64,000 bases of DNA from Paenibacillaceae bacterium (GTDB lineage Bacteria; Bacillota; Clostridia; Lachnospirales; Lachnospiraceae). This document shows, piece by piece, positions 1-64,000 of the stretch. Position 1 is the first letter of the stretch, and every line of letters begins with the position of its first letter. The DNA lies in NCBI GenBank assembly GCA_015057705.1, contig SVDU01000001.1, positions 186,001 through 250,000 of the forward strand, in the 5' to 3' direction. The position numbers were made by a program, and so were the translations under genes. The notes under the pieces are model-generated. The model worked only from the letters and a program-made list of their open reading frames with translations. It ran no database searches and had not been told where the DNA came from.

Positions 1-1
1 T

Positions 2-895
2 CTACGGTATTTACAGCGGGACTGGCAGCTATATGTACTTATGGTTCTGCCGATGCTTTTTATACTGGTCTTTAAATTCCTGCCATACAGCGGCCTGTCC
101 ATTGCATTTAAGGATTATAAGGTGGCAAAGGGGTATGCCGGAAGTTCCTGGGTGGGATTTTCCATCTTTCATAAGGTTTTTGGCAAACGGGATTTTGGTC
201 AGGCATTAACCAACACTTTGTTGTTGAATATCATGGATCTGGTATTTGGTTTCCCCATGCCAATAATTTTGGCACTTATCCTTAATGAAATCAAAAACAG
301 ATACTTTAAAAGCATCATGCAGACACTTTTGTATTTACCTCATTTTTTGTCCTGGGTCATTATTGGAGGAATCGGTTATTCCATGTTCTCCGTCAGCAGC
401 GGTGTGGTGAATGTCCTGATAAAGAATGCCGGTCATAGTCCTATTCCGTTTCTTCAGGAGAATACCTGGTGGCTGATCAGTTATGTGCTCATTGGTGTGT
501 GGCAGTCCATGGGCTGGGGAACCATTATTTATCTGGCCGCCATCACCGGTGTGAATTCCGAGCTTTATGAAGCAGCAAGAGTGGATGGTGCCGGAAGGTT
601 AAAACAGTGTATTCACGTAACACTTCCCTGCATACGAAGCACCATTGTAACACTGCTGATTATGAATCTTGGAAAGCTGATGGGTGGATCCTTTGAACGG
701 GTATTTGCTCTTGCCAATGCCAAGGCGACACAATATACCACCACCATTCCGGTTTTGGTGTACCGGTGGGGAATTGAAAGCGGAAAATTCAGCGAAGCAA
801 CTGCACTGGGGCTTTTTCAGTCCGTAATTGGTCTGACACTTGTGGTGGCGGCTGATCTCATAGCCAAACGGCTGGGTGAAGATGGTCTGATATAA
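2..895 (+). CDS. Sugar ABC transporter permease, LplB type (5' end cut off)
   Basis: Inner-membrane permease of a CUT1-type carbohydrate importer. The frame is open from base 2, and the residues before the first ATG (RDWQLYVLM) are typical LplB N-terminal sequence, so the real start lies upstream of the window. Hydrophobic segments are spread along the protein. The EAA loop that contacts the ATPase is visible as YEAARVDGAGRLKQ, about two thirds along. It is followed after 12 nt by a second permease, and then a binding protein, in one operon. No ATPase gene is visible; such systems commonly share an MsmK-type ATPase encoded elsewhere. Confidence 0.93.
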   Translation, partial: LRYLQRDWQLYVLMVLPMLFILVFKFLPYSGLSIAFKDYKVAKGYAGSSWVGFSIFHKVFGKRDFGQALTNTLLLNIMDLVFGFPMPIILALILNEIKNRYFKSIMQTLLYLPHFLSWVIIGGIGYSMFSVSSGVVNVLIKNAGHSPIPFLQENTWWLISYVLIGVWQSMGWGTIIYLAAITGVNSELYEAARVDGAGRLKQCIHVTLPCIRSTIVTLLIMNLGKLMGGSFERVFALANAKATQYTTTIPVLVYRWGIESGKFSEATALGLFQSVIGLTLVVAADLIAKRLGEDGLI

Positions 896-907
896 GGAGG
901 GGGAAAG

Positions 908-1822
908 ATGAATCAATATCAATATAAAAAGCCTTGGGCATGGACCAGGACCAGAAAAAAGGATTTTGTGGTTGATGTATTTTTTCATATCCTGCTCATT
1001 GCAATTTCTATGACATGTCTGCTTCCGTTCATCCATATATTTGCAAAGTCCGTCAGCAGAGAAGCATATGTAATTGCAAATAAGATCTTTCTGGTGCCAA
1101 AAGAAATCAACTTTGATGCTTACAGAAAAGTTTTACAGGATACATCAATTGTAAGATCTTTATATGTTTCCGTAATCGTAACGGTTTCTTTCACTGCAAT
1201 CGGGACATTTCTTACCATAAGCGCTGCCTACGCCTTAAGCCGGGTTCAGCTAAAGGGCAGAAAAATTATGACATTTTTAATTATGTTCACCATGTATTTT
1301 ACAGCCGGAACCATACCCGATTATTTACTGATGAACGATCTGCATATGCTGGATACCTGGTGGTGCATGATTTTACCTTTGTCTTTTGCAGCCTATAATT
1401 TCCTGATTATGAAAAATAACTTTAAGGCCTCCATACCAGACAGCCTGATCGAGTCAGCCTTAATAGACGGCGCCAGCCATTTTAAAATCTTAAGCTATAT
1501 TGTGGTGCCGCTTTCCAAACCCATTATTGCGACAATTTCTCTGTTTTACGCGGTAGGACGGTGGAATGCTTATTCTGATGCATTGTTTTATATCAAGCAA
1601 AGGGTGGATTTACGCCCGCTGCAGTTAAAACTCTACTATCTGGTGGTTGCTGCCAGTGAATCCTTTAAAGCAGAGGGAGGACTAACGGCAGGTCAGATCA
1701 CCAATCCGGAGGTCTTAAAGGCTTCCTGTATTATTTTTGCAACATTGCCCATTATCTGTATCTATCCCTTTATACAAAAATATTTTGTACAGGGGACCAT
1801 GATAGGTGCAGTAAAAGGCTGA
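908..1822 (+). CDS. Sugar ABC transporter permease, LplC/YtcP type
   Basis: Second membrane subunit of the same importer, 304 aa, of normal family length. A strong ribosome binding site (AAGGAGGGGG) sits just before the ATG. The N-terminal transmembrane segment (FHILLIAISMTCLLPFIHIF) and the EAA-type loop (IESALIDGASHFKI) are visible, and the C-terminus ends in the common GTMIGAVKG motif of this family. It lies between the LplB-like permease and the binding protein. The substrate is inferred from the downstream enzymes to be a pectin-derived oligosaccharide. Confidence 0.94.
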   Translation: MNQYQYKKPWAWTRTRKKDFVVDVFFHILLIAISMTCLLPFIHIFAKSVSREAYVIANKIFLVPKEINFDAYRKVLQDTSIVRSLYVSVIVTVSFTAIGTFLTISAAYALSRVQLKGRKIMTFLIMFTMYFTAGTIPDYLLMNDLHMLDTWWCMILPLSFAAYNFLIMKNNFKASIPDSLIESALIDGASHFKILSYIVVPLSKPIIATISLFYAVGRWNAYSDALFYIKQRVDLRPLQLKLYYLVVAASESFKAEGGLTAGQITNPEVLKASCIIFATLPIICIYPFIQKYFVQGTMIGAVKG

Positions 1823-1854
1823 TGATAATGGTAAGAAAGAAAAGGAGGATATTC

Positions 1855-3528
1855 ATGAGGAAAAGGATGAGTTTAAAAAGGGCAGCGGCGTGGGGGACTA
1901 TTTTTGCAATGACAGCAGGGCTGATGTCCGGATGCAGCGCCAAAAAGGAGGCGTTTGAATCCGTGGAAGAGAAAAAGATAGAAGAAACGGCTCAGACAGC
2001 AGAAACCGAATCAAAATCAGAGGGAAAAAGTTACACAGATTATTCCAAGGGTTTTCCTGAGAAGGTAACAATCAAGATCCCTGTGTATGACAGAGGCTTC
2101 GAAGGCTGGGATCCCGCAAATAATTATTACACCAACTGGATTCAAAAAGAATTTGGCGATAAATACAATGTGACAGTCCAGTATGTGGCAATCAACAGGC
2201 AGAAAGAGATTGCAGATTACATGCAGATGATCGCTGCCGGCAATGCCCCTGATATTATTTTCCATTACGACATGCCCCAGGCGGTTAACTACAATTCCGA
2301 GGGCGCCATGCAGGAACTGGACCTTGATGAAATAAAATACTATGCACCTGATTACTATAAGAATGCAGAAAAAATAATCAATCAATACGGAAAGCTGGAT
2401 GGGAAAAATACATTCTTCTTTGCACAGAGAAATCCAATTTATTATAACTGGGTGACTCTGATCCGGCAGGACTGGCTGGATAAAGTAGGAAAACAGAAGC
2501 CTGCCACAAGAGAGGAACTTCAAGGGGCGGCCAAAGCGTGGAAGGAAGCCGGACTTGGCAAGCTGGGAGCCCAGATCGTGAATAAGAGCTATACCTACGA
2601 GTATCCATTTATCAGCTCTTCACCCGATAAAAAGGACTTGAATCTTTATCTGGATCTTAATGTAGCACCTCTTACCTGGAGTGCGACGAAAGATTACTTA
2701 AAAACCATGAATCAGGAATTTAATGATGGTATCCTTGATCCTGAGTTTTACCTAAATGCGGATGATGCCGCATGGAAAGCCGACTTTGTTGCTGGAAATG
2801 TGGGAACTTATTCCTTTTATATTTCTGCAAACACAGATGTGATAAACAGTTTAAAGGCAAACGATCCAGGGGCTGAAGTTTCTGTTTTAAGTCCTACAGC
2901 CCTGTCACCCAAAGGCAGCCATCCGTATTATTATAAATATCCTCCATATGGAATGGTAATGGGAATCAACTCTAAAACAGATGAAAAGCAAAGAGCGGCA
3001 GTCTGGATGTTTTTAAACTGGATGTCCCAGCCTGAGAATCTCTTCTATTTACAAAACGGTGTGGAAGGAGCCAATTATACACTGGATTCCGACAAGATTG
3101 CTGTGCCTGTCAAGGATTTTAAGGGAGAATCCAAGCTTTCCAACAATAACAACAAGGATTACTGGTGTCTGGTTACTGAGATGACTGACTACGGCGATGA
3201 TGCGAAAAATCTGAAAGCCAATACCAGGATGTTAGCTCCTGCTGGTTATGAAGACCTGGTGAAACAATCCTATGATTATGCCAAAGAAGTGGAACAGTAT
3301 GGGCTGATCAGTCCGATTTTCACCAAGAGTGTTGCATCAACAGGTGAATATGCGGCAGACTTAACTGCCATGTGGCAGGAATTTTATGTAGATATGATTA
3401 CTTGCAAACCGGAGGAATTGGATGCAAAGTATGATGCGTATTGTAAAGAGTATTTAGACAACGGATATCAGGAAATTCTGGATGAAAAACAGAAGCTGAT
3501 TGATTCCGGTGATTTTATCGCTCAATAA
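1855..3528 (+). CDS. Extracellular solute-binding lipoprotein (sugar ABC importer)
   Basis: Binding protein of the LplBC-type importer, 557 aa. The frame is open from 1822, but ATG 1855 is the better start: AAAGGAGG lies 6 nt before it and it places a basic N-terminus (MRKRMSLKR) directly before a hydrophobic core. The lipobox LMSGC puts the lipidated cysteine at residue 27. An acidic, Ser/Thr-rich linker follows, then a large bilobal fold as in LplA-type proteins, which are longer than ordinary CUT1 binding proteins. Expected location is the outer face of the membrane. A hairpin follows the stop codon and may lower expression of the downstream enzymes relative to this protein. Confidence 0.92.
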   Translation: MRKRMSLKRAAAWGTIFAMTAGLMSGCSAKKEAFESVEEKKIEETAQTAETESKSEGKSYTDYSKGFPEKVTIKIPVYDRGFEGWDPANNYYTNWIQKEFGDKYNVTVQYVAINRQKEIADYMQMIAAGNAPDIIFHYDMPQAVNYNSEGAMQELDLDEIKYYAPDYYKNAEKIINQYGKLDGKNTFFFAQRNPIYYNWVTLIRQDWLDKVGKQKPATREELQGAAKAWKEAGLGKLGAQIVNKSYTYEYPFISSSPDKKDLNLYLDLNVAPLTWSATKDYLKTMNQEFNDGILDPEFYLNADDAAWKADFVAGNVGTYSFYISANTDVINSLKANDPGAEVSVLSPTALSPKGSHPYYYKYPPYGMVMGINSKTDEKQRAAVWMFLNWMSQPENLFYLQNGVEGANYTLDSDKIAVPVKDFKGESKLSNNNNKDYWCLVTEMTDYGDDAKNLKANTRMLAPAGYEDLVKQSYDYAKEVEQYGLISPIFTKSVASTGEYAADLTAMWQEFYVDMITCKPEELDAKYDAYCKEYLDNGYQEILDEKQKLIDSGDFIAQ

Positions 3529-3536
3529 GAACATGG

Positions 3537-3571
3537 GGGCTGTTGCGGATCTGGCAGCAGCCCTTTCTTAA
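3537..3571 (+). terminator. Intercistronic hairpin after the binding-protein gene
   Basis: A 10-bp stem (GGGCTGTTGC at 3537-3546 with GCAGCAGCCC at 3554-3563, one G-U pair) is followed by TTTCTT. It resembles a weak terminator. Because the next gene starts only 22 nt later in the same direction with its own ribosome binding site, partial termination or 3' mRNA protection is more likely than a full stop. Confidence 0.55.
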
Positions 3572-3592
3572 AAAGCCGGAAAAGGAGTTATT

Positions 3593-4804
3593 ATGACACA
3601 ATATGTTTTTTATCAGACAGAGGACAGGAAAACCACTGGAATTCAAGTAGAACCATCCCGGTATTATGAATCCGGCGGAGGGTTTGGCTTTTCCTATTCA
3701 TGCAGCCTGCCCGAGCTTAATACCGGATTTATTCCTGGACCGGAGGTTCTAAAGGAAATTGAAGTAAAACAGGATCAGAAAGGCTGTTATGTTGATTCTA
3801 AAGCAGCATTTTTCCCCTTATCGTTCCAGGCAGATGTAAAGCAACAGGGAAATTATCTCATGACGATTACCCTTTACGCTGAGGAAGAAGAAAAAGAGGT
3901 ACTCTTGTTTGTGGGCAGGAGGCAGCTGGTCTGGCGGGGCAGCTTAAAAGCCCAGGAAGAATGGAGCCAGTCCTTTCCGGTAACCATTACGGATTTTATA
4001 CCAAGAGGAGAAACTGAACGGTTTCGGGATGGGGCTGTAAAAGTGACTGTAATCAGCAGGTCAGTCCGTTTAAAAAAGCTGGACATAAAAAAATGGAAGG
4101 GGAGGACGATCTATCTGGCGGGAGATTCTACTGTGACCGATCAGACTGCCGATTATCCTTACAATCCCGCAGAGAGTTATGGGGGCTGGGGTCAGATGCT
4201 TCCTGCATTTCTAAACGGCGCTTATGCGGTTTCCAATCATGCCCACTCCGGTCTTACTACAGAAAGCTTCCGGACAGAGGGGCATTATAAGATTCTGATG
4301 GAGTATATCAGTGAAGGAGACATCTGCCTGTTCCAATTTGGTCATAATGACCAGAAACTCGATCATCTGGGTGCAGCAGAGGGCTACCGGAATAACCTGA
4401 TTCGATATGTTGAAGAAATCCGGAAAAAGGGAGCCATTCCCGTATTCATCACACCACTGGCCAGAAACAGCTGGCTGGAAAATGGAGAAATTTACGACGA
4501 CCGATTAAAAGAATATGGGGAAGAGGTTATGCAGCTTTCAAAAAATATGGCAGTACCTGTAGTGGACCTCCACGAAATGAGTATGGAATTTATAAAAGAA
4601 CATGGTCTTTACCAGTCTGGACGATGGTTTTATCCCTCGGATTATACTCATACCAATGATTACGGTGGGTGGAAAATGGCTGGCTTTGTATGGAAGGGAT
4701 TGATTAAATCAGGTGTGATATCAGCGGACGAAAAGAAGATTCCTGTATGGGATCCCCCAAAGGGAGATGTCCGGTTATCAATAAATAAAGGAGAACATTT
4801 ATGA
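3593..4804 (+). CDS. Rhamnogalacturonan acetylesterase-like SGNH hydrolase (CE12 type)
   Basis: Probably removes acetyl groups from pectin-derived oligosaccharides. The 403-aa protein has an N-terminal beta-rich region (about residues 1-165) and then an SGNH hydrolase domain. The block I motif GDST lies near residue 178, GGWGQML follows, the block III motif GHND is near residue 250, and the catalytic Asp/His block is DYTHTND near residue 350. This set is characteristic of the rhamnogalacturonan acetylesterase family. There is no signal peptide, so it should act in the cytoplasm on imported substrate. RBS AAAGGAG is 5 nt before the ATG. It overlaps the next gene by 4 nt (ATGA), indicating translational coupling. 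Confidence 0.85.
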   Translation: MTQYVFYQTEDRKTTGIQVEPSRYYESGGGFGFSYSCSLPELNTGFIPGPEVLKEIEVKQDQKGCYVDSKAAFFPLSFQADVKQQGNYLMTITLYAEEEEKEVLLFVGRRQLVWRGSLKAQEEWSQSFPVTITDFIPRGETERFRDGAVKVTVISRSVRLKKLDIKKWKGRTIYLAGDSTVTDQTADYPYNPAESYGGWGQMLPAFLNGAYAVSNHAHSGLTTESFRTEGHYKILMEYISEGDICLFQFGHNDQKLDHLGAAEGYRNNLIRYVEEIRKKGAIPVFITPLARNSWLENGEIYDDRLKEYGEEVMQLSKNMAVPVVDLHEMSMEFIKEHGLYQSGRWFYPSDYTHTNDYGGWKMAGFVWKGLIKSGVISADEKKIPVWDPPKGDVRLSINKGEHL

Positions 4805-6957
4805 GTGAGACAGAAAAAGGAAGTTTTACCCTTCCCGGAGAATCCGGCTATGAAGAATTAACCCTGGAGCTTGCAAAACGCTGGGGTGCAGATATGATAC
4901 GTGACAGTGATGGAACGGTACTTTCTGACGAACTGATCAACGCAGGATATGGAATTTATTCCACAATCTGTCTGATTCGGGATCACAACCAATGGGCAAA
5001 CGCTCATCCCCAGCAGCTTCAGCAGACTTTTTTAATGACTGAGCCAAGATCAGCAACTGGTGATAACCTGGAGATTTCTTTGCTGGAAGATTTTTACAAA
5101 GAGCAGTTTCGTATCAATGAAAGCAAAGAATCCATAAAATACTGGCAGGTATATGACCGAACGTCTAACATAGAGTTAAGCAGCGATTTATGGAGCTATG
5201 ATCCCCAGACCCAGTCAGTAACAATCAGGGATATTATGCCTTTTCATCAATACACCGTGAATTTTCTGGCATATCGGATATGGGAAGAGATCTCCATGTA
5301 TAATCATGTGACCAATCACTGGGAGAAAGAGCATCTGATGCCTCTGGACCCAAGGCATGAGGAAACAAGAAACTATTTATACAACTGGCTTAAAACATGG
5401 TGTGAGGAGCATCCAACCACAACTGTGGTGCGTTTTACCTCTCTCTTTTATAACTTTGTCTGGATGTGGGGAAGCAGCGAGAGAAAACGAAATCTGTTCA
5501 GTGACTGGGGTTCCTATGATTTTACGGTAAGCCCGGCGGCACTGCAACAATTTGAAGAGGAATACGGTTATAGTCTGGTTTCCGAGGACTTTGTTAATCA
5601 GGGGAAATTTCACGTAACCCATATGCCGCCGGGAAGACGTCAGCTTGATTATATGGAATTCATTAACCGCTTTGTGGTGAATTATGGAAAACAGCTGGTA
5701 GATCTGGTCCACAGCTATGGAAAGCAGGCCTGCGTTTTTTACGATGACAGCTGGATTGGTCTGGAGCCCTATCACAGCAGGTTTAAAGAGTTTGGTTTTG
5801 ACGGGCTTATCAAATGTGTATTCTCTGGCTATGAGGCAAGACTTTGTGCGGGCGTACCGGTTAAAACCCACGAACTGAGGCTTCACCCTTATCTGTTTCC
5901 TGTTGGGTTAAACGGTACGCCTACATTTGCGCCGGGAGGCAATCCCACAAAGGATGCCCTTGAATACTGGAACAGAGTCAGACGTGCACTCCTGCGCCAG
6001 AAGATTGACCGGATCGGTCTAGGCGGATATCTTCATCTGACTGCCGATTATCCGGACTTTTGCAGCTGTATAGAGAAAATAGCAGATGAATTCCGTACCT
6101 TTAAAGGATTGCATGAAGCAGGAGAAGTGTATACACTTCCCATAAAAACAGCTGTTGTCCATGCCTGGGGAAAATTAAGGTCATGGACTTTATCCGGACA
6201 TTTTCACGAAACATATATGCATGATCTCATTCACATAAACGAAGCCTTATCCGGGCTTCCATTGCAGGTAGAGTTTATAAGCTTTGAAGACATTAAAAAC
6301 GGGGCATTAAATCATGTTGATGTTCTTATTAATGCAGGGGCGTACGGGACTGCCTGGAGTGGAGGGGATGCCTGGAAAGAGGATAAAATAGTAGAAGAAA
6401 CAGCCCGGTTTGTTCATAATGGAGGTGTATTTCTGGGAGTGAATGAACCCTCTGGGGCAGACGGATATCAGACTTTTTTCCGCATGTCACAGGTGCTTGG
6501 AATTGATCAGGATACAGGTGCCAGAGTGTGCCATGGGCGCATGGAATATAAGATAGAAACAATTAAAGGACTGATTCCAGAGGGAGCCCGGATAAATGGG
6601 AAAAAGGGTTTGTTCCTGACCGATCAGGAAACCTCTGTCCTGGCAGAGGAAAATAATGTCCCGTCCATTACGTATCATCCATTTGGAATGGGAGTCGGAA
6701 TTTATTTAAGCAGCTTTTCATTTAACAATATCAATACAAGAATGCTGTTAAATCTCATCCTTTACAGCAGAAACAGAAATCTGGATCAGAACTATCTGAC
6801 GGATAATCCAGAGACGGAATGTGCCTGGTATCCGGATTGCCGGACACTTGTAATTGTCAACAACAGTGAGATCCCCCAGACTGCATGTGTTAAAACGGAA
6901 TATTCCGTGGTAAAATCTGTACTCGCTCCTTATGAAACCATAATAAAAGTGATGTAA
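4801..6957 (+). CDS. GH112 beta-galactoside phosphorylase (candidate galactosyl-1,4-L-rhamnose phosphorylase)
   Basis: 718-aa cytoplasmic phosphorylase of the GH112 family, which splits beta-galactosides with phosphate to give alpha-galactose 1-phosphate. The family is clear from the N-terminal block (SGYEELTLELAKRWGADMIR) and the YDDSWIGLEPY segment, whose Asp aligns with the family's catalytic acid as I recall it. The family contains galacto-N-biose/lacto-N-biose phosphorylase and D-galactosyl-1,4-L-rhamnose phosphorylase, the latter known from Clostridium phytofermentans. The adjoining CE12 esterase and LplBC importer favour the rhamnose-acting form, since Gal-Rha units derive from rhamnogalacturonan I. 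That specificity is inference. No terminator with a U-tract is evident after the stop. Confidence 0.88.
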   Translation: MSETEKGSFTLPGESGYEELTLELAKRWGADMIRDSDGTVLSDELINAGYGIYSTICLIRDHNQWANAHPQQLQQTFLMTEPRSATGDNLEISLLEDFYKEQFRINESKESIKYWQVYDRTSNIELSSDLWSYDPQTQSVTIRDIMPFHQYTVNFLAYRIWEEISMYNHVTNHWEKEHLMPLDPRHEETRNYLYNWLKTWCEEHPTTTVVRFTSLFYNFVWMWGSSERKRNLFSDWGSYDFTVSPAALQQFEEEYGYSLVSEDFVNQGKFHVTHMPPGRRQLDYMEFINRFVVNYGKQLVDLVHSYGKQACVFYDDSWIGLEPYHSRFKEFGFDGLIKCVFSGYEARLCAGVPVKTHELRLHPYLFPVGLNGTPTFAPGGNPTKDALEYWNRVRRALLRQKIDRIGLGGYLHLTADYPDFCSCIEKIADEFRTFKGLHEAGEVYTLPIKTAVVHAWGKLRSWTLSGHFHETYMHDLIHINEALSGLPLQVEFISFEDIKNGALNHVDVLINAGAYGTAWSGGDAWKEDKIVEETARFVHNGGVFLGVNEPSGADGYQTFFRMSQVLGIDQDTGARVCHGRMEYKIETIKGLIPEGARINGKKGLFLTDQETSVLAEENNVPSITYHPFGMGVGIYLSSFSFNNINTRMLLNLILYSRNRNLDQNYLTDNPETECAWYPDCRTLVIVNNSEIPQTACVKTEYSVVKSVLAPYETIIKVM

Positions 6958-7012
6958 ATTGGTTAATTGTTATGAAAAATAACAAAAAAACATTACAATT
7001 ATTGTATAAATA

Positions 7013-7021
7013 TGGTATAAT
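7013..7021 (+). promoter_or_regulatory. Extended -10 promoter before the first chemoreceptor gene
   Basis: TGGTATAAT is a full extended -10 element (TGn plus TATAAT), 42 nt before the chosen start. No good -35 is seen at 17 nt, which extended -10 promoters do not need. It would allow the chemoreceptor to be transcribed separately from the sugar operon. Confidence 0.55.
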
Positions 7022-7062
7022 CTGGTTGACATACAGACATGCTGCGGAAGGGGGATTACGCA

Positions 7063-9222
7063 ATGATGTGGAAACGATTAGGAAAGGGGAAAAAAATACG
7101 GTTAGGAAACGGGGGCAGATTTACACATCTTTCAACAAGAATTGCATTTATGGCTGGAATTATGCTGGTGGTTGTATTTGGTATGTTAATCGGATTTACA
7201 TCCCGAATGACAAAGCGCGCGATGCAGCAGTCAGCATTTGGGGAACTAAAAACCCTGGCATCAGAAAACGGGAAAGATATCCAGCAGATCTTTGATACAG
7301 CAAACCAGGTATCCAACCGGATCACCTATTATCTGGAAAACTCATCGGATAACAGAAAATTAATGCTGAGTCTTAGGATCAAGTCAGGTAATACGGCGGA
7401 GCCGTTTTATAAAAGCCGGATATCAGACAAAGTAACACTGGATACCAATGGAATGAGAATTGAAGACTATATGATTTCAACCATTCGATCCTCTGTTATG
7501 TATTCTGAGGATATTAAGGGTATCAGTATTATGTTCGAGCAGTACGGGCTGAGTTCGGCTGCCAGAAGCTACGGAATCTATTCCAGCCAGGATGGAACTG
7601 TTACAAGCTGTGGTAATTATGAAGATTACTCATCAAAAGACTATTATCAGAAAGTGCTGGAGACGGGAGAGCGGGTTATTACAGAGCCTTATGAGTCAAA
7701 TGGTGGGATGATTATTACCATGGCAGTGCCGGTAAGTGTCAATGACAGGATGCTTTGTGTGGTTTCTGTGGATGTGGGACTGGACCGGTTCAGCCAGGTA
7801 AAAACAGCCGCTTCCTATCCAAGTATGTTCACCTTTATTCTGAATGAAGCCGGAACCATCATATCTGAAAGTACGGGAAAAGGACTTGCCGGAACCAATG
7901 TATCTGATTTTGTCAGCACCAAATCCTGCAAGGAAGGAATAAAAGCAGGAGTTTCATCAGGAGAAGCGTTTCATGTAATTGATGGAGATCGTAAGGGACA
8001 AGTATATTATTTTTTTGAGCCAATCCAGTTAAACGGTTCCATCTGGTATTCTGTTACAGCGGTAAATGCCGGCGATATGAACCGGGAGGCTGAACGTATG
8101 GCTACCCTGATGACAGTCATATCTGTGGCAGCCATGATCATAATTTTGTTTATGATCACTGCAGTTATAAAGAAACAGTTAAAGCCCTTACATAAGTTAT
8201 CTGCAGCAGCGGAACAGATTGCAGAGGGAGATTTAAGTGGATTTTCCGGAGTGGAATCAAGAGATGAGATCGGTCAGACTGCGAAGTCCTTTGAGCAAAT
8301 GTCGTCGAATTTAAAAATAATTATTGACCGGATTTCCCTGGCTCTTCATGAGATTTCGGACAATCATCTGGATCTGGATGTGGATATGGGGCTGTCCGGA
8401 GATTTCTTCAAACTGGAAGAAGCAGTAAAAAAAATCACGTTAAACTTAAATGCAGTTATGTATGAAGTGAATCAGTCAGCCGGTCAGGTAGCTGCAAGTT
8501 CGGGTCAGGTAGCAGAGGGGTCCAAGGTTTTGGCAGATGGAGCAGATGCCCAGGAAAAAACCATTGAGCTGCTGTCAGGATCCGTAAATCATGTGTCTGG
8601 AAATATTAAGAAGCTGGCCGAAAAAGCTGGAGATGTTTCCATGCAGGTTCAGCAGACCGGGACCGAAGTGGTAAACTGTGATATGTCCATGCAGAACTTA
8701 TCAAAAGCCATGGATGAAATACGTGTTTCTTCCGGAGAAATTGAAAAAATTATTAAAGTAATTGAAGACATTGCTTTTCAGACCAATATTCTGGCATTGA
8801 ATGCAGCCATCGAAGCTGCCAGAGCCGGAGAATTTGGCAAAGGCTTTGCAGTGGTTGCAGGTGAAGTAAGAAACTTAGCTGCCAAGAGTTCAGAGGCTGC
8901 AAAGAATACAACAGACCTGATTCAGAGTTCCATATCGGCTGTTGAGAATGGAAACAGTCTTTTGAATGAAACTGCCAACTCTCTGATGAAGGTGTTAGAG
9001 GATTCGGCTATGGCAGTGGAAGCAGTGGACTCCATTTCTGCAGCTGCAGGGAAGGAAGCCAAAGCAGTAGAAGAGATAACAAAAGAACTGGACCGGATAT
9101 CTTTAGCAGTCCGCAACAATTCAGCCACAGCAGAGGAAAGTGCTGTTTCCAGCCAGGAACTTTCCAGACAGGCTCAGCTATTGCGTGAATTGGTGGAACG
9201 ATTCCGATTAAGAACCGAATAG
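7063..9222 (+). CDS. Methyl-accepting chemotaxis protein with extracellular Cache-type sensor
   Basis: Transmembrane chemoreceptor of 719 aa. The frame is open from ATG 7039, but GGAAGGGGGA lies 7 nt before ATG 7063, so that start is preferred. Order: first transmembrane helix ([18 protein letters not shown]), a large extracellular region of about 280 residues of double-Cache type, second helix ([18 protein letters not shown]), HAMP domain (about 370-420), and a cytoplasmic signalling hairpin whose tip ([20 protein letters not shown]) lies near residues 567-586. It follows the sugar operon and may sense a related compound; this is inference. A strong terminator follows. Confidence 0.95.
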
Positions 9223-9224
9223 AG

Positions 9225-9274
9225 GGAAAACGCAGAGCGAAAATTAACATTTAACTCTGCGTTTTCCTTTTTTT
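9225..9274 (+). terminator. Rho-independent terminator of the first chemoreceptor gene
   Basis: A perfect 13-bp stem (GGAAAACGCAGAG at 9225-9237 with CTCTGCGTTTTCC at 9255-9267) is followed by seven T residues. Confidence 0.95.
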
Positions 9275-9411
9275 CGACAGAAAACAGCAAAAATTGTCTT
9301 AATCTAATCGAAAATATATTCTGCATTTATATAAAATAATACATATATAATCTAAATAATTATATGCAATTTAAAAATTAACAATTAAGTTATAAAATAA
9401 ATAAAAGTATA

Positions 9412-9440
9412 TTGACAAATAACGGAATACAGGCTATAAT
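9412..9440 (+). promoter_or_regulatory. Perfect consensus sigma-A promoter of an orphan transcript
   Basis: TTGACA (9412-9417), a 17-nt spacer and TATAAT (9435-9440) match the housekeeping consensus at all 12 positions, with an A/T-rich upstream stretch. It is the best promoter in the window, yet no substantial protein-coding frame follows it. It drives the candidate RNA at 9447-9821. Confidence 0.9.
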
Positions 9441-9446
9441 TATGAC

Positions 9447-9821
9447 ATAACAAAGGGAAACCAAAGTTACAAAGAAGAGGAAATCTAATGAAAGGAGGTA
9501 CAGTCCACCAGAAAGAGCAGATCCGTTTCATTTAAAGAATGAAACAAAAAGCCCCCACACAATCTACCGATGTGAAGGACCAGTGGAGACGAATCAATTG
9601 AATGAAGCACTACAAGATTCGTAGTAAAACAAAAGATGAATCCATTTAGAAACTGGTTGTAGCAACGGAGAGCGTAAAAAATTTATATAGAGCATGTTTA
9701 ACACATACATAATTTGTAAGTAAACATGAGATGGAAAAGAGGTATTGATTCCAATGGACGAGATAATATAGAAAGGGATATCGATGATAAATCAACAATC
9801 GGTATCCCTTTCTATCTGTTT
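9447..9821 (+). ncRNA. Candidate structured non-coding RNA, about 370 nt
   Basis: A transcription unit with a perfect promoter and a strong 3' hairpin but no long reading frame; the largest plausible one is 15 codons at 9488-9535. Local stems are visible: GTTTCATT/AATGAAAC (9525-9532 with 9538-9545), ACGAATC/GATTCGT (9589-9595 with 9616-9622), and CATGTTTA/TAAACATG (9693-9700 with 9721-9728). ACTAC/GTAGT (9609-9613 with 9621-9625) would compete with the second stem. The next gene is convergent, so this is not a riboswitch for it. Large clostridial RNAs such as the raiA motif are possible relatives, but I cannot match this to a named family from memory. Confidence 0.65.
9770..9821 (+). terminator. 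Terminator hairpin at the 3' end of the orphan transcript
   Basis: AGAAAGGGATA (9770-9780) pairs perfectly with TATCCCTTTCT (9803-9813). The stem extends through CGAT/ATCG (9782-9785 with 9798-9801), and ATCTGTTT follows. It lies between convergent units and may also stop the radical SAM gene on the other strand. Confidence 0.75.
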
Positions 9822-10734
9822 AATCGATGATAATCCCTTCTAAATCAAACGGCGGTGTATATTCTTCCTTTGCACTGCTTTTTTCCTGCATAAATCCCTG
9901 CACCAGATCCAGTTCAATGGCTTTGTTTAGAACCTTATTGTATTCATATGAGGTGATTCTGCGGTTGATTTCCGGATACTGAACACTTTTATAGAACGGA
10001 GTGTACTGACTTAACAGGCTGATATAATACATTCCTTTTTCCAATTCATCCTTTATCCAGGAAAGCAGAGCAATAGAATCATCTTTTGCTCCCGGAAGAA
10101 CCATGTGGCGTATGATTACACCCTTTTCCATCAGTTCACCGGAGGGGTCAAACCGGGGAGCCCCGGTCTGGCTGATCATCTGTTTAATGGCTTTTGAAGC
10201 TTTCTCAAAATAATCGGCTGCATTGCTATAACGGGCAGAGAGGGCACTGCTTTTATATTTTAAATCAGGAAGCCATATATCCACATACCCATCCAGTGCT
10301 TTAATCACTTCTGCTGATTCATATCCGCCGCAGTTGTAGACTACCGGAATGGAAAGTTTTGATTTAATAAGATCCAGGACTTTCAACACAGATGGAAGGT
10401 ACTGTGTGGCAGTTACCAGATTGATGTTGTGGGCACCCTCATCCTGAAGTTTTAAAAATATCCTGGAAAGCTGTTCTACTGTCAGTTCTCTGCCAAAATG
10501 TTCCTGGCTGATGGAGCAATTCTGACAAAAGCAGCAGCGCAGGGTGCAGCCTGAAAAAAAGACGGTTCCGCTTCCCCGGCTTCCACTGATACATGGTTCC
10601 TCCCAGTGATGGAGGGCAGCGCGGGCAGCCATGACTGTATCTGTGCAGCCGCAGTATCCAGTGCTTTGCCGGCGGTTAACGTTGCAGTTTCTGGGACACA
10701 GACTGCATGAATCATACATATCGTCAAAGTTCAT
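9820..10734 (-). CDS. Radical SAM protein, PflX/pyruvate-formate-lyase-activase-like
   Basis: 304-aa cytoplasmic radical SAM protein. The motif CTLRCCFC supplies the CxxxCxxC cysteines for the [4Fe-4S] cluster that cleaves S-adenosylmethionine. A cysteine-rich stretch before it (CSLCPRNC and GYCGC) is typical of the COG1313 PflX group, whose substrate is not established. The frame is open from a TTG at 10758, but ATG 10734 has AGGAG 8 nt upstream and is preferred. It is divergent from azlCD. The neighbours do not identify a partner enzyme. Confidence 0.85.
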   Translation of the reverse strand: MNFDDMYDSCSLCPRNCNVNRRQSTGYCGCTDTVMAARAALHHWEEPCISGSRGSGTVFFSGCTLRCCFCQNCSISQEHFGRELTVEQLSRIFLKLQDEGAHNINLVTATQYLPSVLKVLDLIKSKLSIPVVYNCGGYESAEVIKALDGYVDIWLPDLKYKSSALSARYSNAADYFEKASKAIKQMISQTGAPRFDPSGELMEKGVIIRHMVLPGAKDDSIALLSWIKDELEKGMYYISLLSQYTPFYKSVQYPEINRRITSYEYNKVLNKAIELDLVQGFMQEKSSAKEEYTPPFDLEGIIID

Positions 10735-10751
10735 ATGATACGCTCCTGTTG

Positions 10752-10780
10752 TTGACAAATTAATAATGGTACTTTAATAT
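10752..10780 (+). promoter_or_regulatory. Promoter of azlCD
   Basis: TTGACA (10752-10757), a 17-nt spacer and TAATAT (10775-10780). It begins just upstream of the divergent radical SAM gene start and about 50 nt before azlC. Confidence 0.65.
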
Positions 10781-10830
10781 AATAAAAAATATGCCGGAAA
10801 AAGGCAATCAAAAACGACAGGAAATACATT

Positions 10831-11541
10831 ATGGAGAATCAGTACAAAAAAAAGGAAGCATTGAAATATGCCTTCCCCAAAACATTGCCCGTTATGGCGG
10901 GGTATCTGGTATTAGGTGCAGCCTTTGGAATATTAATGAGAGTAAATGGCTTTGGCATTTTCTGGGCACTCCTATGGAGCGTATTTGTATATGCCGGGAG
11001 TCTGCAGTATCTTGGAATTACATTTTTTACAGCAGTGGTAAATCCCTGGTACGCTTTATTCATGTCTGTGATGTTGAATGCCAGACATTTATTTTATGGG
11101 CTGTCTATGGTAGATCAGTTAAAAGATGCCGGCAGGTTCAGGCCCTATCTCATATTTTCCATGACAGATGAAACCTTTTCAGTTCTTTGCAGTGAACAGG
11201 TGCCAGACCATCTTTCCAGACACTGGGTTTATTTTTTTATAGCAGCACTGGACCAGCTGTACTGGGTTTTTGGAACGCTTGCGGGCGCCATAGCAGGAAC
11301 CATGATCCGGTTTGATACTTCTGGTATGGATTTTGCCCTGACTGCCCTGTTCACTGTGATTTTTATTGATCAATGGAAATCTTGTAAGGATCATGGGCCG
11401 GCATGTATCGGAGTTATTTCTTCTGTTTTGTGCGTTATTCTTTTTGGCAAGGATGTTTTTATCGTACCTGCCATGGTGGTGATTATTTCTGTCATTACCA
11501 TTGGTTATTGGAAGAGTAAAGATAAGGAGGAACCAATTTGA
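10831..11541 (+). CDS. azlC: AzlC family branched-chain amino acid exporter, large subunit
   Basis: 236-aa multi-spanning membrane protein. With the small AzlD subunit it forms an exporter for branched-chain amino acids and analogues in characterised members. The AzlC signature near the N-terminus (MAGYLVLGAAFGILM, then WSVFVYAGSLQY) and the conserved NARHLFYGLS are present, and several hydrophobic helices follow. The ribosome binding site is only moderate (AGGAAA). It overlaps azlD by 4 nt (TTGA), the usual coupled arrangement. Confidence 0.93.
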   Translation: MENQYKKKEALKYAFPKTLPVMAGYLVLGAAFGILMRVNGFGIFWALLWSVFVYAGSLQYLGITFFTAVVNPWYALFMSVMLNARHLFYGLSMVDQLKDAGRFRPYLIFSMTDETFSVLCSEQVPDHLSRHWVYFFIAALDQLYWVFGTLAGAIAGTMIRFDTSGMDFALTALFTVIFIDQWKSCKDHGPACIGVISSVLCVILFGKDVFIVPAMVVIISVITIGYWKSKDKEEPI

Positions 11542-11873
11542 AATATAATGTTATCAGTTATGCACTAATTACGCTGGCTATGATTCTGGCTACGGTGCTC
11601 ACCCGGTTTCTGCCTTTTCTTTTTTTTCCAGCAGGAAAGAAAACACCAAAATATGTGATTTACCTGGGCAACACTCTTCCTTATGCTACCATAGGTTTAT
11701 TAGTGGTTTACTGCTTAAGAGGAGTTTCTTTTACGGCCCATCCTTATGGCCTTCCTGAGGCTCTTTCCATCGCAGTCATAGCTGTACTGCATATATGGAA
11801 GGGGAATTCTCTTTTGAGTATCGGCGGAGGCACGGCTCTTTATATGGTATTGATTCAAACTTTTTTTAAATAA
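11538..11873 (+). CDS. azlD: AzlD family branched-chain amino acid exporter, small subunit
   Basis: 111-aa membrane protein with about four hydrophobic segments, including the conserved TRFLPFLFFP motif. The start is TTG at 11538, overlapping the azlC stop codon, with AAGGAGG 7 nt upstream. No ATG gives an equally complete protein, because the first transmembrane helix begins within 10 residues. It is the partner of AzlC, and a terminator follows. Confidence 0.92.
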   Translation: MKYNVISYALITLAMILATVLTRFLPFLFFPAGKKTPKYVIYLGNTLPYATIGLLVVYCLRGVSFTAHPYGLPEALSIAVIAVLHIWKGNSLLSIGGGTALYMVLIQTFFK

Positions 11874-11893
11874 CCGGGGAGCATGGAGGCTAG

Positions 11894-11949
11894 AAAAAGA
11901 TATCTGAATCCTTTTCTTTGTGAAAAATGGAGTGAGATATCTTTTTTGT
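11894..11949 (+). terminator. Terminator of azlCD
   Basis: AAAAAGATATCT (11894-11905) pairs with AGATATCTTTTT (11935-11946), followed by further T residues. The loop is long (29 nt). Confidence 0.75.
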
Positions 11950-12012
11950 TAAGATAATAGACTCTTGTTTATTAAAAGATAAATAAAATGCCATAGTCAA
12001 TTTATGGATACG

Positions 12013-12042
12013 TTGACAAATAGTTACAAAATATCGTATAAT
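12013..12042 (+). promoter_or_regulatory. Promoter of the second chemoreceptor gene
   Basis: TTGACA (12013-12018), an 18-nt spacer and TATAAT (12037-12042), about 67 nt before the start codon. Confidence 0.8.
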
Positions 12043-12108
12043 GAAAAAAACCATTTATGAAATGTCATGGTTCACATTTATCAAAGATGAGACAAGGAGC
12101 ATAAGACT

Positions 12109-14163
12109 ATGAAAACACCGGGGGATAAGAAGTGGAATCGGAAGACCCAAAAGGCAAAAGGAATGGGGTTGGGTAAGAAAAAGAATGGCGGAGCATCAAT
12201 TAAGGCAAAATTATCTGTGAAATCATTGAAGATGAAGATGCTGATGTTTATTATTGCAATTATTCTTGGTCTTTCCGTGACCAACATGATTGTCAGTATT
12301 TCGGTAAGTTATGGTGGTATTACAGATGTTGTAAAGAGTGATCTGGAAGCAACAGGAAAGCTGGTAAATAATCTGATTGTTCAGAATTTAGACCAGATGA
12401 AGGTCAGCATTGAAGCCAGTGCTCAGGGAGGAAGCTTAAAGTCAATTAACTCCAGAGTGGTTACAGAGTACTTAAGTAATCAGTGTACCCTTTATGGTTA
12501 TAAAGATCTGGAGGTAATCAGTAAGGAAGGCGTAGTAACCCGCAGTGCCAGCGGGGAGCACATCGGAGACAGCTTCGCAGGTATGGATTACATAACAAAA
12601 GCATTAAACGGACAGACCACTATTTCAACTACGGAATATGACAGCAACAATGCTCTTGTAATCCGGGTGGCTACTCCTTATGATTTTGGAATTCTTGTAG
12701 GTACCTATGACGGAAGTGTGTTAAGCAATCTGATTAAAGACTTTAAAATTGGTAAAACAGGAAATGCATTTCTTTTAGACAGTACCGGAACTTTGATCGG
12801 CGGCAACAATGCGGATCTTGTTCAGGAACGTAGCAACATGATTGAAAAAGCAAAAACTGATTCTTCCTACGCTTCCATTGGCAAGATGTTTCAGAAGATC
12901 TCATCCGGCGGCACCGGAATCGGTAAATATGAGTATAAGGGTGTAAGCAGATACTGCTACTACAGCCCCATAAGCGGCAGTGATGGCTGGTCACTTGGAG
13001 TTGTAGCACCGATTCATGAAACCACTACCTCAATTTACAATGTAGTGTTAGGTATGGGAATCCTTCTGGTTTTATCAATTGCTGCAGGCTGTTTCCTGGC
13101 TTTCTGGTTTGCAGGTTCCATTGCAAGTCCCATATCAGCAATTGCAGACAGAATGAAGCTTTTATCCAATGGAGATTTAACCAGCGATGTTCCCGTTATA
13201 AAACGGAAAGATGAGATCGGAATGCTTGCTGAGGAAATCGGCAATTATGTTACCAGTGTCAGAGTGTATAACAATACCATTGCGGCATCTATGGACAAGA
13301 TTGCTTCCGGTGATTTCCGCCGTTCCCAGGATATGAACTTTAATGGCGATTATGTTGTAATTCAGGAAGCCATAATGAAGGCGGAAGATATGCTTTCTAA
13401 TACTATGCAAACCATCAATATGTCTGCAGATGAGGTTGCAAAGGGCAGTGCCCAGGTATCTCAGGGTGCACAGAATTTAAGCCAGGGTGCAGTGGAACAG
13501 GCTGCTTCCGTAGAGGAGTTATCTTCTTCCGTTAATGAGATATCAAACAGCCTTTTAAATACGGCTAAGACAGTGGAAGGCATTAATAGCCAGGCCGGAC
13601 AGGTTGGTAAGGCTATGGAAGACGGCAACGCACAGATGCAGGTGATGATGCAGTCCATGGAACAGATCACCAGGAAATCCAAGGAGATTGAAAAGGTCAA
13701 CAAGCTGATTGAAGATATCGCTTTCCAGACTAACATTCTTGCACTGAACGCAGCTGTCGAGGCGGCAAGAGCAGGAGAAGCAGGAAAAGGGTTTGCTGTG
13801 GTTGCTGATGAAGTACGTAATCTGGCAGGTAAAAGTGCCAATGCTGCAAAAGACACTTCAAGTCTGGTAGCAGATACCATTACAGCAGTTGAAAAGGGAA
13901 CAGGAGTTGCTTCTTCAACTGGGGAGACCTTAAACGGCATTCTGGTGGAGACAAGAAATATGGTAACAGCCATTGAAAAGTCTGCCAACGAACTGCAGGA
14001 GCAGAGTGATAAAGTAACTCAGGTAACGGTTGGAATTGAACAGATTTCATCTGTAGTACAGAGTAACTCCGCCACAGCAGAGGAGAGTGCTGCAGCCAGT
14101 GAGGAGCTTTCAGGTCAGGCAGAGAATTTACGGGAGTTAATGAGTAAGTTCCGTCTTCACTAA
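12109..14163 (+). CDS. Methyl-accepting chemotaxis protein, Cache-type sensor
   Basis: 684-aa chemoreceptor. Unusually, about 45 residues of highly basic, Gly/Lys-rich sequence precede the first transmembrane helix ([20 protein letters not shown]). The extracellular sensor of about 230 residues is Cache-like, with [16 protein letters not shown] resembling the membrane-proximal part. The second helix (about 303-335), a HAMP domain and the signalling hairpin (tip [20 protein letters not shown] near residues 535-554) follow. RBS AAGGAG precedes the ATG. It is a single-gene unit with its own promoter and terminator. Confidence 0.95.
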
Positions 14164-14189
14164 TAAATAACAGGCAATAATTCCATAAT

Positions 14190-14240
14190 AACCGCAAAGG
14201 TACGTCGTGTGTAAACCACGTATCTTTGCGGTTTCGTTTT
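14190..14240 (+). terminator. Terminator of the second chemoreceptor gene
   Basis: A 16-bp stem with one G-U pair (14190-14205 with 14218-14233, containing AACCGCAAAG/CTTTGCGGTT) is followed by TCGTTTT. Confidence 0.9.
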
Positions 14241-14288
14241 GGCTGCCAGCTGTTAGAAAAAACCGCAGGTGCACAAACAGTCCAGATC

Positions 14289-14297
14289 TGCTATAAT
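14289..14297 (+). promoter_or_regulatory. Extended -10 promoter of the YesM/YesN pair
   Basis: TGCTATAAT is a complete extended -10 element, 55 nt before the GTG start of the kinase. No convincing -35 is seen. Confidence 0.55.
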
Positions 14298-14351
14298 GAT
14301 AAAAGCGGAAAACTTTTAGAGGTATTTTGACAGTGTGAAGGGGGAAATTCG

Positions 14352-15863
14352 GTGAAAGTGGGACGGTGGGGATCAAAAAAGCTGCATGAGAAGTGGCTTT
14401 CTTTTACGTTAAAGCAGAAGATTAAGACAATCGCAGCCATGGTTATTCTGATCGTGGCACTTTCCATTATATTTAATATTGTAATACTTGACTTTGCGCT
14501 AAACGGATTCAATCAGATTCTTGAGGATAATTCCAGGTGTCATGATTATCAGGCGGCCATGGAGGAGGAGACCAGGGCGTTTAAAGAATACGTAAAGGAT
14601 CGTTCAGATGAGAGCAGAGTATTATTTGAAAAAGCCTGTGCACGGACAGAACGCAGTGTTTTGGAACTGCCTTTTGATTATGACCGGGTAGGAACAGAAC
14701 GATATTCAATAACCTGGTCCATCCGTAATGGTTATGAAAATTACAGAAAGTGGAGAGATTTATTCCTTTTGGGTAAAGATGAAAACGGTTTTTCCATAAC
14801 CCAGTATATTAATGAGCTGTACCGTATTTATCGAATGCAGGATTATCTTTCGGACTACGGCAAACGTCTGGTACAGAGTACACTAAGAGAAGGCTCCGAT
14901 GCCTATCATACCAAAGTACCAATTTTATACCGGTTTCCGGTCATAATTCTGGTACTTGCAGTGTTAAGCATCAGCGGAACCTTTTATGTAAGCCGCATGA
15001 TGCACCGTGATATGGTGGTTCCCGTGGTGCGTCTGGCGTGTATTTCCAGAAAAATTGCGGGAAATGATTTCAGTAATGAGGATGTGGAAATTGAAAATCA
15101 GGATGAAATTGGAGAACTGGTACGTGCCTTTAATAAGATGAAGCACTCCACCAACCAGTATATTACCACATTAAAAGAGAAAAATGAAATGGCAGATCTT
15201 CTTCACAAGGAAGAAATTGAGAAGATGGAGATCGAAAAAAGACTGGATGCAACCAAACTTGAGCTGTTAAAAAATCAGATTAATCCCCATTTTCTGTTTA
15301 ATACCTTAAACATGATTTCCTGTATGGCAAAGTTAGAGGATGCAGGGACAACGGAGCGTATGATTGAATGCCTGGGTAATTTATTCCGGTACAACTTAAA
15401 AACACCGGAATCGGAGGTGCTCTTAAAAAAGGAGCTTCAGGTAGTGAGTGACTATATGTATTTACAGCAGATGCGGTTTGGCACCAGGCTCCATTATGAC
15501 ATTCAGTGTCTGGTGGACAGCAGCCGGATCATGATTCCCACCTTTACGCTTCAGCCTCTTGTTGAGAATGCAGTGGTACATGGCATTTCAAAAAAAGAAG
15601 AGGGAGGAACTATAAGAATCCGGATCTGGGAAAGAAATCAGAAAATTATAATATCCGTTGCAGATACAGGGGTGGGAATGAGTGAGGAAAGTTTAGGAGA
15701 ATTAAGAGAAGCCCTGGCAATTCATTCCACTGCAAGAGTAGGAATCGGAGCGGGCAACATTTATCAGAGAATTCATCGTATGTACGATGGAGGGGATTTT
15801 CAGATATACAGCAGACAGGGGCATGGAACGGCAGTACTGCTTACCATACCAGTCAGACTGTGA
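14352..15863 (+). CDS. Sensor histidine kinase, YesM/LytS-type (His_kinase family)
   Basis: 503-aa membrane kinase that should phosphorylate the response regulator encoded next. The GTG start is supported by GAAGGGGG 7 nt upstream. A first transmembrane helix (TIAAMVILIVALSIIFNIVIL) is followed by an extracellular region of about 150 residues, a second helix (FPVIILVLAVLSISGTFYV), HAMP, and the phospho-acceptor block NPHFLFNTLN (His near residue 312). The ATP-binding N box is QPLVENAVVHG and the G box is VADTGVGM. Such kinases commonly sense sugars through membrane-near binding proteins, and a TRAP-type binding protein follows the regulator gene. Confidence 0.93.
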   Translation: MKVGRWGSKKLHEKWLSFTLKQKIKTIAAMVILIVALSIIFNIVILDFALNGFNQILEDNSRCHDYQAAMEEETRAFKEYVKDRSDESRVLFEKACARTERSVLELPFDYDRVGTERYSITWSIRNGYENYRKWRDLFLLGKDENGFSITQYINELYRIYRMQDYLSDYGKRLVQSTLREGSDAYHTKVPILYRFPVIILVLAVLSISGTFYVSRMMHRDMVVPVVRLACISRKIAGNDFSNEDVEIENQDEIGELVRAFNKMKHSTNQYITTLKEKNEMADLLHKEEIEKMEIEKRLDATKLELLKNQINPHFLFNTLNMISCMAKLEDAGTTERMIECLGNLFRYNLKTPESEVLLKKELQVVSDYMYLQQMRFGTRLHYDIQCLVDSSRIMIPTFTLQPLVENAVVHGISKKEEGGTIRIRIWERNQKIIISVADTGVGMSEESLGELREALAIHSTARVGIGAGNIYQRIHRMYDGGDFQIYSRQGHGTAVLLTIPVRL

Positions 15864-15877
15864 CAGAGGGAGCTTAT

Positions 15878-16678
15878 ATGTATCGGGTACTGATTGCAGA
15901 TGATGAATTAATAGAAAGAAAGGTGCTTTATAAAACCCTGACAAGGGAGCTGGGAGACCAGTGTACAATCTGGCAGGCAGCAAATGGAAGAGAGGCGCTG
16001 GAATTATTTGATGAGCATGACATCCAGATTGCGGTGCTGGATATTGAAATGCCAGGGATCAACGGCATTGAGGCGGCACAGGAAATGCGGCGGCGCAAAA
16101 GTTCCTGCAGTATTATTTTTCTGACCGCTTTTGATGATTTTTCTTACGCCAAGAAGGCCATTGGAATCCGGGTTCTTGACTATTTATTAAAGCCCTGTAA
16201 AGAAGAGGAACTGATTGGTGTGCTGGATGAAGCCATGCGTCTGGCTGACAAGGCTCTGCTGGAAGAGAAGGGGGAGGAAGTGCAGACAATCATGGAGCCT
16301 GTATTCAAACCCTCTGCTGAATTGAACGCAGGGGATGGGCAGATCAGGCTTCATAAAGTAGCAGAGGCTATACGGCAATACATGGAGGAAAACTATGTCC
16401 GTGACTTATCCATGCAGGATGTGGCAAGGGTGATGAATTATTCAGAAGCATATTTTTGTAAACTGTTTAAACAATGTTTTGATAAAAATTTTACAACATA
16501 TCTTACGGAATGCAGAGTGGAAGCTGCAAAAAAGCTTTTGACAGAGCCCATGGTCAATGTAAAGGAGATCGGAGAAGCTGTAGGATATAATGATTCCAAT
16601 TACTTTGCAAAGGTATTTAAGAGGGTTACCGGTATCAGCCCAACAGAATACCGTATGAGCATATTCAACAGAAAATAG
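15878..16678 (+). CDS. Response regulator with AraC-type DNA-binding domain (YesN type)
   Basis: 266-aa regulator. The receiver domain (residues 1-120) has the acidic pair D8-D9, phospho-acceptor D55 (VLDIEMPG) and the conserved Lys in YLLKP (K105). The C-terminal 100 residues form a two-helix-turn-helix AraC domain (DVARVMNYSEAYFCKLFK and IGEAVGYNDSNYFAKVFK). The frame is open from a GTG at 15860 overlapping the kinase stop, but ATG 15878 has AGAGGGAG 7 nt before it. It forms an operon with the kinase. The likely target is the following binding-protein gene or a sugar locus nearby. Confidence 0.92.
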   Translation: MYRVLIADDELIERKVLYKTLTRELGDQCTIWQAANGREALELFDEHDIQIAVLDIEMPGINGIEAAQEMRRRKSSCSIIFLTAFDDFSYAKKAIGIRVLDYLLKPCKEEELIGVLDEAMRLADKALLEEKGEEVQTIMEPVFKPSAELNAGDGQIRLHKVAEAIRQYMEENYVRDLSMQDVARVMNYSEAYFCKLFKQCFDKNFTTYLTECRVEAAKKLLTEPMVNVKEIGEAVGYNDSNYFAKVFKRVTGISPTEYRMSIFNRK

Positions 16679-16812
16679 GGGCGAATATTGTTGAATATAT
16701 AAAATTTTAACCGTTTCCTTGCGAAAAGTTGCCGGATATAATAAAATATGTTAATAGGATGTTAAAAAGAGACAGAATTCTATTATGACAGCGTTAAGGA
16801 AGGACGGGGTTT

Positions 16813-17838
16813 ATGAGAAGGGAACTACCAGGTGTATTGGTGGGTGTTGTTATGGCAGTAGTTCTTTCTGGCTGCATAGGACCGGAACAGCCAGTTACGA
16901 TTGGGGATTTAGATATGAATACCCCTGAATATGTATTTACCTATGCGGAAAACCAGGCAGAAGACTATCCAACAACTCAGGGAGCATATAAATTTGCAGA
17001 ACTGATCAGCCAGAAAACCAATGGAAGGATTTTAATCAATGTCCAGGCAGGCGGGGTATTGGGAGATGAAAAGTCAGTATGCGAGCAGCTTCAGTTTGGT
17101 GGCATTGACTTTATGAGAATGTCCTTGTCTCCGCTGGCAGAGTTTGTACCCAAGCTGAACGTACTGCAGCTTCCCTATCTTTACCGGGATGCGGACCACA
17201 TGTGGCAGGTGCTTGACGGAGCCATTGGAAAGGATTTCATGAATTCCTTTGAAGGTTCCAATCTGGTGCCTTTGTCCTGGTATGATGCCGGTGCCAGAAA
17301 TTTTTACAATTCCGTCCGCCCCATCAGGAAGCTGGAAGATATGAAAGGGCTTAAAATCCGTGTTCAGGAATCAGAGATGATGATTGGGATGGTGGAAGCA
17401 CTGGGAGCAAGTCCTGCACCGATGTCTTATGCGGAAGTTTATTCCGCCCTGCAGACCGGAGTAATTAACGGTGCGGAAAACAACTGGCCTTCCTATGAAT
17501 CCACCAGTCATTATGAAGTGGCAAAGTATTACACCATTGACGAACATAACCGCGTACCAGAACTTCAGCTTTGTTCACAGCCTACCTGGGACAAACTATC
17601 TGCGGCGGATCAGGAGATAATTAAAGAGTGTGCACTGGAGTCGGCAGAGTATGAAAGAAGGCTGTGGTCAGAACGTGAAAAAAAATCGGAGGAAAAGGTA
17701 CGCCAGGCAGGGTGTCAGATTATAGAGCTGTCGCCGGGCGAGAAGCAGAAATTTCAGGATGCAGTAAAGCCTATGTATGAGAAGTACTGCAGTGATTATA
17801 TGGATATTGTGGATGCAATTATAAATACTGGAAAATAA
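16813..17838 (+). CDS. TRAP-type (DctP family) solute-binding lipoprotein without membrane subunits
   Basis: 341-aa binding protein of the DctP family, the usual soluble part of TRAP transporters for carboxylates and related acids. The signal peptide ends in VVLSGC (lipidated Cys21). Family motifs include GGVLGDEKSVCEQLQFGGID, LPYLYRDADHMW, and the GLKIRVQE and GVINGAENNW segments that carry the substrate-binding Arg and Asn. A strong terminator follows, and no DctQ or DctM gene is present. Its position right after a YesM/YesN pair suggests a sensory role, presenting ligand to the kinase; this is inference. RBS AAGGAAGGACGGGG precedes the ATG. Confidence 0.9.
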   Translation: MRRELPGVLVGVVMAVVLSGCIGPEQPVTIGDLDMNTPEYVFTYAENQAEDYPTTQGAYKFAELISQKTNGRILINVQAGGVLGDEKSVCEQLQFGGIDFMRMSLSPLAEFVPKLNVLQLPYLYRDADHMWQVLDGAIGKDFMNSFEGSNLVPLSWYDAGARNFYNSVRPIRKLEDMKGLKIRVQESEMMIGMVEALGASPAPMSYAEVYSALQTGVINGAENNWPSYESTSHYEVAKYYTIDEHNRVPELQLCSQPTWDKLSAADQEIIKECALESAEYERRLWSEREKKSEEKVRQAGCQIIELSPGEKQKFQDAVKPMYEKYCSDYMDIVDAIINTGK

Positions 17839-17844
17839 GAATGG

Positions 17845-17886
17845 CCCAGCCGGATGTCTTTTGGATATCCGGCTGGGTTTTTCTTT
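17845..17886 (+). terminator. Terminator after the DctP-type gene
   Basis: CCCAGCCGGAT (17845-17855) pairs perfectly with ATCCGGCTGGG (17867-17877), followed by TTTTTCTTTT. Confidence 0.95.
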
Positions 17887-17892
17887 TGGGAA

Positions 17893-18099
17893 TCACTGCT
17901 TTTTATCTTTCACCTTTGCTTTGGGAAGATAGGGGTAGAGATCCTGGTATGCTTCCCGTTCTTCATCTGAGGCCGGTTCTGCCGGTATCAGTCCGGTTAA
18001 ATCCATGGAGGAACAGGCCTGAATGTCAATGTCATAGTTGTTTTTTGCAGTGACCCGTTCCGCCTTCCCGGCAGAGTCTTTATTTTTATCTGATTTCAT
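17893..18099 (-). CDS. Small hypothetical protein, 68 aa
   Basis: Not recognised. It is an acidic/basic, hydrophilic protein with a lysine-rich start (MKSDKNKDSAGKAER), a central DIDIQACSSMDLTGLIP segment and an acidic EEREAYQDLYPYLP block, with no transmembrane segment. It is supported as a gene by a good ribosome binding site (AAGGAGA, 6 nt before the ATG), the empty opposite strand, and its fit between a terminator and the LytTR promoter region. It is convergent with the DctP-type gene. Confidence 0.7.
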   Translation of the reverse strand: MKSDKNKDSAGKAERVTAKNNYDIDIQACSSMDLTGLIPAEPASDEEREAYQDLYPYLPKAKVKDKKQ

Positions 18100-18260
18100 A
18101 TCAAGTCTCCTTTCCTTGTGATTGTTAGTCCCTTTTTAGTGTGAGAAAATCTACTGTAAATATTCATGGTTTCGTAAAGTCTCCTTTGGCGTTATAATAT
18201 TGACCAAACGTTATTGAATAAGGGCGATTTGTCCGTAAATAGATTACAGGGGGATAGTTT

Positions 18261-18704
18261 ATGAAAATTGCCTTATTAATTGATCAAAGGCTTAAAATGA
18301 TTGTCGAAGGAACGGAGTATAATATGATTTTATTATACCCCGAAATACGGGAGAACTCTATAAAACTTTTAAAATATGCTGCTTTTTTTAATGGAAAACC
18401 TTATGTTTTCAACATGAGGGAGATTTTGTATCTGGAATCTTATTATCGGAAAACAAGCATTGTGGTAAAAAACGAAAAAATGCGGATTAAGGCAAGGCTG
18501 AATGAAGAGGAAGGAAAGCTTCCCAAAGACTGGTTCACCCGTATCAGCCGCCATGATATCGTCAATATGCAGCATATTAAGACTGTAAAAGGGGATGAGG
18601 TTGAAATGGCCAATGGAGATGTTTTGTATATCAGCCATAGCAGAAGAAAAGAATTTGTTAAGAATTACAGAGCTTATTTAAAATTAAATGATAGATTGAT
18701 TTAA
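18261..18704 (+). CDS. Stand-alone LytTR-domain transcriptional regulator
   Basis: 147-aa DNA-binding protein. The LytTR domain occupies about residues 45-145. Family features are the VFNMREILYLESYYRKTSIV strand region, the FTRISRHDIVNMQHI segment (usually F-x-R-I-H-R-S-x-I-V-N) and DGDVLYIS-like ANGDVLYISHSRRKEF. There is no receiver domain; the first 45 residues are too short for one. Such proteins usually regulate nearby membrane proteins, and the convergent gene at 18891 encodes one. RBS AGGGGGA lies 7 nt before the ATG. A TATAAT at 18193-18198 may be its -10. Confidence 0.88.
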   Translation: MKIALLIDQRLKMIVEGTEYNMILLYPEIRENSIKLLKYAAFFNGKPYVFNMREILYLESYYRKTSIVVKNEKMRIKARLNEEEGKLPKDWFTRISRHDIVNMQHIKTVKGDEVEMANGDVLYISHSRRKEFVKNYRAYLKLNDRLI

Positions 18705-18844
18705 AGCGGAAAACGACACGATAATGACAAAAAGTGCACACCCCATTGTCAGGGGCATAGTCAGGTGTTATTGTTAATGCAATGCAAATACTTCCAAGAT
18801 CGGCTTTCCTATCTAATTCGATTCTGTTATTCGTAATCCAATTG

Positions 18845-18884
18845 CAGACAGCGAAAATTCAGCCGATTTCGCTGTCTGTTTTTC
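18845..18884 (+). terminator. Terminator between convergent genes
   Basis: A perfect 12-bp stem (CAGACAGCGAAA at 18845-18856 with TTTCGCTGTCTG at 18868-18879) is followed by TTTTTC. The opposite strand may also use it. Confidence 0.9.
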
Positions 18885-18890
18885 TTTGTC

Positions 18891-19547
18891 TTATGTGACA
18901 GGCATATCTTTGGAGAATTCTTCTAAAATGCTAAACCGCCTGTAGATCCGTCTATAGATCAGGACTGAAAGAAAAAGAAACAAAATTCCGGCTGCGAACA
19001 AAATCCGGCTTATGATAAAGGCTCTGGGCTGGATTAAGAAAGGGGATCCCATTGCATTTATCTCCTCCTCACTATATCCCGCATCCGATAAGTATCTATG
19101 AAAATATGGAATCAGTTTCTGCTTCATAGGTATTACCTGACCGTCAATAAATATTTCCATCCGGGGTTTTTGCCCCCCCTTTAAGAATGCATAAGTTTCA
19201 TCTGTCAGTCTGTCAAAAGATAAATTCTGGTCATGGTCTGTTTTCAGTCCCAGATAACCGCCGTAAAAAGGAATGATATAGTAGTTACCGGAGTTTTTCT
19301 TTGGAACGATGATTCCTTCGCTGTTTTTCTCGTAAGTGGTATCAGAGGCAAAATAGTCCAGTGCATAAACCACATTACCTTCAACATGACTCCCGATTTT
19401 GATTTCTCTTCCATTCAAAAGATCTTCAAACGTGACGGGAGGGAGAAATGATGTAATAAAGCCAGAGAAAGAGAGCAGGATGAGAATCATGCCTGCTGTA
19501 AATAGTATTAAAATACTGCCATTAATAGACTGCATTATCTTATTCAT
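18891..19547 (-). CDS. Membrane protein of unknown function (possibly DUF6709-like), 218 aa
   Basis: Two hydrophobic helices, one at the N-terminus (ILILFTAGMILILLSFSGFI) and one near the C-terminus (FIISRILFAAGILFLFLSVLIY), flank a domain of about 140 residues that is probably extracytoplasmic. I recall similar clostridial proteins as DUF6709 but am not certain. The start at 19547 has AAGGAG 11 nt upstream. It is convergent with the LytTR regulator and shares its terminator. No catalytic motif was noticed. Confidence 0.75.
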   Translation of the reverse strand: MNKIMQSINGSILILFTAGMILILLSFSGFITSFLPPVTFEDLLNGREIKIGSHVEGNVVYALDYFASDTTYEKNSEGIIVPKKNSGNYYIIPFYGGYLGLKTDHDQNLSFDRLTDETYAFLKGGQKPRMEIFIDGQVIPMKQKLIPYFHRYLSDAGYSEEEINAMGSPFLIQPRAFIISRILFAAGILFLFLSVLIYRRIYRRFSILEEFSKDMPVT

Positions 19548-19657
19548 TGGTTAATAAACTCCTTCTCCATAAGTTTATACAATGACATGGTAACAAAAAC
19601 AATAATAAATGTCAAGAAGTATAAATATATGAAACCAAAAAAATAAAAAGCCGTTTT

Positions 19658-19673
19658 TATGAAACGTTTAATA
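19658..19673 (+). promoter_or_regulatory. Putative LacI-family operator, copy 1
   Basis: TATGAAACGTTTAATA contains the perfect 8-bp palindrome AAACGTTT, the type of site bound by LacI/CcpA-like regulators. It lies just before a TTGACA (19682-19687) upstream of the LacI gene. An identical 16-mer occurs at 21045-21060 before the transporter operon. Confidence 0.65.
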
Positions 19674-19681
19674 TTTGTATA

Positions 19682-19712
19682 TTGACAATTAATTAAAAAT
19701 CTGAGTTAATAA
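19682..19712 (+). promoter_or_regulatory. Promoter of the LacI-type regulator
   Basis: TTGACA (19682-19687) is consensus. The -10 is less clear: GTTAAT at 17 nt or TAATAA at 19 nt. The operator copy ends 8 nt upstream of the -35. Confidence 0.5.
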
Positions 19713-19736
19713 ATAAAAAGATCTCTGGAGGAAATA

Positions 19737-20777
19737 ATGGCGACAATTAAAGAGCTGGCAAAATGCTGCGGCGTATCAGTGGCTACAGTTTCCAATATTT
19801 TGAATAATAAACCTGGTGCCAGTGATAAAACCAGGAAGCTGGTTTTGGAAATGGCAGAACAGCTAAATTATACGCCCAATATTGTGGCAAAAAATTTAAA
19901 GATGCAGAAAACCAGAAGCATCGGTGTAATTGCTGAAGATATGACTATCTTCAGCATACCGGATATTATTGACGGAATCACGGATTATTGTCAGAAGCAG
20001 GAATACCAGATTCTCTTAACCAATCTAAGACTGTTTAAAAAATATAATGATACTTATTATAACAAAGACGATTATTATGAACTGGTCAGGCAGGAAATTA
20101 AAAAGCTGATGGAAAAGCAGGTAGAGGGAATTATCTATGTAGCAGCTCATGAGCGTGTGATTCATTGCATACCGGATAACCTGCCAATTCCAGCAGTTAT
20201 GGCATACGGATATTCCAAAAGCAGGAAGATCCCCTCTGTTGTGGTGGATGATGTCAGTGGAGCAGCTGCTATTGTAACGTATCTTCTGGATCAGGGACAC
20301 AAAAAGGTGGGGGTCATAACCGGAAAGCCGGACAGCCTTCATGCCCAGGCCAGGCTGGTGGGATATCAGCAGGTTTTATTCCAGAATAAAATTCTTTACG
20401 ATCCAGGTCTTGTGGCAGAGGGTGACTGGACAAGAGAGTCCGGATACCGCTGCGCCGCTGAACTTCTTGAAAAAGGGGTTTCTGCCATATTTGCAATGAA
20501 TGATCTGATGGCAGGCGGGGTTTACGACAGGGTGGAGGAATTAAAACAGACCATAGGCGATGAAATATCCGTTGCCGGATATGACGACAGAGAACTTTCA
20601 GGATACTACCATCCGCCCCTGACAACAGTCAGTCTGCCGCTCCATGATATTGGATATAAGGCCAGCGAGTGGCTGATCGAACTGTTAAATGGAGGAGAGC
20701 TGGAACATACAGAGGAAAATGTATGCGCGGTGGAATGTATGCTTCTGATGCGGAAGTCAGTGAAAAATATCAAATAG
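19737..20777 (+). CDS. LacI-family transcriptional regulator
   Basis: 346-aa repressor. The N-terminal helix-turn-helix and hinge (IKELAKCCGVSVATVSNILN, then YTPNIVAKNLK) are followed by a periplasmic-binding-protein-like sugar-sensing domain (from IGVIAEDM). RBS TGGAGGAA sits 5 nt before the ATG. It is transcribed in the same direction as the sugar transporter downstream but separated from it by a terminator. Identical palindromic sites before both imply that it regulates itself and the transporter. The effector is probably the transported sugar. Confidence 0.95.
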   Translation: MATIKELAKCCGVSVATVSNILNNKPGASDKTRKLVLEMAEQLNYTPNIVAKNLKMQKTRSIGVIAEDMTIFSIPDIIDGITDYCQKQEYQILLTNLRLFKKYNDTYYNKDDYYELVRQEIKKLMEKQVEGIIYVAAHERVIHCIPDNLPIPAVMAYGYSKSRKIPSVVVDDVSGAAAIVTYLLDQGHKKVGVITGKPDSLHAQARLVGYQQVLFQNKILYDPGLVAEGDWTRESGYRCAAELLEKGVSAIFAMNDLMAGGVYDRVEELKQTIGDEISVAGYDDRELSGYYHPPLTTVSLPLHDIGYKASEWLIELLNGGELEHTEENVCAVECMLLMRKSVKNIK

Positions 20778-20793
20778 AATTTAAGTATTTATT

Positions 20794-20838
20794 AGAACGT
20801 TTATCTGTTGTTAAACACAGGCAGACGTTCTTTTTTTA
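20794..20838 (+). terminator. Terminator of the LacI-type gene
   Basis: AGAACGT (20794-20800) pairs with ACGTTCT (20825-20831), with an inner CTGT/ACAG pairing and a run of T residues to 20837. Confidence 0.8.
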
Positions 20839-20932
20839 TGCTGAAAAGAAAATTCGACAGAATTAAACAAGAAATTATATAAAATTACATGGTTAAACGA
20901 TTTAAATACTACTTAAAATTATGCAAAAATAC

Positions 20933-20961
20933 TTTACATTACCCTTTTCATGTGTTAGTAT
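20933..20961 (+). promoter_or_regulatory. Promoter of the sugar transporter operon
   Basis: TTTACA (20933-20938), a 17-nt spacer and TAGTAT (20956-20961). The predicted start site is about 185 nt before the binding-protein ATG, leaving a long leader that contains the second operator copy. Confidence 0.6.
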
Positions 20962-21044
20962 GCAATCATATATATGAATTTTAGTAAAAATCAAGCATCG
21001 TGAACAGAGATAAACACAAAAAGAGCCGGATTAGTCAAAAAACA

Positions 21045-21060
21045 TATGAAACGTTTAATA
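21045..21060 (+). promoter_or_regulatory. Putative LacI-family operator, copy 2
   Basis: Identical to the 16-mer at 19658-19673 (TATGAAACGTTTAATA). It lies about 75-80 nt downstream of the predicted transcription start, where a bound repressor could act as a roadblock. Confidence 0.65.
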
Positions 21061-21153
21061 AGCCGGCAATACCTCCCTGGGGGGAGTTTTTTAGAATCAT
21101 GCAGATGGCAGAATCTGTGTTGATAAGAAAGAATTAAGAAGGAGGATTCATTC

Positions 21154-22521
21154 ATGAAAAAAAGAGTATTGGGGGCTCTTGCATGTGCAGCCATGGCAGT
21201 GATACTGGCAGCAGGCTGCAGTGCTAAGGGCAGTTCGGGTGAAGCAGAAAGCAAAGGAGCCTCTGCTGGAAAAAAGTCAATGGAGGTGGCAGGCAGCGAT
21301 GTCACTACCATAAATGTATGGACATTTATTGAATTGCATCAGGACTTTTACGTTAACATGGCTGAAAAGTGGAATGAGGCACATCCGGATAAAAAGGTGA
21401 AGCTGGTGTTAAGCAATATGCCATACGATGACATGCATAATAAGCTGTCTCTTGCATTAGAATCGGGAGAAGGGGCACCTGATGTTGTTGACATTGAGCT
21501 TGGTAAGTTTCCGGCCTTCATGGTTGGCAATATTGGATTAATGGAACTGAATGATGTGATCGATCCTTACCGCGATAATATTGTAAAATCCCGTCTTGGA
21601 ATCTATTCCAAAGATGGAAAGGAATATGGTCTTCCCACTCATGTAGGTACTACGGTGGCATTTTACAATGAAAAGCTTTTGAAAGATGCAGGAATCAATT
21701 ATCAGGACATCAAAACCTGGGATCAGTTTAAAGAGGCCGGAGTGAAATATCACGAAGCCACTGGAAAGTATTTCTCCTGTGTGGAGACATCGGCTTCCTG
21801 GATGGTTAACCTGATGCTGGCTCAAAAAGGCGGAGATTACGTTGATGAGAAAGGAAATTTAAACTTAAACAGCAAGGAACTGACAGAAGTATTGGAATAC
21901 ATAAAAGGAATGCAGGAAACTGGAGCTTTTGCAACTGTTCCGGGAGGACAGCCGGATAATGAAGAGGCTTATCCTTCCTACAATACAGGAGAGTATGCCG
22001 TGCAGATCATGCCGTTCTGGCAGACATCCAGATTTGTAAACTACATGAAAGACTTAAAGAAGCAGGTTGCTATCTCAACCGTGCCTGTCTGGAATGAGAA
22101 TGATAAAGAGGTAGCAACTATCGGCGGAGGCGGTACAGGAACCGCTATTGTAAAATCAGGCAAGAATGCAAAGCTGGCTGCGGAAGTTATGGCTTATATC
22201 AAGCTTTCCGAGGATTCCAACCGTGAAGTATGGAATGTGCTTGGATTTGATCCTGTTAATACGGCAGTGTGGACGGATAAGTCCCTGACCCAGAATCCCG
22301 ATAACCAGTTCATTCAGTATTTTACCAATTACCCCTTTGATACTCTTTTAAAAACAAAGGACAGCATCGGACTTTTAAGAGCGTATACCGATGAGAAGTA
22401 TCCTTCTATCAACAATGAATTGTGTACTGTAACCTTAAACAGTATTTTTGAGGATGGTAAGGATGTAAAAGAAGTCCTTGATTCTTCCCAGGAAACCTTA
22501 AAAAATGAATTTAAAAAATAA
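21154..22521 (+). CDS. Sugar ABC transporter solute-binding lipoprotein (CUT1)
   Basis: 455-aa binding protein. The signal peptide ends in LAAGC, giving lipidated Cys22, and a Ser/Gly-rich linker leads into a family 1 extracellular binding fold (INVWTFIELHQDFYVNMAEKWNEAHP, then EGAPDVVDIELGKF). RBS GAAGGAGGA precedes the ATG. It is the first gene of a three-gene importer operon with two permeases and no ATPase or catabolic enzyme, so an external MsmK-like ATPase is expected. The sugar cannot be named from sequence. Confidence 0.93.
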   Translation: MKKRVLGALACAAMAVILAAGCSAKGSSGEAESKGASAGKKSMEVAGSDVTTINVWTFIELHQDFYVNMAEKWNEAHPDKKVKLVLSNMPYDDMHNKLSLALESGEGAPDVVDIELGKFPAFMVGNIGLMELNDVIDPYRDNIVKSRLGIYSKDGKEYGLPTHVGTTVAFYNEKLLKDAGINYQDIKTWDQFKEAGVKYHEATGKYFSCVETSASWMVNLMLAQKGGDYVDEKGNLNLNSKELTEVLEYIKGMQETGAFATVPGGQPDNEEAYPSYNTGEYAVQIMPFWQTSRFVNYMKDLKKQVAISTVPVWNENDKEVATIGGGGTGTAIVKSGKNAKLAAEVMAYIKLSEDSNREVWNVLGFDPVNTAVWTDKSLTQNPDNQFIQYFTNYPFDTLLKTKDSIGLLRAYTDEKYPSINNELCTVTLNSIFEDGKDVKEVLDSSQETLKNEFKK

Positions 22522-22531
22522 GATCAGGAAC

Positions 22532-22556
22532 GCCGCAGGGAGTGATACCCCTGCGG
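22532..22556 (+). terminator. Intercistronic hairpin after the binding-protein gene
   Basis: A perfect 9-bp GC-rich stem (GCCGCAGGG at 22532-22540 with CCCTGCGGC at 22548-22556) has no U-tract. It is better read as an mRNA-stabilising or processing element that raises binding-protein levels over the permeases than as a true terminator. Confidence 0.5.
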
Positions 22557-22592
22557 CTGCTGTGTAGAAATCATTACTGGAAGGAGGACAAA

Positions 22593-23477
22593 ATGAAGAA
22601 ATTCTTCTATTCAAAAAAAATAGCTCCTTATGTATTCATCTGCCCTTTTGTTATAACCGTGCTGTTGTTCTGGTTAGTTCCTGTCTGCAACGGGGTACTT
22701 TTAAGTTTTCAGGATGTATTGAAAAATAAATGGGTAGGCTTTGATAATTATTCCAGACTTTTAACGGATAAAATATTTAGAAAAGCTTTATGGAACAGTT
22801 TTAAATACATGACCGGAACACTGATTTTACTGATTCCATTTCCCATGCTGTTTGCAACCATGTTAAACAGCAGGTGGATAAAAAAGACGGAGTTTTTTAA
22901 GTCTGTGTATTTTATACCGGCTCTTACCTCGGTTGTAGTTGCAGGTACCATATTTAGGCTGATGTTTGGAGAATCTAACACCTCTTTGTTTAATCAGGTC
23001 CTGGGAATGCTGGGTGTTAGTCCGGTTAAATGGTTAAAAGGGGCAGGCACAAGCTTTTTTGCCCTTCTTCTCCTGGCTTGCTGGAGATGGACCGGCGTAA
23101 ATATTTTATATTTTCTGGCAGGCTTACAGAGCATACCCACGGATTTATATGAAGCAGCTTCCATAGACGGTGCGTCCGGCTGGCAGCAGTTTATAAAAAT
23201 CTCAGTTCCCCTTGTAAAGCCCACCACCGTCTATGTACTGACCATCAGCATCTATGCCGGTCTTTCCATGTTTTTAGAGAGCAATATGCTGTTTAAAGGA
23301 AACAATTCTCCCAATAACATCGGACTTACAATCGTGGGATATTTATACAGACAGGGAGTGGAGAAACGGGCGCTGGGTTATGCATGCGCAGTTGGTCTTA
23401 TTTTACTTCTTGTAGTTATGATTGTGAACTTAATTCAGTTGAAGGTTACTGGAACGTTTGAAGAGGGGAGGGACTGA
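22593..23477 (+). CDS. Sugar ABC transporter permease, MalF/UgpA type
   Basis: 294-aa membrane subunit. ATG 22593 is preferred over the longer open frame from 22542 because AAGGAGGA lies 5 nt upstream and the longer version runs back through the hairpin. Transmembrane segments start at APYVFICPFVITVLLFWLVPV. The EAA loop is YEAASIDGASGWQQF. It is followed 1 nt later by the partner permease. Confidence 0.93.
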   Translation: MKKFFYSKKIAPYVFICPFVITVLLFWLVPVCNGVLLSFQDVLKNKWVGFDNYSRLLTDKIFRKALWNSFKYMTGTLILLIPFPMLFATMLNSRWIKKTEFFKSVYFIPALTSVVVAGTIFRLMFGESNTSLFNQVLGMLGVSPVKWLKGAGTSFFALLLLACWRWTGVNILYFLAGLQSIPTDLYEAASIDGASGWQQFIKISVPLVKPTTVYVLTISIYAGLSMFLESNMLFKGNNSPNNIGLTIVGYLYRQGVEKRALGYACAVGLILLLVVMIVNLIQLKVTGTFEEGRD

Positions 23478-23478
23478 T

Positions 23479-24321
23479 ATGAGCAGAGGCATGAAAAAAA
23501 GTGGGGTAACCGTTGTTTTTTATTTCTTCTTTACCCTTCTTGCTGTGGGTATTTTTCTTCCCATCTGGGTCCTGTTTGTGGCCAGCTTTAAACCGGGAGG
23601 GGATCTCCTCCAATATGGCCTGAATCTGGACTTAAACGTTTCCAGAATGAATCTGGATAATTATGTTCTGCTGTTTTCAGGGCAGCATGAATACTGGAGA
23701 TGGTTTTTTAACAGTATTACTCTGACTGTGATCACAGTGGTTGGCACGTTGCTTATCAGCTCTTTTGTGGGATATGGTTTTGCTGCCTACGATTTTAAAG
23801 GAAAAAAATTTCTGTTTATTCTGGTGCTCCTTATTTTATCCATTCCTCTGGAAGTTGTTATGCTGCCCCTGTATAAACAGATTTCCTCTTGGAAGCTGAT
23901 GGACAGCTATACAGCGATTGTTCTGCCATTCCTGGCTCATGCATCAACCATCTTTTTCTTCCGGCAGTATCTGCTTAGCATTCCAAGGTCGTTGATGGAA
24001 GCGGGGAGAATTGACGGTGCTACGGAGTACGGCATCTTTTACCGGCTTATTGTTCCGCTTATGAAACCAGCGTTTTCTGCTATGGCAATCTTAAATGGAA
24101 TGAATGCATGGAACAATTATCTATGGCCTCTGCTGGTAATCCGGTCTTCGGATAAATATCCACTGACGTTAGGCTTAAACACACTGATTAATCCATATGG
24201 AGATAATTACAGTCTTTTAATCGTGGGTTCCGTTTTTTCTGTCATTCCAATTTTTCTGCTTTTTGTCGCATTTCAAAAGTATTTTATCGAAGGGATGATG
24301 GCAGGTGCAGTAAAAGGCTGA
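23479..24321 (+). CDS. Sugar ABC transporter permease, MalG/UgpE type
   Basis: 280-aa second membrane subunit. ATG 23479 has GGGGAGGG 6 nt upstream; the open frame from 23458 lies inside the previous gene. About six hydrophobic segments are visible, the EAA loop is MEAGRIDGATEYGIF, and the C-terminus ends in EGMMAGAVKG, as in the other MalG-type permease here. It is the last gene of the operon. No sugar-processing enzyme follows, so catabolism must be encoded elsewhere. Confidence 0.93.
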   Translation: MSRGMKKSGVTVVFYFFFTLLAVGIFLPIWVLFVASFKPGGDLLQYGLNLDLNVSRMNLDNYVLLFSGQHEYWRWFFNSITLTVITVVGTLLISSFVGYGFAAYDFKGKKFLFILVLLILSIPLEVVMLPLYKQISSWKLMDSYTAIVLPFLAHASTIFFFRQYLLSIPRSLMEAGRIDGATEYGIFYRLIVPLMKPAFSAMAILNGMNAWNNYLWPLLVIRSSDKYPLTLGLNTLINPYGDNYSLLIVGSVFSVIPIFLLFVAFQKYFIEGMMAGAVKG

Positions 24322-24642
24322 CCATATTTTGGCAAATATGCCAAGTGAGACTCATTTTAAGATTAGTGAAATTTAGACAGGGTGAAGACTCTCGATTTAC
24401 AAAATTCAAATCCTCAGGACAGAGATGTTCAGGGGATTTTTTGCCGTTACAGGGTAATGGGGCATGGAAAAAGATTTTTTAGCTGCCATGCCTCAAATAG
24501 TATAGAACGGAAAATCGGAGATAAGTGGCAGAGGGATGAAAAACAAATTATTAATGCCTCATTTTATTTAAAATAGTAATGATTAGGTGGTGGTGAAATT
24601 TACTTCTTCAAATCTTATAGAAAACGTTTTCCTCGTTTTAAC
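24322..24642. other. Gene-free stretch with several small hairpins
   Basis: About 320 nt between the sugar permease and the exonuclease promoter with no convincing gene. It holds CATATTT/AAATATG directly after the permease stop (24323-24340), a hairpin around AAATCC/GGATTT followed by a T run (about 24408-24440) that may be the operon terminator, and GGCATGG/CCATGCC (24461-24467 with 24486-24492). The palindrome GAAAACGTTTTC (24620-24631) resembles a LacI/CcpA-type site. Confidence 0.45.
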
Positions 24643-24671
24643 TTGATGTACACATCTGGAGACGTTATAAT
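24643..24671 (+). promoter_or_regulatory. Promoter of the exonuclease gene
   Basis: TTGATG (24643-24648), a 17-nt spacer and TATAAT (24666-24671). Confidence 0.7.
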
Positions 24672-24730
24672 AGAAATGTTACAAAAGATAAAAGGATTAA
24701 GTCCTGTTACATACAGAAATGGAGGGAACT

Positions 24731-25399
24731 ATGGCTGGAATAGAATTGACAGGCAGACGTTTGAACCAATACATAGAAAATTACGTAGTATTTGATTTTG
24801 AGACAACGGGAGTGGATACACAGGAAGACTCCATTATAGAGATATCTGCAGTGAAAGTAAGGAATCATGTAATAACGGATCAGTTTAGCAGGTTAATTAA
24901 TCCGGGGACTCATATACCGGCAGGTGCAACAAAAATTAACGGAATAACAGATGAGATGGTAAAGGAAGCGCCCAGGCTTATTGAGGTTCTGCCGGAATTT
25001 CTTTCTTTTATAGAGGGAGAAGTTTTAATCGGGCATAATATTCAGTCCTTTGATCTGCTTTTTTTATATAGGGTATCGGAAGAACTTCTGGGAATATCGT
25101 TACCCAATGATTATATTGATACCTTATATATGGCAAAGGAACGTCTGCCCCAGTTGTATCGCCACCGGCTTACGGATATTTCCGAACATTTTAATATACC
25201 CACAGAAGGGGCACACCGGGCCCTTTTAGACTGCATGATGAATCAGCAGTGCTATGAGCAGATGGGAAAGCTTCCCGGGACAGGGGAAGAATTCATATGT
25301 CCCCAGTGTGGCGGCTTATTAAAGAAAAGAAACGGCAAATTTGGTGTATTCTACGGCTGTTCCAATTATCCCCAGTGCCGTTTTACAAAAAATGGATGA
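24731..25399 (+). CDS. DnaQ-like 3'-5' exonuclease with C-terminal topoisomerase-type zinc ribbon
   Basis: 222-aa nuclease of the DEDDh family. Exo I is FDFETTGVD, Exo II is IGHNIQSFD, and Exo III is HRALLDC with the catalytic His and Asp. After about residue 185 a four-cysteine ribbon follows (CPQCGG then YGCSNYPQC), as in the C-terminus of topoisomerase I, which should bind DNA. ATG 24731 is preferred over ATG 24719 because GGAGGG precedes it. The usual epsilon-like exonuclease lacks this ribbon. It is probably a DNA-repair or processing nuclease rather than the replicative proofreader. Confidence 0.88.
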   Translation: MAGIELTGRRLNQYIENYVVFDFETTGVDTQEDSIIEISAVKVRNHVITDQFSRLINPGTHIPAGATKINGITDEMVKEAPRLIEVLPEFLSFIEGEVLIGHNIQSFDLLFLYRVSEELLGISLPNDYIDTLYMAKERLPQLYRHRLTDISEHFNIPTEGAHRALLDCMMNQQCYEQMGKLPGTGEEFICPQCGGLLKKRNGKFGVFYGCSNYPQCRFTKNG

Positions 25400-25470
25400 A
25401 TTACGCTGACTATGTGATGCAAAGAAGACAGCCTGCATAGACTGTTGTACCAGAAAAAGGAGGGAGCGGT

Positions 25471-25647
25471 ATGGAGGATAAAAATTTATATAATAAGGTC
25501 ATGTTCATTGCACTTTGTTTAATTGTTGTATTGCTTTGTGCCGGAGTTTACAGTTACATAACAGGCAGTAATGATATAGATGTTCCCAGAGGGAAAGCAC
25601 AGGTTGTAACAACGGAAGCGGCAGTTCCTTCCCCACTCCTTCTCTGA
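25471..25647 (+). CDS. Small single-pass membrane protein, 58 aa
   Basis: A short gene with a very good ribosome binding site (AAAAAGGAGGGAG, about 6 nt before ATG). The product starts MEDKNLYNKV, has one clear transmembrane helix (MFIALCLIVVLLCAGVYSYI) and a hydrophilic tail (GSNDIDVPRGKAQVVTTEA) likely outside the cell. It ends 14 nt before the GNAT gene, so the two are probably co-transcribed. No homologue is recognised. Confidence 0.7.
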   Translation: MEDKNLYNKVMFIALCLIVVLLCAGVYSYITGSNDIDVPRGKAQVVTTEAAVPSPLLL

Positions 25648-25661
25648 CAGAAAGGGAAAAT

Positions 25662-26180
25662 ATGGAATTTAATATTGAGCGGGCATCTGGCGAAGATGCC
25701 GAAATGATGGCTGATATCATTGGAAAAGTATGGGATGACATTGATAACAAGCACTGGTTCGTCGCTGACGACAGTGAATATACTACCCGTATTCTGAAAG
25801 AAGGAAACGGTCTTGGATATAAAGCGGTGGAAAAAGATTCCGGCGTGGTTGCAGGGGTTTTTATTGTTGCGCTGCCTGGAATGAAAGAAGAGAATTTAGG
25901 CAGGGATATTGGGCTGGCACAGGAGGAACTTAAAAAGGTGGCGCATATGGAATCAGTGGCAATCCTTCCTTCCTACAGAGGTAATGGGCTACAGTATTCC
26001 ATGATGCAGCGGGGAGAAGAAGATCTTAAAAAAATGGGCTACAAATATCTGATGTGTACCGTTCACCCTGATAATAACTATAGCAGAAATAATGTAATAA
26101 GGCAGGGATATGAAGTAGTTCTCACCAAGGAGAAATATGGTGGATATATTCGGGATATACTGTTAAAAAAGCTGTTTTAA
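25662..26180 (+). CDS. GNAT-family N-acetyltransferase
   Basis: 172 aa with the acetyl-CoA binding core: beta-4 strand VAHMESVAILPSYRGNGLQYSMMQ, in which the Q/RxxGxG/A motif appears as YRGNGL, and the C-terminal VHPDNNYSRNNVIRQGYEVV typical of the fold. RBS AGAAAGGGA lies 4 nt before ATG. The acceptor is unknown. It sits between a small membrane protein and the lar genes, with no clear functional link. Confidence 0.88.
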   Translation: MEFNIERASGEDAEMMADIIGKVWDDIDNKHWFVADDSEYTTRILKEGNGLGYKAVEKDSGVVAGVFIVALPGMKEENLGRDIGLAQEELKKVAHMESVAILPSYRGNGLQYSMMQRGEEDLKKMGYKYLMCTVHPDNNYSRNNVIRQGYEVVLTKEKYGGYIRDILLKKLF

Positions 26181-26215
26181 GTGCATTTAGGTACAGCAGA
26201 GGAAAGGTGAGAAGG

Positions 26216-26959
26216 ATGGACATAAAAGAAATGCTTAACCTGGTTAAAAACGGTGAGATGGGGGTAGATGAGGCACAGAAGATGTTAAAGGATCTGCCTT
26301 ATGAAGATTTGGGATATGCCAAACTGGATCATCACCGGGCTCTCCGCTCAGGCTTTGGAGAAACAGTTTTCTGTCAGGGTAAGCCAGATGAATATCTGGT
26401 GCAGATCTACAGAAAATTCGTTGAACGGGACGGAGAGGTCTTGGGAACCAGAGCCACTAAAGAACAGTTTGAGTTAGTGAAAGAGGCAGTTCCTGAAGTT
26501 ACCTACGATCCTATTTCAAGAATTCTCAAGGTAGAACGGAAGAATAAAGAAAAAACCGGCTGCATTGCAGTCTGTACGGGCGGTACTGCGGATATACCGG
26601 TTGCGGAGGAAGCAGCCCAGACAGCGGAATATTTCGGTTCTTACGTGGACCGGATTTATGACGTGGGTGTGGCGGGAATACACCGCCTGTTGTCTAATCG
26701 GGAGCGGATTGGACAAGCCAACTGCATTGTGGCAGCGGCCGGAATGGAAGGGGCTTTGGGAACTGTCATAGCAGGGATAGCGGAATGCCCGGTAATAGCG
26801 GTACCCACATCTGTGGGATATGGGGCAAGCTTTCATGGATTATCAGCACTTTTAACCATGCTCAATTCCTGCGCGAATGGCATTTCTGTAGTAAATATTG
26901 ACAATGGGTATGGGGCAGGATATATTGCGACACAGATTAATCGACTGGCGGTAAGATAA
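26216..26959 (+). CDS. larB: LarB, nickel-pincer cofactor biosynthesis carboxylase/hydrolase
   Basis: 247-aa enzyme that in characterised systems carboxylates nicotinic acid adenine dinucleotide at C5 and releases AMP, the first step towards the nickel-pincer nucleotide of lactate racemase. The C-terminal half resembles the PurE-type AIR carboxylase fold (IAVCTGGTADIPVAEEAA, then VAAAGMEGALGTVIAG and VPTSVGYGASF), as in the family. ATG 26216 is preferred to GTG 26207 on spacing from AGGAAAGG. larC follows after 1 nt. Confidence 0.93.
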   Translation: MDIKEMLNLVKNGEMGVDEAQKMLKDLPYEDLGYAKLDHHRALRSGFGETVFCQGKPDEYLVQIYRKFVERDGEVLGTRATKEQFELVKEAVPEVTYDPISRILKVERKNKEKTGCIAVCTGGTADIPVAEEAAQTAEYFGSYVDRIYDVGVAGIHRLLSNRERIGQANCIVAAAGMEGALGTVIAGIAECPVIAVPTSVGYGASFHGLSALLTMLNSCANGISVVNIDNGYGAGYIATQINRLAVR

Positions 26960-26960
26960 A

Positions 26961-28277
26961 ATGAAAAAAATATTATATTTGGAATGTAATTCAGGAATCA
27001 GCGGTGATATGACGGTGGGAGCTCTCCTGGATCTGGGTGCGGATAAAGAAGTACTGGAGAAAGCGCTGGATAGCCTTAATTTAAGTGGATACCATCTTCA
27101 TTTTGGAAGAACTAAAAAATGTGGACTGGATGCGTACGATTTTGATGTTCATCTGGAGACGGAGCATAGGCATAGCCATGAACATGAACACGATCATAAT
27201 CACGATCATAATCACGATCATGAGCATAGTCATGAACACAATCACATTCATGAACACGATCACAGCCATGAACATGATCATAGTCATGAACATGACCACA
27301 GCCATGAAAATCATCAACCTCATGAACATAGGAACATAGGTGATATATATAAAATTATAGATCGTCTGGCAGCCGATGAACGGGTAAAAGCCATGGCAAG
27401 ACGGATGTTTGATATAGTAGCGGAGGCAGAGGCTAAAGCTCATGGAATTCTTTTGGAAGAGGTACATTTTCATGAGGTTGGAGCGATTGATTCAATCATT
27501 GACATTATCAGTGTTGCTGTCTGTGTGGATAATCTGGGAGTAGATAAAATCGTTGTATCACCTTTGGCAGAGGGATTTGGAAGTGTACGCTGCCAGCATG
27601 GAGTGATTCCTGTTCCTGTACCAGCTACAGCGAATATATCATCGGCATATGGTTTAAAACTGCGTCTGACCGATAATGAGGGAGAGATGGTTACCCCTAC
27701 CGGTGCGGCGATTGCGGCGGCTTTAAAAACAGAAGACAGACTGCCGTCATCCTGTCAGATTCTTAAGACTGGAATGGGGGCAGGGAAAAAGGAATTTAAG
27801 CAGGCCAATATTCTTCGCGCCATGATTCTTTCTGAGGAGGAAGATTCGTCAGGAGATGAGATGTGGGTTTTGGAGTCCAATATTGATGACTGCAGCGGTG
27901 AGGCACTTGGCTTTGCCATGGAGTCTCTGCTTGACGCAGGTGCGGCCGATGTCTGGTATACACCAATCTTCATGAAAAAGAACCGGCCCGCATATATGCT
28001 TTCTGTCATCTGTAAAAAAAACCAGATCGAATCCATGGAAGAGATCCTGTTTATTCAGACGACAACCATTGGTATAAGACGACACCTTGTTAACAGAACG
28101 GTTCTGCCTCGTGAAAAGAGAACGGTGATGACACAATGGGGAGAAGCAGAGATTAAGGTGTGTAAATATAAAGACAGGGAATTTTATTATCCGGAATATG
28201 AGAGTGTAAAAGTCCTGTGCCGAAAGAGCGGTTTGGATTACCAGACTATTTACCGGAATCTGCAAAGGGAGGAATAA
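26961..28277 (+). CDS. larC: LarC, nickel insertion protein with His-rich insert
   Basis: 438-aa protein that inserts nickel into the pincer cofactor in a CTP-dependent reaction in studied systems. The N-terminus (ILYLECNSGISGDMTVGALLDLG) and later blocks (FHEVGAIDSIIDI, TPTGAAIAAAL, ESNIDDCSGEALGFAMESLLDAGAADVWYTPIFMKKNRPA) are diagnostic. Residues about 70-123 are a His/Glu/Asp repeat likely to store or capture nickel. In Lactobacillus plantarum larC is split by a programmed frameshift; here it is one uninterrupted frame. Confidence 0.94.
   Translation: MKKILYLECNSGISGDMTVGALLDLGADKEVLEKALDSLNLSGYHLHFGRTKKCGLDAYDFDVHLETEHRHSHEHEHDHNHDHNHDHEHSHEHNHIHEHDHSHEHDHSHEHDHSHENHQPHEHRNIGDIYKIIDRLAADERVKAMARRMFDIVAEAEAKAHGILLEEVHFHEVGAIDSIIDIISVAVCVDNLGVDKIVVSPLAEGFGSVRCQHGVIPVPVPATANISSAYGLKLRLTDNEGEMVTPTGAAIAAALKTEDRLPSSCQILKTGMGAGKKEFKQANILRAMILSEEEDSSGDEMWVLESNIDDCSGEALGFAMESLLDAGAADVWYTPIFMKKNRPAYMLSVICKKNQIESMEEILFIQTTTIGIRRHLVNRTVLPREKRTVMTQWGEAEIKVCKYKDREFYYPEYESVKVLCRKSGLDYQTIYRNLQREE
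27163..27330 (+). repeat. Low-complexity His-Glu/His-Asp repeat inside larC
   Basis: Tandem 6-nt units of the type CATGAA/CACGAT encode alternating His with Glu, Asp, Asn or Ser for about 54 residues. The same run creates long spurious open frames rich in Met/Ile in other frames. Repeat length is likely to vary between strains by slippage. Confidence 0.85.
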
Positions 28278-28283
28278 GATCAT

Positions 28284-29105
28284 ATGGATGAAAACTTATT
28301 AAGTCTCAGGGTAAAACTGGAAGAGGCGATGGCGGAGTACGCCAAAGAAGACATCTGTCTTGCTTTTTCCGGTGGAGTTGATTCCAGTCTCCTGTTGAAA
28401 GCTGCGGCAAAAGCGGTGGAAAAGACGGGGAAAAAGGTGTATGCTGTTACATTTGACAGCAGGCTCCATCCATCCTGCGATCTTCAAATTGCTTCCAATG
28501 TGGCAAAAGAGCTGGGAGGAATTCACAAAATAATTACTGTAGATGAGTTGGAGCAGGAGGAGATTCGCTTCAATCCAGTAGACCGATGTTATTTATGCAA
28601 GAAAAAGCTGTTTTTGAGTTTGAAGGATTTTGCAGGGGAAAGAAATATTCCTGTTATTATGGATGGAACCAATGAAGATGATATGCATGTGTACCGTCCT
28701 GGTATCAGAGCTTTAAAGGAGCTGGGAATCATCAGCCTTCTGGCAGAGCTTCATATCACCAAGGCGCAGGTGAAGGCATTAGCTGCGGAATATGGAATCT
28801 CTGTGGCACAGAGACCATCTGCTCCCTGTATGGCAACCAGACTGCCATATAATACAGAAATAGATTATGATATTTTAGGAAAAATCGGTGAGGGGGAGGA
28901 ATTTCTCCGATCCCGCTTTAATGGGAACGTACGGCTGCGGCTGCATAAGGATATTGTGCGGATTGAAGTGGATCAGGATTCTTTTGACAGTGTTTTAAAG
29001 GACAGGGATGCTGTGATCTCTTATTTAAAAGAACTTGGCTTTGCCTATATTACTTTGGATTTGGAAGGGTTTCGCTCTGGAAGCATGGATGTAGGGATTC
29101 AATAA
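28284..29105 (+). CDS. larE: LarE, ATP-dependent sulfur transferase for nickel-pincer cofactor
   Basis: 273-aa PP-loop enzyme (SGGVDSS, residues 29-35) that adenylates the pyridinium dicarboxylate intermediate and converts its carboxylates to thiocarboxylates. Cys182 in PSAPCMATRLPY lies where the sacrificial cysteine of characterised LarE is found. A CxxC (Cys102/Cys105, RCYLCKK) is also present; some LarE proteins use three cysteines to hold an iron-sulfur cluster instead, and I cannot decide between these. RBS GGGAGGAA precedes ATG. It is co-transcribed with larB and larC; larA is not in the window. Confidence 0.93.
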   Translation: MDENLLSLRVKLEEAMAEYAKEDICLAFSGGVDSSLLLKAAAKAVEKTGKKVYAVTFDSRLHPSCDLQIASNVAKELGGIHKIITVDELEQEEIRFNPVDRCYLCKKKLFLSLKDFAGERNIPVIMDGTNEDDMHVYRPGIRALKELGIISLLAELHITKAQVKALAAEYGISVAQRPSAPCMATRLPYNTEIDYDILGKIGEGEEFLRSRFNGNVRLRLHKDIVRIEVDQDSFDSVLKDRDAVISYLKELGFAYITLDLEGFRSGSMDVGIQ

Positions 29106-29133
29106 TTTGAAATTATTTACAGGGGGGGATAGT

Positions 29134-30225
29134 ATGCATAAGTTAGGTATTTCAATTTACCCGGAACACAGCACAAAAAGTGAAATAGAAAACTATATGA
29201 AACTGGCATCAGAGTATGGTTTCAATAGAATTTTCACCTGTTTGCTGTCAGTTAAAAAATCAAAAGAAGAGATAATAAATGAGTTTGCAGAATTTATGGA
29301 ACTTGCACACCAATACGGGTTTGAAGTTGCCGTTGATACGAATCCGGTGGTATTTGAATATCTGGGAGCGACTCCCTTTGAAATAAAACCATTTGCTGAT
29401 TTAGGAGTCGATATTATTCGATTGGATGGACATTTCGGAGATATGGAAGATATTGCGATTACCAGAAACCCCTATATGATACCGATTGAATTTAATGGAT
29501 CATCTAATATGGATCTGGATTTATTGGTGGAGCGGGGCGCTGATCGTTGGAATATTGTGACGTGTCATAATTTTTATCCGCAACGATATTCAGGGCTTGG
29601 CTGGAAACGATTTCTGAATCTAACTGAGAAATATAAAAAAAGCGGATTCAGGACAGCGGCATTTGTTTCAAGCCAGAATAAGAACGCTTTTGGACCATGG
29701 CCGGTAAAATCAGGGCTGCCTACCTGCGAAATCCACCGCGATCTCCCTATAGATTTGCAAATGAGGCATTTGTTAGCCACCAATATAATTGATGATGTAA
29801 TTATAGGTAATTGCTTTGCATCAGAAGAAGAGTTAAAACTTATGTCTGAAGTGGATTGCAGTAAGATTACGTTTCATATTGAGACAGTGAAAGACTGTAC
29901 AGAATCTGAAATAGAGCTTATATTTGAATACAGACATCTGTCAAGAGGAGATGCATCTGATTATATGATACGTTCGTCCTGGCCCAGAGAAACATATAGG
30001 AATAAAAGTATCCCTTACAGAGAAGCGAAGGGGGATTTCTTTCACAAAGGAGATGTGGTTGCGGTAAACGACAATCTGGCACATTACAGAGGAGAACTGC
30101 AAATTGTGCTTCAGGATATGCCAAATGATGGAGAAAGAAACCTGATAGGGAAAATACCGCCGGAAGAATGGATTCTGTTGGAATGTCTGCTGCCTGAATA
30201 TGAATTTGGATTCATACATAACTGA
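29134..30225 (+). CDS. MupG-like (DUF871) TIM-barrel protein, probable 6-phospho-N-acetylmuramidase relative
   Basis: 363 aa. The opening LGISIYPEHSTKSEIENYMKLA, the later DTNPVVFEYLGA, the IRLDGHFG block, NIVTCHNFYPQRYSGLGW and the C-terminal domain with RGDVV-like GDVVAVND are typical of the DUF871/MupG family. MupG splits MurNAc-6-phosphate-GlcNAc in the cytoplasm during cell-wall recycling. ATG 29134 has AGGGGGGGA upstream and is preferred to the frame opening at 29107. No murQ or murP neighbour is seen, so the exact substrate is open. A hairpin repeat follows the stop. Confidence 0.8.
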   Translation: MHKLGISIYPEHSTKSEIENYMKLASEYGFNRIFTCLLSVKKSKEEIINEFAEFMELAHQYGFEVAVDTNPVVFEYLGATPFEIKPFADLGVDIIRLDGHFGDMEDIAITRNPYMIPIEFNGSSNMDLDLLVERGADRWNIVTCHNFYPQRYSGLGWKRFLNLTEKYKKSGFRTAAFVSSQNKNAFGPWPVKSGLPTCEIHRDLPIDLQMRHLLATNIIDDVIIGNCFASEEELKLMSEVDCSKITFHIETVKDCTESEIELIFEYRHLSRGDASDYMIRSSWPRETYRNKSIPYREAKGDFFHKGDVVAVNDNLAHYRGELQIVLQDMPNDGERNLIGKIPPEEWILLECLLPEYEFGFIHN

Positions 30226-30227
30226 TT

Positions 30228-30270
30228 ACTGCAAGAGTGAGGGATTTTCGGATCTTTCACTCTTGCAGTT
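30228..30270. repeat. 43-bp hairpin repeat, copy 1
   Basis: ACTGCAAGAGTGA...TCACTCTTGCAGT-type inverted repeat with 13-bp arms. It matches 31987-32029 at 41 of 43 positions. It directly follows the MupG-like stop codon and can act as a bidirectional terminator between it and the convergent WYL gene. Confidence 0.85.
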
Positions 30271-30282
30271 GTTAATTATAAG

Positions 30283-30324
30283 TGGATTCCATATCTTTGA
30301 TTTTTTCATAAAGCATATCATTTA
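30283..30324 (-). pseudogene. 3'-end fragment of a ketopantoate-reductase-like gene
   Basis: 42 nt identical at every position to 37166-37207, the 3' end of the intact PanE-like gene. On the minus strand it encodes the same NDMLYEKIKDMES residues. It has no start of its own and overlaps the end of the WYL gene, whose TGA stop codon (30318-30320) lies inside the repeat. Confidence 0.8.
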
Positions 30325-31259
30325 CTGGAAAGGTGATTTCTTATCGCTTCCAATTGTTCCAGAACAAGAGTTTTTAAATTATCTGGCTGAATGGATAATA
30401 AGGTTGTACCATAAATTATAAAATAACTGGCAATAAAATTCTCTTCCCCCTTGTTGTAAAAGCCTTTGATATAGTATTTTCCTTCTTCATGATACAACTC
30501 CATTGATGGATAATGTTCTTTGTGAAAGATATCTGCGCCTTTGTCAGAAATTTCAACTAAAAAGTCGGTTGCATCGTTATCTCGAAACATTTCATTAGAG
30601 GATATCAGCAATTCTGAAAGCGGCCGGGACAGGTACTGATCGGAGGACTTTACAGAATGGATTTTATCACATCGAAATACCTGGGGTTTTTTCGTTTGAA
30701 AATTATATGCGGTTGCATACCACTGTCCATAGGCAGAGGTAATATCAAAAAACTGAACATAATAGTGCTTCTGGGCTTCTCCCTTTGTGTAGCAGACTTG
30801 ACATACCTTTTCATCAACAGCCATGTTTAAAATATCTTCTAAGCAGTTGCATTCATTTTTACTTTGATAACTTCCCAAACTAAAAATCAATTCCATTTTT
30901 CTCAGTTTATTGATTCGTTCCTCTGATATGCATGCTTCAAACTTTTGTTTTAACTTTTGGATATTCAGATGAAAAGGGGTTGATTGATATGAATTGAGCG
31001 TCTGCATAGAAAAATATAATGCGTGAACTTCGTCTATAGTAAAAACAATGGGAGATAATAACCGATTGGAAAGAATACCATAATACCCGTTTCGTCCTGG
31101 TGTTGAGTAAATAGGCATACCTATCTTTTCTAAAGACAGAATATCCCGAAGTGCTGTGCTTTTAGAAATGGAATATCGGTTCATTATATTAATAAGATTA
31201 AAAGACTTTTTATCGTTAAGATATATCATCATGTCATTAAGTCGTTCTGATTTTTTCAT
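30318..31259 (-). CDS. HTH/WYL-domain transcriptional regulator
   Basis: 313 aa. The N-terminal winged helix (LNDMMIYLNDKKSFNLINIMNRYSISKSTALRDILSLEKIG) is DeoR/HTH_11-like. The middle and C-terminal part carry a WYL domain (GQWYATAYNFQTKKPQVFRCDKI), which usually senses a nucleic-acid or nucleotide ligand. It is divergent from the S51 peptidase gene, sharing about 100 nt of upstream DNA, and is its likely regulator. The last codons and stop are supplied by a PanE-type repeat, so its C-terminus may have been altered when the region was assembled. No strong ribosome binding site is seen. Confidence 0.88.
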   Translation of the reverse strand: MKKSERLNDMMIYLNDKKSFNLINIMNRYSISKSTALRDILSLEKIGMPIYSTPGRNGYYGILSNRLLSPIVFTIDEVHALYFSMQTLNSYQSTPFHLNIQKLKQKFEACISEERINKLRKMELIFSLGSYQSKNECNCLEDILNMAVDEKVCQVCYTKGEAQKHYYVQFFDITSAYGQWYATAYNFQTKKPQVFRCDKIHSVKSSDQYLSRPLSELLISSNEMFRDNDATDFLVEISDKGADIFHKEHYPSMELYHEEGKYYIKGFYNKGEENFIASYFIIYGTTLLSIQPDNLKTLVLEQLEAIRNHLSSK

Positions 31260-31359
31260 AGTTATATTTTTTAACCTCTTTTTAAATAAATGGTTTCATA
31301 TATTGACACCATTATGTATTATACTACGGTTAAAAGCAAAAAGAAAGGAATAAAAAATT

Positions 31360-31974
31360 ATGAAAAAACTATTTTTAGTATCATCCTTTGAGGATGTAGC
31401 TGATATATTCGAAGATTTTGAGAAAGATTTGAACGGCAAAACAGTCACCTTTATCCCGACTGCAAGTAAAGTGGAAAAAGTTGTATTCTATGTAGATGCA
31501 GGAAGAAAGGCACTAGAGAAGATGGGATTGATTGTTGATGAACTGGATATTTCGACTGCCACATCTGCTGAAATCACCACCAAAATAAGAAACAACAATT
31601 TCATCTATGTGACAGGGGGCAATACGTTTTTTTTACTACAGGAATTAAAAAGAACTGGTGCTGATCAAGTAATCATTGATGAAGTCAACGCTGGCAAACT
31701 TTATATCGGAGAGTCTGCCGGAGCAATGATTACATCAGCAAATATTGAATATGCAAAAGATATGGACAGCGTAAAGAAAGCGCCAGACTTAAAAAAATTT
31801 GATGGATTAGGGGTGGTGGAGATTTATCCTGTGCCACACTATACCAATCCCCCCTTTAAGAAAAGCGCACAGAAAATAGTGGACACCTATTCATCCACGT
31901 TAAAGTTATCACCCATTAGTAACAATGATGCCATAGTAGTTAATGACAACGAAATAGAAATAAAAAGCATATAA
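31360..31974 (+). CDS. Peptidase E family (S51) protein
   Basis: 204-aa serine peptidase-like protein of the class I glutamine amidotransferase fold. The nucleophile elbow is IGESAGAM (Ser in GxSxG-like context), preceded by IYVTGGNTFFLL, and a candidate catalytic His is in YPVPHYTNPPF. Characterised members cleave Asp-X dipeptides or cyanophycin-derived dipeptides. RBS AAGAAAGGA lies 10 nt before ATG. It is divergent from the WYL regulator and ends just before the second hairpin repeat. Confidence 0.88.
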   Translation: MKKLFLVSSFEDVADIFEDFEKDLNGKTVTFIPTASKVEKVVFYVDAGRKALEKMGLIVDELDISTATSAEITTKIRNNNFIYVTGGNTFFLLQELKRTGADQVIIDEVNAGKLYIGESAGAMITSANIEYAKDMDSVKKAPDLKKFDGLGVVEIYPVPHYTNPPFKKSAQKIVDTYSSTLKLSPISNNDAIVVNDNEIEIKSI

Positions 31975-31986
31975 TCTTAAATTATA

Positions 31987-32029
31987 ACTGCAAGAGTGAG
32001 GGACTTTTGGATCTTTCACTCTTGCAGTT
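31987..32029. repeat. 43-bp hairpin repeat, copy 2
   Basis: Same inverted repeat as 30228-30270 with two substitutions near the loop. It lies between the S51 gene and the convergent ABC permease gene and can terminate both. Confidence 0.85.
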
Positions 32030-32049
32030 GTTTATAGATAAAATCAGGC

Positions 32050-32079
32050 GTAAGAATCTGGGCATAATTGGCATCATAT
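32050..32079 (-). pseudogene. Internal fragment of a ketopantoate-reductase-like gene
   Basis: 30 nt matching 37450-37479 in the intact PanE-like gene at 26 of 30 positions, in the same orientation. It lies between the second hairpin repeat and the ABC permease stop. With 30283-30324 it looks like the remains of a second, broken copy interrupted by the WYL/S51 block. Confidence 0.55.
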
Positions 32080-32089
32080 TATAGTTGTA

Positions 32090-34450
32090 TTACTGTGCAC
32101 TTATGGTATCTGCAATGGACAGATGGCAAATGCGCTTTACTGGACCTCGTACAGCCAGGATAACGGATAATAAGACAATTGTTATGATAATGGTCATTTG
32201 TAAGTATGGAATATTCCATTGTTCACCCCAGTGAACAGTTACCAGTTTTGCGTACAGGAACTTATTCAGTATTAACCCGAAAACACTGCCGAAGATACAC
32301 CCTGTAATCGCATAGGCCAAGGCTTCGGTAACAATCATATTTATCAGCTGGCGGTTACTCAGGCCGATAGCGCGAAATGCTCCATACTGTTTCATACGGG
32401 AGGAGACACTCATTGCAATGCTATTTATAATATTGAATATGGTAATTAAAGCAATCAAAGCCATAAAGCCATAGATAAACAATCCAAAGGAATAATACGA
32501 ACCTATTACGCTGCGATTACCGGAGCGTTCGTCAGAAAAGGTGACATCCATACCAGTTGTTCTATGAATTTCATTCACATCAGCTTCCGTAGCGTTCTTA
32601 GATAGCTTCAAATCAATAATTGTATAATCCGTTTCTCCGGTCAGCTGCCGGAAGGTATTTTCAGAACAGATCATTGTTGCGACGTCAGTTGCATTGTTAA
32701 AGGGGCTGGAAGAGAGAGAGCCGACGATTTTTATATCCGCCGTTTGCTGCCCTATGTACAAAGTTGCCGTATCTCCAGTTTTTATGGTATTTTGCGGTTC
32801 AAAAACAATGAGTGCCGTATTGTTTTTATGTTGAACGGCATTCAAAGACCCATCCAGTAAATAATTCTTAGCCCATCTAAATTGGTTTTCCTCATAAGAA
32901 ATCAAATCCACTTTTTTTTCCTGACCATTCACCGTAATCGGTACGCTGTAGGCAAACATTCGTCCGTATACCTGCTTAACTGCAGGATTTTCCTTAAGTT
33001 TTTCCAATAAATTATTACCAATGGAACACGTATTATCAGGGCTGACAATAGATAAATCCGGAGTCCACGGCTTCAAGGGTGTAAGGGAATGATGCATAAA
33101 ATCAACCGTGACCGAAAACGCCAAAAAAAGAGTAATACTTAGTGAAAAGGAACCTACCATTAAAACAAAATTCTTTTTACTGGCTTTCGCATGATGGAAA
33201 CCAAGAGCAGTATCAATCTTAAATAGTGTAGTATTTGCGGTTTTGCGCACAGGCTGCAGAGAATACGCATTTCCGGATACGGCTGCCAATGGCGAAACAC
33301 TGGCAGCTCTTTTTGCCGGTGAACGAGCCGCCAGTAGAACCGTCAGGATACCTACACAGATACCGGCCATAATACTGGGCAGGCTTATTCCATATGCCGG
33401 CATTCCGGCAAAATATTCCGGACTGAGAAAACGTAGTGAGGCGCACAAGATCCAAATGATAAGGGTTCCCATAGAAATGCCAAGGGGTATTGCAAACTTA
33501 CACCAACCCAGGGATTCCCTCCGGACGAATCTCATCAACTGCTTTGGTGTGGCACCGATACAGCGCATCATACCAAAAAATTCTGTGCGCTGTGCCACAT
33601 TGCTATTTAGACTGCTGGCAATCATCATAATGCCTGCCATCAAAACTAATAGAAATAAAACAGCAGCGGAACTATAGATTTGCAGCATAAAAGAATTTCC
33701 GCTTTGACCAAGTAAGCCCAGCAGCTTCGTATTTTCCGAAACCTGTTCGTCCGAAAGTCCCAGTTGAGACTTCATATCAGCAATTGTACTTCGTATATTG
33801 CTATGAGTAGAAAACTGTACAAAAAAGATGCTGTTATACTCGGCAGGCTGACCATTTGATACTCCGGGATATAAGGAGCGAAATGCCTGGGTAGTCAGGC
33901 AAACTGCGTAGGAGTCCTCTTTCATTGTTTTAGCAGCATTTTTAGTAAAGCCAGAGATGGTAAATTCATAGCTGGTTCCGTCTGGTCCATTGACTGAAAT
34001 GGGATCTCCGATTTGCAGGCCAAGCATTGTCTTTGCGTTTTCGGTGACCATAGCCTCATGGTCATTATGTGGAAACGCTCCGTCCCGAATATCCTGAGTT
34101 TGCATCTTAGTAATCCAGTCTTTGTCACTTCCCATTACAATCACATTTTTTCCAGAGACAGTATAGCCTTGTTCTCCCCTGAAATTCAGGACACCATACC
34201 AGGAAGATGCGGTTATCTCCGGTCGTGCAGAAATCAGGGTGGCTTGTTCTTCGTTTATATTTCGGATCATCACATGCCAGTTACCGTCCTCTATACGGGC
34301 CTGCATAATCTGGCTGCGTATAAACATGTCGGCCATACCAAAAATAGCTGTGACCAGAAACACCGCTAAGACAATGCAGAATACAGACATTCTGTTCTGC
34401 CTTTTATGGACTTTGGCTGAAATGGGAACAAGGTCAAGATAACTTTTCAT
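32090..34450 (-). CDS. ABC transporter permease with two FtsX domains
   Basis: 786 aa. Hydrophobic helix at residues about 22-45, then an extracellular domain, three helices with an FtsX signature (about 260-390, including FFGMMRCIGATPKQLMRFVRRE), a second extracellular domain, and a C-terminal FtsX block (YGAFRAIGLSNRQLINMIVTEA). The architecture is that of clostridial peptide-efflux or antimicrobial-peptide-resistance permeases. Its ATG overlaps the ATPase gene by 17 nt. The kinase/regulator pair upstream probably controls it. Confidence 0.92.
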   Translation of the reverse strand: MKSYLDLVPISAKVHKRQNRMSVFCIVLAVFLVTAIFGMADMFIRSQIMQARIEDGNWHVMIRNINEEQATLISARPEITASSWYGVLNFRGEQGYTVSGKNVIVMGSDKDWITKMQTQDIRDGAFPHNDHEAMVTENAKTMLGLQIGDPISVNGPDGTSYEFTISGFTKNAAKTMKEDSYAVCLTTQAFRSLYPGVSNGQPAEYNSIFFVQFSTHSNIRSTIADMKSQLGLSDEQVSENTKLLGLLGQSGNSFMLQIYSSAAVLFLLVLMAGIMMIASSLNSNVAQRTEFFGMMRCIGATPKQLMRFVRRESLGWCKFAIPLGISMGTLIIWILCASLRFLSPEYFAGMPAYGISLPSIMAGICVGILTVLLAARSPAKRAASVSPLAAVSGNAYSLQPVRKTANTTLFKIDTALGFHHAKASKKNFVLMVGSFSLSITLFLAFSVTVDFMHHSLTPLKPWTPDLSIVSPDNTCSIGNNLLEKLKENPAVKQVYGRMFAYSVPITVNGQEKKVDLISYEENQFRWAKNYLLDGSLNAVQHKNNTALIVFEPQNTIKTGDTATLYIGQQTADIKIVGSLSSSPFNNATDVATMICSENTFRQLTGETDYTIIDLKLSKNATEADVNEIHRTTGMDVTFSDERSGNRSVIGSYYSFGLFIYGFMALIALITIFNIINSIAMSVSSRMKQYGAFRAIGLSNRQLINMIVTEALAYAITGCIFGSVFGLILNKFLYAKLVTVHWGEQWNIPYLQMTIIITIVLLSVILAVRGPVKRICHLSIADTISAQ

Positions 34451-35129
34451 TCTCTTTGCCTCCCAAATCCGTCAAAACACCATCCGAAACCCGCAGCACG
34501 CGATCTACTGAGGTGGTCAGATGATTGTTATGTGTAATCATCAGAATCGTTTGCTGATAAAGGCGGGATGCCCTGACCAGTAAATCAATTACATCCTGAC
34601 TGTTTTTGCTGTCCAGATTTCCGGTGGGTTCATCCGCCAGGATCAGTTTGGGCCTTGTGATCAGTGCCCGTCCAATGGCAACACGCTGCTGCTGACCGCC
34701 GGATAATTGGCCAGGCAAGTGATGACGGCGTTCTAAAAGCCCTAAGACTTCTAAAATTTCATTCACAGCCGATTGATCGGGTTTTCTGTAATCCAGAAGA
34801 ATGGGAAACATAATATTTTGCTCCACAGTCAATTCTGCAACAAGCTGGAAAGACTGAAATACAAAGCCGATATTACGCCGCCTGAAAATGGTACGCTGTT
34901 CTTCTTTCATGGAAAATAAATCATTTCCGTCCATATAGATATTCCCGGCAGTAGGGGTATCCAGGGCTCCAATACAATTAAGCAGCGTACTTTTACCGGA
35001 ACCTGATTCTCCAACTACTGCAGCAAATTCTCCCTGTGCTAGTGTAAAAGAGACATCTTTCAGGGCATTTACCTGGTTTTCACCTTTCCCGTAGGTTTTT
35101 GATAAATGCCGTACTTCTAAAATCTCCAT
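34434..35129 (-). CDS. ABC transporter ATPase, LolD/MacB type
   Basis: 231-aa nucleotide-binding subunit. Walker A is GESGSGKST, the signature is LSGGQQQR, Walker B is LILADEPTGNLD, and the H-loop His is in MITHNN. ATG 35129 has AAAGGAGG about 7 nt upstream; the frame extends to 35150 but without a binding site. Partner of the FtsX-type permease, downstream of the two-component genes on the same strand. Confidence 0.94.
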   Translation of the reverse strand: MEILEVRHLSKTYGKGENQVNALKDVSFTLAQGEFAAVVGESGSGKSTLLNCIGALDTPTAGNIYMDGNDLFSMKEEQRTIFRRRNIGFVFQSFQLVAELTVEQNIMFPILLDYRKPDQSAVNEILEVLGLLERRHHLPGQLSGGQQQRVAIGRALITRPKLILADEPTGNLDSKNSQDVIDLLVRASRLYQQTILMITHNNHLTTSVDRVLRVSDGVLTDLGGKENEKLS

Positions 35130-35198
35130 ATTATTAGTACCTCCTTTCAAAAGAGAATAACAGGTACATCTTACAATCTGGTGAATAACAGCTTACAG

Positions 35199-36422
35199 TT
35201 ACGTAAGGAAGGAAAGCGTAAAAACTGTCCCTTCCTGCAGTGCGCTTTGAACGGAGATAATGCCTCCCTGACCCTCAACAATGGCTTTTGCCAGTGACAG
35301 GCCCAGACCGATTCCCTGGGTATCCAGAGATTTTTTGCTGCGGTAAAAGCGTTTAAATACGTGATGTAAATCTTCCGGTGCAATACCGGAGCCATTATCT
35401 GAAATCATGATGCGCAGCATAGCAGGGTTCCGCTTCCAGGTAACGTGGATTTTTCCTCCCCCATCGGTATGATCCAAAGCATTTTTAACAATATTTCCAA
35501 TCGCTTCGCAGGTCCACTGCTTATCGCAAATGAGGGTTTCTTCCGGTATTTCATCTACCATAATTTCTTTTCCCTCACGGGCTGCCCTTGTTGTCAGTTC
35601 ACTGACAGCCTGGGCAATTAATTCCGATAAACGACAGCTTTCTTTTTCAAAGATAATACTGCCGGCATCTAATCGGGTTATTTTCAGCATGACCTGAATG
35701 AGTTGTTCCATACGTTTTAGTGCTAATTCTGTTTTTTGGGAGTATTCTATTACGGTTTGAACATGATCCGGTTCCTCAGAAATGATTTCATGATACATGG
35801 CTAGAGCCGCAAGTGGTGTTTTCAGCTGATGTGATATGTCTGAAATAGTACTTTTTAAAAAATCTTTCGCTTTCTTCTCCGCTTCGTTTTTTGACTGCAG
35901 GATTATAGCAAGCTGGTCTACACAGGCAAAGAGACGATATATGGTTCCTTCTTTCATTTGCGGCATGTGGTAAGAAAAATTGCCTTCTGTAAAATTGGTA
36001 ATTACCTTTGCTGCCTTTAGATAGAGTTGCTCTCTTTTCCACAAAAAAATAAAGGAACCAACCAAAAGCAAACAGGATAGAATCACGCTAAAAAGCAGCA
36101 TACAGTATATGGAAATCTTATGAAAATCATTAATGAAGGGAAGAAATTCAATTGCGGTATGCTCTGTTACACCTATATTAGCAAGCAGAGTCGCACCCTC
36201 CTGACTGCTTGTTGTACTGGTAATGGCTTTGGCAATTACATCTTTTGAAACACCCTGTTGGAAAAGAGAGGTCACAACAGCATTGTCGTGGGATAGAAAC
36301 AGACCATGCATGGCTTTTACCTGAACAGCATTCAAACCAATGACAGAAAGAAAAATCAGCAAAACAAGAGTTAAAATAAACGCGGTATAATGTTTGATTT
36401 GCTTATCTTGAAAAAGGTTCAT
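35199..36422 (-). CDS. Sensor histidine kinase of the ABC-linked two-component system
   Basis: 407 aa. Two transmembrane helices (about 13-34 and 104-127) enclose an extracellular loop of about 70 residues. A HAMP-like linker follows, then the H box DISHQLKTPLAAL (His198), the N box ring (IGNIVKNALDHT) and ATP-binding G boxes (ISDNGSGIAPEDL, GIGLGLSLAKAIVEGQGG). Its start overlaps the response-regulator stop by 4 nt. The short sensor loop and the ABC neighbours resemble peptide-antibiotic sensing modules, although the kinase is not a classic BceS type. Confidence 0.93.
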   Translation of the reverse strand: MNLFQDKQIKHYTAFILTLVLLIFLSVIGLNAVQVKAMHGLFLSHDNAVVTSLFQQGVSKDVIAKAITSTTSSQEGATLLANIGVTEHTAIEFLPFINDFHKISIYCMLLFSVILSCLLLVGSFIFLWKREQLYLKAAKVITNFTEGNFSYHMPQMKEGTIYRLFACVDQLAIILQSKNEAEKKAKDFLKSTISDISHQLKTPLAALAMYHEIISEEPDHVQTVIEYSQKTELALKRMEQLIQVMLKITRLDAGSIIFEKESCRLSELIAQAVSELTTRAAREGKEIMVDEIPEETLICDKQWTCEAIGNIVKNALDHTDGGGKIHVTWKRNPAMLRIMISDNGSGIAPEDLHHVFKRFYRSKKSLDTQGIGLGLSLAKAIVEGQGGIISVQSALQEGTVFTLSFLT

Positions 36423-37120
36423 ACAGACACCTCATTCCACTGATAACCAAAACCCCGGATGGTGATTAAATGCTCCGGCTGGGATGGATCAGCTTCAATT
36501 TTTTCACGGAGCCGGCGAACGTAAACGGATAGAGTATTATCGTCCACAAAGTCGCCTGTATTGTCCCACAGTTCATTTAAAATATGATTACGGGTAATGA
36601 CCCGGTTAGAATTTCTTACTAATAAGCAGATAAGACGGTATTCTGCACTGGTTAAATCCAGAGTTTTTTCATTTAACAGCACCCGGCTTCCTAAAAGATC
36701 AATCCAAATATCACCACATTCTATTACAGTAAGGTTATTTCGACTGGATTTTCCCACTCGGCGCAGTAAGGCCCGAATCCGGGAACAAAGCTCACCCAGT
36801 TTAAAAGGTTTTGTTACATAGTCATCGCCGCCGCTGTCCAGCCCACGAATGACATTTACCTCTTCATCGGAAGCTGTTAAAAATAGAATCGGAATCTGAT
36901 ATCCCTGTTTTCTCACTTTTTCACATACTTCAAAACCCGTTCCATCCGGTAATGTCACATCAAGAATTAGTAAGTCATATTGATCGATTTTAGGTAAACA
37001 GCCTATGGCGCCTTCTACTGTACGGACAAGTTCAACATCAAAGCCATTGCGCTTTAATGAATATTTCAATCCATCTACTAAACTGATGTCATCTTCTAAA
37101 AGTAAAATCCGATTGCTCAT
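36419..37120 (-). CDS. OmpR-family response regulator
   Basis: 233 aa. The receiver has phospho-acceptor Asp54 (LILDVTLPDG), acidic residues at 10-11 and Lys104 (VTKPFK). The C-terminal winged helix ends in YVRRLREKIEADPSQPEHLITIRGFGYQW, standard for OmpR/PhoB. The frame extends upstream into the PanE-like gene, but AAAGGAGG lies 7 nt before ATG 37120. First gene of a regulator-kinase-ATPase-permease set. The PanE-like stop codon is only about 31 nt upstream, so read-through from it is likely. Confidence 0.94.
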   Translation of the reverse strand: MSNRILLLEDDISLVDGLKYSLKRNGFDVELVRTVEGAIGCLPKIDQYDLLILDVTLPDGTGFEVCEKVRKQGYQIPILFLTASDEEVNVIRGLDSGGDDYVTKPFKLGELCSRIRALLRRVGKSSRNNLTVIECGDIWIDLLGSRVLLNEKTLDLTSAEYRLICLLVRNSNRVITRNHILNELWDNTGDFVDDNTLSVYVRRLREKIEADPSQPEHLITIRGFGYQWNEVSV

Positions 37121-37151
37121 CATACCTCCTCCTTTTGCTTCTGGGTTGGAT

Positions 37152-38075
37152 TTAAGAAATATAATTGGATTCCATATCTTTGATTTTTTCATAAAGCATA
37201 TCATTTATGGGAACAGGAAGACCGTGTTTAGCGGCAAGTCTGCGTACTGTGCCTGAAAACATCTCTACTTCCGATGGTCTGTGGGCGATCCCATCCTGAC
37301 GCATGGATGGAACTCCCTCTGGTGAAAGGGTTTTTAAGAGTTCTATGTAAGCTTCCAGGTCGCTTTCTGTCAGGGTAATGCCTTCTTTTTGTGCTAGCAA
37401 TATTACTTCTCTCATGGCTCCGACTAATGTATCGTATCGGGTACCTGGAGTAAGAGCCTGGGCATAATTGACCTCATATGCCATACAGGTCTGATTGATG
37501 CCAACGTTTAACATGAATTTCCCCCAAAGCCGTTTTAAAATATCGTTCTCGGTACGATAGGAGATTCTGGCGGAATCAAAATATCTGGTTAAGGCATCGA
37601 GCCGATTTTCCTGTCCCTTTATTCTGGTGCCAAGACATAATTCTCCGGACCTGGTATAGGTTAAATCGGTACCGAACTTCATGGCATCCATTCCCTGGGC
37701 GATACAATAGAGTACTTTTTCTTCGCCATAGCGTTTGCCTGCTATAGCTTCGCTGTCAATCCCGTTCATAACTGAGATTATGGTGGTATCAGGACCCACT
37801 GAGGAAGCTATTATATCTAGTGCTGATGGCAGGGCGTTGTATTTAACCGCTATAATTATCAAATCTGCTGGAAATGCTTTTTCAGGTGCTTTCATGGGAA
37901 AAGCCCAGGGGGTTCCATTTATTGTAAAAGTCATTTTCTGATAGCGCTCAATTCGTTTCTGGTCAGCAAGAAAATAGACGGAATCAGGTCCAAATGCAGA
38001 GCTGATCTGGCTTGCATATAACATACCTAGTGCACCCATTCCTACGATAGCAGTCTTTTTTATTTCTTTGTTCAT
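37152..38075 (-). CDS. Ketopantoate reductase (PanE/ApbA) family oxidoreductase
   Basis: 307 aa. The N-terminal NAD(P)-binding motif is GMGALG in AIVGMGALGMLYA. The middle LWGKFMLNVGINQTCMAYEVNYAQAL and the C-terminal RQDGIAHRPSEVEMFSGTV, NDMLYEKIKDME are the ApbA C-terminal domain. Members reduce 2-dehydropantoate or related 2-oxo acids. RBS AGGGAGGG precedes the ATG. Two fragments of a related gene lie at 30283-30324 and 32050-32079. The genuine substrate is not settled by context. Confidence 0.9.
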   Translation of the reverse strand: MNKEIKKTAIVGMGALGMLYASQISSAFGPDSVYFLADQKRIERYQKMTFTINGTPWAFPMKAPEKAFPADLIIIAVKYNALPSALDIIASSVGPDTTIISVMNGIDSEAIAGKRYGEEKVLYCIAQGMDAMKFGTDLTYTRSGELCLGTRIKGQENRLDALTRYFDSARISYRTENDILKRLWGKFMLNVGINQTCMAYEVNYAQALTPGTRYDTLVGAMREVILLAQKEGITLTESDLEAYIELLKTLSPEGVPSMRQDGIAHRPSEVEMFSGTVRRLAAKHGLPVPINDMLYEKIKDMESNYIS

Positions 38076-38164
38076 GTTGTCCCTCCCTGGAATTAAATTA
38101 CCAAAATATAAGTTATAAAATTAATCTTATCATAGATGCTTTGCTTTTGAAATATGAAGATCCA

Positions 38165-39172
38165 TTATCTGGCAATCCAAAACTGAAACAAATCATTGTC
38201 TACGATATCTTCTATATTTAAAATATCTGATATTTCCATAATTCCTTTTTTTAATGTGGGATCTGCCATTCGCTTTGCTGATTCAGCAGCAATCAGTCCA
38301 GTAAATCTTCCTTCGTCATGTCCCCACGCATACAGGTTTTTCTTACCGGACTGAATAGACACGATAAAAATATCTGAACCAATTTTGGGATTCCTAAGTA
38401 ATGTTTCTGCCATATTATATATTTTTTTATATTTTAACAATTTGAGAAGTCCAAGTTTATTTGCCCAATATAAGAATATAGTTATAATAGACTGATCAAA
38501 TCCCAGATAAGTAGTAAATATCTTATCTTTATATTTATTATTTAACATATGCTGGTCAACAAAGTTAAAATTAAACGAATAAAATCGCTTCTGCATGCTC
38601 TCCATTTTGTTTTTTTTAGTAAATGGTCTCATATATCCATGAATGCGATGATTGTAGTTTTTAGTAAAATTATCCAGAGTCCATTTTATGGCGGCATCTC
38701 CGTGTTTTTCGCCCATCCCTAAAATAAGCTGTATATCAATATATTTTTCTGTGGGATACATTTGTACAAATTTTTCTGCCATGAGATTTGTAAGTCCAGG
38801 AGCAAGGCCAATTCCAAGCAAAATCTTGCTTGTGCCCTTAAGTTCAAGTTTACGAATCTTATCAATATATTCTGAATTTGCAGTGACATCCATATAATCG
38901 ATTCCGTTTTTATCACAATATTCTACCAGGAGGGTATTCTCCTGATCGACACAAACAATAACCCAGCCTACATTTTGCAATAGTGCAAAATCAATTTTAA
39001 GAATATCCATTACGCAGATTTCTGCTTTTAGTTGTTCTTTTTGAATGAACTTTTTCATTTTCTCTTCATTTCGTCCTGCCAGGATCAAACTGTAGTTTTT
39101 CAGTTCTTTCGTAATAGACTGGCCAACCTTACCATGCCCGCCAATAACCATGATTTTACGATCTGGATTCAT
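38165..39172 (-). CDS. Saccharopine dehydrogenase-like NAD(P)-binding protein
   Basis: 335 aa. N-terminal Rossmann motif IMVIGGHGKVGQS, then ENTLLVEYCDKNGIDYMDVTAN and LGIGLAPGLTNLMAEKFVQ, which are hallmarks of the saccharopine dehydrogenase NADP-binding family. The C-terminal domain is Lys/Tyr-rich and less familiar. The frame opens at a GTG (39181), but that codon is part of the ribosome binding site AGAGGTG of ATG 39172. It begins 19 nt after the methyltransferase/MarR fusion gene and is surely in its operon. Reaction unknown. Confidence 0.82.
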   Translation of the reverse strand: MNPDRKIMVIGGHGKVGQSITKELKNYSLILAGRNEEKMKKFIQKEQLKAEICVMDILKIDFALLQNVGWVIVCVDQENTLLVEYCDKNGIDYMDVTANSEYIDKIRKLELKGTSKILLGIGLAPGLTNLMAEKFVQMYPTEKYIDIQLILGMGEKHGDAAIKWTLDNFTKNYNHRIHGYMRPFTKKNKMESMQKRFYSFNFNFVDQHMLNNKYKDKIFTTYLGFDQSIITIFLYWANKLGLLKLLKYKKIYNMAETLLRNPKIGSDIFIVSIQSGKKNLYAWGHDEGRFTGLIAAESAKRMADPTLKKGIMEISDILNIEDIVDNDLFQFWIAR

Positions 39173-39191
39173 TTTGTTCACCTCTTTCGGA

Positions 39192-40628
39192 TTACGAGTG
39201 ATTTTGTATTAAACCGATAGCATGTTCTAAAAATCCTTTAATAGTTGCTAAATTTTCACTGGAAGTACCATTGAGAAAATCAAAAAGTGATTGATCATTA
39301 TTATTATGATATTTTTCATGAGCCTTGTAGGTAGCATTTCCCTTTTCCGTCAAATAAAGTAAATAACGTTTTTTATCTTCCGGATCATCTTTTTTGACGA
39401 TTAAATCTCTCTCTGATAATTTCTGTAAAGTCTTATGAACAACCGGTCTTGTTATACCATATTTCCTCGCAAGCTCAGCGCTGTGAATTCCCGGATAATC
39501 TCCAATTGTTTTAATCATGTGAATTTCTCCGCGATGAAAAGTCATATCCTCACTTCCAAAATTGAGAATATTCGTTTTAGAATTTGAAATACTTTCCGTT
39601 AATTCAATAAATGAGTTGATTACATCTTTTGAATTCACAGATTCATTCTTTTCCTCTTTTCTGTAAATGTAACCCTCAAACATAGCAACCCTCACCCTGT
39701 CGATTGGAGTAAGACCACACGTTTGCAATGCTGTTTCTATATCCTGAGCACCAGGAGGTAAGGGGATGCCATCCAGAAACCCAGACAACCAGCTTAACAT
39801 ATTAGCAGGAACAGCGTCTTTTTCTTCTGCAAACTGCCCTATAATAAACAAATAACCACCGTATTCTAATGAATCAGACACTTTCTTTATAAAATCAGTT
39901 AAATCACCCTCAACAAAGTTCAGAACGCCTGAGGCAATAACCATATTATAAAGTCCGCCTAAAGGGTCATGATTGAAATCACCTGAAATCACCTGAACCT
40001 TTTGCTGTACCCCATATTTCTCCACAATTTCCCTTGTAACCTTAGATACATCCGGCGTTTCCATAACGGTAGCTTTACTGTTCGGGTAATGTTTGATCAG
40101 TTCAACATCCAGAATACCTGCTCCGCCTCCCAGATCCAGAATGTTGAGACCCTCATTATGATCAGGAAACAGCTTGTTTACTTCATTCATAAATGCCTGT
40201 ACACGTCCGGAGTACATTTCAGGAATAGACAAACGGGCAAGTTCAGAAAAATTATAAGTCTCGTTATTTACGGAAGAAACTGACTTTATCTTTTCCTCCA
40301 GTTGTCCAAGAGAGGTCATCTTTTCCCGAAATAACAGTGTATCACCAAGAAACACATTGCTGTTGCGGGATAAAAAGTTTCTTGTTTCTGGTGTATTTCT
40401 ATAATATTCTTCCTGCTTATTCACCAAACCACAGGAGACCAGTGATAACAGCATGAGTTCCATTTGATGTTTGTCACAATTGATCGCTTCTGCTACCGTT
40501 TGTGCAGTTTGAGGTGTATCAAGATAGGAAAAAATATTCAAACGTATTGCAGCAAAAAGCAATTGGGCTTCCTGGTAATTGTGCATGACTCTATAATAAC
40601 GCTTTGGACTGTTTTCTACTTCAAACAT
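39192..40628 (-). CDS. O-methyltransferase fused to a MarR-type DNA-binding domain
   Basis: 478 aa. Residues 1-90 form the winged dimerisation region of plant-like O-methyltransferases (YQEAQLLFAAIRLNIFSYL, then LVNKQEEYYRNTPETRNFL). Residues about 155-320 form the SAM-binding domain, with motif I NILDLGGGAGILDVEL and LEYGGYLFIIG. From about 370 a complete MarR winged helix follows (IKTIGDYPGIHSAELARKYGITRPVVHKTLQKL, wing DDPEDKKRYLLYLTEKG). RBS AAAGGAGAAG precedes ATG. This domain pairing is unusual, and the frame runs cleanly through the joint. It may act as a regulator that senses SAM or a methyl acceptor. Confidence 0.85.
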   Translation of the reverse strand: MFEVENSPKRYYRVMHNYQEAQLLFAAIRLNIFSYLDTPQTAQTVAEAINCDKHQMELMLLSLVSCGLVNKQEEYYRNTPETRNFLSRNSNVFLGDTLLFREKMTSLGQLEEKIKSVSSVNNETYNFSELARLSIPEMYSGRVQAFMNEVNKLFPDHNEGLNILDLGGGAGILDVELIKHYPNSKATVMETPDVSKVTREIVEKYGVQQKVQVISGDFNHDPLGGLYNMVIASGVLNFVEGDLTDFIKKVSDSLEYGGYLFIIGQFAEEKDAVPANMLSWLSGFLDGIPLPPGAQDIETALQTCGLTPIDRVRVAMFEGYIYRKEEKNESVNSKDVINSFIELTESISNSKTNILNFGSEDMTFHRGEIHMIKTIGDYPGIHSAELARKYGITRPVVHKTLQKLSERDLIVKKDDPEDKKRYLLYLTEKGNATYKAHEKYHNNNDQSLFDFLNGTSSENLATIKGFLEHAIGLIQNHS

Positions 40629-40671
40629 AAATTACTTCTCCTTTTTTATAATAATTATTCTTACTATTGTT

Positions 40672-40701
40672 ATCCTAGCATACAATTGATTTGTTTGTCA
40701 A
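40672..40701 (-). promoter_or_regulatory. Promoter of the methyltransferase/MarR operon
   Basis: On the minus strand: TTGACA (40701-40696), an 18-nt spacer and TAGGAT (40677-40672). The palindrome AATAATTATT (40650-40659) lies between the -10 and the start codon and could be a MarR-type autoregulatory site. Confidence 0.65.
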
Positions 40702-40716
40702 TGAAACATTATTAGC

Positions 40717-40767
40717 TTGCACAAGAAAAGCCCACCATCGGCGGGAATGCGATTGTTGGTGGGCTTT
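40717..40767 (-). terminator. Terminator of the LysR-apbE operon
   Basis: AAAGCCCACC (40727-40736) pairs with GGTGGGCTTT (40758-40767). Read on the minus strand the stem is followed by TTTTCTTG, immediately after the apbE stop codon. Confidence 0.85.
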
Positions 40768-40770
40768 AAG

Positions 40771-41709
40771 TTACATACTGAATGGATGAATTCGTCCCAT
40801 AAGATTTTCCGTGCAGGCCAGTTTTCCATCTAAGGTTATTACGACAGCACCCAAATCGTTCATCTTGTTCATTCTACGAATGATTGACACTGCATCCAGT
40901 CCAAACAATTCTGTGGTATAAATATCACAGTCCAGGGACCGGTCAGCGACCACAGTCAGAGAAGCAATATTACTTTCCATTGGATAGCCGGTTTTGCTGT
41001 TAAAAATATGATGGTATTTACTGCCTTCCTTTTCAAGGACTCTTTCGTAAATTCCTGATGTTACAACGGACTGATTTCTTATTTTAACCAGTGCAGCCGC
41101 ATTTCCTCTGGGCAAAAACGGGTTCTGGATTCCCACGTTCCAGTCACTGCCATCGGAGGGGGAGTCTCCATGCACCAGCACATTGCCGCCCATATCTACC
41201 ATAGCTGAAACCACGCCGTGATCTTTAAAAAACTCCATGACTTTATCTGCAAAATAACCTTTGGCAACGGCTCCCAGGTCGATCTCCATTCCTTTTTTTT
41301 GCAGATATACGGTTTTGTTATCATCGTCCAGTTGTATATTCTCAGGATTTAATAGTTCCAGCACTTTTTCTATAGACTCTTTATCCGGTACATGTGCTTC
41401 GGTAAAACCGATTCTCCATAGCTTTATTAACGGTCCAATTGCAATGTTTAAAAATGAATTTTCATTCAGACTATGCTTTTTCCCTGCTTTTATCAGTTCA
41501 TACAGCTCCTCATCCACCTTTTGGGGTGAGATCCCAGCCATTTTTTTAATTACCCCAAGCTGGGAGTGATCACTGTTGGCACTAAAGATCTCATTATAAC
41601 GGATTAGCATTTCTTCCGCCTTTTTTGCCAGCATTTCTGTTTCTTCTCCCATAATATAAAGAGATATTTTTGTTCCCATAAGATATATAATCTTTGTATA
41701 CTCTGTCAT
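40771..41709 (-). CDS. apbE: ApbE, FAD:protein FMN transferase
   Basis: 312-aa enzyme that attaches FMN covalently to Thr/Ser in FMN_bind domains. Family blocks: KLWRIGF, IDLGAVAKGYFADKVMEFF, MVDMGGNVLVHG, the VTSGIYER segment, and the HHIFNSKTGYPMESNIASLTVVA block. No lipobox or signal peptide is present, so it is cytoplasmic. ATG 41709 has GGGAGA 6 nt upstream and follows the LysR stop by 1 nt. Its probable client is the FMN_bind domain of the reductase at 43438, across the divergent promoter. Confidence 0.94.
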   Translation of the reverse strand: MTEYTKIIYLMGTKISLYIMGEETEMLAKKAEEMLIRYNEIFSANSDHSQLGVIKKMAGISPQKVDEELYELIKAGKKHSLNENSFLNIAIGPLIKLWRIGFTEAHVPDKESIEKVLELLNPENIQLDDDNKTVYLQKKGMEIDLGAVAKGYFADKVMEFFKDHGVVSAMVDMGGNVLVHGDSPSDGSDWNVGIQNPFLPRGNAAALVKIRNQSVVTSGIYERVLEKEGSKYHHIFNSKTGYPMESNIASLTVVADRSLDCDIYTTELFGLDAVSIIRRMNKMNDLGAVVITLDGKLACTENLMGRIHPFSM

Positions 41710-41710
41710 T

Positions 41711-42649
41711 TCATTCTCCCAGATCGGAATTGTTCTGCCCATGAATCAAAAAGGCATTTATCAGGTCATGATCAATGTTGGATAGTTTTCTTTCATTGTG
41801 GTATGCTATGAAGTAGTCTAAGCTTAGTTCGTCTATGGGTATCTGATAGAGATTATATTCCGACGGACTTTCCTTCACATAGACGCTTTCTGGAATAAAA
41901 GTGATTCCTAAATTACCAGTGGCAAGCTTTAAAATGGTATTGATCTCTGTGCTCTCCATAATAATGTTGGGTTCAACCTTATAAAGGTTTAGCAATTGAT
42001 CAATCTGTTTTCTGATGGCGGAACCTTTGGAGGTGAGAACCAGCTTTTGGCATAAGATTTTACTCATGTCGATGCTGCCTTCCGAAATGCCGGCTGTATC
42101 TTCCTGATACAGATCACTGCAGCGGGGGATCACAGCCCGGTATCTGTGTCTGCCCCAGCTGACAGAGTTTAAGTTGGGTGAAATATTTCTTGAATTTTGC
42201 CCAATCCAGAAATCCAGTTCATTGTTTTGGGTCAGCTTCTCATTTTTTTCAGGCAGACTTTCTAATAGCTCTATTCTGCAGTCTGGATGGAGGGTTAGAA
42301 AATCGGGCAGAAAAAGAGGTAAAAGATAGGTGCCAAGGCTGGGAAGAACCCCTATTTTTATAACCGTTTTGTCAATATCTGATACATCGGATATTTCCCT
42401 TAGCAGCTTTGCATAATTATTTTCTAATGAGGTCAGATATTGATAATAGATCTTTCCCTGTTCGGTTAACCGGTAAGGCAGCTTGTTCCGGGTGATCAGT
42501 TCGCAGTTTAATTCATTTTCCACTCTTTTAATCACCTGCGTCAGATATGGTTGAGAAATATAAAGGGATTTGGCAGCCTTGCCATAGTTACTGTATTTTA
42601 AAATGGCATCAATATAATACAGAATTTCCTGAGAAGAGATTTTCGACAT
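41711..42649 (-). CDS. LysR-family transcriptional regulator
   Basis: 312 aa. Helix-turn-helix at residues about 15-45 (YSNYGKAAKSLYISQPYLTQVIKRVENELN), then the LysR effector domain. It is divergent from the FMN reductase/reductase operon and co-transcribed with apbE, the classic layout for control of the divergent genes. A perfect 16-bp palindrome lies in the shared upstream region. The effector is presumably the substrate of the reductase. Confidence 0.94.
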   Translation of the reverse strand: MSKISSQEILYYIDAILKYSNYGKAAKSLYISQPYLTQVIKRVENELNCELITRNKLPYRLTEQGKIYYQYLTSLENNYAKLLREISDVSDIDKTVIKIGVLPSLGTYLLPLFLPDFLTLHPDCRIELLESLPEKNEKLTQNNELDFWIGQNSRNISPNLNSVSWGRHRYRAVIPRCSDLYQEDTAGISEGSIDMSKILCQKLVLTSKGSAIRKQIDQLLNLYKVEPNIIMESTEINTILKLATGNLGITFIPESVYVKESPSEYNLYQIPIDELSLDYFIAYHNERKLSNIDHDLINAFLIHGQNNSDLGE

Positions 42650-42701
42650 TTTATTCCTTTCTTTGAGAAATAATTTGCTTTATTTTCTATTATTTTTGAT
42701 T

Positions 42702-42717
42702 ATAACAAATTTGTTAT
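42702..42717. promoter_or_regulatory. Palindromic operator for the LysR regulator
   Basis: ATAACAAATTTGTTAT is a perfect 16-bp palindrome, containing the T-N11-A spacing typical of LysR boxes. It lies 53 nt before the LysR start and 107 nt before the FMN reductase start. Confidence 0.65.
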
Positions 42718-42823
42718 CAAACTTCAATAAATAACTATTAGATAATATAGGTACGATGTGTTAAAATTATATCAAACACATAATTACAACTGTGAGAACT
42801 TAATGGATAGGAAGGAGATTACT

Positions 42824-43423
42824 ATGAAATATTTAGCAATCGTGGGCACGAATTCAGATGTGTCAACTAATCGCATGCTGCTTCAATTTATGCAAAAACA
42901 TTTTTCCAGTGAGGCGGAGATTGAATTATATGAAATTAAAGATTTACCAGCCTTTATGGAACCAGAGGATTTAGAAGTTCCTGAAAAGGTAGAGGAGTTA
43001 TCCGATAAAATCTTAAATGCAGACGGTGTTATTATAGCAACTCCGGAGTATGATCATGCCATACCTGCAGTTTTAAAGAGTGCTCTTGAATGGATCAGCT
43101 ATACAAGTCAGGCGCTTACAGATAAGCCGGTTTTAATTGTAGGGGCATCCCATGGTACTCTTGGTTCTTCCCGTGCACAGGCCCACTTAAGACAGATTCT
43201 TGATTCTCCTGAGCTGGCAGCCAGAATTATGCCAAGCAGCGAGTTCCTGTTAGGAAAATCACAAGGCGCATTTGATAATGCCGGAGATCTCATCTATCCG
43301 GACAAGTTAACGGAGCTTGATGAAATTTTCAGGGAATTTGTTCTGTTTACGGATATCACAACGAAACTTTTGGCAGAAAAGGTTCAGAAGAAAAGCGCAA
43401 AAAAATTCACTTGGCAAGAGTAG
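42824..43423 (+). CDS. NADPH-dependent FMN reductase family protein
   Basis: 199-aa flavodoxin-fold protein. [16 protein letters not shown] is the phosphate-binding loop and [21 protein letters not shown] is the family hallmark. ATG 42824 has GAAGGAG 7 nt upstream; the longer frame from 42758 lacks a site. It is strikingly like the N-terminal domain of the next gene product, so one arose by duplication of the other. Probably an electron donor or flavin supplier for the reductase. Confidence 0.92.
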
Positions 43424-43437
43424 GAGGATTCATATCA

Positions 43438-45861
43438 ATGAAATTTATAGCAATTGTTGGAACGAATGCAAAAAAATCATATAATCGTAAACTCCTTCAG
43501 TTTATGAAAAAACATTTTGAGTCAAAAGCAGAAATTGAAGTACTTGATATCACAGATGTTCCCATGTTTAATCAGTCTGATAACCAGTCCTACGGTGATG
43601 TGATCCAGATGTTCAATAATAAGATCACAGAGTGTGACGGTGTTATTATGGCTACTCCTGAATACAATCATTCCATTCCGTCCGGACTTAAAAGTCTGAT
43701 TGAGTGGCTGAGCTTTGATCTCCACCCACTTGCAGGCAAGCCGGTAATGATCGTTGGCGCCTCTTTAGGAACACAGGGATCTTCCCGTGCCCAGCTTCAT
43801 CTTCGCCAGATCCTGGATGCACCGGGTGTGGATGCAAATGTAATGCCAGGTTATGAGTTTTTACTTGGAAATGCAAGCAAGGCATTTGATGAAGCCGGTG
43901 ATCTGGTTAATGAAGGAACTATCGATTTCCTTGATATCTGTTTCCTTCGCTTTATGCGTTTTGCCACCATCGCAAATCAGCTTAATGAGGAAGAGGATTT
44001 TTCCTTTACTCCTGGCGAGTATGAAGTAAACGCAATCGGTCACAGCGGAAATCTTCCTATGAAGGTATCCTTCAGCGAAAAACGAATTGAAAGCATTAAT
44101 ATAGATACCAAAGGCGAAACCGAAGGTATCGCAGATGTGGTATTTGTCAGAATACCGGACAAAATCATTGAGGGACAGACTCTGAATGTGGATGCGCTCT
44201 CTGGTGCATCTGAAACCAGCAACGGTGTAATCGATGGTGTTGCCAAAGCAGTGAAGCTTGCCGGAGTCAACCCTGATATACTTAAGAGACGTCCAAAACC
44301 TGCCAGCAGCCGGAACAGACAGGATGAAGAGTATACTTGTGATGTGGTAGTTGTTGGCGGAGGCGGCGCCGGACTCAGTGCGGCTGCCACTGCATTACAG
44401 AATGGCTCCAGTGTAATTGTACTTGAAAAATATCCGGCAGTAGGCGGAAATACCATACGTTCCGGTGGTCCGGTTAATGCGGCTGATCCTGAGTGGCAGA
44501 GAGAGTTTGATGAAAATCCGGGAGAAAGACATACCATCGAGTCATTGTTAGCGACTGATGAGAGCCAGATCCATCCGGAATATTTAGACGATTTCCATGC
44601 GCTCAAAGAAGAATTTTCCAAATACCAGGAAAAATTCGGTACTGGAAAAGGTCATTTATTTGATTCTCCTCTTCTTCACAGAATGCAGACTTATTTTGGC
44701 GGAAAACGTACCGACTTAAACGGCAACACCATTTACGGACAGTATGACCTGGTAAAAATCCTTACTGACAGAGCATTAGAGAGTGTAAAATGGCTGGAAC
44801 ACATCGGCGTTGAGTATGACAAGAGCGTTGTATTTGCTCCGGTTGGAGCTCTTTGGCGCCGTGGCCATAAGCCGGTGAAAAGCTATGGTACCGCATTTAT
44901 CCTTGCTCTTACAAAATATGTGGAGGAGCAATCAGGAAAGATTATCACAGACAGTCCTGTAAAAGAATTTATTTTGGAAAATGGCGAGATCGCAGGAGTT
45001 ATAGCAACTGGTGTCAATGGTCAGAAGATCACAGTTCGTGCCAAAGCAGTTGTACTTGCAAGCGGTGGTTTTGGTGCCAATACGAAGATGTTAAAGGAAT
45101 ATAATACCTATTGGAGTGCCATCGATGACAATATAAGAACCACCAATTCCTTTGCTATGACTGGTGATGGAATTCAGCTTGGTAAATCAGTAGGAGCAGC
45201 ACTGACAGGAATGGGATTTACCCAGATGATGCCTGTTGCCGATCCGGATACTGGTGAGCTGTTTAGTGGAATTCAGGTACCACCGGAAAACTTTGTAATC
45301 GTTAATAAAAACGGCAGACGTTTTGTAAATGAGTTCTCAGGCAGAGATGTATTAACAAAAGCGGCCATCGATCAGGGCGGTTTATTCTATCTGATTGCAG
45401 ATGATGAAATTAAGAAAACAGCTGCCAATACAAGCCAGGAGAAATTAGACCGTCAGGTAGAGGCAGGTACTTTATTCAGAGCCGATACCATTGAAGAGCT
45501 GGCAGTAAAAGTAGGTATGGATCCTGAAGTTCTTAAGGAAACCATTGTAAAATATAATTCTTATGTAGATGCGGGCTTTGATCCGGAGTTTCATAAGGAT
45601 ACATTCAGCCTGAAAGTGGAGAAAGCTCCGTTCTATGCAACTCCAAGAAAGCCAGCTGTTCATCACACCATGGGAGGTCTTAGGATCGATACTAATACCC
45701 ATGTATTAGATGAAAATGGCCAGCCAATTAAACATCTTTATGCTGCAGGAGAAGTTGCCGGAGGTATTCATGCAGGAAACCGTCTTGGCGGCAACGCATT
45801 AACAGATATCTTTACCTTTGGACGAATTGCCGGTAAGACTGCAGTGGATGAAATGAAATAA
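43438..45861 (+). CDS. Three-domain flavin reductase: FMN_red, FMN_bind and FAD_binding_2 (fumarate/urocanate/enoate reductase type)
   Basis: 807 aa. Residues 1-185 are an NADPH-dependent FMN reductase ([21 protein letters not shown]). Residues about 196-277 are an FMN_bind domain with the ApbE target motif DALSGAS (Asp252 to Ser258; Ser258 the probable FMN acceptor). From 301 a flavocytochrome c-type FAD domain follows ([27 protein letters not shown], and C-terminal [30 protein letters not shown]). It lacks a signal peptide and haem motifs, so it should be a cytoplasmic NAD(P)H-driven reductase of an unsaturated acid. Substrate unknown. ATG 43438 has AGGAGGA upstream. Confidence 0.92.
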
Positions 45862-45881
45862 TAATAAGGGCGTATAGACCC

Positions 45882-45932
45882 AGAGCCGATGACATGCATA
45901 AGTAAATATGCGGTTATCGGCTCTATATTTTT
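45882..45932 (+). terminator. Terminator of the flavin reductase operon
   Basis: AGAGCCGAT (45882-45890) pairs perfectly with ATCGGCTCT (45916-45924), with an inner GCAT/ATGC, followed by ATATTTTTAT. Confidence 0.85.
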
Positions 45933-46069
45933 ATAACTACATATAATTAGTTACTAAAAATAAAGTATAATTGTTCAAAATTAACAAAAAGTAACGAATT
46001 TCCCATAATCCCTATATTATTTCTTATTTGTGCCGATACAAATAAAAGAAAAAACAGAGGAGTGGGAGT

Positions 46070-46912
46070 ATGAAATCAACAATAAAAAAGATTGTTATCA
46101 TTGTTTTTGCAGTATTTGCTGCATTGTTAATTGGTGGATACTTACTGATATCCAGCGCCTTGAAAAGAGAGAAAGTCCAGCCTATGGATTTTACACAAAA
46201 TCTGAATTTAAAGAAACCAGACCCGGTAAAAGACCAGCCATCAGTTTTATTTTTGGGAAACAGTATGACGTATACCAATGACCTGCCGTCTGTATTTACT
46301 CAGTTAAGCCAAAGCGGTGGATTTATGGCTGATGTGTATGAACTGACAGAAGGTTCCTATCGTCTGGAATATTTCGCTGACCGGGAGGATGAAGTTGGAA
46401 GCCAGGTATACGATGCACTGGAAAATTACACATGGGATTATGTGATTTTACAGGAGCAAAGCGGGATTGCCACCATGGGAGAAGAAACCATGTATTCAGC
46501 AGCCAGAACCCTTGATTCCCTGATCCGCCAGGCACAGGGAGAGCCGGTATTTTTCATGACATGGGCTTTTAAAGAGGGGATCTCAATCGATCTTCTGGCA
46601 GGGCTTAAATATAGGGAGTCCAGAGATGAGATGCAGACAGAGATAGCCAGCCATTATATCAGTATCGCAAAAGAGCTTAATGCCATGCTGGCTCCTGCTG
46701 GAATCGCTTTTATGAGATGTACCTCCCAGTTTCCGGAGATCGAGTTATGGGATGAGGATGAAAACCATCCGTCACCAGCAGGCACTTATCTTTCTGCCTG
46801 TGTTTTATATAACGTTCTTTATGATCAGTCACCGGAGGGACTTCCCTACTTTGGGGATCTGGATGAACAGACAGCTGGAAAATTACAGCTGATAGCAGCT
46901 GGTATCAAATAA
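46070..46912 (+). CDS. Membrane-anchored SGNH/DUF4886-like hydrolase
   Basis: 280 aa. An N-terminal helix (IVIIVFAVFAALLIGGYLLISSAL) acts as a signal anchor, so the domain should be extracytoplasmic. The SGNH-type blocks are VLFLGNSMTY (Ser nucleophile candidate), WDYVILQEQSGIA, and DENHPSPAGTYLSACVLY with the candidate catalytic Asp/His. Similar proteins are annotated DUF4886. RBS AGGAGTGGGAG precedes the ATG. The substrate is unknown. Confidence 0.8.
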   Translation: MKSTIKKIVIIVFAVFAALLIGGYLLISSALKREKVQPMDFTQNLNLKKPDPVKDQPSVLFLGNSMTYTNDLPSVFTQLSQSGGFMADVYELTEGSYRLEYFADREDEVGSQVYDALENYTWDYVILQEQSGIATMGEETMYSAARTLDSLIRQAQGEPVFFMTWAFKEGISIDLLAGLKYRESRDEMQTEIASHYISIAKELNAMLAPAGIAFMRCTSQFPEIELWDEDENHPSPAGTYLSACVLYNVLYDQSPEGLPYFGDLDEQTAGKLQLIAAGIK

Positions 46913-46962
46913 CATAAGTTATTTGTTATTTTATATAAATCATAAAATTGGAGAGAATTAGT

Positions 46963-47445
46963 ATGAAAAGCAAATGGAATGTTACAGTAAACGGAGTGAA
47001 TCATGAGATTGCATTTAAACCGGGAGCTTTTAAAGCAAAGGCAGTGGTTGACGGTGTTTCAACCCCAATTAAGAACAAAAGCCTGTTTATTCGTCTGTTT
47101 GATGTTCCCCTCGATCTTGACGGAACTACAGTTCATCTGACTGCAATAGGCAGAAAAGTTGACCTAGCTGTGGATGGAGTTTATTTAAACTCAAAGGCAC
47201 CTTACGTTCCTTTCGAAAATATACCGAAATGGACTTACATTTTGTCTGCAATCCTGTCATTAGGTGGCTGGGCATTTTGCGGATTAATCGGTCTGTGTCT
47301 CGGACTGTTGTCAAGCACTCTGATTATCAGCAGATCTGTTACACCACAAAAAAAGAATCTGGCTGTATTTTCTATCTGTGTTACAGGTGTCTGTTTATTG
47401 CTTGATTTGATGATTTTATTTGGAGTCGCAATGATGACCATGTAA
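46963..47445 (+). CDS. Membrane protein of unknown function, 160 aa
   Basis: Not recognised. About 90 residues of beta-rich soluble sequence (WNVTVNGVNHEIAFKPGAFK, KVDLAVDGVYLNSKAPYVPF) precede two transmembrane helices (YILSAILSLGGWAFCGLIGLCLGL and FSICVTGVCLLLDLMILFGVAMM). ATG 46963 has GGAGAG 7 nt upstream; TTG 46948 is the alternative. It lies 50 nt after the SGNH-like gene and may share its transcript. A strong terminator follows. Confidence 0.8.
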   Translation: MKSKWNVTVNGVNHEIAFKPGAFKAKAVVDGVSTPIKNKSLFIRLFDVPLDLDGTTVHLTAIGRKVDLAVDGVYLNSKAPYVPFENIPKWTYILSAILSLGGWAFCGLIGLCLGLLSSTLIISRSVTPQKKNLAVFSICVTGVCLLLDLMILFGVAMMTM

Positions 47446-47450
47446 AAAGG

Positions 47451-47480
47451 CGCGTCCGGTTTTCCGGACGCGTTTTCTTT
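47451..47480 (+). terminator. Terminator between convergent genes
   Basis: CGCGTCCGG (47451-47459) pairs perfectly with CCGGACGCG (47464-47472), followed by TTTTCTTT. Confidence 0.93.
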
Positions 47481-48423
47481 AATTTGGAAAACAGGCAGCA
47501 TGCTCCGTTTCGTAATATTCCGTGAGAATATCCAAAAATGCTTTGGCGTATTTAGGCAGATAACGGTTTTTCTCATAAGCTGCAATCAGTGTATTATCGT
47601 TTCTGGTTTTTCCCACGGAAAGACAGACAGATGAGGAAGGCTCTCTGTTTCTTAAATAATGATAATAACTTTCCGGTGCAAACGCAGCACCCAGTCCTTC
47701 CATGGCAAGACGGATGGACATCTCGCTGTTGCGGGTATGGAGAAGGATTTCCGGTTCCATTTCATATTCTTCAAAGAGCTTTAATGCGATTCCTCCCGTA
47801 TTCTGATCAGGATAAAGAAGAATAAAGGATTCCCCGGACAGAAGGCTTAAATCAATCCACGGATATTGAAAGCCTTCTTTTTTGATTGCTTTATCTGCCA
47901 GTGGATTCTCTGCAGATAACACAAGAATCATTTCCTCTTTGCCAATAATCTGATAATCCAGATCAGTAGGAAACTCATGCACATTATAAAAGGTTAAGTC
48001 CACCGTATGATCCGTTAAGGTGTGTTCGGCTACAAAATTGACTTCCTCCATCATATTGACGGTGACATTAGGATAAAGCCTGTGAAATTTCATCAGTGTG
48101 GGTCCAATCAGACTGTTACCAAGCATGATGGGGAGAGCGATGTTTAGACGGCCGTGGTTATGGTGCATAATATCATCAAATTCAATATTCCATTCCATTC
48201 CGTACTCCACTATCTTTTCCGCATAATGAATGTAACGCTCACCGATATAAGTGGGATAATAACCGCTTCCCACCCGGTCAAATAAACGGGTTCCAAGCTG
48301 CTGCTCTAAATTTTTTAAATATTTGCTTAAGGACGGCTGGGAAATAAAAAGCGTTTCCGCAGCTTTGCTGATGCTTTTATTTCTGGAAATAGCAAGAATA
48401 TATCTGGCTTCTTTTAAATCCAT
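47479..48423 (-). CDS. LysR-family regulator of the adjacent ABC/deaminase operon
   Basis: 314 aa. Helix-turn-helix MDLKEARYILAISRNKSISKAAETLFISQPSLSKYLKNLEQQLG region, then the effector-binding domain. ATG 48423 has AGGAGAG about 9 nt upstream; the frame runs further up but without a start site. It is divergent from the polyamine-type transporter operon, which it probably controls. The effector would be the imported compound. Confidence 0.93.
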   Translation of the reverse strand: MDLKEARYILAISRNKSISKAAETLFISQPSLSKYLKNLEQQLGTRLFDRVGSGYYPTYIGERYIHYAEKIVEYGMEWNIEFDDIMHHNHGRLNIALPIMLGNSLIGPTLMKFHRLYPNVTVNMMEEVNFVAEHTLTDHTVDLTFYNVHEFPTDLDYQIIGKEEMILVLSAENPLADKAIKKEGFQYPWIDLSLLSGESFILLYPDQNTGGIALKLFEEYEMEPEILLHTRNSEMSIRLAMEGLGAAFAPESYYHYLRNREPSSSVCLSVGKTRNDNTLIAAYEKNRYLPKYAKAFLDILTEYYETEHAACFPN

Positions 48424-48488
48424 GGCTGATCTCTCCTTTTCTCTGTTGCCTATAGCTTTACTGCATAGAAAATATAGATTATATGTAT

Positions 48489-48517
48489 TTGACGTACAGT
48501 ATATCATAAATTATAAT
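48489..48517 (+). promoter_or_regulatory. Promoter of the ABC/adenine deaminase operon
   Basis: TTGACG (48489-48494), a 17-nt spacer and TATAAT (48512-48517), 85 nt before the first permease ATG and within reach of the divergent LysR regulator. Confidence 0.75.
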
Positions 48518-48602
48518 AAATGTATAGATATAAATTAATTGTGCTTATAAGTAGTTATAAGAAACAGCAACGTTTGGAGTGCTGAAAGCAGGAGAGGTTA
48601 AA

Positions 48603-49436
48603 ATGAAGAAACGCAGTGCATTTGTAATGATAATTCCCGGGCTGGTGATTCTGGCAGTATGTCTGTTCCTTCCGCTTTTGAGAGTATTGATTCCATCTCT
48701 TCATACAGGAGAGTATCCCTTAAGCGCATACGTGTCATTTTTCCAGGATGAATATTATCGGAAAATCTTTGTAAGAACGGTAAAGGTTGCGTGCTTAACC
48801 ACCGGATTTTGCATGGTACTTGGAGTTCCCACCGCATATTTTATCAGCCGGTGCGGGAAAAAATGGAGAGGGATACTGTTGTCTGTTTCCATATTTCCCA
48901 TGATGACCAATTCTGTAATCCGAAGCTTTGCCTGGATTAATATTTTAGGGAGCAACGGTCTGATTAACCGGATACTGGTTACAGCGGGGATTGTGGAAAA
49001 ACCCCTTAAGCTGCTATATACGGACTTCGCCATTATTATTGGTTCGGTTTATTTATTTCTTCCCCTTATGATCGTCACTGTGGCTGGTGTCATGGAGAAT
49101 ATTGGTGATGATATGATGGAGGCGGCCTTAAGCCTTGGAGCAAACAGAATCCGTGCTTTTATGAAGGTGATTTTCCCCATGAGCCTGCCGGGCATCATTG
49201 TGGGCGGAATTTTGGTATTTACAGGAACCTTGACTGCTTATACTACTCCCCAGCTGTTAGGCGGAAATAAAAACATGGTACTTTCCACATTTATTTACCA
49301 GAGAGCCATGAGTGTGGGAGACTGGGATGGCGCAGCCGTTATTTCCCTGATCATGATTGTTGTAACACTTGCTGTAATCAAAGGATTTAATTCACTGGCA
49401 GCAAGACTGGACAAGAGAGGAGGAGACCATGCGTAA
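48603..49436 (+). CDS. ABC transporter permease, PotB type
   Basis: 277-aa membrane subunit. ATG 48603 has GGAGAGG upstream and gives MKKRSAFVMIIPGLVILAVCLFLPL, a normal first helix. The EAA motif is MMEAALSLGANRIRAF. Overlaps the next permease by 8 nt. The family covers spermidine/putrescine, 2-aminoethylphosphonate and iron importers. Confidence 0.92.
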   Translation: MKKRSAFVMIIPGLVILAVCLFLPLLRVLIPSLHTGEYPLSAYVSFFQDEYYRKIFVRTVKVACLTTGFCMVLGVPTAYFISRCGKKWRGILLSVSIFPMMTNSVIRSFAWINILGSNGLINRILVTAGIVEKPLKLLYTDFAIIIGSVYLFLPLMIVTVAGVMENIGDDMMEAALSLGANRIRAFMKVIFPMSLPGIIVGGILVFTGTLTAYTTPQLLGGNKNMVLSTFIYQRAMSVGDWDGAAVISLIMIVVTLAVIKGFNSLAARLDKRGGDHA

Positions 49437-50211
49437 AAATAAAATGCTCACTGTTTTTGCCGTTCTCGTATTTTGCTTTTTAATATTGCCGCTGATTATT
49501 ATTACAGTTACCGCTTTTGGCAAGGGCAGTGCAATCACCTTTCCCATTGAGTCCTTTTCTGTGAAATGGTTTGTAAAGGTATTTACCACAAAATCCTTCC
49601 GTATCTCATTTTTAACCAGTCTTGAGATTGCCCTGCTGGCTACAGTCATTGCCCTGCTGGTGGGAATACCAGCAGCCTATGCTCTGGCCAGATCCGGATT
49701 AAAGGGAAAAAATCTGATAAAATCCGTTTTTCTTTCCCCTACCATAGTTCCGGGAATCGTAATCGGTTTTGTCCTTTATCAGTTCCTGGTTTTAACTCTG
49801 AGAGTGCCGGTATTTATGGGTTTATTAGCCGGACATTTTATGGTAACCCTTCCCTATGTGATCCGGGTGGTGGGTTCCAGCCTTGAGCAGTTTGATTTTT
49901 CCACAGAGGAAGCAGCATGGAGCTTAGGCTGCGGAAAGCTCCGTGCATTTTTCCGGGTTGTACTTCCTAATATTACCTCTGGAATCTCTGCTGCATTCAT
50001 GCTGGCATTTATCAACTCCTTTAATAACATACCGGTATCCATGTTTCTTTCCGGTCCGGGAGTATCCACCTTTCCGGCAACTTTGATGAATTATATTGAG
50101 TATAATTATGACCCTACGGTGTCGGCAGTATCCGTATTATTGATGGCGGTTACCGTTCTTATGATGGTAATTGTAGATAAAACACTGGGAGTAGCCGCCC
50201 TGGCGAAATAG
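49429..50211 (+). CDS. ABC transporter permease, PotC type
   Basis: 260 aa with the N-terminal helix MLTVFAVLVFCFLILPLIIITV and EAA loop TEEAAWSLGCGKLRAFFRV. RBS GAGGAGG precedes ATG 49429 inside the previous gene's end. Partner of the PotB-type permease. The operon order is permease, permease, ATPase, binding protein. Confidence 0.92.
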   Translation: MRKNKMLTVFAVLVFCFLILPLIIITVTAFGKGSAITFPIESFSVKWFVKVFTTKSFRISFLTSLEIALLATVIALLVGIPAAYALARSGLKGKNLIKSVFLSPTIVPGIVIGFVLYQFLVLTLRVPVFMGLLAGHFMVTLPYVIRVVGSSLEQFDFSTEEAAWSLGCGKLRAFFRVVLPNITSGISAAFMLAFINSFNNIPVSMFLSGPGVSTFPATLMNYIEYNYDPTVSAVSVLLMAVTVLMMVIVDKTLGVAALAK

Positions 50212-50223
50212 GAGGAATGTGAT

Positions 50224-51261
50224 ATGGCATATATGACACTGAAGGATATTGATGTCCGTTATGATAAGAAGAAACAGGTGTTAAAAGGATTAAATCTGGA
50301 AGTTGAGGAAGGGGAACTGGTGTCATTATTAGGCCCCAGCGGGTGTGGAAAAACCACCACTCTTCGTGTTGTGGCAGGATTTATTGAGCCTGAAAGCGGA
50401 GTATTTTCCCTTGACGGGGAAGACTTAACAAAGGTTCCGGTTCATAAAAGGAACTTTGGTATTGTATTCCAGAGCTATGCACTGTTTCCTCATCTGAATG
50501 TTTATGATAACGTTGCTTTTGGTTTAAAAATGAGAAAGCTTGATAAACAGCAGATCGATCAGAAGGTTAAAAATATTTTGGAAGTCTGCGGACTTTCAGA
50601 ATTTGAAAAACGTTTCCCTCAGCAGATGTCAGGCGGGCAGAGACAGAGAGTTGCCCTTGCAAGAGCCCTGGTAATTGAGCCAAAGCTTTTGCTCCTTGAT
50701 GAGCCCCTTAGCAATTTAGATGCAAAGCTCCGGATTAACATGCGTATGGAGATCAAGCGGATTCAGAAAAAACTTGGAATTACCACCTTATTTGTTACCC
50801 ATGACCAGGAAGAATGTTTCTCCATCTCTGATAAGGTAGCGGTTATGAATCAGGGAGTGATTGAGCAGTTTGATACCCCGGAAAACATTTATCAGAGACC
50901 GGAAACGGAATTTGTCGCCAGATTTATCGGTTTTGAAAATTTCCTCACGTTAAATAAAGAAGGAAATGCATATAAAACCCAGGCTGGTACAGTATTTACA
51001 GTAGAGTCTGATAAAAACGGAGATTCTCTGGCAGGTACAATCAGGCCGGAAGATATTAGAATTGCAGGTGAGTCGGAAGAGCGGAATGTTCTTACTGGAA
51101 CAGTAGGCGTCCGGACATTTTTAGGAAAAAGCTATCAGTATGAAGTGCTGACAGCGGAAGGCAAATTCCTGGTAAGCAGACCGGCAGAAGAGGTTTATGA
51201 AGAGGGCAGTACCATCCGTCTGTATCTTCCAGAGTCAAAGCTTATTCTTGTAAATAAGTAA
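50224..51261 (+). CDS. ABC transporter ATPase, PotA type
   Basis: 345 aa. Walker A GPSGCGKTTT, Q-loop FQSYALFPHLNVYDNV, signature MSGGQRQRVALARAL, Walker B LLLLDEPLSNLDAKLR and the H-loop FVTHDQEE are all intact. A C-terminal TOBE domain (about 265-345) follows. RBS AGGAGGA precedes ATG. It is the energising subunit of the adjacent permeases. Confidence 0.95.
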   Translation: MAYMTLKDIDVRYDKKKQVLKGLNLEVEEGELVSLLGPSGCGKTTTLRVVAGFIEPESGVFSLDGEDLTKVPVHKRNFGIVFQSYALFPHLNVYDNVAFGLKMRKLDKQQIDQKVKNILEVCGLSEFEKRFPQQMSGGQRQRVALARALVIEPKLLLLDEPLSNLDAKLRINMRMEIKRIQKKLGITTLFVTHDQEECFSISDKVAVMNQGVIEQFDTPENIYQRPETEFVARFIGFENFLTLNKEGNAYKTQAGTVFTVESDKNGDSLAGTIRPEDIRIAGESEERNVLTGTVGVRTFLGKSYQYEVLTAEGKFLVSRPAEEVYEEGSTIRLYLPESKLILVNK

Positions 51262-51307
51262 CAACGGCAATAAAGCCGGCAAATGATAAAAAGAGAGGAT
51301 TAAAATT

Positions 51308-52414
51308 ATGAAAAAAGTATTGGCATTATCTTTATGTGCAGCCATCGCACTGTCAGGCTGCGGCGCTGCTAAGAGTACAGGAGAAAGCACCACAGCAGGA
51401 ACAGGCACCACAGCAGAACAGAGTACTGCCGCGGAAAAGAGCGCAGCTGGCGGAGATAAGAAGCTGGTGTTATCCACTTACGGATTAAGCGAAGATATTT
51501 CAGAAGAAGAAGTATACAAACCTTTCGAAGACCAGTTTGGCTGTAAAATTGTAACAGAGACAGGAAGCACCAATGAGCGTTATACAAAGCTGTCTGCAGA
51601 TTCTCAGAGCACCATCGATGTAATCGAGTTATCCCAGGCAATGACTGCAAAAGGAATCGAAGAAGGATTATTTGAGACCTTAGATTTATCTAAGATTGAG
51701 AACAGCAAGAACTTAATCGGAACAGCAAAAACCATGGCAGATGCCGGACAGGGTGTTGCCTATACCATTAACAGCATTGGCATTATGTATGATCCGAAAG
51801 CGGTTGGATTTGAAATCAACAACTTTGATGATCTTTGGAAAGCGGAATTAGAAGGAAGCGTGGCAATTCCGGATATCACCACTACCTTTGGTCCTGCTAT
51901 GGTTTATATGGCAAGCGATCATGCAGGCGTTGATGTCACGACTGATAAGGGAGAGGCTGCTTTTAAGGCACTGGAAGAATTAAAGCCAAACCTGGTTAAG
52001 ACCTATGCAAAATCTTCTGATTTAATCAATATGTTTACCTCTGGTGAAATCAAGGCAGCAATTGTAGGAGATTTCGGTGTTCCGACCATCAAACAGGCGA
52101 ATCCAGATCTGGTGTATGTAACTCCTGATGTAACTTATGCAAACTTCAACACCATCAGCATTACCAAAAACTGCAAAGACAAAGAACTGGCTTATGCATA
52201 TATCAATTACCGCTTAAGCAAGGAACTTCAGGGAAAGACAAGTGAGGCGTTAAATGAGGCGCCCACCAATAATCAGGTAGAAGTTGCAGAAGAAAATGCA
52301 AAAAATATGACATACGGAAAAACTGCAGAAAATGCAAAGGTTCTTGATTATTCCTTTGTAAATCCGCTTTTAAAAGACTGGATTGACCAGTGGAACCGTA
52401 TTATTAACAGCTAA
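51308..52414 (+). CDS. Solute-binding lipoprotein, PotD type
   Basis: 368 aa. The signal peptide ends in ALSGC (lipidated Cys18), then a Thr/Ser/Ala linker and a family 8-type binding fold (LVLSTYGLSEDISEEEVYKPFEDQFGC region, TIDVIELSQAM, and GVAYTINSIGIMYDPKAVG). The paired amidohydrolases suggest that the ligand is a purine-like or other amino-heterocyclic compound rather than a polyamine; this is inference. Confidence 0.92.
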   Translation: MKKVLALSLCAAIALSGCGAAKSTGESTTAGTGTTAEQSTAAEKSAAGGDKKLVLSTYGLSEDISEEEVYKPFEDQFGCKIVTETGSTNERYTKLSADSQSTIDVIELSQAMTAKGIEEGLFETLDLSKIENSKNLIGTAKTMADAGQGVAYTINSIGIMYDPKAVGFEINNFDDLWKAELEGSVAIPDITTTFGPAMVYMASDHAGVDVTTDKGEAAFKALEELKPNLVKTYAKSSDLINMFTSGEIKAAIVGDFGVPTIKQANPDLVYVTPDVTYANFNTISITKNCKDKELAYAYINYRLSKELQGKTSEALNEAPTNNQVEVAEENAKNMTYGKTAENAKVLDYSFVNPLLKDWIDQWNRIINS

Positions 52415-52425
52415 GGAATGAGAAT

Positions 52426-54138
52426 ATGAAGGTTGACTTACTGATTCAGAATGGATGGGTCTACCGGACATACAGGCAGTGTTTTGAAAAGGCGGACATT
52501 GCAGTAGTAGGGGAAAAGTTTTACGACGTTTCCCCTGCTTCCTGTTATGAGGCGGACCTGGTGGTAGATGCAAAGGAAAAATATATCATACCGGGACTAA
52601 TTGATATTCATATGCACATGGAAAGTTCCATGATCGGACCAGCAGAATTTTCCAGGGCGGTTCTTCCCTGGGGTGTCACCACGGTAGTTGCAGATCCTCA
52701 TGAGATTGCCAATGTATTTGGAATGGAAGGTATCAGCCGGTTCATGAATGTAAAAACGGATCTGGATATCTATTATGCCATCCCTTCCAGCGTTCCGGCA
52801 GCAGGTGAAGCTTATGAAACAACCGGCGGTGTAATGGGAGAGGAAGAGGTTTTAAGGCTGTTAGAAGATGGCCGGGTTATCTGCCTGGGAGAAGTGATGA
52901 ATCACAGGGATTTAATTTCACCGGAAGATACTAAAATTAAACGCATGATTGAATTATGCCAGACAGCCAGCCGGGATATTAAGATTGAAGGCCATTGCCC
53001 ATCTCTTACAGGCAGGGATCTGGCAGCTTTTGTAAGAGCCGGAGTGGATGCAGATCATACCCAGCAGACGCCGGAGTCTGTCCTGGAAAAAACGGATATG
53101 GGTATGTTTCTGGAACTTCAGGGGAAATCATTAACCCATGATGTGGTATCTGCCGTTGTGTCCCATGAGCTTTATGAAAATGTGGCACTTGTGACAGATG
53201 ATGTCATGCCGGATCATCTGGTAACCGGACATTTAAACCGGCTTCTTCGTCTGGCAGTGGAACAGGGAATGCCTGCAGAAAGGGCCGTTTATTGCAGTAC
53301 TCTGACTCCAGCCAGAAGAATGGGATTAAATGACCGGGGTATGATAGCACCTGGAAAACAGGCTGATTTTGTCATTTTAGAAGATCTGCTCCATTTCAAT
53401 CCTCTGGCAGTTTATAAAAGCGGTAAACTTTATGAGACTCCCACAAAAGAAGATAAAACCAGATATCCCGATGAGTTCTACCAGTCTGTAAAATGCAGAA
53501 TTGCCTTAGAATCAGACTTTAAACTAAACCGTTGTAACATAAAGGACGGAGAGGCAGTAGTGTCAGTCATGCAGGTACAGGAGTATGGAACCAGAATCTG
53601 CCATGTAAAACGCAGGATTGCAGTAAAAGATCACTGCCTTTGCTGGCAGGAGGCAGGGCTGTGCCTTGCTGTAGTTTACGAAAGATACGGCAAAAATGGC
53701 AATGTCTCTTATGGTCTGGTAGAGAATGGATTAAAACTTCCAGGCGCTGTGGCAACTACCTGGAGTCATGACAGCCACAACCTTCTGGTTCTTGGAAATT
53801 CACCAAAGGATATGCTTCTGGCCCAGAACCGCGTAGTTCACATGCAGGGAGGCTATGTAACTGCCAGAGAGGGAGAAATAACCGCTTTTGTAAATCTTCC
53901 TGTAGGCGGTATTCTCTCTGATGAGGGACTTTATAAGCTTTCTAAAAGCCTGGGTGAGGTTCGCCGGGAGATTGAAGATATGGGCTATAAAAACAGCAAT
54001 GTGATTATGTCCATTTCAACCTTAACTCTGCTGGTTTCTCCGGAGTTAAAGCTTAGTGATAAGGGATTGTTTGATACGAAAGACAGGCAGGGGATTCCCC
54101 TGGTGGAAAAATACGAGTATGTAAAAGGAAAAGGTTGA
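52426..54138 (+). CDS. ade: Adenine deaminase family protein
   Basis: 570 aa. Metal ligands are in LIDIHMHMESSM (HxH), with later GEVMNHRD, EGHCPSL and VTDDVMPDHL; the C-terminal half carries the family block MSISTLTLLVSPELKLSDKGLFD. Adenine deaminases of this type convert adenine to hypoxanthine and ammonia using Mn/Fe. It is co-transcribed with the ABC importer (11 nt gap) and coupled to the following amidohydrolase. A related purine is possible as the true substrate. Confidence 0.9.
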   Translation: MKVDLLIQNGWVYRTYRQCFEKADIAVVGEKFYDVSPASCYEADLVVDAKEKYIIPGLIDIHMHMESSMIGPAEFSRAVLPWGVTTVVADPHEIANVFGMEGISRFMNVKTDLDIYYAIPSSVPAAGEAYETTGGVMGEEEVLRLLEDGRVICLGEVMNHRDLISPEDTKIKRMIELCQTASRDIKIEGHCPSLTGRDLAAFVRAGVDADHTQQTPESVLEKTDMGMFLELQGKSLTHDVVSAVVSHELYENVALVTDDVMPDHLVTGHLNRLLRLAVEQGMPAERAVYCSTLTPARRMGLNDRGMIAPGKQADFVILEDLLHFNPLAVYKSGKLYETPTKEDKTRYPDEFYQSVKCRIALESDFKLNRCNIKDGEAVVSVMQVQEYGTRICHVKRRIAVKDHCLCWQEAGLCLAVVYERYGKNGNVSYGLVENGLKLPGAVATTWSHDSHNLLVLGNSPKDMLLAQNRVVHMQGGYVTAREGEITAFVNLPVGGILSDEGLYKLSKSLGEVRREIEDMGYKNSNVIMSISTLTLLVSPELKLSDKGLFDTKDRQGIPLVEKYEYVKGKG

Positions 54139-55484
54139 AAAGTGTGAGAACGGTAATCGTAAATGCTACAGTAGTGACCATGAATCAAAAAGGGGATATC
54201 TATAATCCGGGTTTTGTGATGTTTGAAGATGATGTGATCACAATGACAGGGGAAATGAAGGACTTAAAGGGAGATGCTGTCCTGGCGGATGTAACAATTC
54301 TGGATGCCAGAAATGCAATCGTAATGCCCGGCATGATAAATCTTCATACTCACATGGGAATGATTCCATTTAGGGGACTTGGAGATGACTGTAAGGACCG
54401 TCTACGGGTCTTTCTGATTCCCATGGAGCAAAAATCCATGGATGAAGAACTGGTGTATCTCTCCACCCGCTATGCAGCCGCAGAGATGCTTCTTTCCGGT
54501 GTCACCACGGTTATGGATATGTATTATTACGAAGAAGAGGCTGCAAAAGCAATGGATGAGATGGGCATTAGAGCAATCGCCGGGCAGACCGTTATGGATG
54601 AGGGAGCCTGTGATTTTAAGGATCCGGGGGAAGCCATTGCTTATGGGGAGAATTTAATTAAAAAATATAAAAACCACCCGAGAATTACCGGCTGTATCGC
54701 GCCCCACGGAACTACCACCTGTTCTCCCGGTATATTAAAAGAGGCATACAGAATTGATTCTTCCTATGAAGTGCCTTTCACCCTTCATACGGCGGAAATG
54801 GATTATGAGATGGAATATTTTGAAAAAGAAAAAAGCATGACTCCGGTCAGTTTTTTAAACAGCATTGGAGTACTTGGGAAAGAAACACTGGCTGCACATT
54901 GCATTCATATGACAGAGGAAGATTTAGATCTTCTAAAAGAAAACCACGCATCCGTTGCCCATTGTATTGGGTCCAATACTAAAGCTGCCAAGGGAGTTGC
55001 TCCGGTGAGCGGTATGAATCAGAGGGGGATTGCGGTTGGACTTGGAACAGACGGCCCCGCAAGCGGAAATACGCTGGATATACTGACCCAGATGAAACTG
55101 TGTGCAGATTTTCATAAAAATGAAACAAAGGACAGAAGTGCGTTTCCTGCAAAGGACATTGTTGAGATGGCAACCATAAAGGGAGCAAAAGCCCTGGGGC
55201 TTGATCACATAACTGGATCTCTGGAACCGGGAAAGCAGGCAGATCTGGTCGTGATAGAGACGGATTCTGCCAATATGTTTCCTGTCTATGATCCTTATTC
55301 GGCCCTTGTTTACAGCGCCAATCCGTCCAATGTAGATTCTGTTTATGTGGCGGGAGAATGTCTGGTTGAAGAAAAACGATTGAAAAAAAGCAACATGGAA
55401 GAAATTCGAAAATGCCTTTTAAACAAAATGAAACAAACGGATTTTGGAAAATATATGGAGCTTAACCGGGATTTGGATCTGTAA
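54135..55484 (+). CDS. Amidohydrolase, MtaD/TrzN-type deaminase
   Basis: 449 aa. The start is TTG at 54135, overlapping the ade stop (TTGA) with AAAAGGAAAAGG upstream; GTG 54143 is out of frame. Motifs: NLHTHMGM (HxH), TLHTAEMD, LAAHCIHM and LGTDGPASGN (Zn ligands and catalytic Asp of the aminohydrolase group), and the closing SLEPGKQADLVVIE. Relatives deaminate S-adenosylhomocysteine, methylthioadenosine, guanine or triazines. With ade and the importer it suggests uptake and stepwise deamination of an amino-purine or similar ring. Confidence 0.88.
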   Translation: MKSVRTVIVNATVVTMNQKGDIYNPGFVMFEDDVITMTGEMKDLKGDAVLADVTILDARNAIVMPGMINLHTHMGMIPFRGLGDDCKDRLRVFLIPMEQKSMDEELVYLSTRYAAAEMLLSGVTTVMDMYYYEEEAAKAMDEMGIRAIAGQTVMDEGACDFKDPGEAIAYGENLIKKYKNHPRITGCIAPHGTTTCSPGILKEAYRIDSSYEVPFTLHTAEMDYEMEYFEKEKSMTPVSFLNSIGVLGKETLAAHCIHMTEEDLDLLKENHASVAHCIGSNTKAAKGVAPVSGMNQRGIAVGLGTDGPASGNTLDILTQMKLCADFHKNETKDRSAFPAKDIVEMATIKGAKALGLDHITGSLEPGKQADLVVIETDSANMFPVYDPYSALVYSANPSNVDSVYVAGECLVEEKRLKKSNMEEIRKCLLNKMKQTDFGKYMELNRDLDL

Positions 55485-55547
55485 ATATAAGGCATCTGGT
55501 ATTAGATTTTAAGAACCGGCAACAATATAAAAAGAGGATATAAGTAT

Positions 55548-55576
55548 TTGACAACTATATGCCCTTGTGGTAAACT
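55548..55576 (+). promoter_or_regulatory. Promoter of rpsO
   Basis: TTGACA (55548-55553), a 17-nt spacer and TAAACT (55571-55576), about 97 nt before the rpsO start codon. Confidence 0.75.
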
Positions 55577-55582
55577 ATATCA

Positions 55583-55672
55583 GTATGAATACGCGCCGGT
55601 ACCCGGTATTTCGGACACTCCATCCATTGCTTGGTACAAGGTGAGAATCTTAAATTTAAGGAGGAAATCAAC
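55583..55672 (+). promoter_or_regulatory. rpsO leader, candidate S15 autoregulatory RNA
   Basis: A leader of about 90 nt containing CGCCGGTACCCGG and CTTGGTACAAG self-pairing elements precedes the rpsO ribosome binding site (TAAGGAGG). In several phyla S15 binds its own leader to repress translation. No exact fit to a known leader class was established here. Confidence 0.4.
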
Positions 55673-55939
55673 ATGATTTCAAAGGAAAAGAAAGCAGCTA
55701 TTATTTCTGAATATGGCAGAAAGCCTGGCGATACAGGTTCACCGGAAGTTCAGATCGCAATTCTGACAGAGAGAATCACAGAGTTAACAGATCATCTTCA
55801 GCAGAATCCAAAAGATCATCATTCCAGAAGAGGTCTTCTGATGATGGTTGGACAGAGAAGAGGTCTTCTTGATTACTTAAAGAAAACCGATCTTGAAGGA
55901 TATCGTACTTTAATTGAGAAGTTAGGAATCAGAAAATAA
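55673..55939 (+). CDS. rpsO: 30S ribosomal protein S15
   Basis: 88 aa, exactly the usual length. Family sequence: [53 protein letters not shown] and the C-terminal [12 protein letters not shown]. It binds the central domain of 16S rRNA. ATG 55673 has TAAGGAGGA 7 nt upstream; the frame extends further but with no start. It is followed by pnp, the conserved bacterial order. Confidence 0.98.
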
Positions 55940-55948
55940 TAACCATTT

Positions 55949-55979
55949 AGGGTGGAGAACTTCTCCACCCTATCTGTCT
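55949..55979 (+). terminator. Terminator or attenuator after rpsO
   Basis: AGGGTGGAG (55949-55957) pairs with CTCCACCCT (55963-55971), followed by ATCTGTCT. The poor U-tract suggests partial read-through into pnp. Confidence 0.6.
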
Positions 55980-55999
55980 ATTAAGAAAAGGATGTTAAA

Positions 56000-56098
56000 A
56001 GTAGAAGTATCCCCCGAGACCGCTGATGTACGCGTAAAAATAAGACCTGAAACACGGAATTTTTTACGCGCAGATCAGTAGTTTCGGCATCTTCTACT
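56000..56098 (+). promoter_or_regulatory. Long double-stranded leader of pnp
   Basis: The pnp leader folds into one long imperfect stem: AGTAGAAG/CTTCTACT (56000-56007 with 56091-56098), CCGAGAC/GTTTCGG (56014-56020 with 56081-56087), CTGAT/ATCAG (56023-56027 with 56074-56078) and CGCGTAAAAA/TTTTTACGCG (56031-56040 with 56061-56070). In E. coli a pnp leader stem is cut by RNase III and then degraded with the help of PNPase itself; this structure would allow the same autocontrol. Confidence 0.75.
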
Positions 56099-56132
56099 GT
56101 TAATATAAATTTATTTTTAAGGAGATACCAGT

Positions 56133-58271
56133 ATGTATAAGAGTTTCAGTATGGAGCTTGCAGGCAGAACACTGACCGTTGAAGTGGGCAGAGTTGCCAA
56201 GCAGGCAAACGGTGCAGCATTGATGCACTATGGAGATACCGTTGTATTAGCAACTGCAACTGCATCCGATAAACCCAGAGACGGAATTGATTTCTTCCCA
56301 CTCAGTGTAGAATACGAAGAAAAATTATATGCAGTCGGAAAAATTCCGGGAGGCTTTAACAAGAGAGAAGGAAAGGCATCTGAGAATTCCATATTAACCT
56401 CACGTGTTATTGACCGTCCCATGAGACCGCTGTTCCCTAAGGATTACCGCAATGATGTTACTCTGGATAATATTGTTATGTCAGTTGATCAGGACTGCTC
56501 TCCAGAATTAACTGCCATGATCGGTTCTGCCATTGCAACCAGCATCTCTGATATTCCATTTGATGGTCCATGTTCTTCCACACAGGTAGGTCTTGTTGAC
56601 GGAGAATTGGTAATCAATCCAACTCAGGCACAGAAGCAGGCTTCCGACATGGCTCTTACTGTTGCTTCTACCAGAGAGAAAGTAATCATGATTGAAGCCG
56701 GAGCCAACGAGGTTGCGGAAGATGTTATGATTCAGGCAATTTTTAAAGCTCATGAGGTAAACCAGGAGATTATTAAGTTTATCGATACCATCGTTGCTGA
56801 GTGCGGAAAATCAAAGCATGAATATACCAGTTGTGCAGTACCGGAAGAATTATTTGCAGCGATCAAAGAGATCGTAACTCCTGAAGAGATGGAAGTTGCC
56901 GTCTTTACAGATGAGAAGCAGATAAGAGAAGAAAACATTCGCAATATCACCAAGAAGTTAGAAGAGGCCTTTGCTGAAAAGGAAGAGTGGCTGGCTGTGC
57001 TTTCAGAAGCTATTTATCAGTATCAGAAGAAGACTGTCCGCAAGATGATCTTAAAGGATCACAAGCGTCCGGATGGTCGTGCCATGAATCAGATCCGTCA
57101 TCTGGCAGCAGAGATCGATATGCTTCCAAGAGTACACGGCTCTGCGATGTTCACCCGTGGACAGACTCAGATTTTAAATATCTGTACTCTGGCTCCATTA
57201 TCTGAAAGCCAGAGATTGGACGGCATCGATGATATGGAAACTTCCAAGAGATATATGCACCACTATAATTTCCCGTCCTTCTCTGTAGGAGAGACAAGAC
57301 CTTCCAGAGGACCGGGACGCCGTGAGATCGGTCATGGTGCACTGGCAGAAAGAGCCCTTGTTCCGGTTCTTCCGTCAGAAGTGGAATTCCCATATGCAAT
57401 CCGTACCGTTTCCGAGACCATGGAATCCAACGGTTCCACTTCTCAGGCAAGTATCTGTTCATCCTCCATGTCCTTAATGGCAGCAGGTGTGCCCATTAAG
57501 TCAGCAGTAGCAGGAATTTCCTGTGGTCTGGTTACTGGAGATACAGATGATGATTATGTGGTTTTAACTGATATTCAGGGTCTGGAAGATTTCTTTGGAG
57601 ATATGGACTTTAAGGTAGGTGGTACCCATAAGGGAATCACTGCCATTCAGATGGATATTAAGATTCACGGTTTAACAAGACCAATTATTGAAGAAGCAAT
57701 CCGCACTACAAGAGAAGCCAGACTTTACATTCTTGATGAGGTTATGGCAAAAGCCATTGCAGAGCCTCGCAAGGAAGTTGGAAAATATGCTCCTAAGATT
57801 GACCAGATTTCCATTGATCCTCAGAAGATCGGTGATGTAGTGGGCAAGCAGGGCAAGGTAATCAACAAGATTATCGAAGAAACCGGCGTGAAGATCGATA
57901 TTTCTGATGATGGAAGTGTTTCTGTATGCGGAACCGATCAGGCGATGATCGACCGTGCAAAACAGATTATCAAGAGCATCGTGACTGATATTGAAGCAGG
58001 ACAGATCTTTACTGGTAAAGTAGTAAGAATTATGAATTTCGGTGCTTTTGTAGAGCTTGCTCCTAACAAAGACGGTATGATTCATATTTCCAAGCTTTCC
58101 GATAAGAGAGTTGCTAAGGTCGAAGATGTGGTAAACATCGGAGATATGGTTACTGTAAAAGTTATGGAAGTAGATAAGATGGGCAGAATCAACTTAAGCA
58201 TGAAGCCAGGCGATTTAACTGCAAAAGCAGAAGAGCCAAAGGAAGCGAAAGAAGAAACTGTAACAGAATAA
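56133..58271 (+). CDS. pnp: Polyribonucleotide nucleotidyltransferase (PNPase)
   Basis: 712 aa, full length. Two RNase PH-like domains (first with GGFNKREGK and RPLFPKDYRNDV, second with HKRPDGR, RGQTQILN and the catalytic GDMDFKVGGT region), then a KH domain (IGDVVGKQGKVINKIIEETGVKIDI) and an S1 domain (GQIFTGKVVRIMNFGAFVEL). It degrades RNA 3' to 5' using phosphate. RBS AAGGAGA precedes ATG. Expression is likely self-regulated through the leader stem. Confidence 0.98.
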   Translation: MYKSFSMELAGRTLTVEVGRVAKQANGAALMHYGDTVVLATATASDKPRDGIDFFPLSVEYEEKLYAVGKIPGGFNKREGKASENSILTSRVIDRPMRPLFPKDYRNDVTLDNIVMSVDQDCSPELTAMIGSAIATSISDIPFDGPCSSTQVGLVDGELVINPTQAQKQASDMALTVASTREKVIMIEAGANEVAEDVMIQAIFKAHEVNQEIIKFIDTIVAECGKSKHEYTSCAVPEELFAAIKEIVTPEEMEVAVFTDEKQIREENIRNITKKLEEAFAEKEEWLAVLSEAIYQYQKKTVRKMILKDHKRPDGRAMNQIRHLAAEIDMLPRVHGSAMFTRGQTQILNICTLAPLSESQRLDGIDDMETSKRYMHHYNFPSFSVGETRPSRGPGRREIGHGALAERALVPVLPSEVEFPYAIRTVSETMESNGSTSQASICSSSMSLMAAGVPIKSAVAGISCGLVTGDTDDDYVVLTDIQGLEDFFGDMDFKVGGTHKGITAIQMDIKIHGLTRPIIEEAIRTTREARLYILDEVMAKAIAEPRKEVGKYAPKIDQISIDPQKIGDVVGKQGKVINKIIEETGVKIDISDDGSVSVCGTDQAMIDRAKQIIKSIVTDIEAGQIFTGKVVRIMNFGAFVELAPNKDGMIHISKLSDKRVAKVEDVVNIGDMVTVKVMEVDKMGRINLSMKPGDLTAKAEEPKEAKEETVTE

Positions 58272-58288
58272 AAGCTGTTTAAAAGATC

Positions 58289-58330
58289 AGGCAGCAGACA
58301 GTATCCAACTGTCTGCTGCCTGTTATTTAT
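58289..58330. terminator. Bidirectional terminator after pnp
   Basis: A perfect 14-bp stem (AGGCAGCAGACAGT at 58289-58302 with ACTGTCTGCTGCCT at 58308-58321). The pnp side is followed by GTTATTTATT. It also lies at the end of the convergent TOPRIM-like gene. Confidence 0.85.
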
Positions 58331-59024
58331 TCTCTGAAAATTTCTGAAAGAGAAGATGGAAGTTACTGTGGCGGTTTAAAGAATTATTGCCCTGGCTGAT
58401 GAATTCCCAGGTATCTCTGTAATCCCCGGGAACGGTAAAATCATTACCGGAAAGTAATGAGATGAAGGCAGAAGGGTTTGAAGAGTAACGGTCTGCAAAG
58501 GCGTCGGCATAATTGACTTTTTCTTCATCAGTCAGATTTTTTTTGCTATTATGAAATATATGCTCCAGATTTCTGGAGAAGTAGTAGATAGAGTAGGGGA
58601 TGGTACCGATTTTTCCAGTGAGGGATAGCCGGGATAATATCTGGGATTTTCTTAAATTGCGGTTAATCACAGTTTCCGGAGAACGGGTTTCAATGTGATC
58701 GTTAAAATACAGGATTTCCCCCTGATCTGCGTAAACCACTTGGTCTTCCCTGATAAATGCGCCATCCATATCAACCAGATGTATTACTTTTAATATATCT
58801 TTTTTGTCGAATCCATAACGTTTTCGTTCTATATCAATGTGCTGATTCACTGTTTTTACTGCATTTTGGGCATTTACCGACCAGTTACTGGTCATATCCC
58901 CATGTACAATATGAAACCTGACGTCTTCCTTCTGAAAAATCTTCTTCAAAACAGGGCTTAAGGTTTCTTCATCTGTGGGACCTTCTGCAATAAAAAGTAT
59001 GACTTTTTTAGTCCTGTTTATCAT
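58323..59024 (-). CDS. TOPRIM-like protein paired with an ATPase, 233 aa
   Basis: Not a characterised protein. The N-terminus VILFIAEGPTDEETLSPVLKKIF has the Gly-flanked Glu (Glu14) of TOPRIM folds, and IHLVDMDGAF supplies the DxD pair (Asp85/Asp87). These residues bind Mg in OLD-type nucleases, RloB-like proteins and topoisomerases. The rest is a mixed alpha/beta region without known motifs. ATG 59024 overlaps the ATPase gene by 17 nt with AAAGGCGG upstream, so the two are translated together. A nuclease or nucleotide-acting effector is the best guess. Confidence 0.75.
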   Translation of the reverse strand: MINRTKKVILFIAEGPTDEETLSPVLKKIFQKEDVRFHIVHGDMTSNWSVNAQNAVKTVNQHIDIERKRYGFDKKDILKVIHLVDMDGAFIREDQVVYADQGEILYFNDHIETRSPETVINRNLRKSQILSRLSLTGKIGTIPYSIYYFSRNLEHIFHNSKKNLTDEEKVNYADAFADRYSSNPSAFISLLSGNDFTVPGDYRDTWEFISQGNNSLNRHSNFHLLFQKFSENK

Positions 59025-60411
59025 AGGAAACCGCCTTTCCGGCACGCCGGAATGCGCGTCCAATCTCTACACTGTCTGTTTCTTCATAAATCTCCTCAGG
59101 CTGTCCTCCAAGTGTGATACTGCGCAAATACATGTCCCGCAGGTTGTTGTTGCTTTTTACATTCTGAAGCCGGATATACCGGTTTAATGGATTAGCAGTA
59201 GAAAAGAGAATGCTTCGTTTGTGAATCATCTCCAACGGCCGTAAATTATGGGACGTAAAAATAAGCTGCCCTTTTGCACCTTTTTCAAATACCGATAAAA
59301 TTTCCCCTAGCAGATATTCATAAATTCCAGCATCCAGTTCATCAATGATCAGGCACATGGAAGGATGGTTATAGACGCACATCAGGACGTTTAGAACAGA
59401 GATAATCTTAATAATCCCTTCGGATTCAAATTTAAGGGGGATTACAACTTCACCACGCTTTGATATCAGCTGAATCCGGTAGCCGGGTGTGCCGTTTTCC
59501 CGAAGCTGTTCTCCGAAGTTATGAATTCCGATGGTCAGTCCTGGAATGAGTGAGGTTAAAACCGCATTCATTTCATCAATAATCTGGGTGACAAGCTGAA
59601 ACTGATCCTTGCTGATCACCGAAGGGTCATCAAGACGGATCGTTAAATCACCTTTTGCAATCCGGTTTCCCAGATTTAAACGAAACGCAAATGGAAGCCT
59701 GGAACTGGTGGTGATAAAACCGGAATGAGCGCTTGAGATGACAAACAGATTAAAAGAAGCATATTGGTATAAAGCTTCTATCACTGGCGTGTAATCCTGG
59801 GTGATCTCTGGCGGTGCTGACTGAAATATGCTTCTGCTTTCCTGGCTGAATAAAAAGGAGGAAGTATTTTTCTGGGCCAGCTTTTTTGCCACGCTTAAAT
59901 TAATGCGGATGTCTTCCCCGCTTTTTGCCAGGGCTTCGTAACGGTATTTGGGTGTAAAGACAGGACCGTCTGATGACGAGGAATAATCAATTAAAGTCTT
60001 CTTATTTTCAAACCGGGTTCCACTCCAGACAGCCGTACTTAACGTCTCTCCTGATATTTCCATGGAAAAACTGTTACCCCTTATGAACTCTGCCGTATAC
60101 TCGGCCAGAATGGACTTGTCGGGGAAACGAATCAGAAATTTCACAGTGATGCTGCAGCTTCCCGATTCTTCGGAAATATAGTGGACCGTGTCTTCCGGCA
60201 GTGATTTTCCTGCTAAAAGCATCTGGATGAGATCCATGGCTTCAATCACGGCAGTTTTTCCCGAACCGTTTTGTCCATATATACCAAGCAGATCTGCTTT
60301 TTCCGAAAAATAGTTCTTTTCTGCATAGGCTGGCATCTCTATTTTTCCATAATAAGTATTTTTTAAATCAGTTAACTGGATTTCGCTGATGCGGACAATC
60401 GCTTCTGGCAT
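59008..60411 (-). CDS. AAA/ABC-type ATPase (AAA15/OLD-like), 467 aa
   Basis: Walker A is GIYGQNGSGKT (about residues 43-53). A long helical/variable middle follows. The signature region is LKFESEGIIKIISVLNVL, Walker B is MCLIIDELDAGIYEYLL, and the switch His is in LIFTSHNLRPLEM. This is the layout of COG1106-type ATPases, related to OLD, RecF and SMC. ATG 60411 has AGAGGAGG upstream; the longer frame is not supported. It has no TOPRIM of its own; that function seems to be supplied by the overlapping downstream gene. Such split pairs are often anti-phage modules. Confidence 0.85.
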   Translation of the reverse strand: MPEAIVRISEIQLTDLKNTYYGKIEMPAYAEKNYFSEKADLLGIYGQNGSGKTAVIEAMDLIQMLLAGKSLPEDTVHYISEESGSCSITVKFLIRFPDKSILAEYTAEFIRGNSFSMEISGETLSTAVWSGTRFENKKTLIDYSSSSDGPVFTPKYRYEALAKSGEDIRINLSVAKKLAQKNTSSFLFSQESRSIFQSAPPEITQDYTPVIEALYQYASFNLFVISSAHSGFITTSSRLPFAFRLNLGNRIAKGDLTIRLDDPSVISKDQFQLVTQIIDEMNAVLTSLIPGLTIGIHNFGEQLRENGTPGYRIQLISKRGEVVIPLKFESEGIIKIISVLNVLMCVYNHPSMCLIIDELDAGIYEYLLGEILSVFEKGAKGQLIFTSHNLRPLEMIHKRSILFSTANPLNRYIRLQNVKSNNNLRDMYLRSITLGGQPEEIYEETDSVEIGRAFRRAGKAVSYDKQD

Positions 60412-60490
60412 AGATACCTCCTCTAAAAATTTATTTATTGATTTTATAGTAACATAAAAAAAAGAAAACTCAATGTGAAAAATAGATATC

Positions 60491-60542
60491 GATACAATTT
60501 GTATCATTTTATATTATTACACAATTAAAATTGTATGATACA
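60491..60542. promoter_or_regulatory. Cluster of palindromes upstream of the ATPase pair
   Basis: GATACAATTTGTATC (60491-60505) is a perfect palindrome. TGTATCAT (60500-60507) and ATGATACA (60535-60542) form a larger inverted repeat around ACAATTAAAATTGT (60521-60534). The stretch lies between the ATPase start and the divergent DUF2628-type gene. The GATAC/GTATC half-sites recur at 62574-62592 before the XRE gene. Confidence 0.5.
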
Positions 60543-60696
60543 TGCAGAATATATTATAATGAAAAAATCGACAAGATTATACCAAAAATTACATACAGCG
60601 TGTTATTTATTACATAGATCTTTTTTTTGTAACAATTATATGTATAATAATTAGGTAATTAATAAGCGATTACCTTAAATTTTAGGAGGAGCATTT

Positions 60697-61423
60697 ATGA
60701 CAGAAGAACAACGGAATGCATATGAAAGGAAAGCTGAATTATTTGTAGGAGAAAATTATGTATATTACGAGAAACAGTGGCGTGGCAGAATGATGCAGCA
60801 AAACTTTAGCAGCTGGAACTGGGCGGCATTCTTTTTCCCCTTATACTGGCTGGTATACAGAAAAATGTATTTAGAGGGGGTTATATTTGGACTGATTTCT
60901 TTATTAGGGGCCATCTTTCCAGGAATCGGACTGATTATGCATATATTAGTTGGTATTTACGCAAATTCTTATTACCGGAAGATGGAATTAAAAGTTCTGG
61001 CCCAAACCACCCAATTGACAGAATGGGAAGCAATACAGTACATAAAAAAACATGGAGGCACCAATGTTTTAGGCATATTCGTTACCTTTTTGATCATGGC
61101 ATTTCTTGGGTTTATTGTTGTTGGTATCGCATTATTTCCTGCTGGAGAGAAAGATAATAATTCACTGTTTGCTAATTCCAAAACCTTTACAACAGACAAT
61201 TTCACAACCTTTGAAAGATGAAACGGTTGAGGAGAGGAGAATTAAAACTGTTCTGTATTCCGGCGATACAGATAGTTATAAATATTATTATACAATTTCT
61301 CTGGCAGAGTTTAAAGATTTTGATAAATTTGCTATTATAGTTCAGAGTGCTTCACCATCACTGTATAAGAAACATAAATCAACGTTCATAGATATTGTTG
61401 ATTCCTGCCAACGTATTCAATAA
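60697..61423 (+). pseudogene. DUF2628-type membrane protein gene with a frameshift
   Basis: The first frame (60697-61221) encodes 174 aa: a soluble start, a DUF2628-like membrane part (NFSSWNWAAFFFPLYWLVYRKMYLEGVIFGLISLLG, then IGLIMHILVGIYANSYYRKM) and a further helix (LGIFVTFLIMAFLGFIVVGIALF). It then ends abruptly in FTTFER. The +1 frame continues with protein-like sequence to 61423 (ETVEERRIKTVLYSGDTDSYKYYYT..., ending IVDSCQRIQ) with no start of its own. One indel near 61150-61205 would join them. It could be a true mutation, a read error or, less likely, recoding. RBS TTAGGAGGA precedes ATG. Confidence 0.65.
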
Positions 61424-61425
61424 AT

Positions 61426-61476
61426 GATGCCGATATCAGTCAAGGAGGCATCTCCCTGTCTGATATCGGTATCATT
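61426..61476. terminator. Bidirectional terminator between convergent genes
   Basis: GATGCCGATATCAG (61426-61439) pairs with CTGATATCGGTATC (61460-61473) with one G-U pair, followed by ATTTC. It directly abuts the XRE gene end. Confidence 0.8.
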
Positions 61477-61479
61477 TCA

Positions 61480-62544
61480 CTATTTCACCTGTGCAGATTG
61501 AAACGTTTTCATTAATTTATTAAATTCTCCGTTAGAATAAAGGTAAGAATACTGATCACCGTCTTTAAGTTCACTTAGTATTACTTTAATCATTTTTTTA
61601 CGAATATCTTTCGTCTGGTCCGGTATTTTAATGTGCCGGTAAAGGAGGGTATTATCGAGTTTCCCAGGGTGAATCAGAGAGGTCAGCATGGAATTTAGAA
61701 GAGTTATGCTTTCGGAAACATTTTTCTGGTCAATGGCGGTTTGAAGGGGAGCTATATAAGTATCATACTCCTGTAAACAGAATAACTCTGCCAGCCTGGC
61801 TGATCGTTCTGATATTATTGTTGCGTCCTGAGGATGTCCTTCCTTTAGCGCAATATCAGATAGTTTCATTAATAGAAGTTGGATCTCCTGAACAGACATA
61901 AGCAGTCTTCGTTCTAACAATTCTCCGGCTTTCTCTGTTTTTCCCTGGGTAATTAAAATCTCTGCCATAAGAGGACGCTTATCAATGTCGTTTTGTTCAG
62001 GCAGTAAATCCAACAACTTCTGGGCTTTATCAGATTCCCCCATTCTTGTATAGTAGGAAGCAAGCATAAAATTCGCCTGTCTGCGGGTTTGCTCATCACC
62101 ATATTTTGCAGCCTGCTCATAAAGGGATATAATCTGGCTGCTGTATTTCTTTTTTTCCACGGTACTCATGGCTGCCATCAACATGGCACCTTGTAATAAA
62201 ACTGCAGCAGTGTGGATAAAATGACCGCAGGTCGGATATTCACGAATTTTTTCCAGAGTCAGGAGAAATCCGGTTTCAAATCCTTTCTTATGAATCACTT
62301 CCACAATCTCTTTGCAGATCTGACTGACTTCCTCTTTATCAGGTTCTGTATCAAAACATAAAAGAGTATTGATATCAATCTTTAAAAGACGTGCCAGTGC
62401 AGGCAGCAGGGTAATGTCAGGGGAGGTGCTTCCTTTTTCCCATTTGCTTACGGCAGGGGCAGATACGCCTAAATAATCGGCCATTTCTTCCTGGGTCAGC
62501 CCGGCTTCTTTCCTTTTTTCCCGAATCACGCTATTTAATGGCAT
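61480..62544 (-). CDS. XRE-family regulator with TPR-like C-terminal region
   Basis: 354 aa. The helix-turn-helix occupies about residues 5-60 (REKRKEAGLTQEEMADYLGVSAPAVSKWEKGSTSPDI). The remaining 290 residues are helical, with repeated pairs such as SLYEQAAKYGDEQTRRQANFMLASYYTRMG and AEILITQGKTEKAGELLERRL, typical of TPR regulators that bind peptides or proteins. ATG 62544 has GGAGG 7 nt upstream. An inverted repeat 30 nt upstream may be its operator. It is divergent from the DUF3784/SdpI genes. Confidence 0.9.
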   Translation of the reverse strand: MPLNSVIREKRKEAGLTQEEMADYLGVSAPAVSKWEKGSTSPDITLLPALARLLKIDINTLLCFDTEPDKEEVSQICKEIVEVIHKKGFETGFLLTLEKIREYPTCGHFIHTAAVLLQGAMLMAAMSTVEKKKYSSQIISLYEQAAKYGDEQTRRQANFMLASYYTRMGESDKAQKLLDLLPEQNDIDKRPLMAEILITQGKTEKAGELLERRLLMSVQEIQLLLMKLSDIALKEGHPQDATIISERSARLAELFCLQEYDTYIAPLQTAIDQKNVSESITLLNSMLTSLIHPGKLDNTLLYRHIKIPDQTKDIRKKMIKVILSELKDGDQYSYLYSNGEFNKLMKTFQSAQVK

Positions 62545-62573
62545 TGGTTTGTCCTCCGGTTTAATCAAACATA

Positions 62574-62592
62574 TGATACAGTAATCGTATCA
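62574..62592. promoter_or_regulatory. Inverted repeat upstream of the XRE gene
   Basis: TGATAC-N7-GTATCA, perfect 6-bp arms, 30 nt upstream of the XRE start. A plausible autoregulatory site. Confidence 0.5.
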
Positions 62593-62812
62593 GATCCGCT
62601 TTCAGACTTCAATGGAGTATTAATTAATCTGTTTCAGAAGAATTTAACCGCAGGTTAAGTCCTCGTTATTCAAACCAGACACATTTCTCAAAAATAAAGA
62701 ACCAAATGACTTGAAGTTATCTGCCATTTGTAATATCCTGATAATTAAGAGACTAAAATGTTTCAATGAAATACCAGGTACATAATATTATGGGGGACAG
62801 GAGGTTGATGCA

Positions 62813-63565
62813 ATGTTTGTTGTATGGATTATTTTTATACTGTTGTTTGTCTTGTCAGCCGTTTTACTGACAGGACGTGGTTCATTTCTCATTGCCGGGT
62901 ATAATACGTCAAGCCCTGAGGAGAAGGAAAAATATAATGCACAAAAGTTATGCCGGACGATAGGGGTTTCTATGATACTCATACTTTTCGCGACTGCAGG
63001 ACTTTTTTTCATTCCCTTAGACAGCGTTTACCGTACTCCCTATTTTATTTTTTATTTTATCTTCATGATCGCTGATATCGGGATCGCCTTTTATATTTCC
63101 AATACCCGGTGTTATAAGGCGGGATATGAAGATAAGAAAGATATACGCAAAAACAAAAAGGAAACGTTGTTTATAGCTGCCGGTATCTTTATTGTTATGT
63201 TTCCAGTTCTCCTTTTGGTATGTATTACGATGTACCGGGCTTCATTACCCCCTGTATATTCAATCGGTGGTGATACCCTGAAGATATCCTCCTTTTATGG
63301 TGAAACCATTCCCCTTGACGGAATAAAAACTATTACACTGGAAGAGACCATGCCTTTTGGATTAAGTAAGAAAAATGGTTCTGATTTAGGTTCCATTCTA
63401 AAAGGCCGGTTTGATGCGGACGGAAAAACTGCCCACGTATATATCGATGCTTCCAGGCCTCCTTTTATCCTGATTGAAACCGAAGAAGGACTGCATATCA
63501 TAAATGATCAGAGCCGGGAAAAAACGGAAGCACTTTACACGCAGTTGAAGTCACTGTTAAAATAG
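62813..63565 (+). CDS. DUF3784-like membrane protein with C-terminal PH-like domain
   Basis: 250 aa. The first 130 residues contain helices and the FLIAGYNTSSPEEKEKYNAQKLCRTIGVSMI block typical of DUF3784. A further helix (ETLFIAAGIFIVMFPVLLLVCITMY) leads to an extracytoplasmic or cytoplasmic beta-rich region (YSIGGDTLKISSFYGETIPLDGIKTITLEE...) resembling bacterial PH domains. RBS AGGAGG is about 8 nt before ATG. It is followed 27 nt later by the SdpI-type gene. Function unknown; this pairing is common near immunity-type genes. Confidence 0.8.
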   Translation: MFVVWIIFILLFVLSAVLLTGRGSFLIAGYNTSSPEEKEKYNAQKLCRTIGVSMILILFATAGLFFIPLDSVYRTPYFIFYFIFMIADIGIAFYISNTRCYKAGYEDKKDIRKNKKETLFIAAGIFIVMFPVLLLVCITMYRASLPPVYSIGGDTLKISSFYGETIPLDGIKTITLEETMPFGLSKKNGSDLGSILKGRFDADGKTAHVYIDASRPPFILIETEEGLHIINDQSREKTEALYTQLKSLLK

Positions 63566-63592
63566 CCTGAATTTCAGATAGGAGAGTCGCGT

Positions 63593-63976
63593 ATGGGTTT
63601 CTGGATTTTTATGACTGCAATGAATCTGGTATTACCTTTTATTATGATCGTGATTGGCTATATTTTTATTAAAAATCCTCCAAAGGAAATAAATCATTTG
63701 GTGGGATACCGAACTACCATGTCTATGAAAAACAAAGACACCTGGGATTTTGCCCACCACCATTGCGGAAAAAACTGGAGGATCACAGGACTTTGCATGC
63801 TGATTCCATCTGCCTTGGTAATGTTGCTTTTTATCGGAAAAGATACACAAACAGTGGGAAAAATCGGTTCTGTTGTGATAGGTGTGCAGACAGTTATACT
63901 GCTGGCATCTATAATTCCAACGGAAATGGCATTAAGAAAGAATTTCGATAAAGATGGAAATCGTATACAGATTTAA
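63593..63976 (+). CDS. SdpI/YhfL family membrane protein
   Basis: 127 aa with about three helices. The family block NHLVGYRTTMSMKNKDTWDFAHHHCGK matches the SdpI C-terminal domain (PxNxxxGYRTxxSxxNxxxWxxA). In Bacillus subtilis SdpI is the immunity protein and signal receptor for the SDP toxin; many family members have no known toxin partner and none is visible here. RBS ATAGGAGAG precedes ATG. The divergent XRE-TPR gene may regulate it. Confidence 0.85.
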   Translation: MGFWIFMTAMNLVLPFIMIVIGYIFIKNPPKEINHLVGYRTTMSMKNKDTWDFAHHHCGKNWRITGLCMLIPSALVMLLFIGKDTQTVGKIGSVVIGVQTVILLASIIPTEMALRKNFDKDGNRIQI

Positions 63977-63996
63977 TTACGAAGGAGAACATTATT

Positions 63997-64000
63997 ATGA
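63997..64000 (+). CDS. Start of a further gene cut by the window end
   Basis: GAAGGAG (63981-63987) followed 9 nt later by ATG 63997 indicates another gene of the same operon continuing beyond the window. Nothing can be said about its product. Confidence 0.5.

Follow-up and report, generated by a model that had tools for sequence, protein, structure and literature searches.

The window analysed here comprises 64,000 nt, and its positions 9412-9825, which belong to a Lacrimispora-type genome, hold an RNA gene between two protein genes. Upstream, a methyl-accepting chemotaxis protein gene ends at 9222, and a terminator-like inverted repeat (GAAAACGCAGAG...CTCTGCGTTTTC) with a T-run lies behind it at 9226-9275, separating it from the RNA gene. 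Downstream, a radical-SAM ORF on the minus strand is convergent with the RNA and ends at 9820. The RNA gene and its parts can be listed as follows:

9412..9440, plus strand: sigma-A promoter TTGACA-N17-TATAAT, with TTGACA at 9412-9417 and TATAAT at 9435-9440 (12/12 match)
9447..9825, plus strand: non-coding RNA, approximate extent, conserved in 17/25 genomes of the genus (alignment A1)
9481..9528, plus strand: type A element, matched exactly here by the covariance model R1 with 50.5 bits, with the start-less GAAAGGAGGU at 9490-9499 and GGAGGUACAGUCCACC at 9494-9509
9525..9545, plus strand: local hairpin GUUUCAU/AUGAAAC of 7 pairs, one of them compensatory (C-G/U-A, 7:7)
9563..9671, plus strand: long-range helix of UCU-CCG-UGU-ACCA (9563-9582) with UGGU-GCA-CGG-AGA (9654-9671), 13 pairs, 98-100% paired
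9739..9771, plus strand: type B element, with GAGGU at 9739-9743 and the mini-ORF AUG GAC GAG AUA AUA UAG at 9754-9771 (MDEII-stop)
9768..9815, plus strand: terminator hairpin of 18 bp, then CTGTTTAATC; 18 pairs in 14/14 sequences, one of them compensatory (G-C/C-G, 7:7)

The 5' end of the RNA was inferred about 7 nt past the -10 box and its 3' end was set after the terminator, and the RNA is about 370 nt long. An earlier note on this DNA had described an orphan transcription unit with a perfect sigma-A promoter, no long reading frame and a convergent next gene, and all three statements were borne out: the promoter is intact, 9441-9819 is overlapped by just three frames that reach 40 aa (41, 48 and 50 aa), each of them antisense, and the radical-SAM ORF faces the RNA. 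The conservation of a 15-codon frame at 9488-9535, named there as the coding alternative, was not found, the ATG being present in seven of 17 genus sequences (the window and L003-L008) and replaced by ACG or AAG in the other ten. No conserved frame of a small protein-coding gene was detected either, and only a very short terminal frame persists. The closing terminator-like hairpin exists as noted, with a length of 18 bp and not 11; its arms, 9768-9785 and 9798-9815, enclose a loop of 12 nt. It escaped the terminator scan because that scan was limited to loops of 3-8 nt and the T-tract CTGTTTAATC is weak in the window, some relatives having CTGTTTTTTA.

By BLASTN, the RNA was found in 17 of the 25 genus genomes, the window's own included, and the radical-SAM neighbour is present in 23 of the 25. 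Of these 23 loci, 17 hold the element beside the radical-SAM gene (R1, E<=4.2e-8), and the other six give no R1 match and have, by inspection, other DNA in the adjoining 600 nt; from the neighbour's presence with and without the RNA, this therefore looks like one vertically kept locus that is missing from some members of the genus. The model R1 describes 48 positions of the type A element and was built from 73 of 82 selected copies (alignment A2), all from Lachnospiraceae members and in part from genus relatives of the window. At E<=0.01 it matches 151 of 397 Lachnospiraceae genomes (38%), representing 132 of 334 genera, and leaves 246 genomes without a match. In a class-wide sample of 291 genomes only four are matched, namely three Lachnospiraceae and one weak outsider (E 0.007), so that, within this sampling, the element is essentially a Lachnospiraceae feature. 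In addition, the pattern GGAGGTACRGTCCACC was found in at least 119 stretches of GTDB genomes. Among the matches listed, 59 were taken as Lachnospiraceae-type by record title and intergenic context; five of the other 60 are Lacrimispora records of loci already included, and the rest were judged to be chance matches, mostly in coding DNA of other groups. Eight genomes (G167, G169, G255, G261, G308, G373, G390 and G419) have element matches on separate contigs or at distant sites and perhaps carry more than one RNA locus. A mobile element was rejected as the carrier, with no match in plasmid or phage records and no viral contig holding the exact 19-nt pattern.

The hallmark of the RNA is a repeated core, GAGGUAYRGUCCA, which the earlier note did not mention, nor did it mention the terminal mini-ORF. 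With up to two mismatches to GAGGTAYRGTCCA, 193 copies were counted near the reference copy in 100 loci, all on the RNA strand and none on the opposite strand; 93 remain after removing the copy by which each locus was placed. This set includes nine repeat records, without which there are 179 copies in 91 distinct loci, and the family loci L040, L043, L051 and L052 were left out of the count as they have no core copy. A single copy is found in 46 loci, two in 34, three in seven, four in ten and six in three, the single-copy loci being over-counted because in the window's genus the two-mismatch rule does not pick up the diverged terminal B copy; in the window, the type A element is the sole match. 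Tandem copies are mostly 50-65 nt apart. The core is followed by CC or AC in 130 of the 193 copies (type A), by [ATG]TG in 57 (type B) and by other nucleotides in six. Type A consists of an extended Shine-Dalgarno sequence, AAAGGAGGU, with CC 8 nt further on instead of a start codon. Type B is usually the last copy, directly before the terminator, and combines a Shine-Dalgarno sequence of ordinary strength (only GAGGU) with AUG or UUG and a mini-ORF of 5-7 codons; its spacer from GAGGU to AUG measures 10 nt in the window and its genus versus 8 in most other copies. A palindrome UCCA/UGGA in type B was discarded, being lost where core position 9 is A or G (L058, L060).

The first copy lies a median of 46 nt from the inferred RNA start (n=92, range 27-129). 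For loci with a visible terminal B copy, the median RNA length is about 358 nt (n=45, 223-750); five of the 100 loci were dropped from this analysis for too little upstream sequence. Behind the terminal B copies, the stretch from +10 to +90 folds with a median of -29.3 kcal/mol (n=46), compared to -14.1 kcal/mol 200 nt further (n=45). When the 170 nt before the first copy were scanned, 93 of 96 loci had a promoter matching at least 10 of 12 consensus positions and 57 of the 96 a full 12/12 promoter, with shuffled sequences averaging 8.7 matches; here, five of 101 loci, the window included in that number, had too little upstream sequence. Judged from the promoters alone, high expression of the RNA is plausible. 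The middle of the RNA is, by inspection of the alignment, its least conserved part between genera. Two further conserved stretches were noted: a second block, AGAGCGUAAAAAAUUUAUAUAGAGCAUG, at 9669-9696 of the window, has similar, conserved counterparts in Hungatella and other relatives, and L031, L034 and L178 share a mid-RNA stretch of approximately UAUAUGACGAGAAAGUAU (A3 columns 346-363) that is missing from the window copy. Taken as a whole, the RNA at 9412-9825 almost certainly represents a genuine non-coding RNA family.

Reading frames were compared behind both types of element. In 61 of 71 non-redundant type A copies, a stop codon occurs within codon 7 of the start-position frame, compared to 27 and 37 in the other frames and to 29, 27 and 32 in control stretches 60 nt further. 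The corresponding numbers for type B are 23 of 29 non-redundant copies in the start frame, 15 and 14 in the other frames and 9, 11 and 11 in the control stretches, the remaining six of the 29 reaching their first stop past codon 7. The stop in type A is mostly UAA at one fixed place (41/71), so it could belong to an RNA motif instead of ending a frame, and counts up to codon 3 of the B copies favour frame +1 (14 stops) over the start frame (7); the stop pattern alone is therefore no proof of a reading frame. All three stop codons (TAA, TAG, TGA) are used in type B. With the start read as M, the terminal frames encode MDSIV, MDEIV, MDNEF, MDTELE, MDVETVV and others, with MDEII in the window, and some internal copies in E. 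ramulus (L082) and a few others read M-K-stop, M-R-stop or M-G-stop. A 1-nt deletion in L011 shifts the end of the mini-ORF.

A Shine-Dalgarno sequence and a mini-ORF directly before a terminator, with the stop codon of the window's mini-ORF located in the 5' arm of the hairpin, could indicate a short mRNA or an attenuator leader, in which the peptide of 5-7 residues is the product or its translation controls the terminator. This explanation is nevertheless very improbable: the peptide is hardly conserved past M-D, most copies have no start codon, the next gene in the window is convergent and the downstream genes differ between genera. Over the loci of 12 relatives, the flanking genes encode MCP/radical SAM, DpaA/YkuD, HAD/NUDIX, LDH, DegV, integrase/Schlafen and GH3 proteins, and a cis leader was rejected on this variation, in agreement with the earlier note, which had ruled one out as well. 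Because the neighbouring genes differ between genera, the RNA probably acts in trans. In type III toxin-antitoxin systems, tandem RNA repeats directly precede a co-oriented toxin gene; such a system was also dismissed, the neighbour in the window being the convergent radical-SAM gene, and none of 20 flanking genes from 12 of 18 loci belongs to a type III toxin family. In four of the 12 loci (L060, L103, L132 and L167), the first long ORF behind the RNA is a co-oriented GH3 gene. One publication reports a non-coding RNA without a name, reportedly the strongest initiation site, downstream of the glycoside hydrolase gene cphy2658 in Clostridium phytofermentans (PMC5171806); given the GH3 gene in these four relatives, the two RNAs may be identical.

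The earlier note had suggested a search with Rfam covariance models; with Rfam 15 (4227 models, curated threshold), no match was obtained in the window, and the 16 relatives' loci yielded five tRNAs, one 6S RNA and one TwoAYGGAY RNA, none of them overlapping the RNA. The latter (RF01731, clan CL00106, 122.7 bits) is located at L167:4432-4598 on the minus strand, upstream of and divergent from the RNA. At E<=10, positions 9223-9900 gave ten matches, all well below gathering scores and none of them raiA. The raiA motif is an orphan RNA of Clostridia, as is the RNA described here, which differs from it in anatomy. The large structured RNA like raiA that had been envisaged is less well supported than the non-coding gene as such, with no Rfam match and, terminator aside, only a moderate folding excess. 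The fold of 9447-9826 has a predicted energy of -87.1 kcal/mol (z -4.96; 0/100 shuffles as good), and z falls to -2.43 without the terminator (9447-9765; 2/100 shuffles as good), so that much of the folding excess is due to the terminator.

Covariation was assessed in a genus alignment of 14 of the 17 sequences, L006-L008 being left out as near copies. RNAalifold predicts 52 pairs in eight helices with 99.3% of cells paired, compared to 38-46% in slid controls. Five of the 52 pairs are compensatory against a shuffle mean of 2.6 (11/500 shuffles reach 5), and compensatory cells number 28 against 9.9 (0/500), whereas shuffles contain more further pair types (20.1) than the alignment does (18). 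Four of the five compensatory pairs split 7:7 or 7:6 at one clade boundary and the fifth occurs in one sequence; with the changes concentrated on one clade split, there are therefore few independent events. The covariation moderately supports the terminator and two hairpins, the local one at 9525-9545 and a small one at 9706-9718. No compensatory changes were found in the 14 sequences for the long-range helix 9563-9671, which shows only one-sided changes and one unpaired cell, or for the hairpin of the A element. The BLASTN comparison with Lachnospiraceae that had been proposed for finding covarying stems produced matches in 30 of 397 genomes, many of them to one same short stretch. What is conserved family-wide is the short repeated sequence and the terminal mini-ORF, rather than an elaborate fold.

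The type A element has extensive complementarity to the 3' tail of 16S rRNA. A 16S gene was found in two of four genomes searched, and the pattern for the 16S tail had no match in the draft genome of the window itself (0/1); the tail is GGAUCACCUCCUUUCUAAGGA (GGAUCACCUCCUUUCU) in G017, of the same genus, and in G059, another genome of the family. In the window, GAAAGGAGGU (9490-9499) is complementary over 10 nt to this tail of the relatives. The predicted duplex of the window's A copy with it reaches -21.8 kcal/mol, the strongest site found in the 64 kb when both strands were scanned at every second position with the relatives' tail. Among non-redundant copies, the median duplex energies are -18.7 kcal/mol for A (n=24) and -14.9 for B (n=37), compared to -6.4 for shuffles. 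The 5'-most copies are the strongest (median -19.0, n=95), followed by inner copies (-17.8, n=46) and terminal B copies (-14.6, n=45). In the fold predicted for 9447-9765, the A region is left unpaired; the full-length fold 9447-9826 places GGAGG in a small hairpin.

An extended Shine-Dalgarno sequence close to the RNA start invites comparison with STAB-SD, reportedly described by Agaisse and Lereclus in 1996 as a 5' stabiliser of Bacillus mRNAs and said to be located in mRNA leaders. The trait shared with it, extended complementarity to the 16S tail (taken from two relatives) near the 5' end without a start codon behind, is present here; in contrast to STAB-SD, the RNA is stand-alone, has up to six copies, conserves UAYRGUCCACC and ends in a mini-ORF. 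The Shine-Dalgarno elements could merely stabilise the RNA, with the function residing in its variable middle, for example through base-pairing with mRNAs. The strength of the first copy and its position close to the inferred start (median distance 46 nt, n=92) fit such a role, as do the single-copy loci (46/100 under the rule of up to two mismatches), and transcripts without start codons can be stable given a strong Shine-Dalgarno sequence, according to a review (PMC7509114). Tandem internal copies and a terminal mini-ORF nevertheless exceed the needs of a 5' stabiliser, and the middle is, by inspection, least conserved between genera, which makes this explanation unlikely.

Conservation of the element itself reaches past the Shine-Dalgarno part, UAYRGUCCA and CC being nearly invariant alongside it. 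Together with the one to six copies per locus, the tandem ones mostly at the distance given above, this would suit a sponge in which GAGGUAYRGUCCA copies titrate a putative RNA-binding protein, as would a possible GG.GG/CC.CC hairpin with an A-A mismatch, kept in 14/14 genus sequences. This hairpin is weak as a 16-mer (-2.5 kcal/mol) and folds in another register, and its pairs never vary, so that there is no covariation. In eight genus genomes, moreover, the exact core occurs elsewhere six times versus 16 for the reversed control; no mRNA target set is thus seen in these genomes, and a full-length complementary partner or a shared mRNA motif was rejected on the same counts. A protein sponge, which predicts neither the start/no-start dichotomy nor the frame of the stops, is accordingly considered a rather doubtful, if conceivable, explanation.

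Stand-alone sponge RNAs of the CsrB/RsmZ type often contain tandem GGA-containing elements, and the present RNA resembles them in being stand-alone and in its often tandem GGA-containing copies. A CsrA sponge, in which GGA motifs bind CsrA as in CsrB/RsmZ, would be consistent with AAAGGA in type A, AUGGA in many type B copies and the presence of CsrA in 25/25 genus genomes. Across the 397 family genomes, however, co-occurrence is not supportive, CsrA (E<=0.001) being encoded by 75 of the 151 element-bearing genomes and by 135 of the 246 others (OR 0.81, P 0.35); additionally, GGA is missing from three internal copies of L082 and from three of L137, and the RNA has no Rfam match. This sponge is therefore scarcely credible.

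The favoured reading, to which we give about an even chance, is that the RNA is probably abundant and docks 30S ribosomal subunits, which would stabilise the RNA, titrate the subunits, or both. It draws on the conserved gene, the strong promoters, the repeats, the complementarity to the 16S tail, the start/no-start dichotomy and the enriched stops in the start-position frame, all of which are read from the sequence, whereas RNA abundance, 30S binding and any physiological effect are inferred. At the 5' type A elements, a very strong Shine-Dalgarno sequence followed by CC in place of the start codon would allow a 30S subunit to bind via the 16S tail and would not allow it to start. At the 3' type B element, a weaker site with AUG or UUG and an ORF of 5-7 codons ending at the terminator could provide a minimal start and stop. 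Idle 30S subunits may thus park on the RNA and, when parked, may shield it from nucleases; the RNA, if abundant, would in turn titrate 30S subunits or initiation capacity. Minigenes are very short ORFs with a Shine-Dalgarno sequence, and the terminal copies (e.g. MDSIV-stop) as well as some internal copies (M-K-stop or M-R-stop) resemble them, with the difference that they are carried by a non-coding RNA in which most copies have no start codon. A more specific version, held only tentatively and already contained in the confidence given to 30S docking as a whole, is a highly transcribed ribosome decoy whose start-less Shine-Dalgarno elements would capture free 30S subunits via the 16S tail and, by parking ribosomes or limiting initiation, tune translation in Lachnospiraceae, the terminal minigene releasing the parked subunits. 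The conservation of UAYRGUCCA and CC is the main argument against docking, exceeding what ribosome docking alone requires; it fits a protein site or a hairpin and hints at an additional partner, which might be a protein. Further counterarguments are the ordinary strength of the B sites and their 10-nt spacer in the window's genus, the irregularities in the stop pattern, the hairpin that takes up GGAGG in the full-length fold, and the 246 family genomes that R1 does not match.

In the literature, titles and the beginnings of abstracts contained no description of the window RNA and no stand-alone RNA that targets the anti-Shine-Dalgarno sequence, and a term search covered the main text of PMC11109978 and PMC8040213. 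In the human and ruminant gut, Lachnospiraceae rank among the major families, and the RNA element, which is covered by no Rfam family, is present in 38% of their sampled genomes. To our knowledge, RNA elements that target the anti-Shine-Dalgarno sequence have been recognised only among mRNA stabilisers; if the RNA docks 30S subunits, it would represent a natural stand-alone RNA targeting this sequence.
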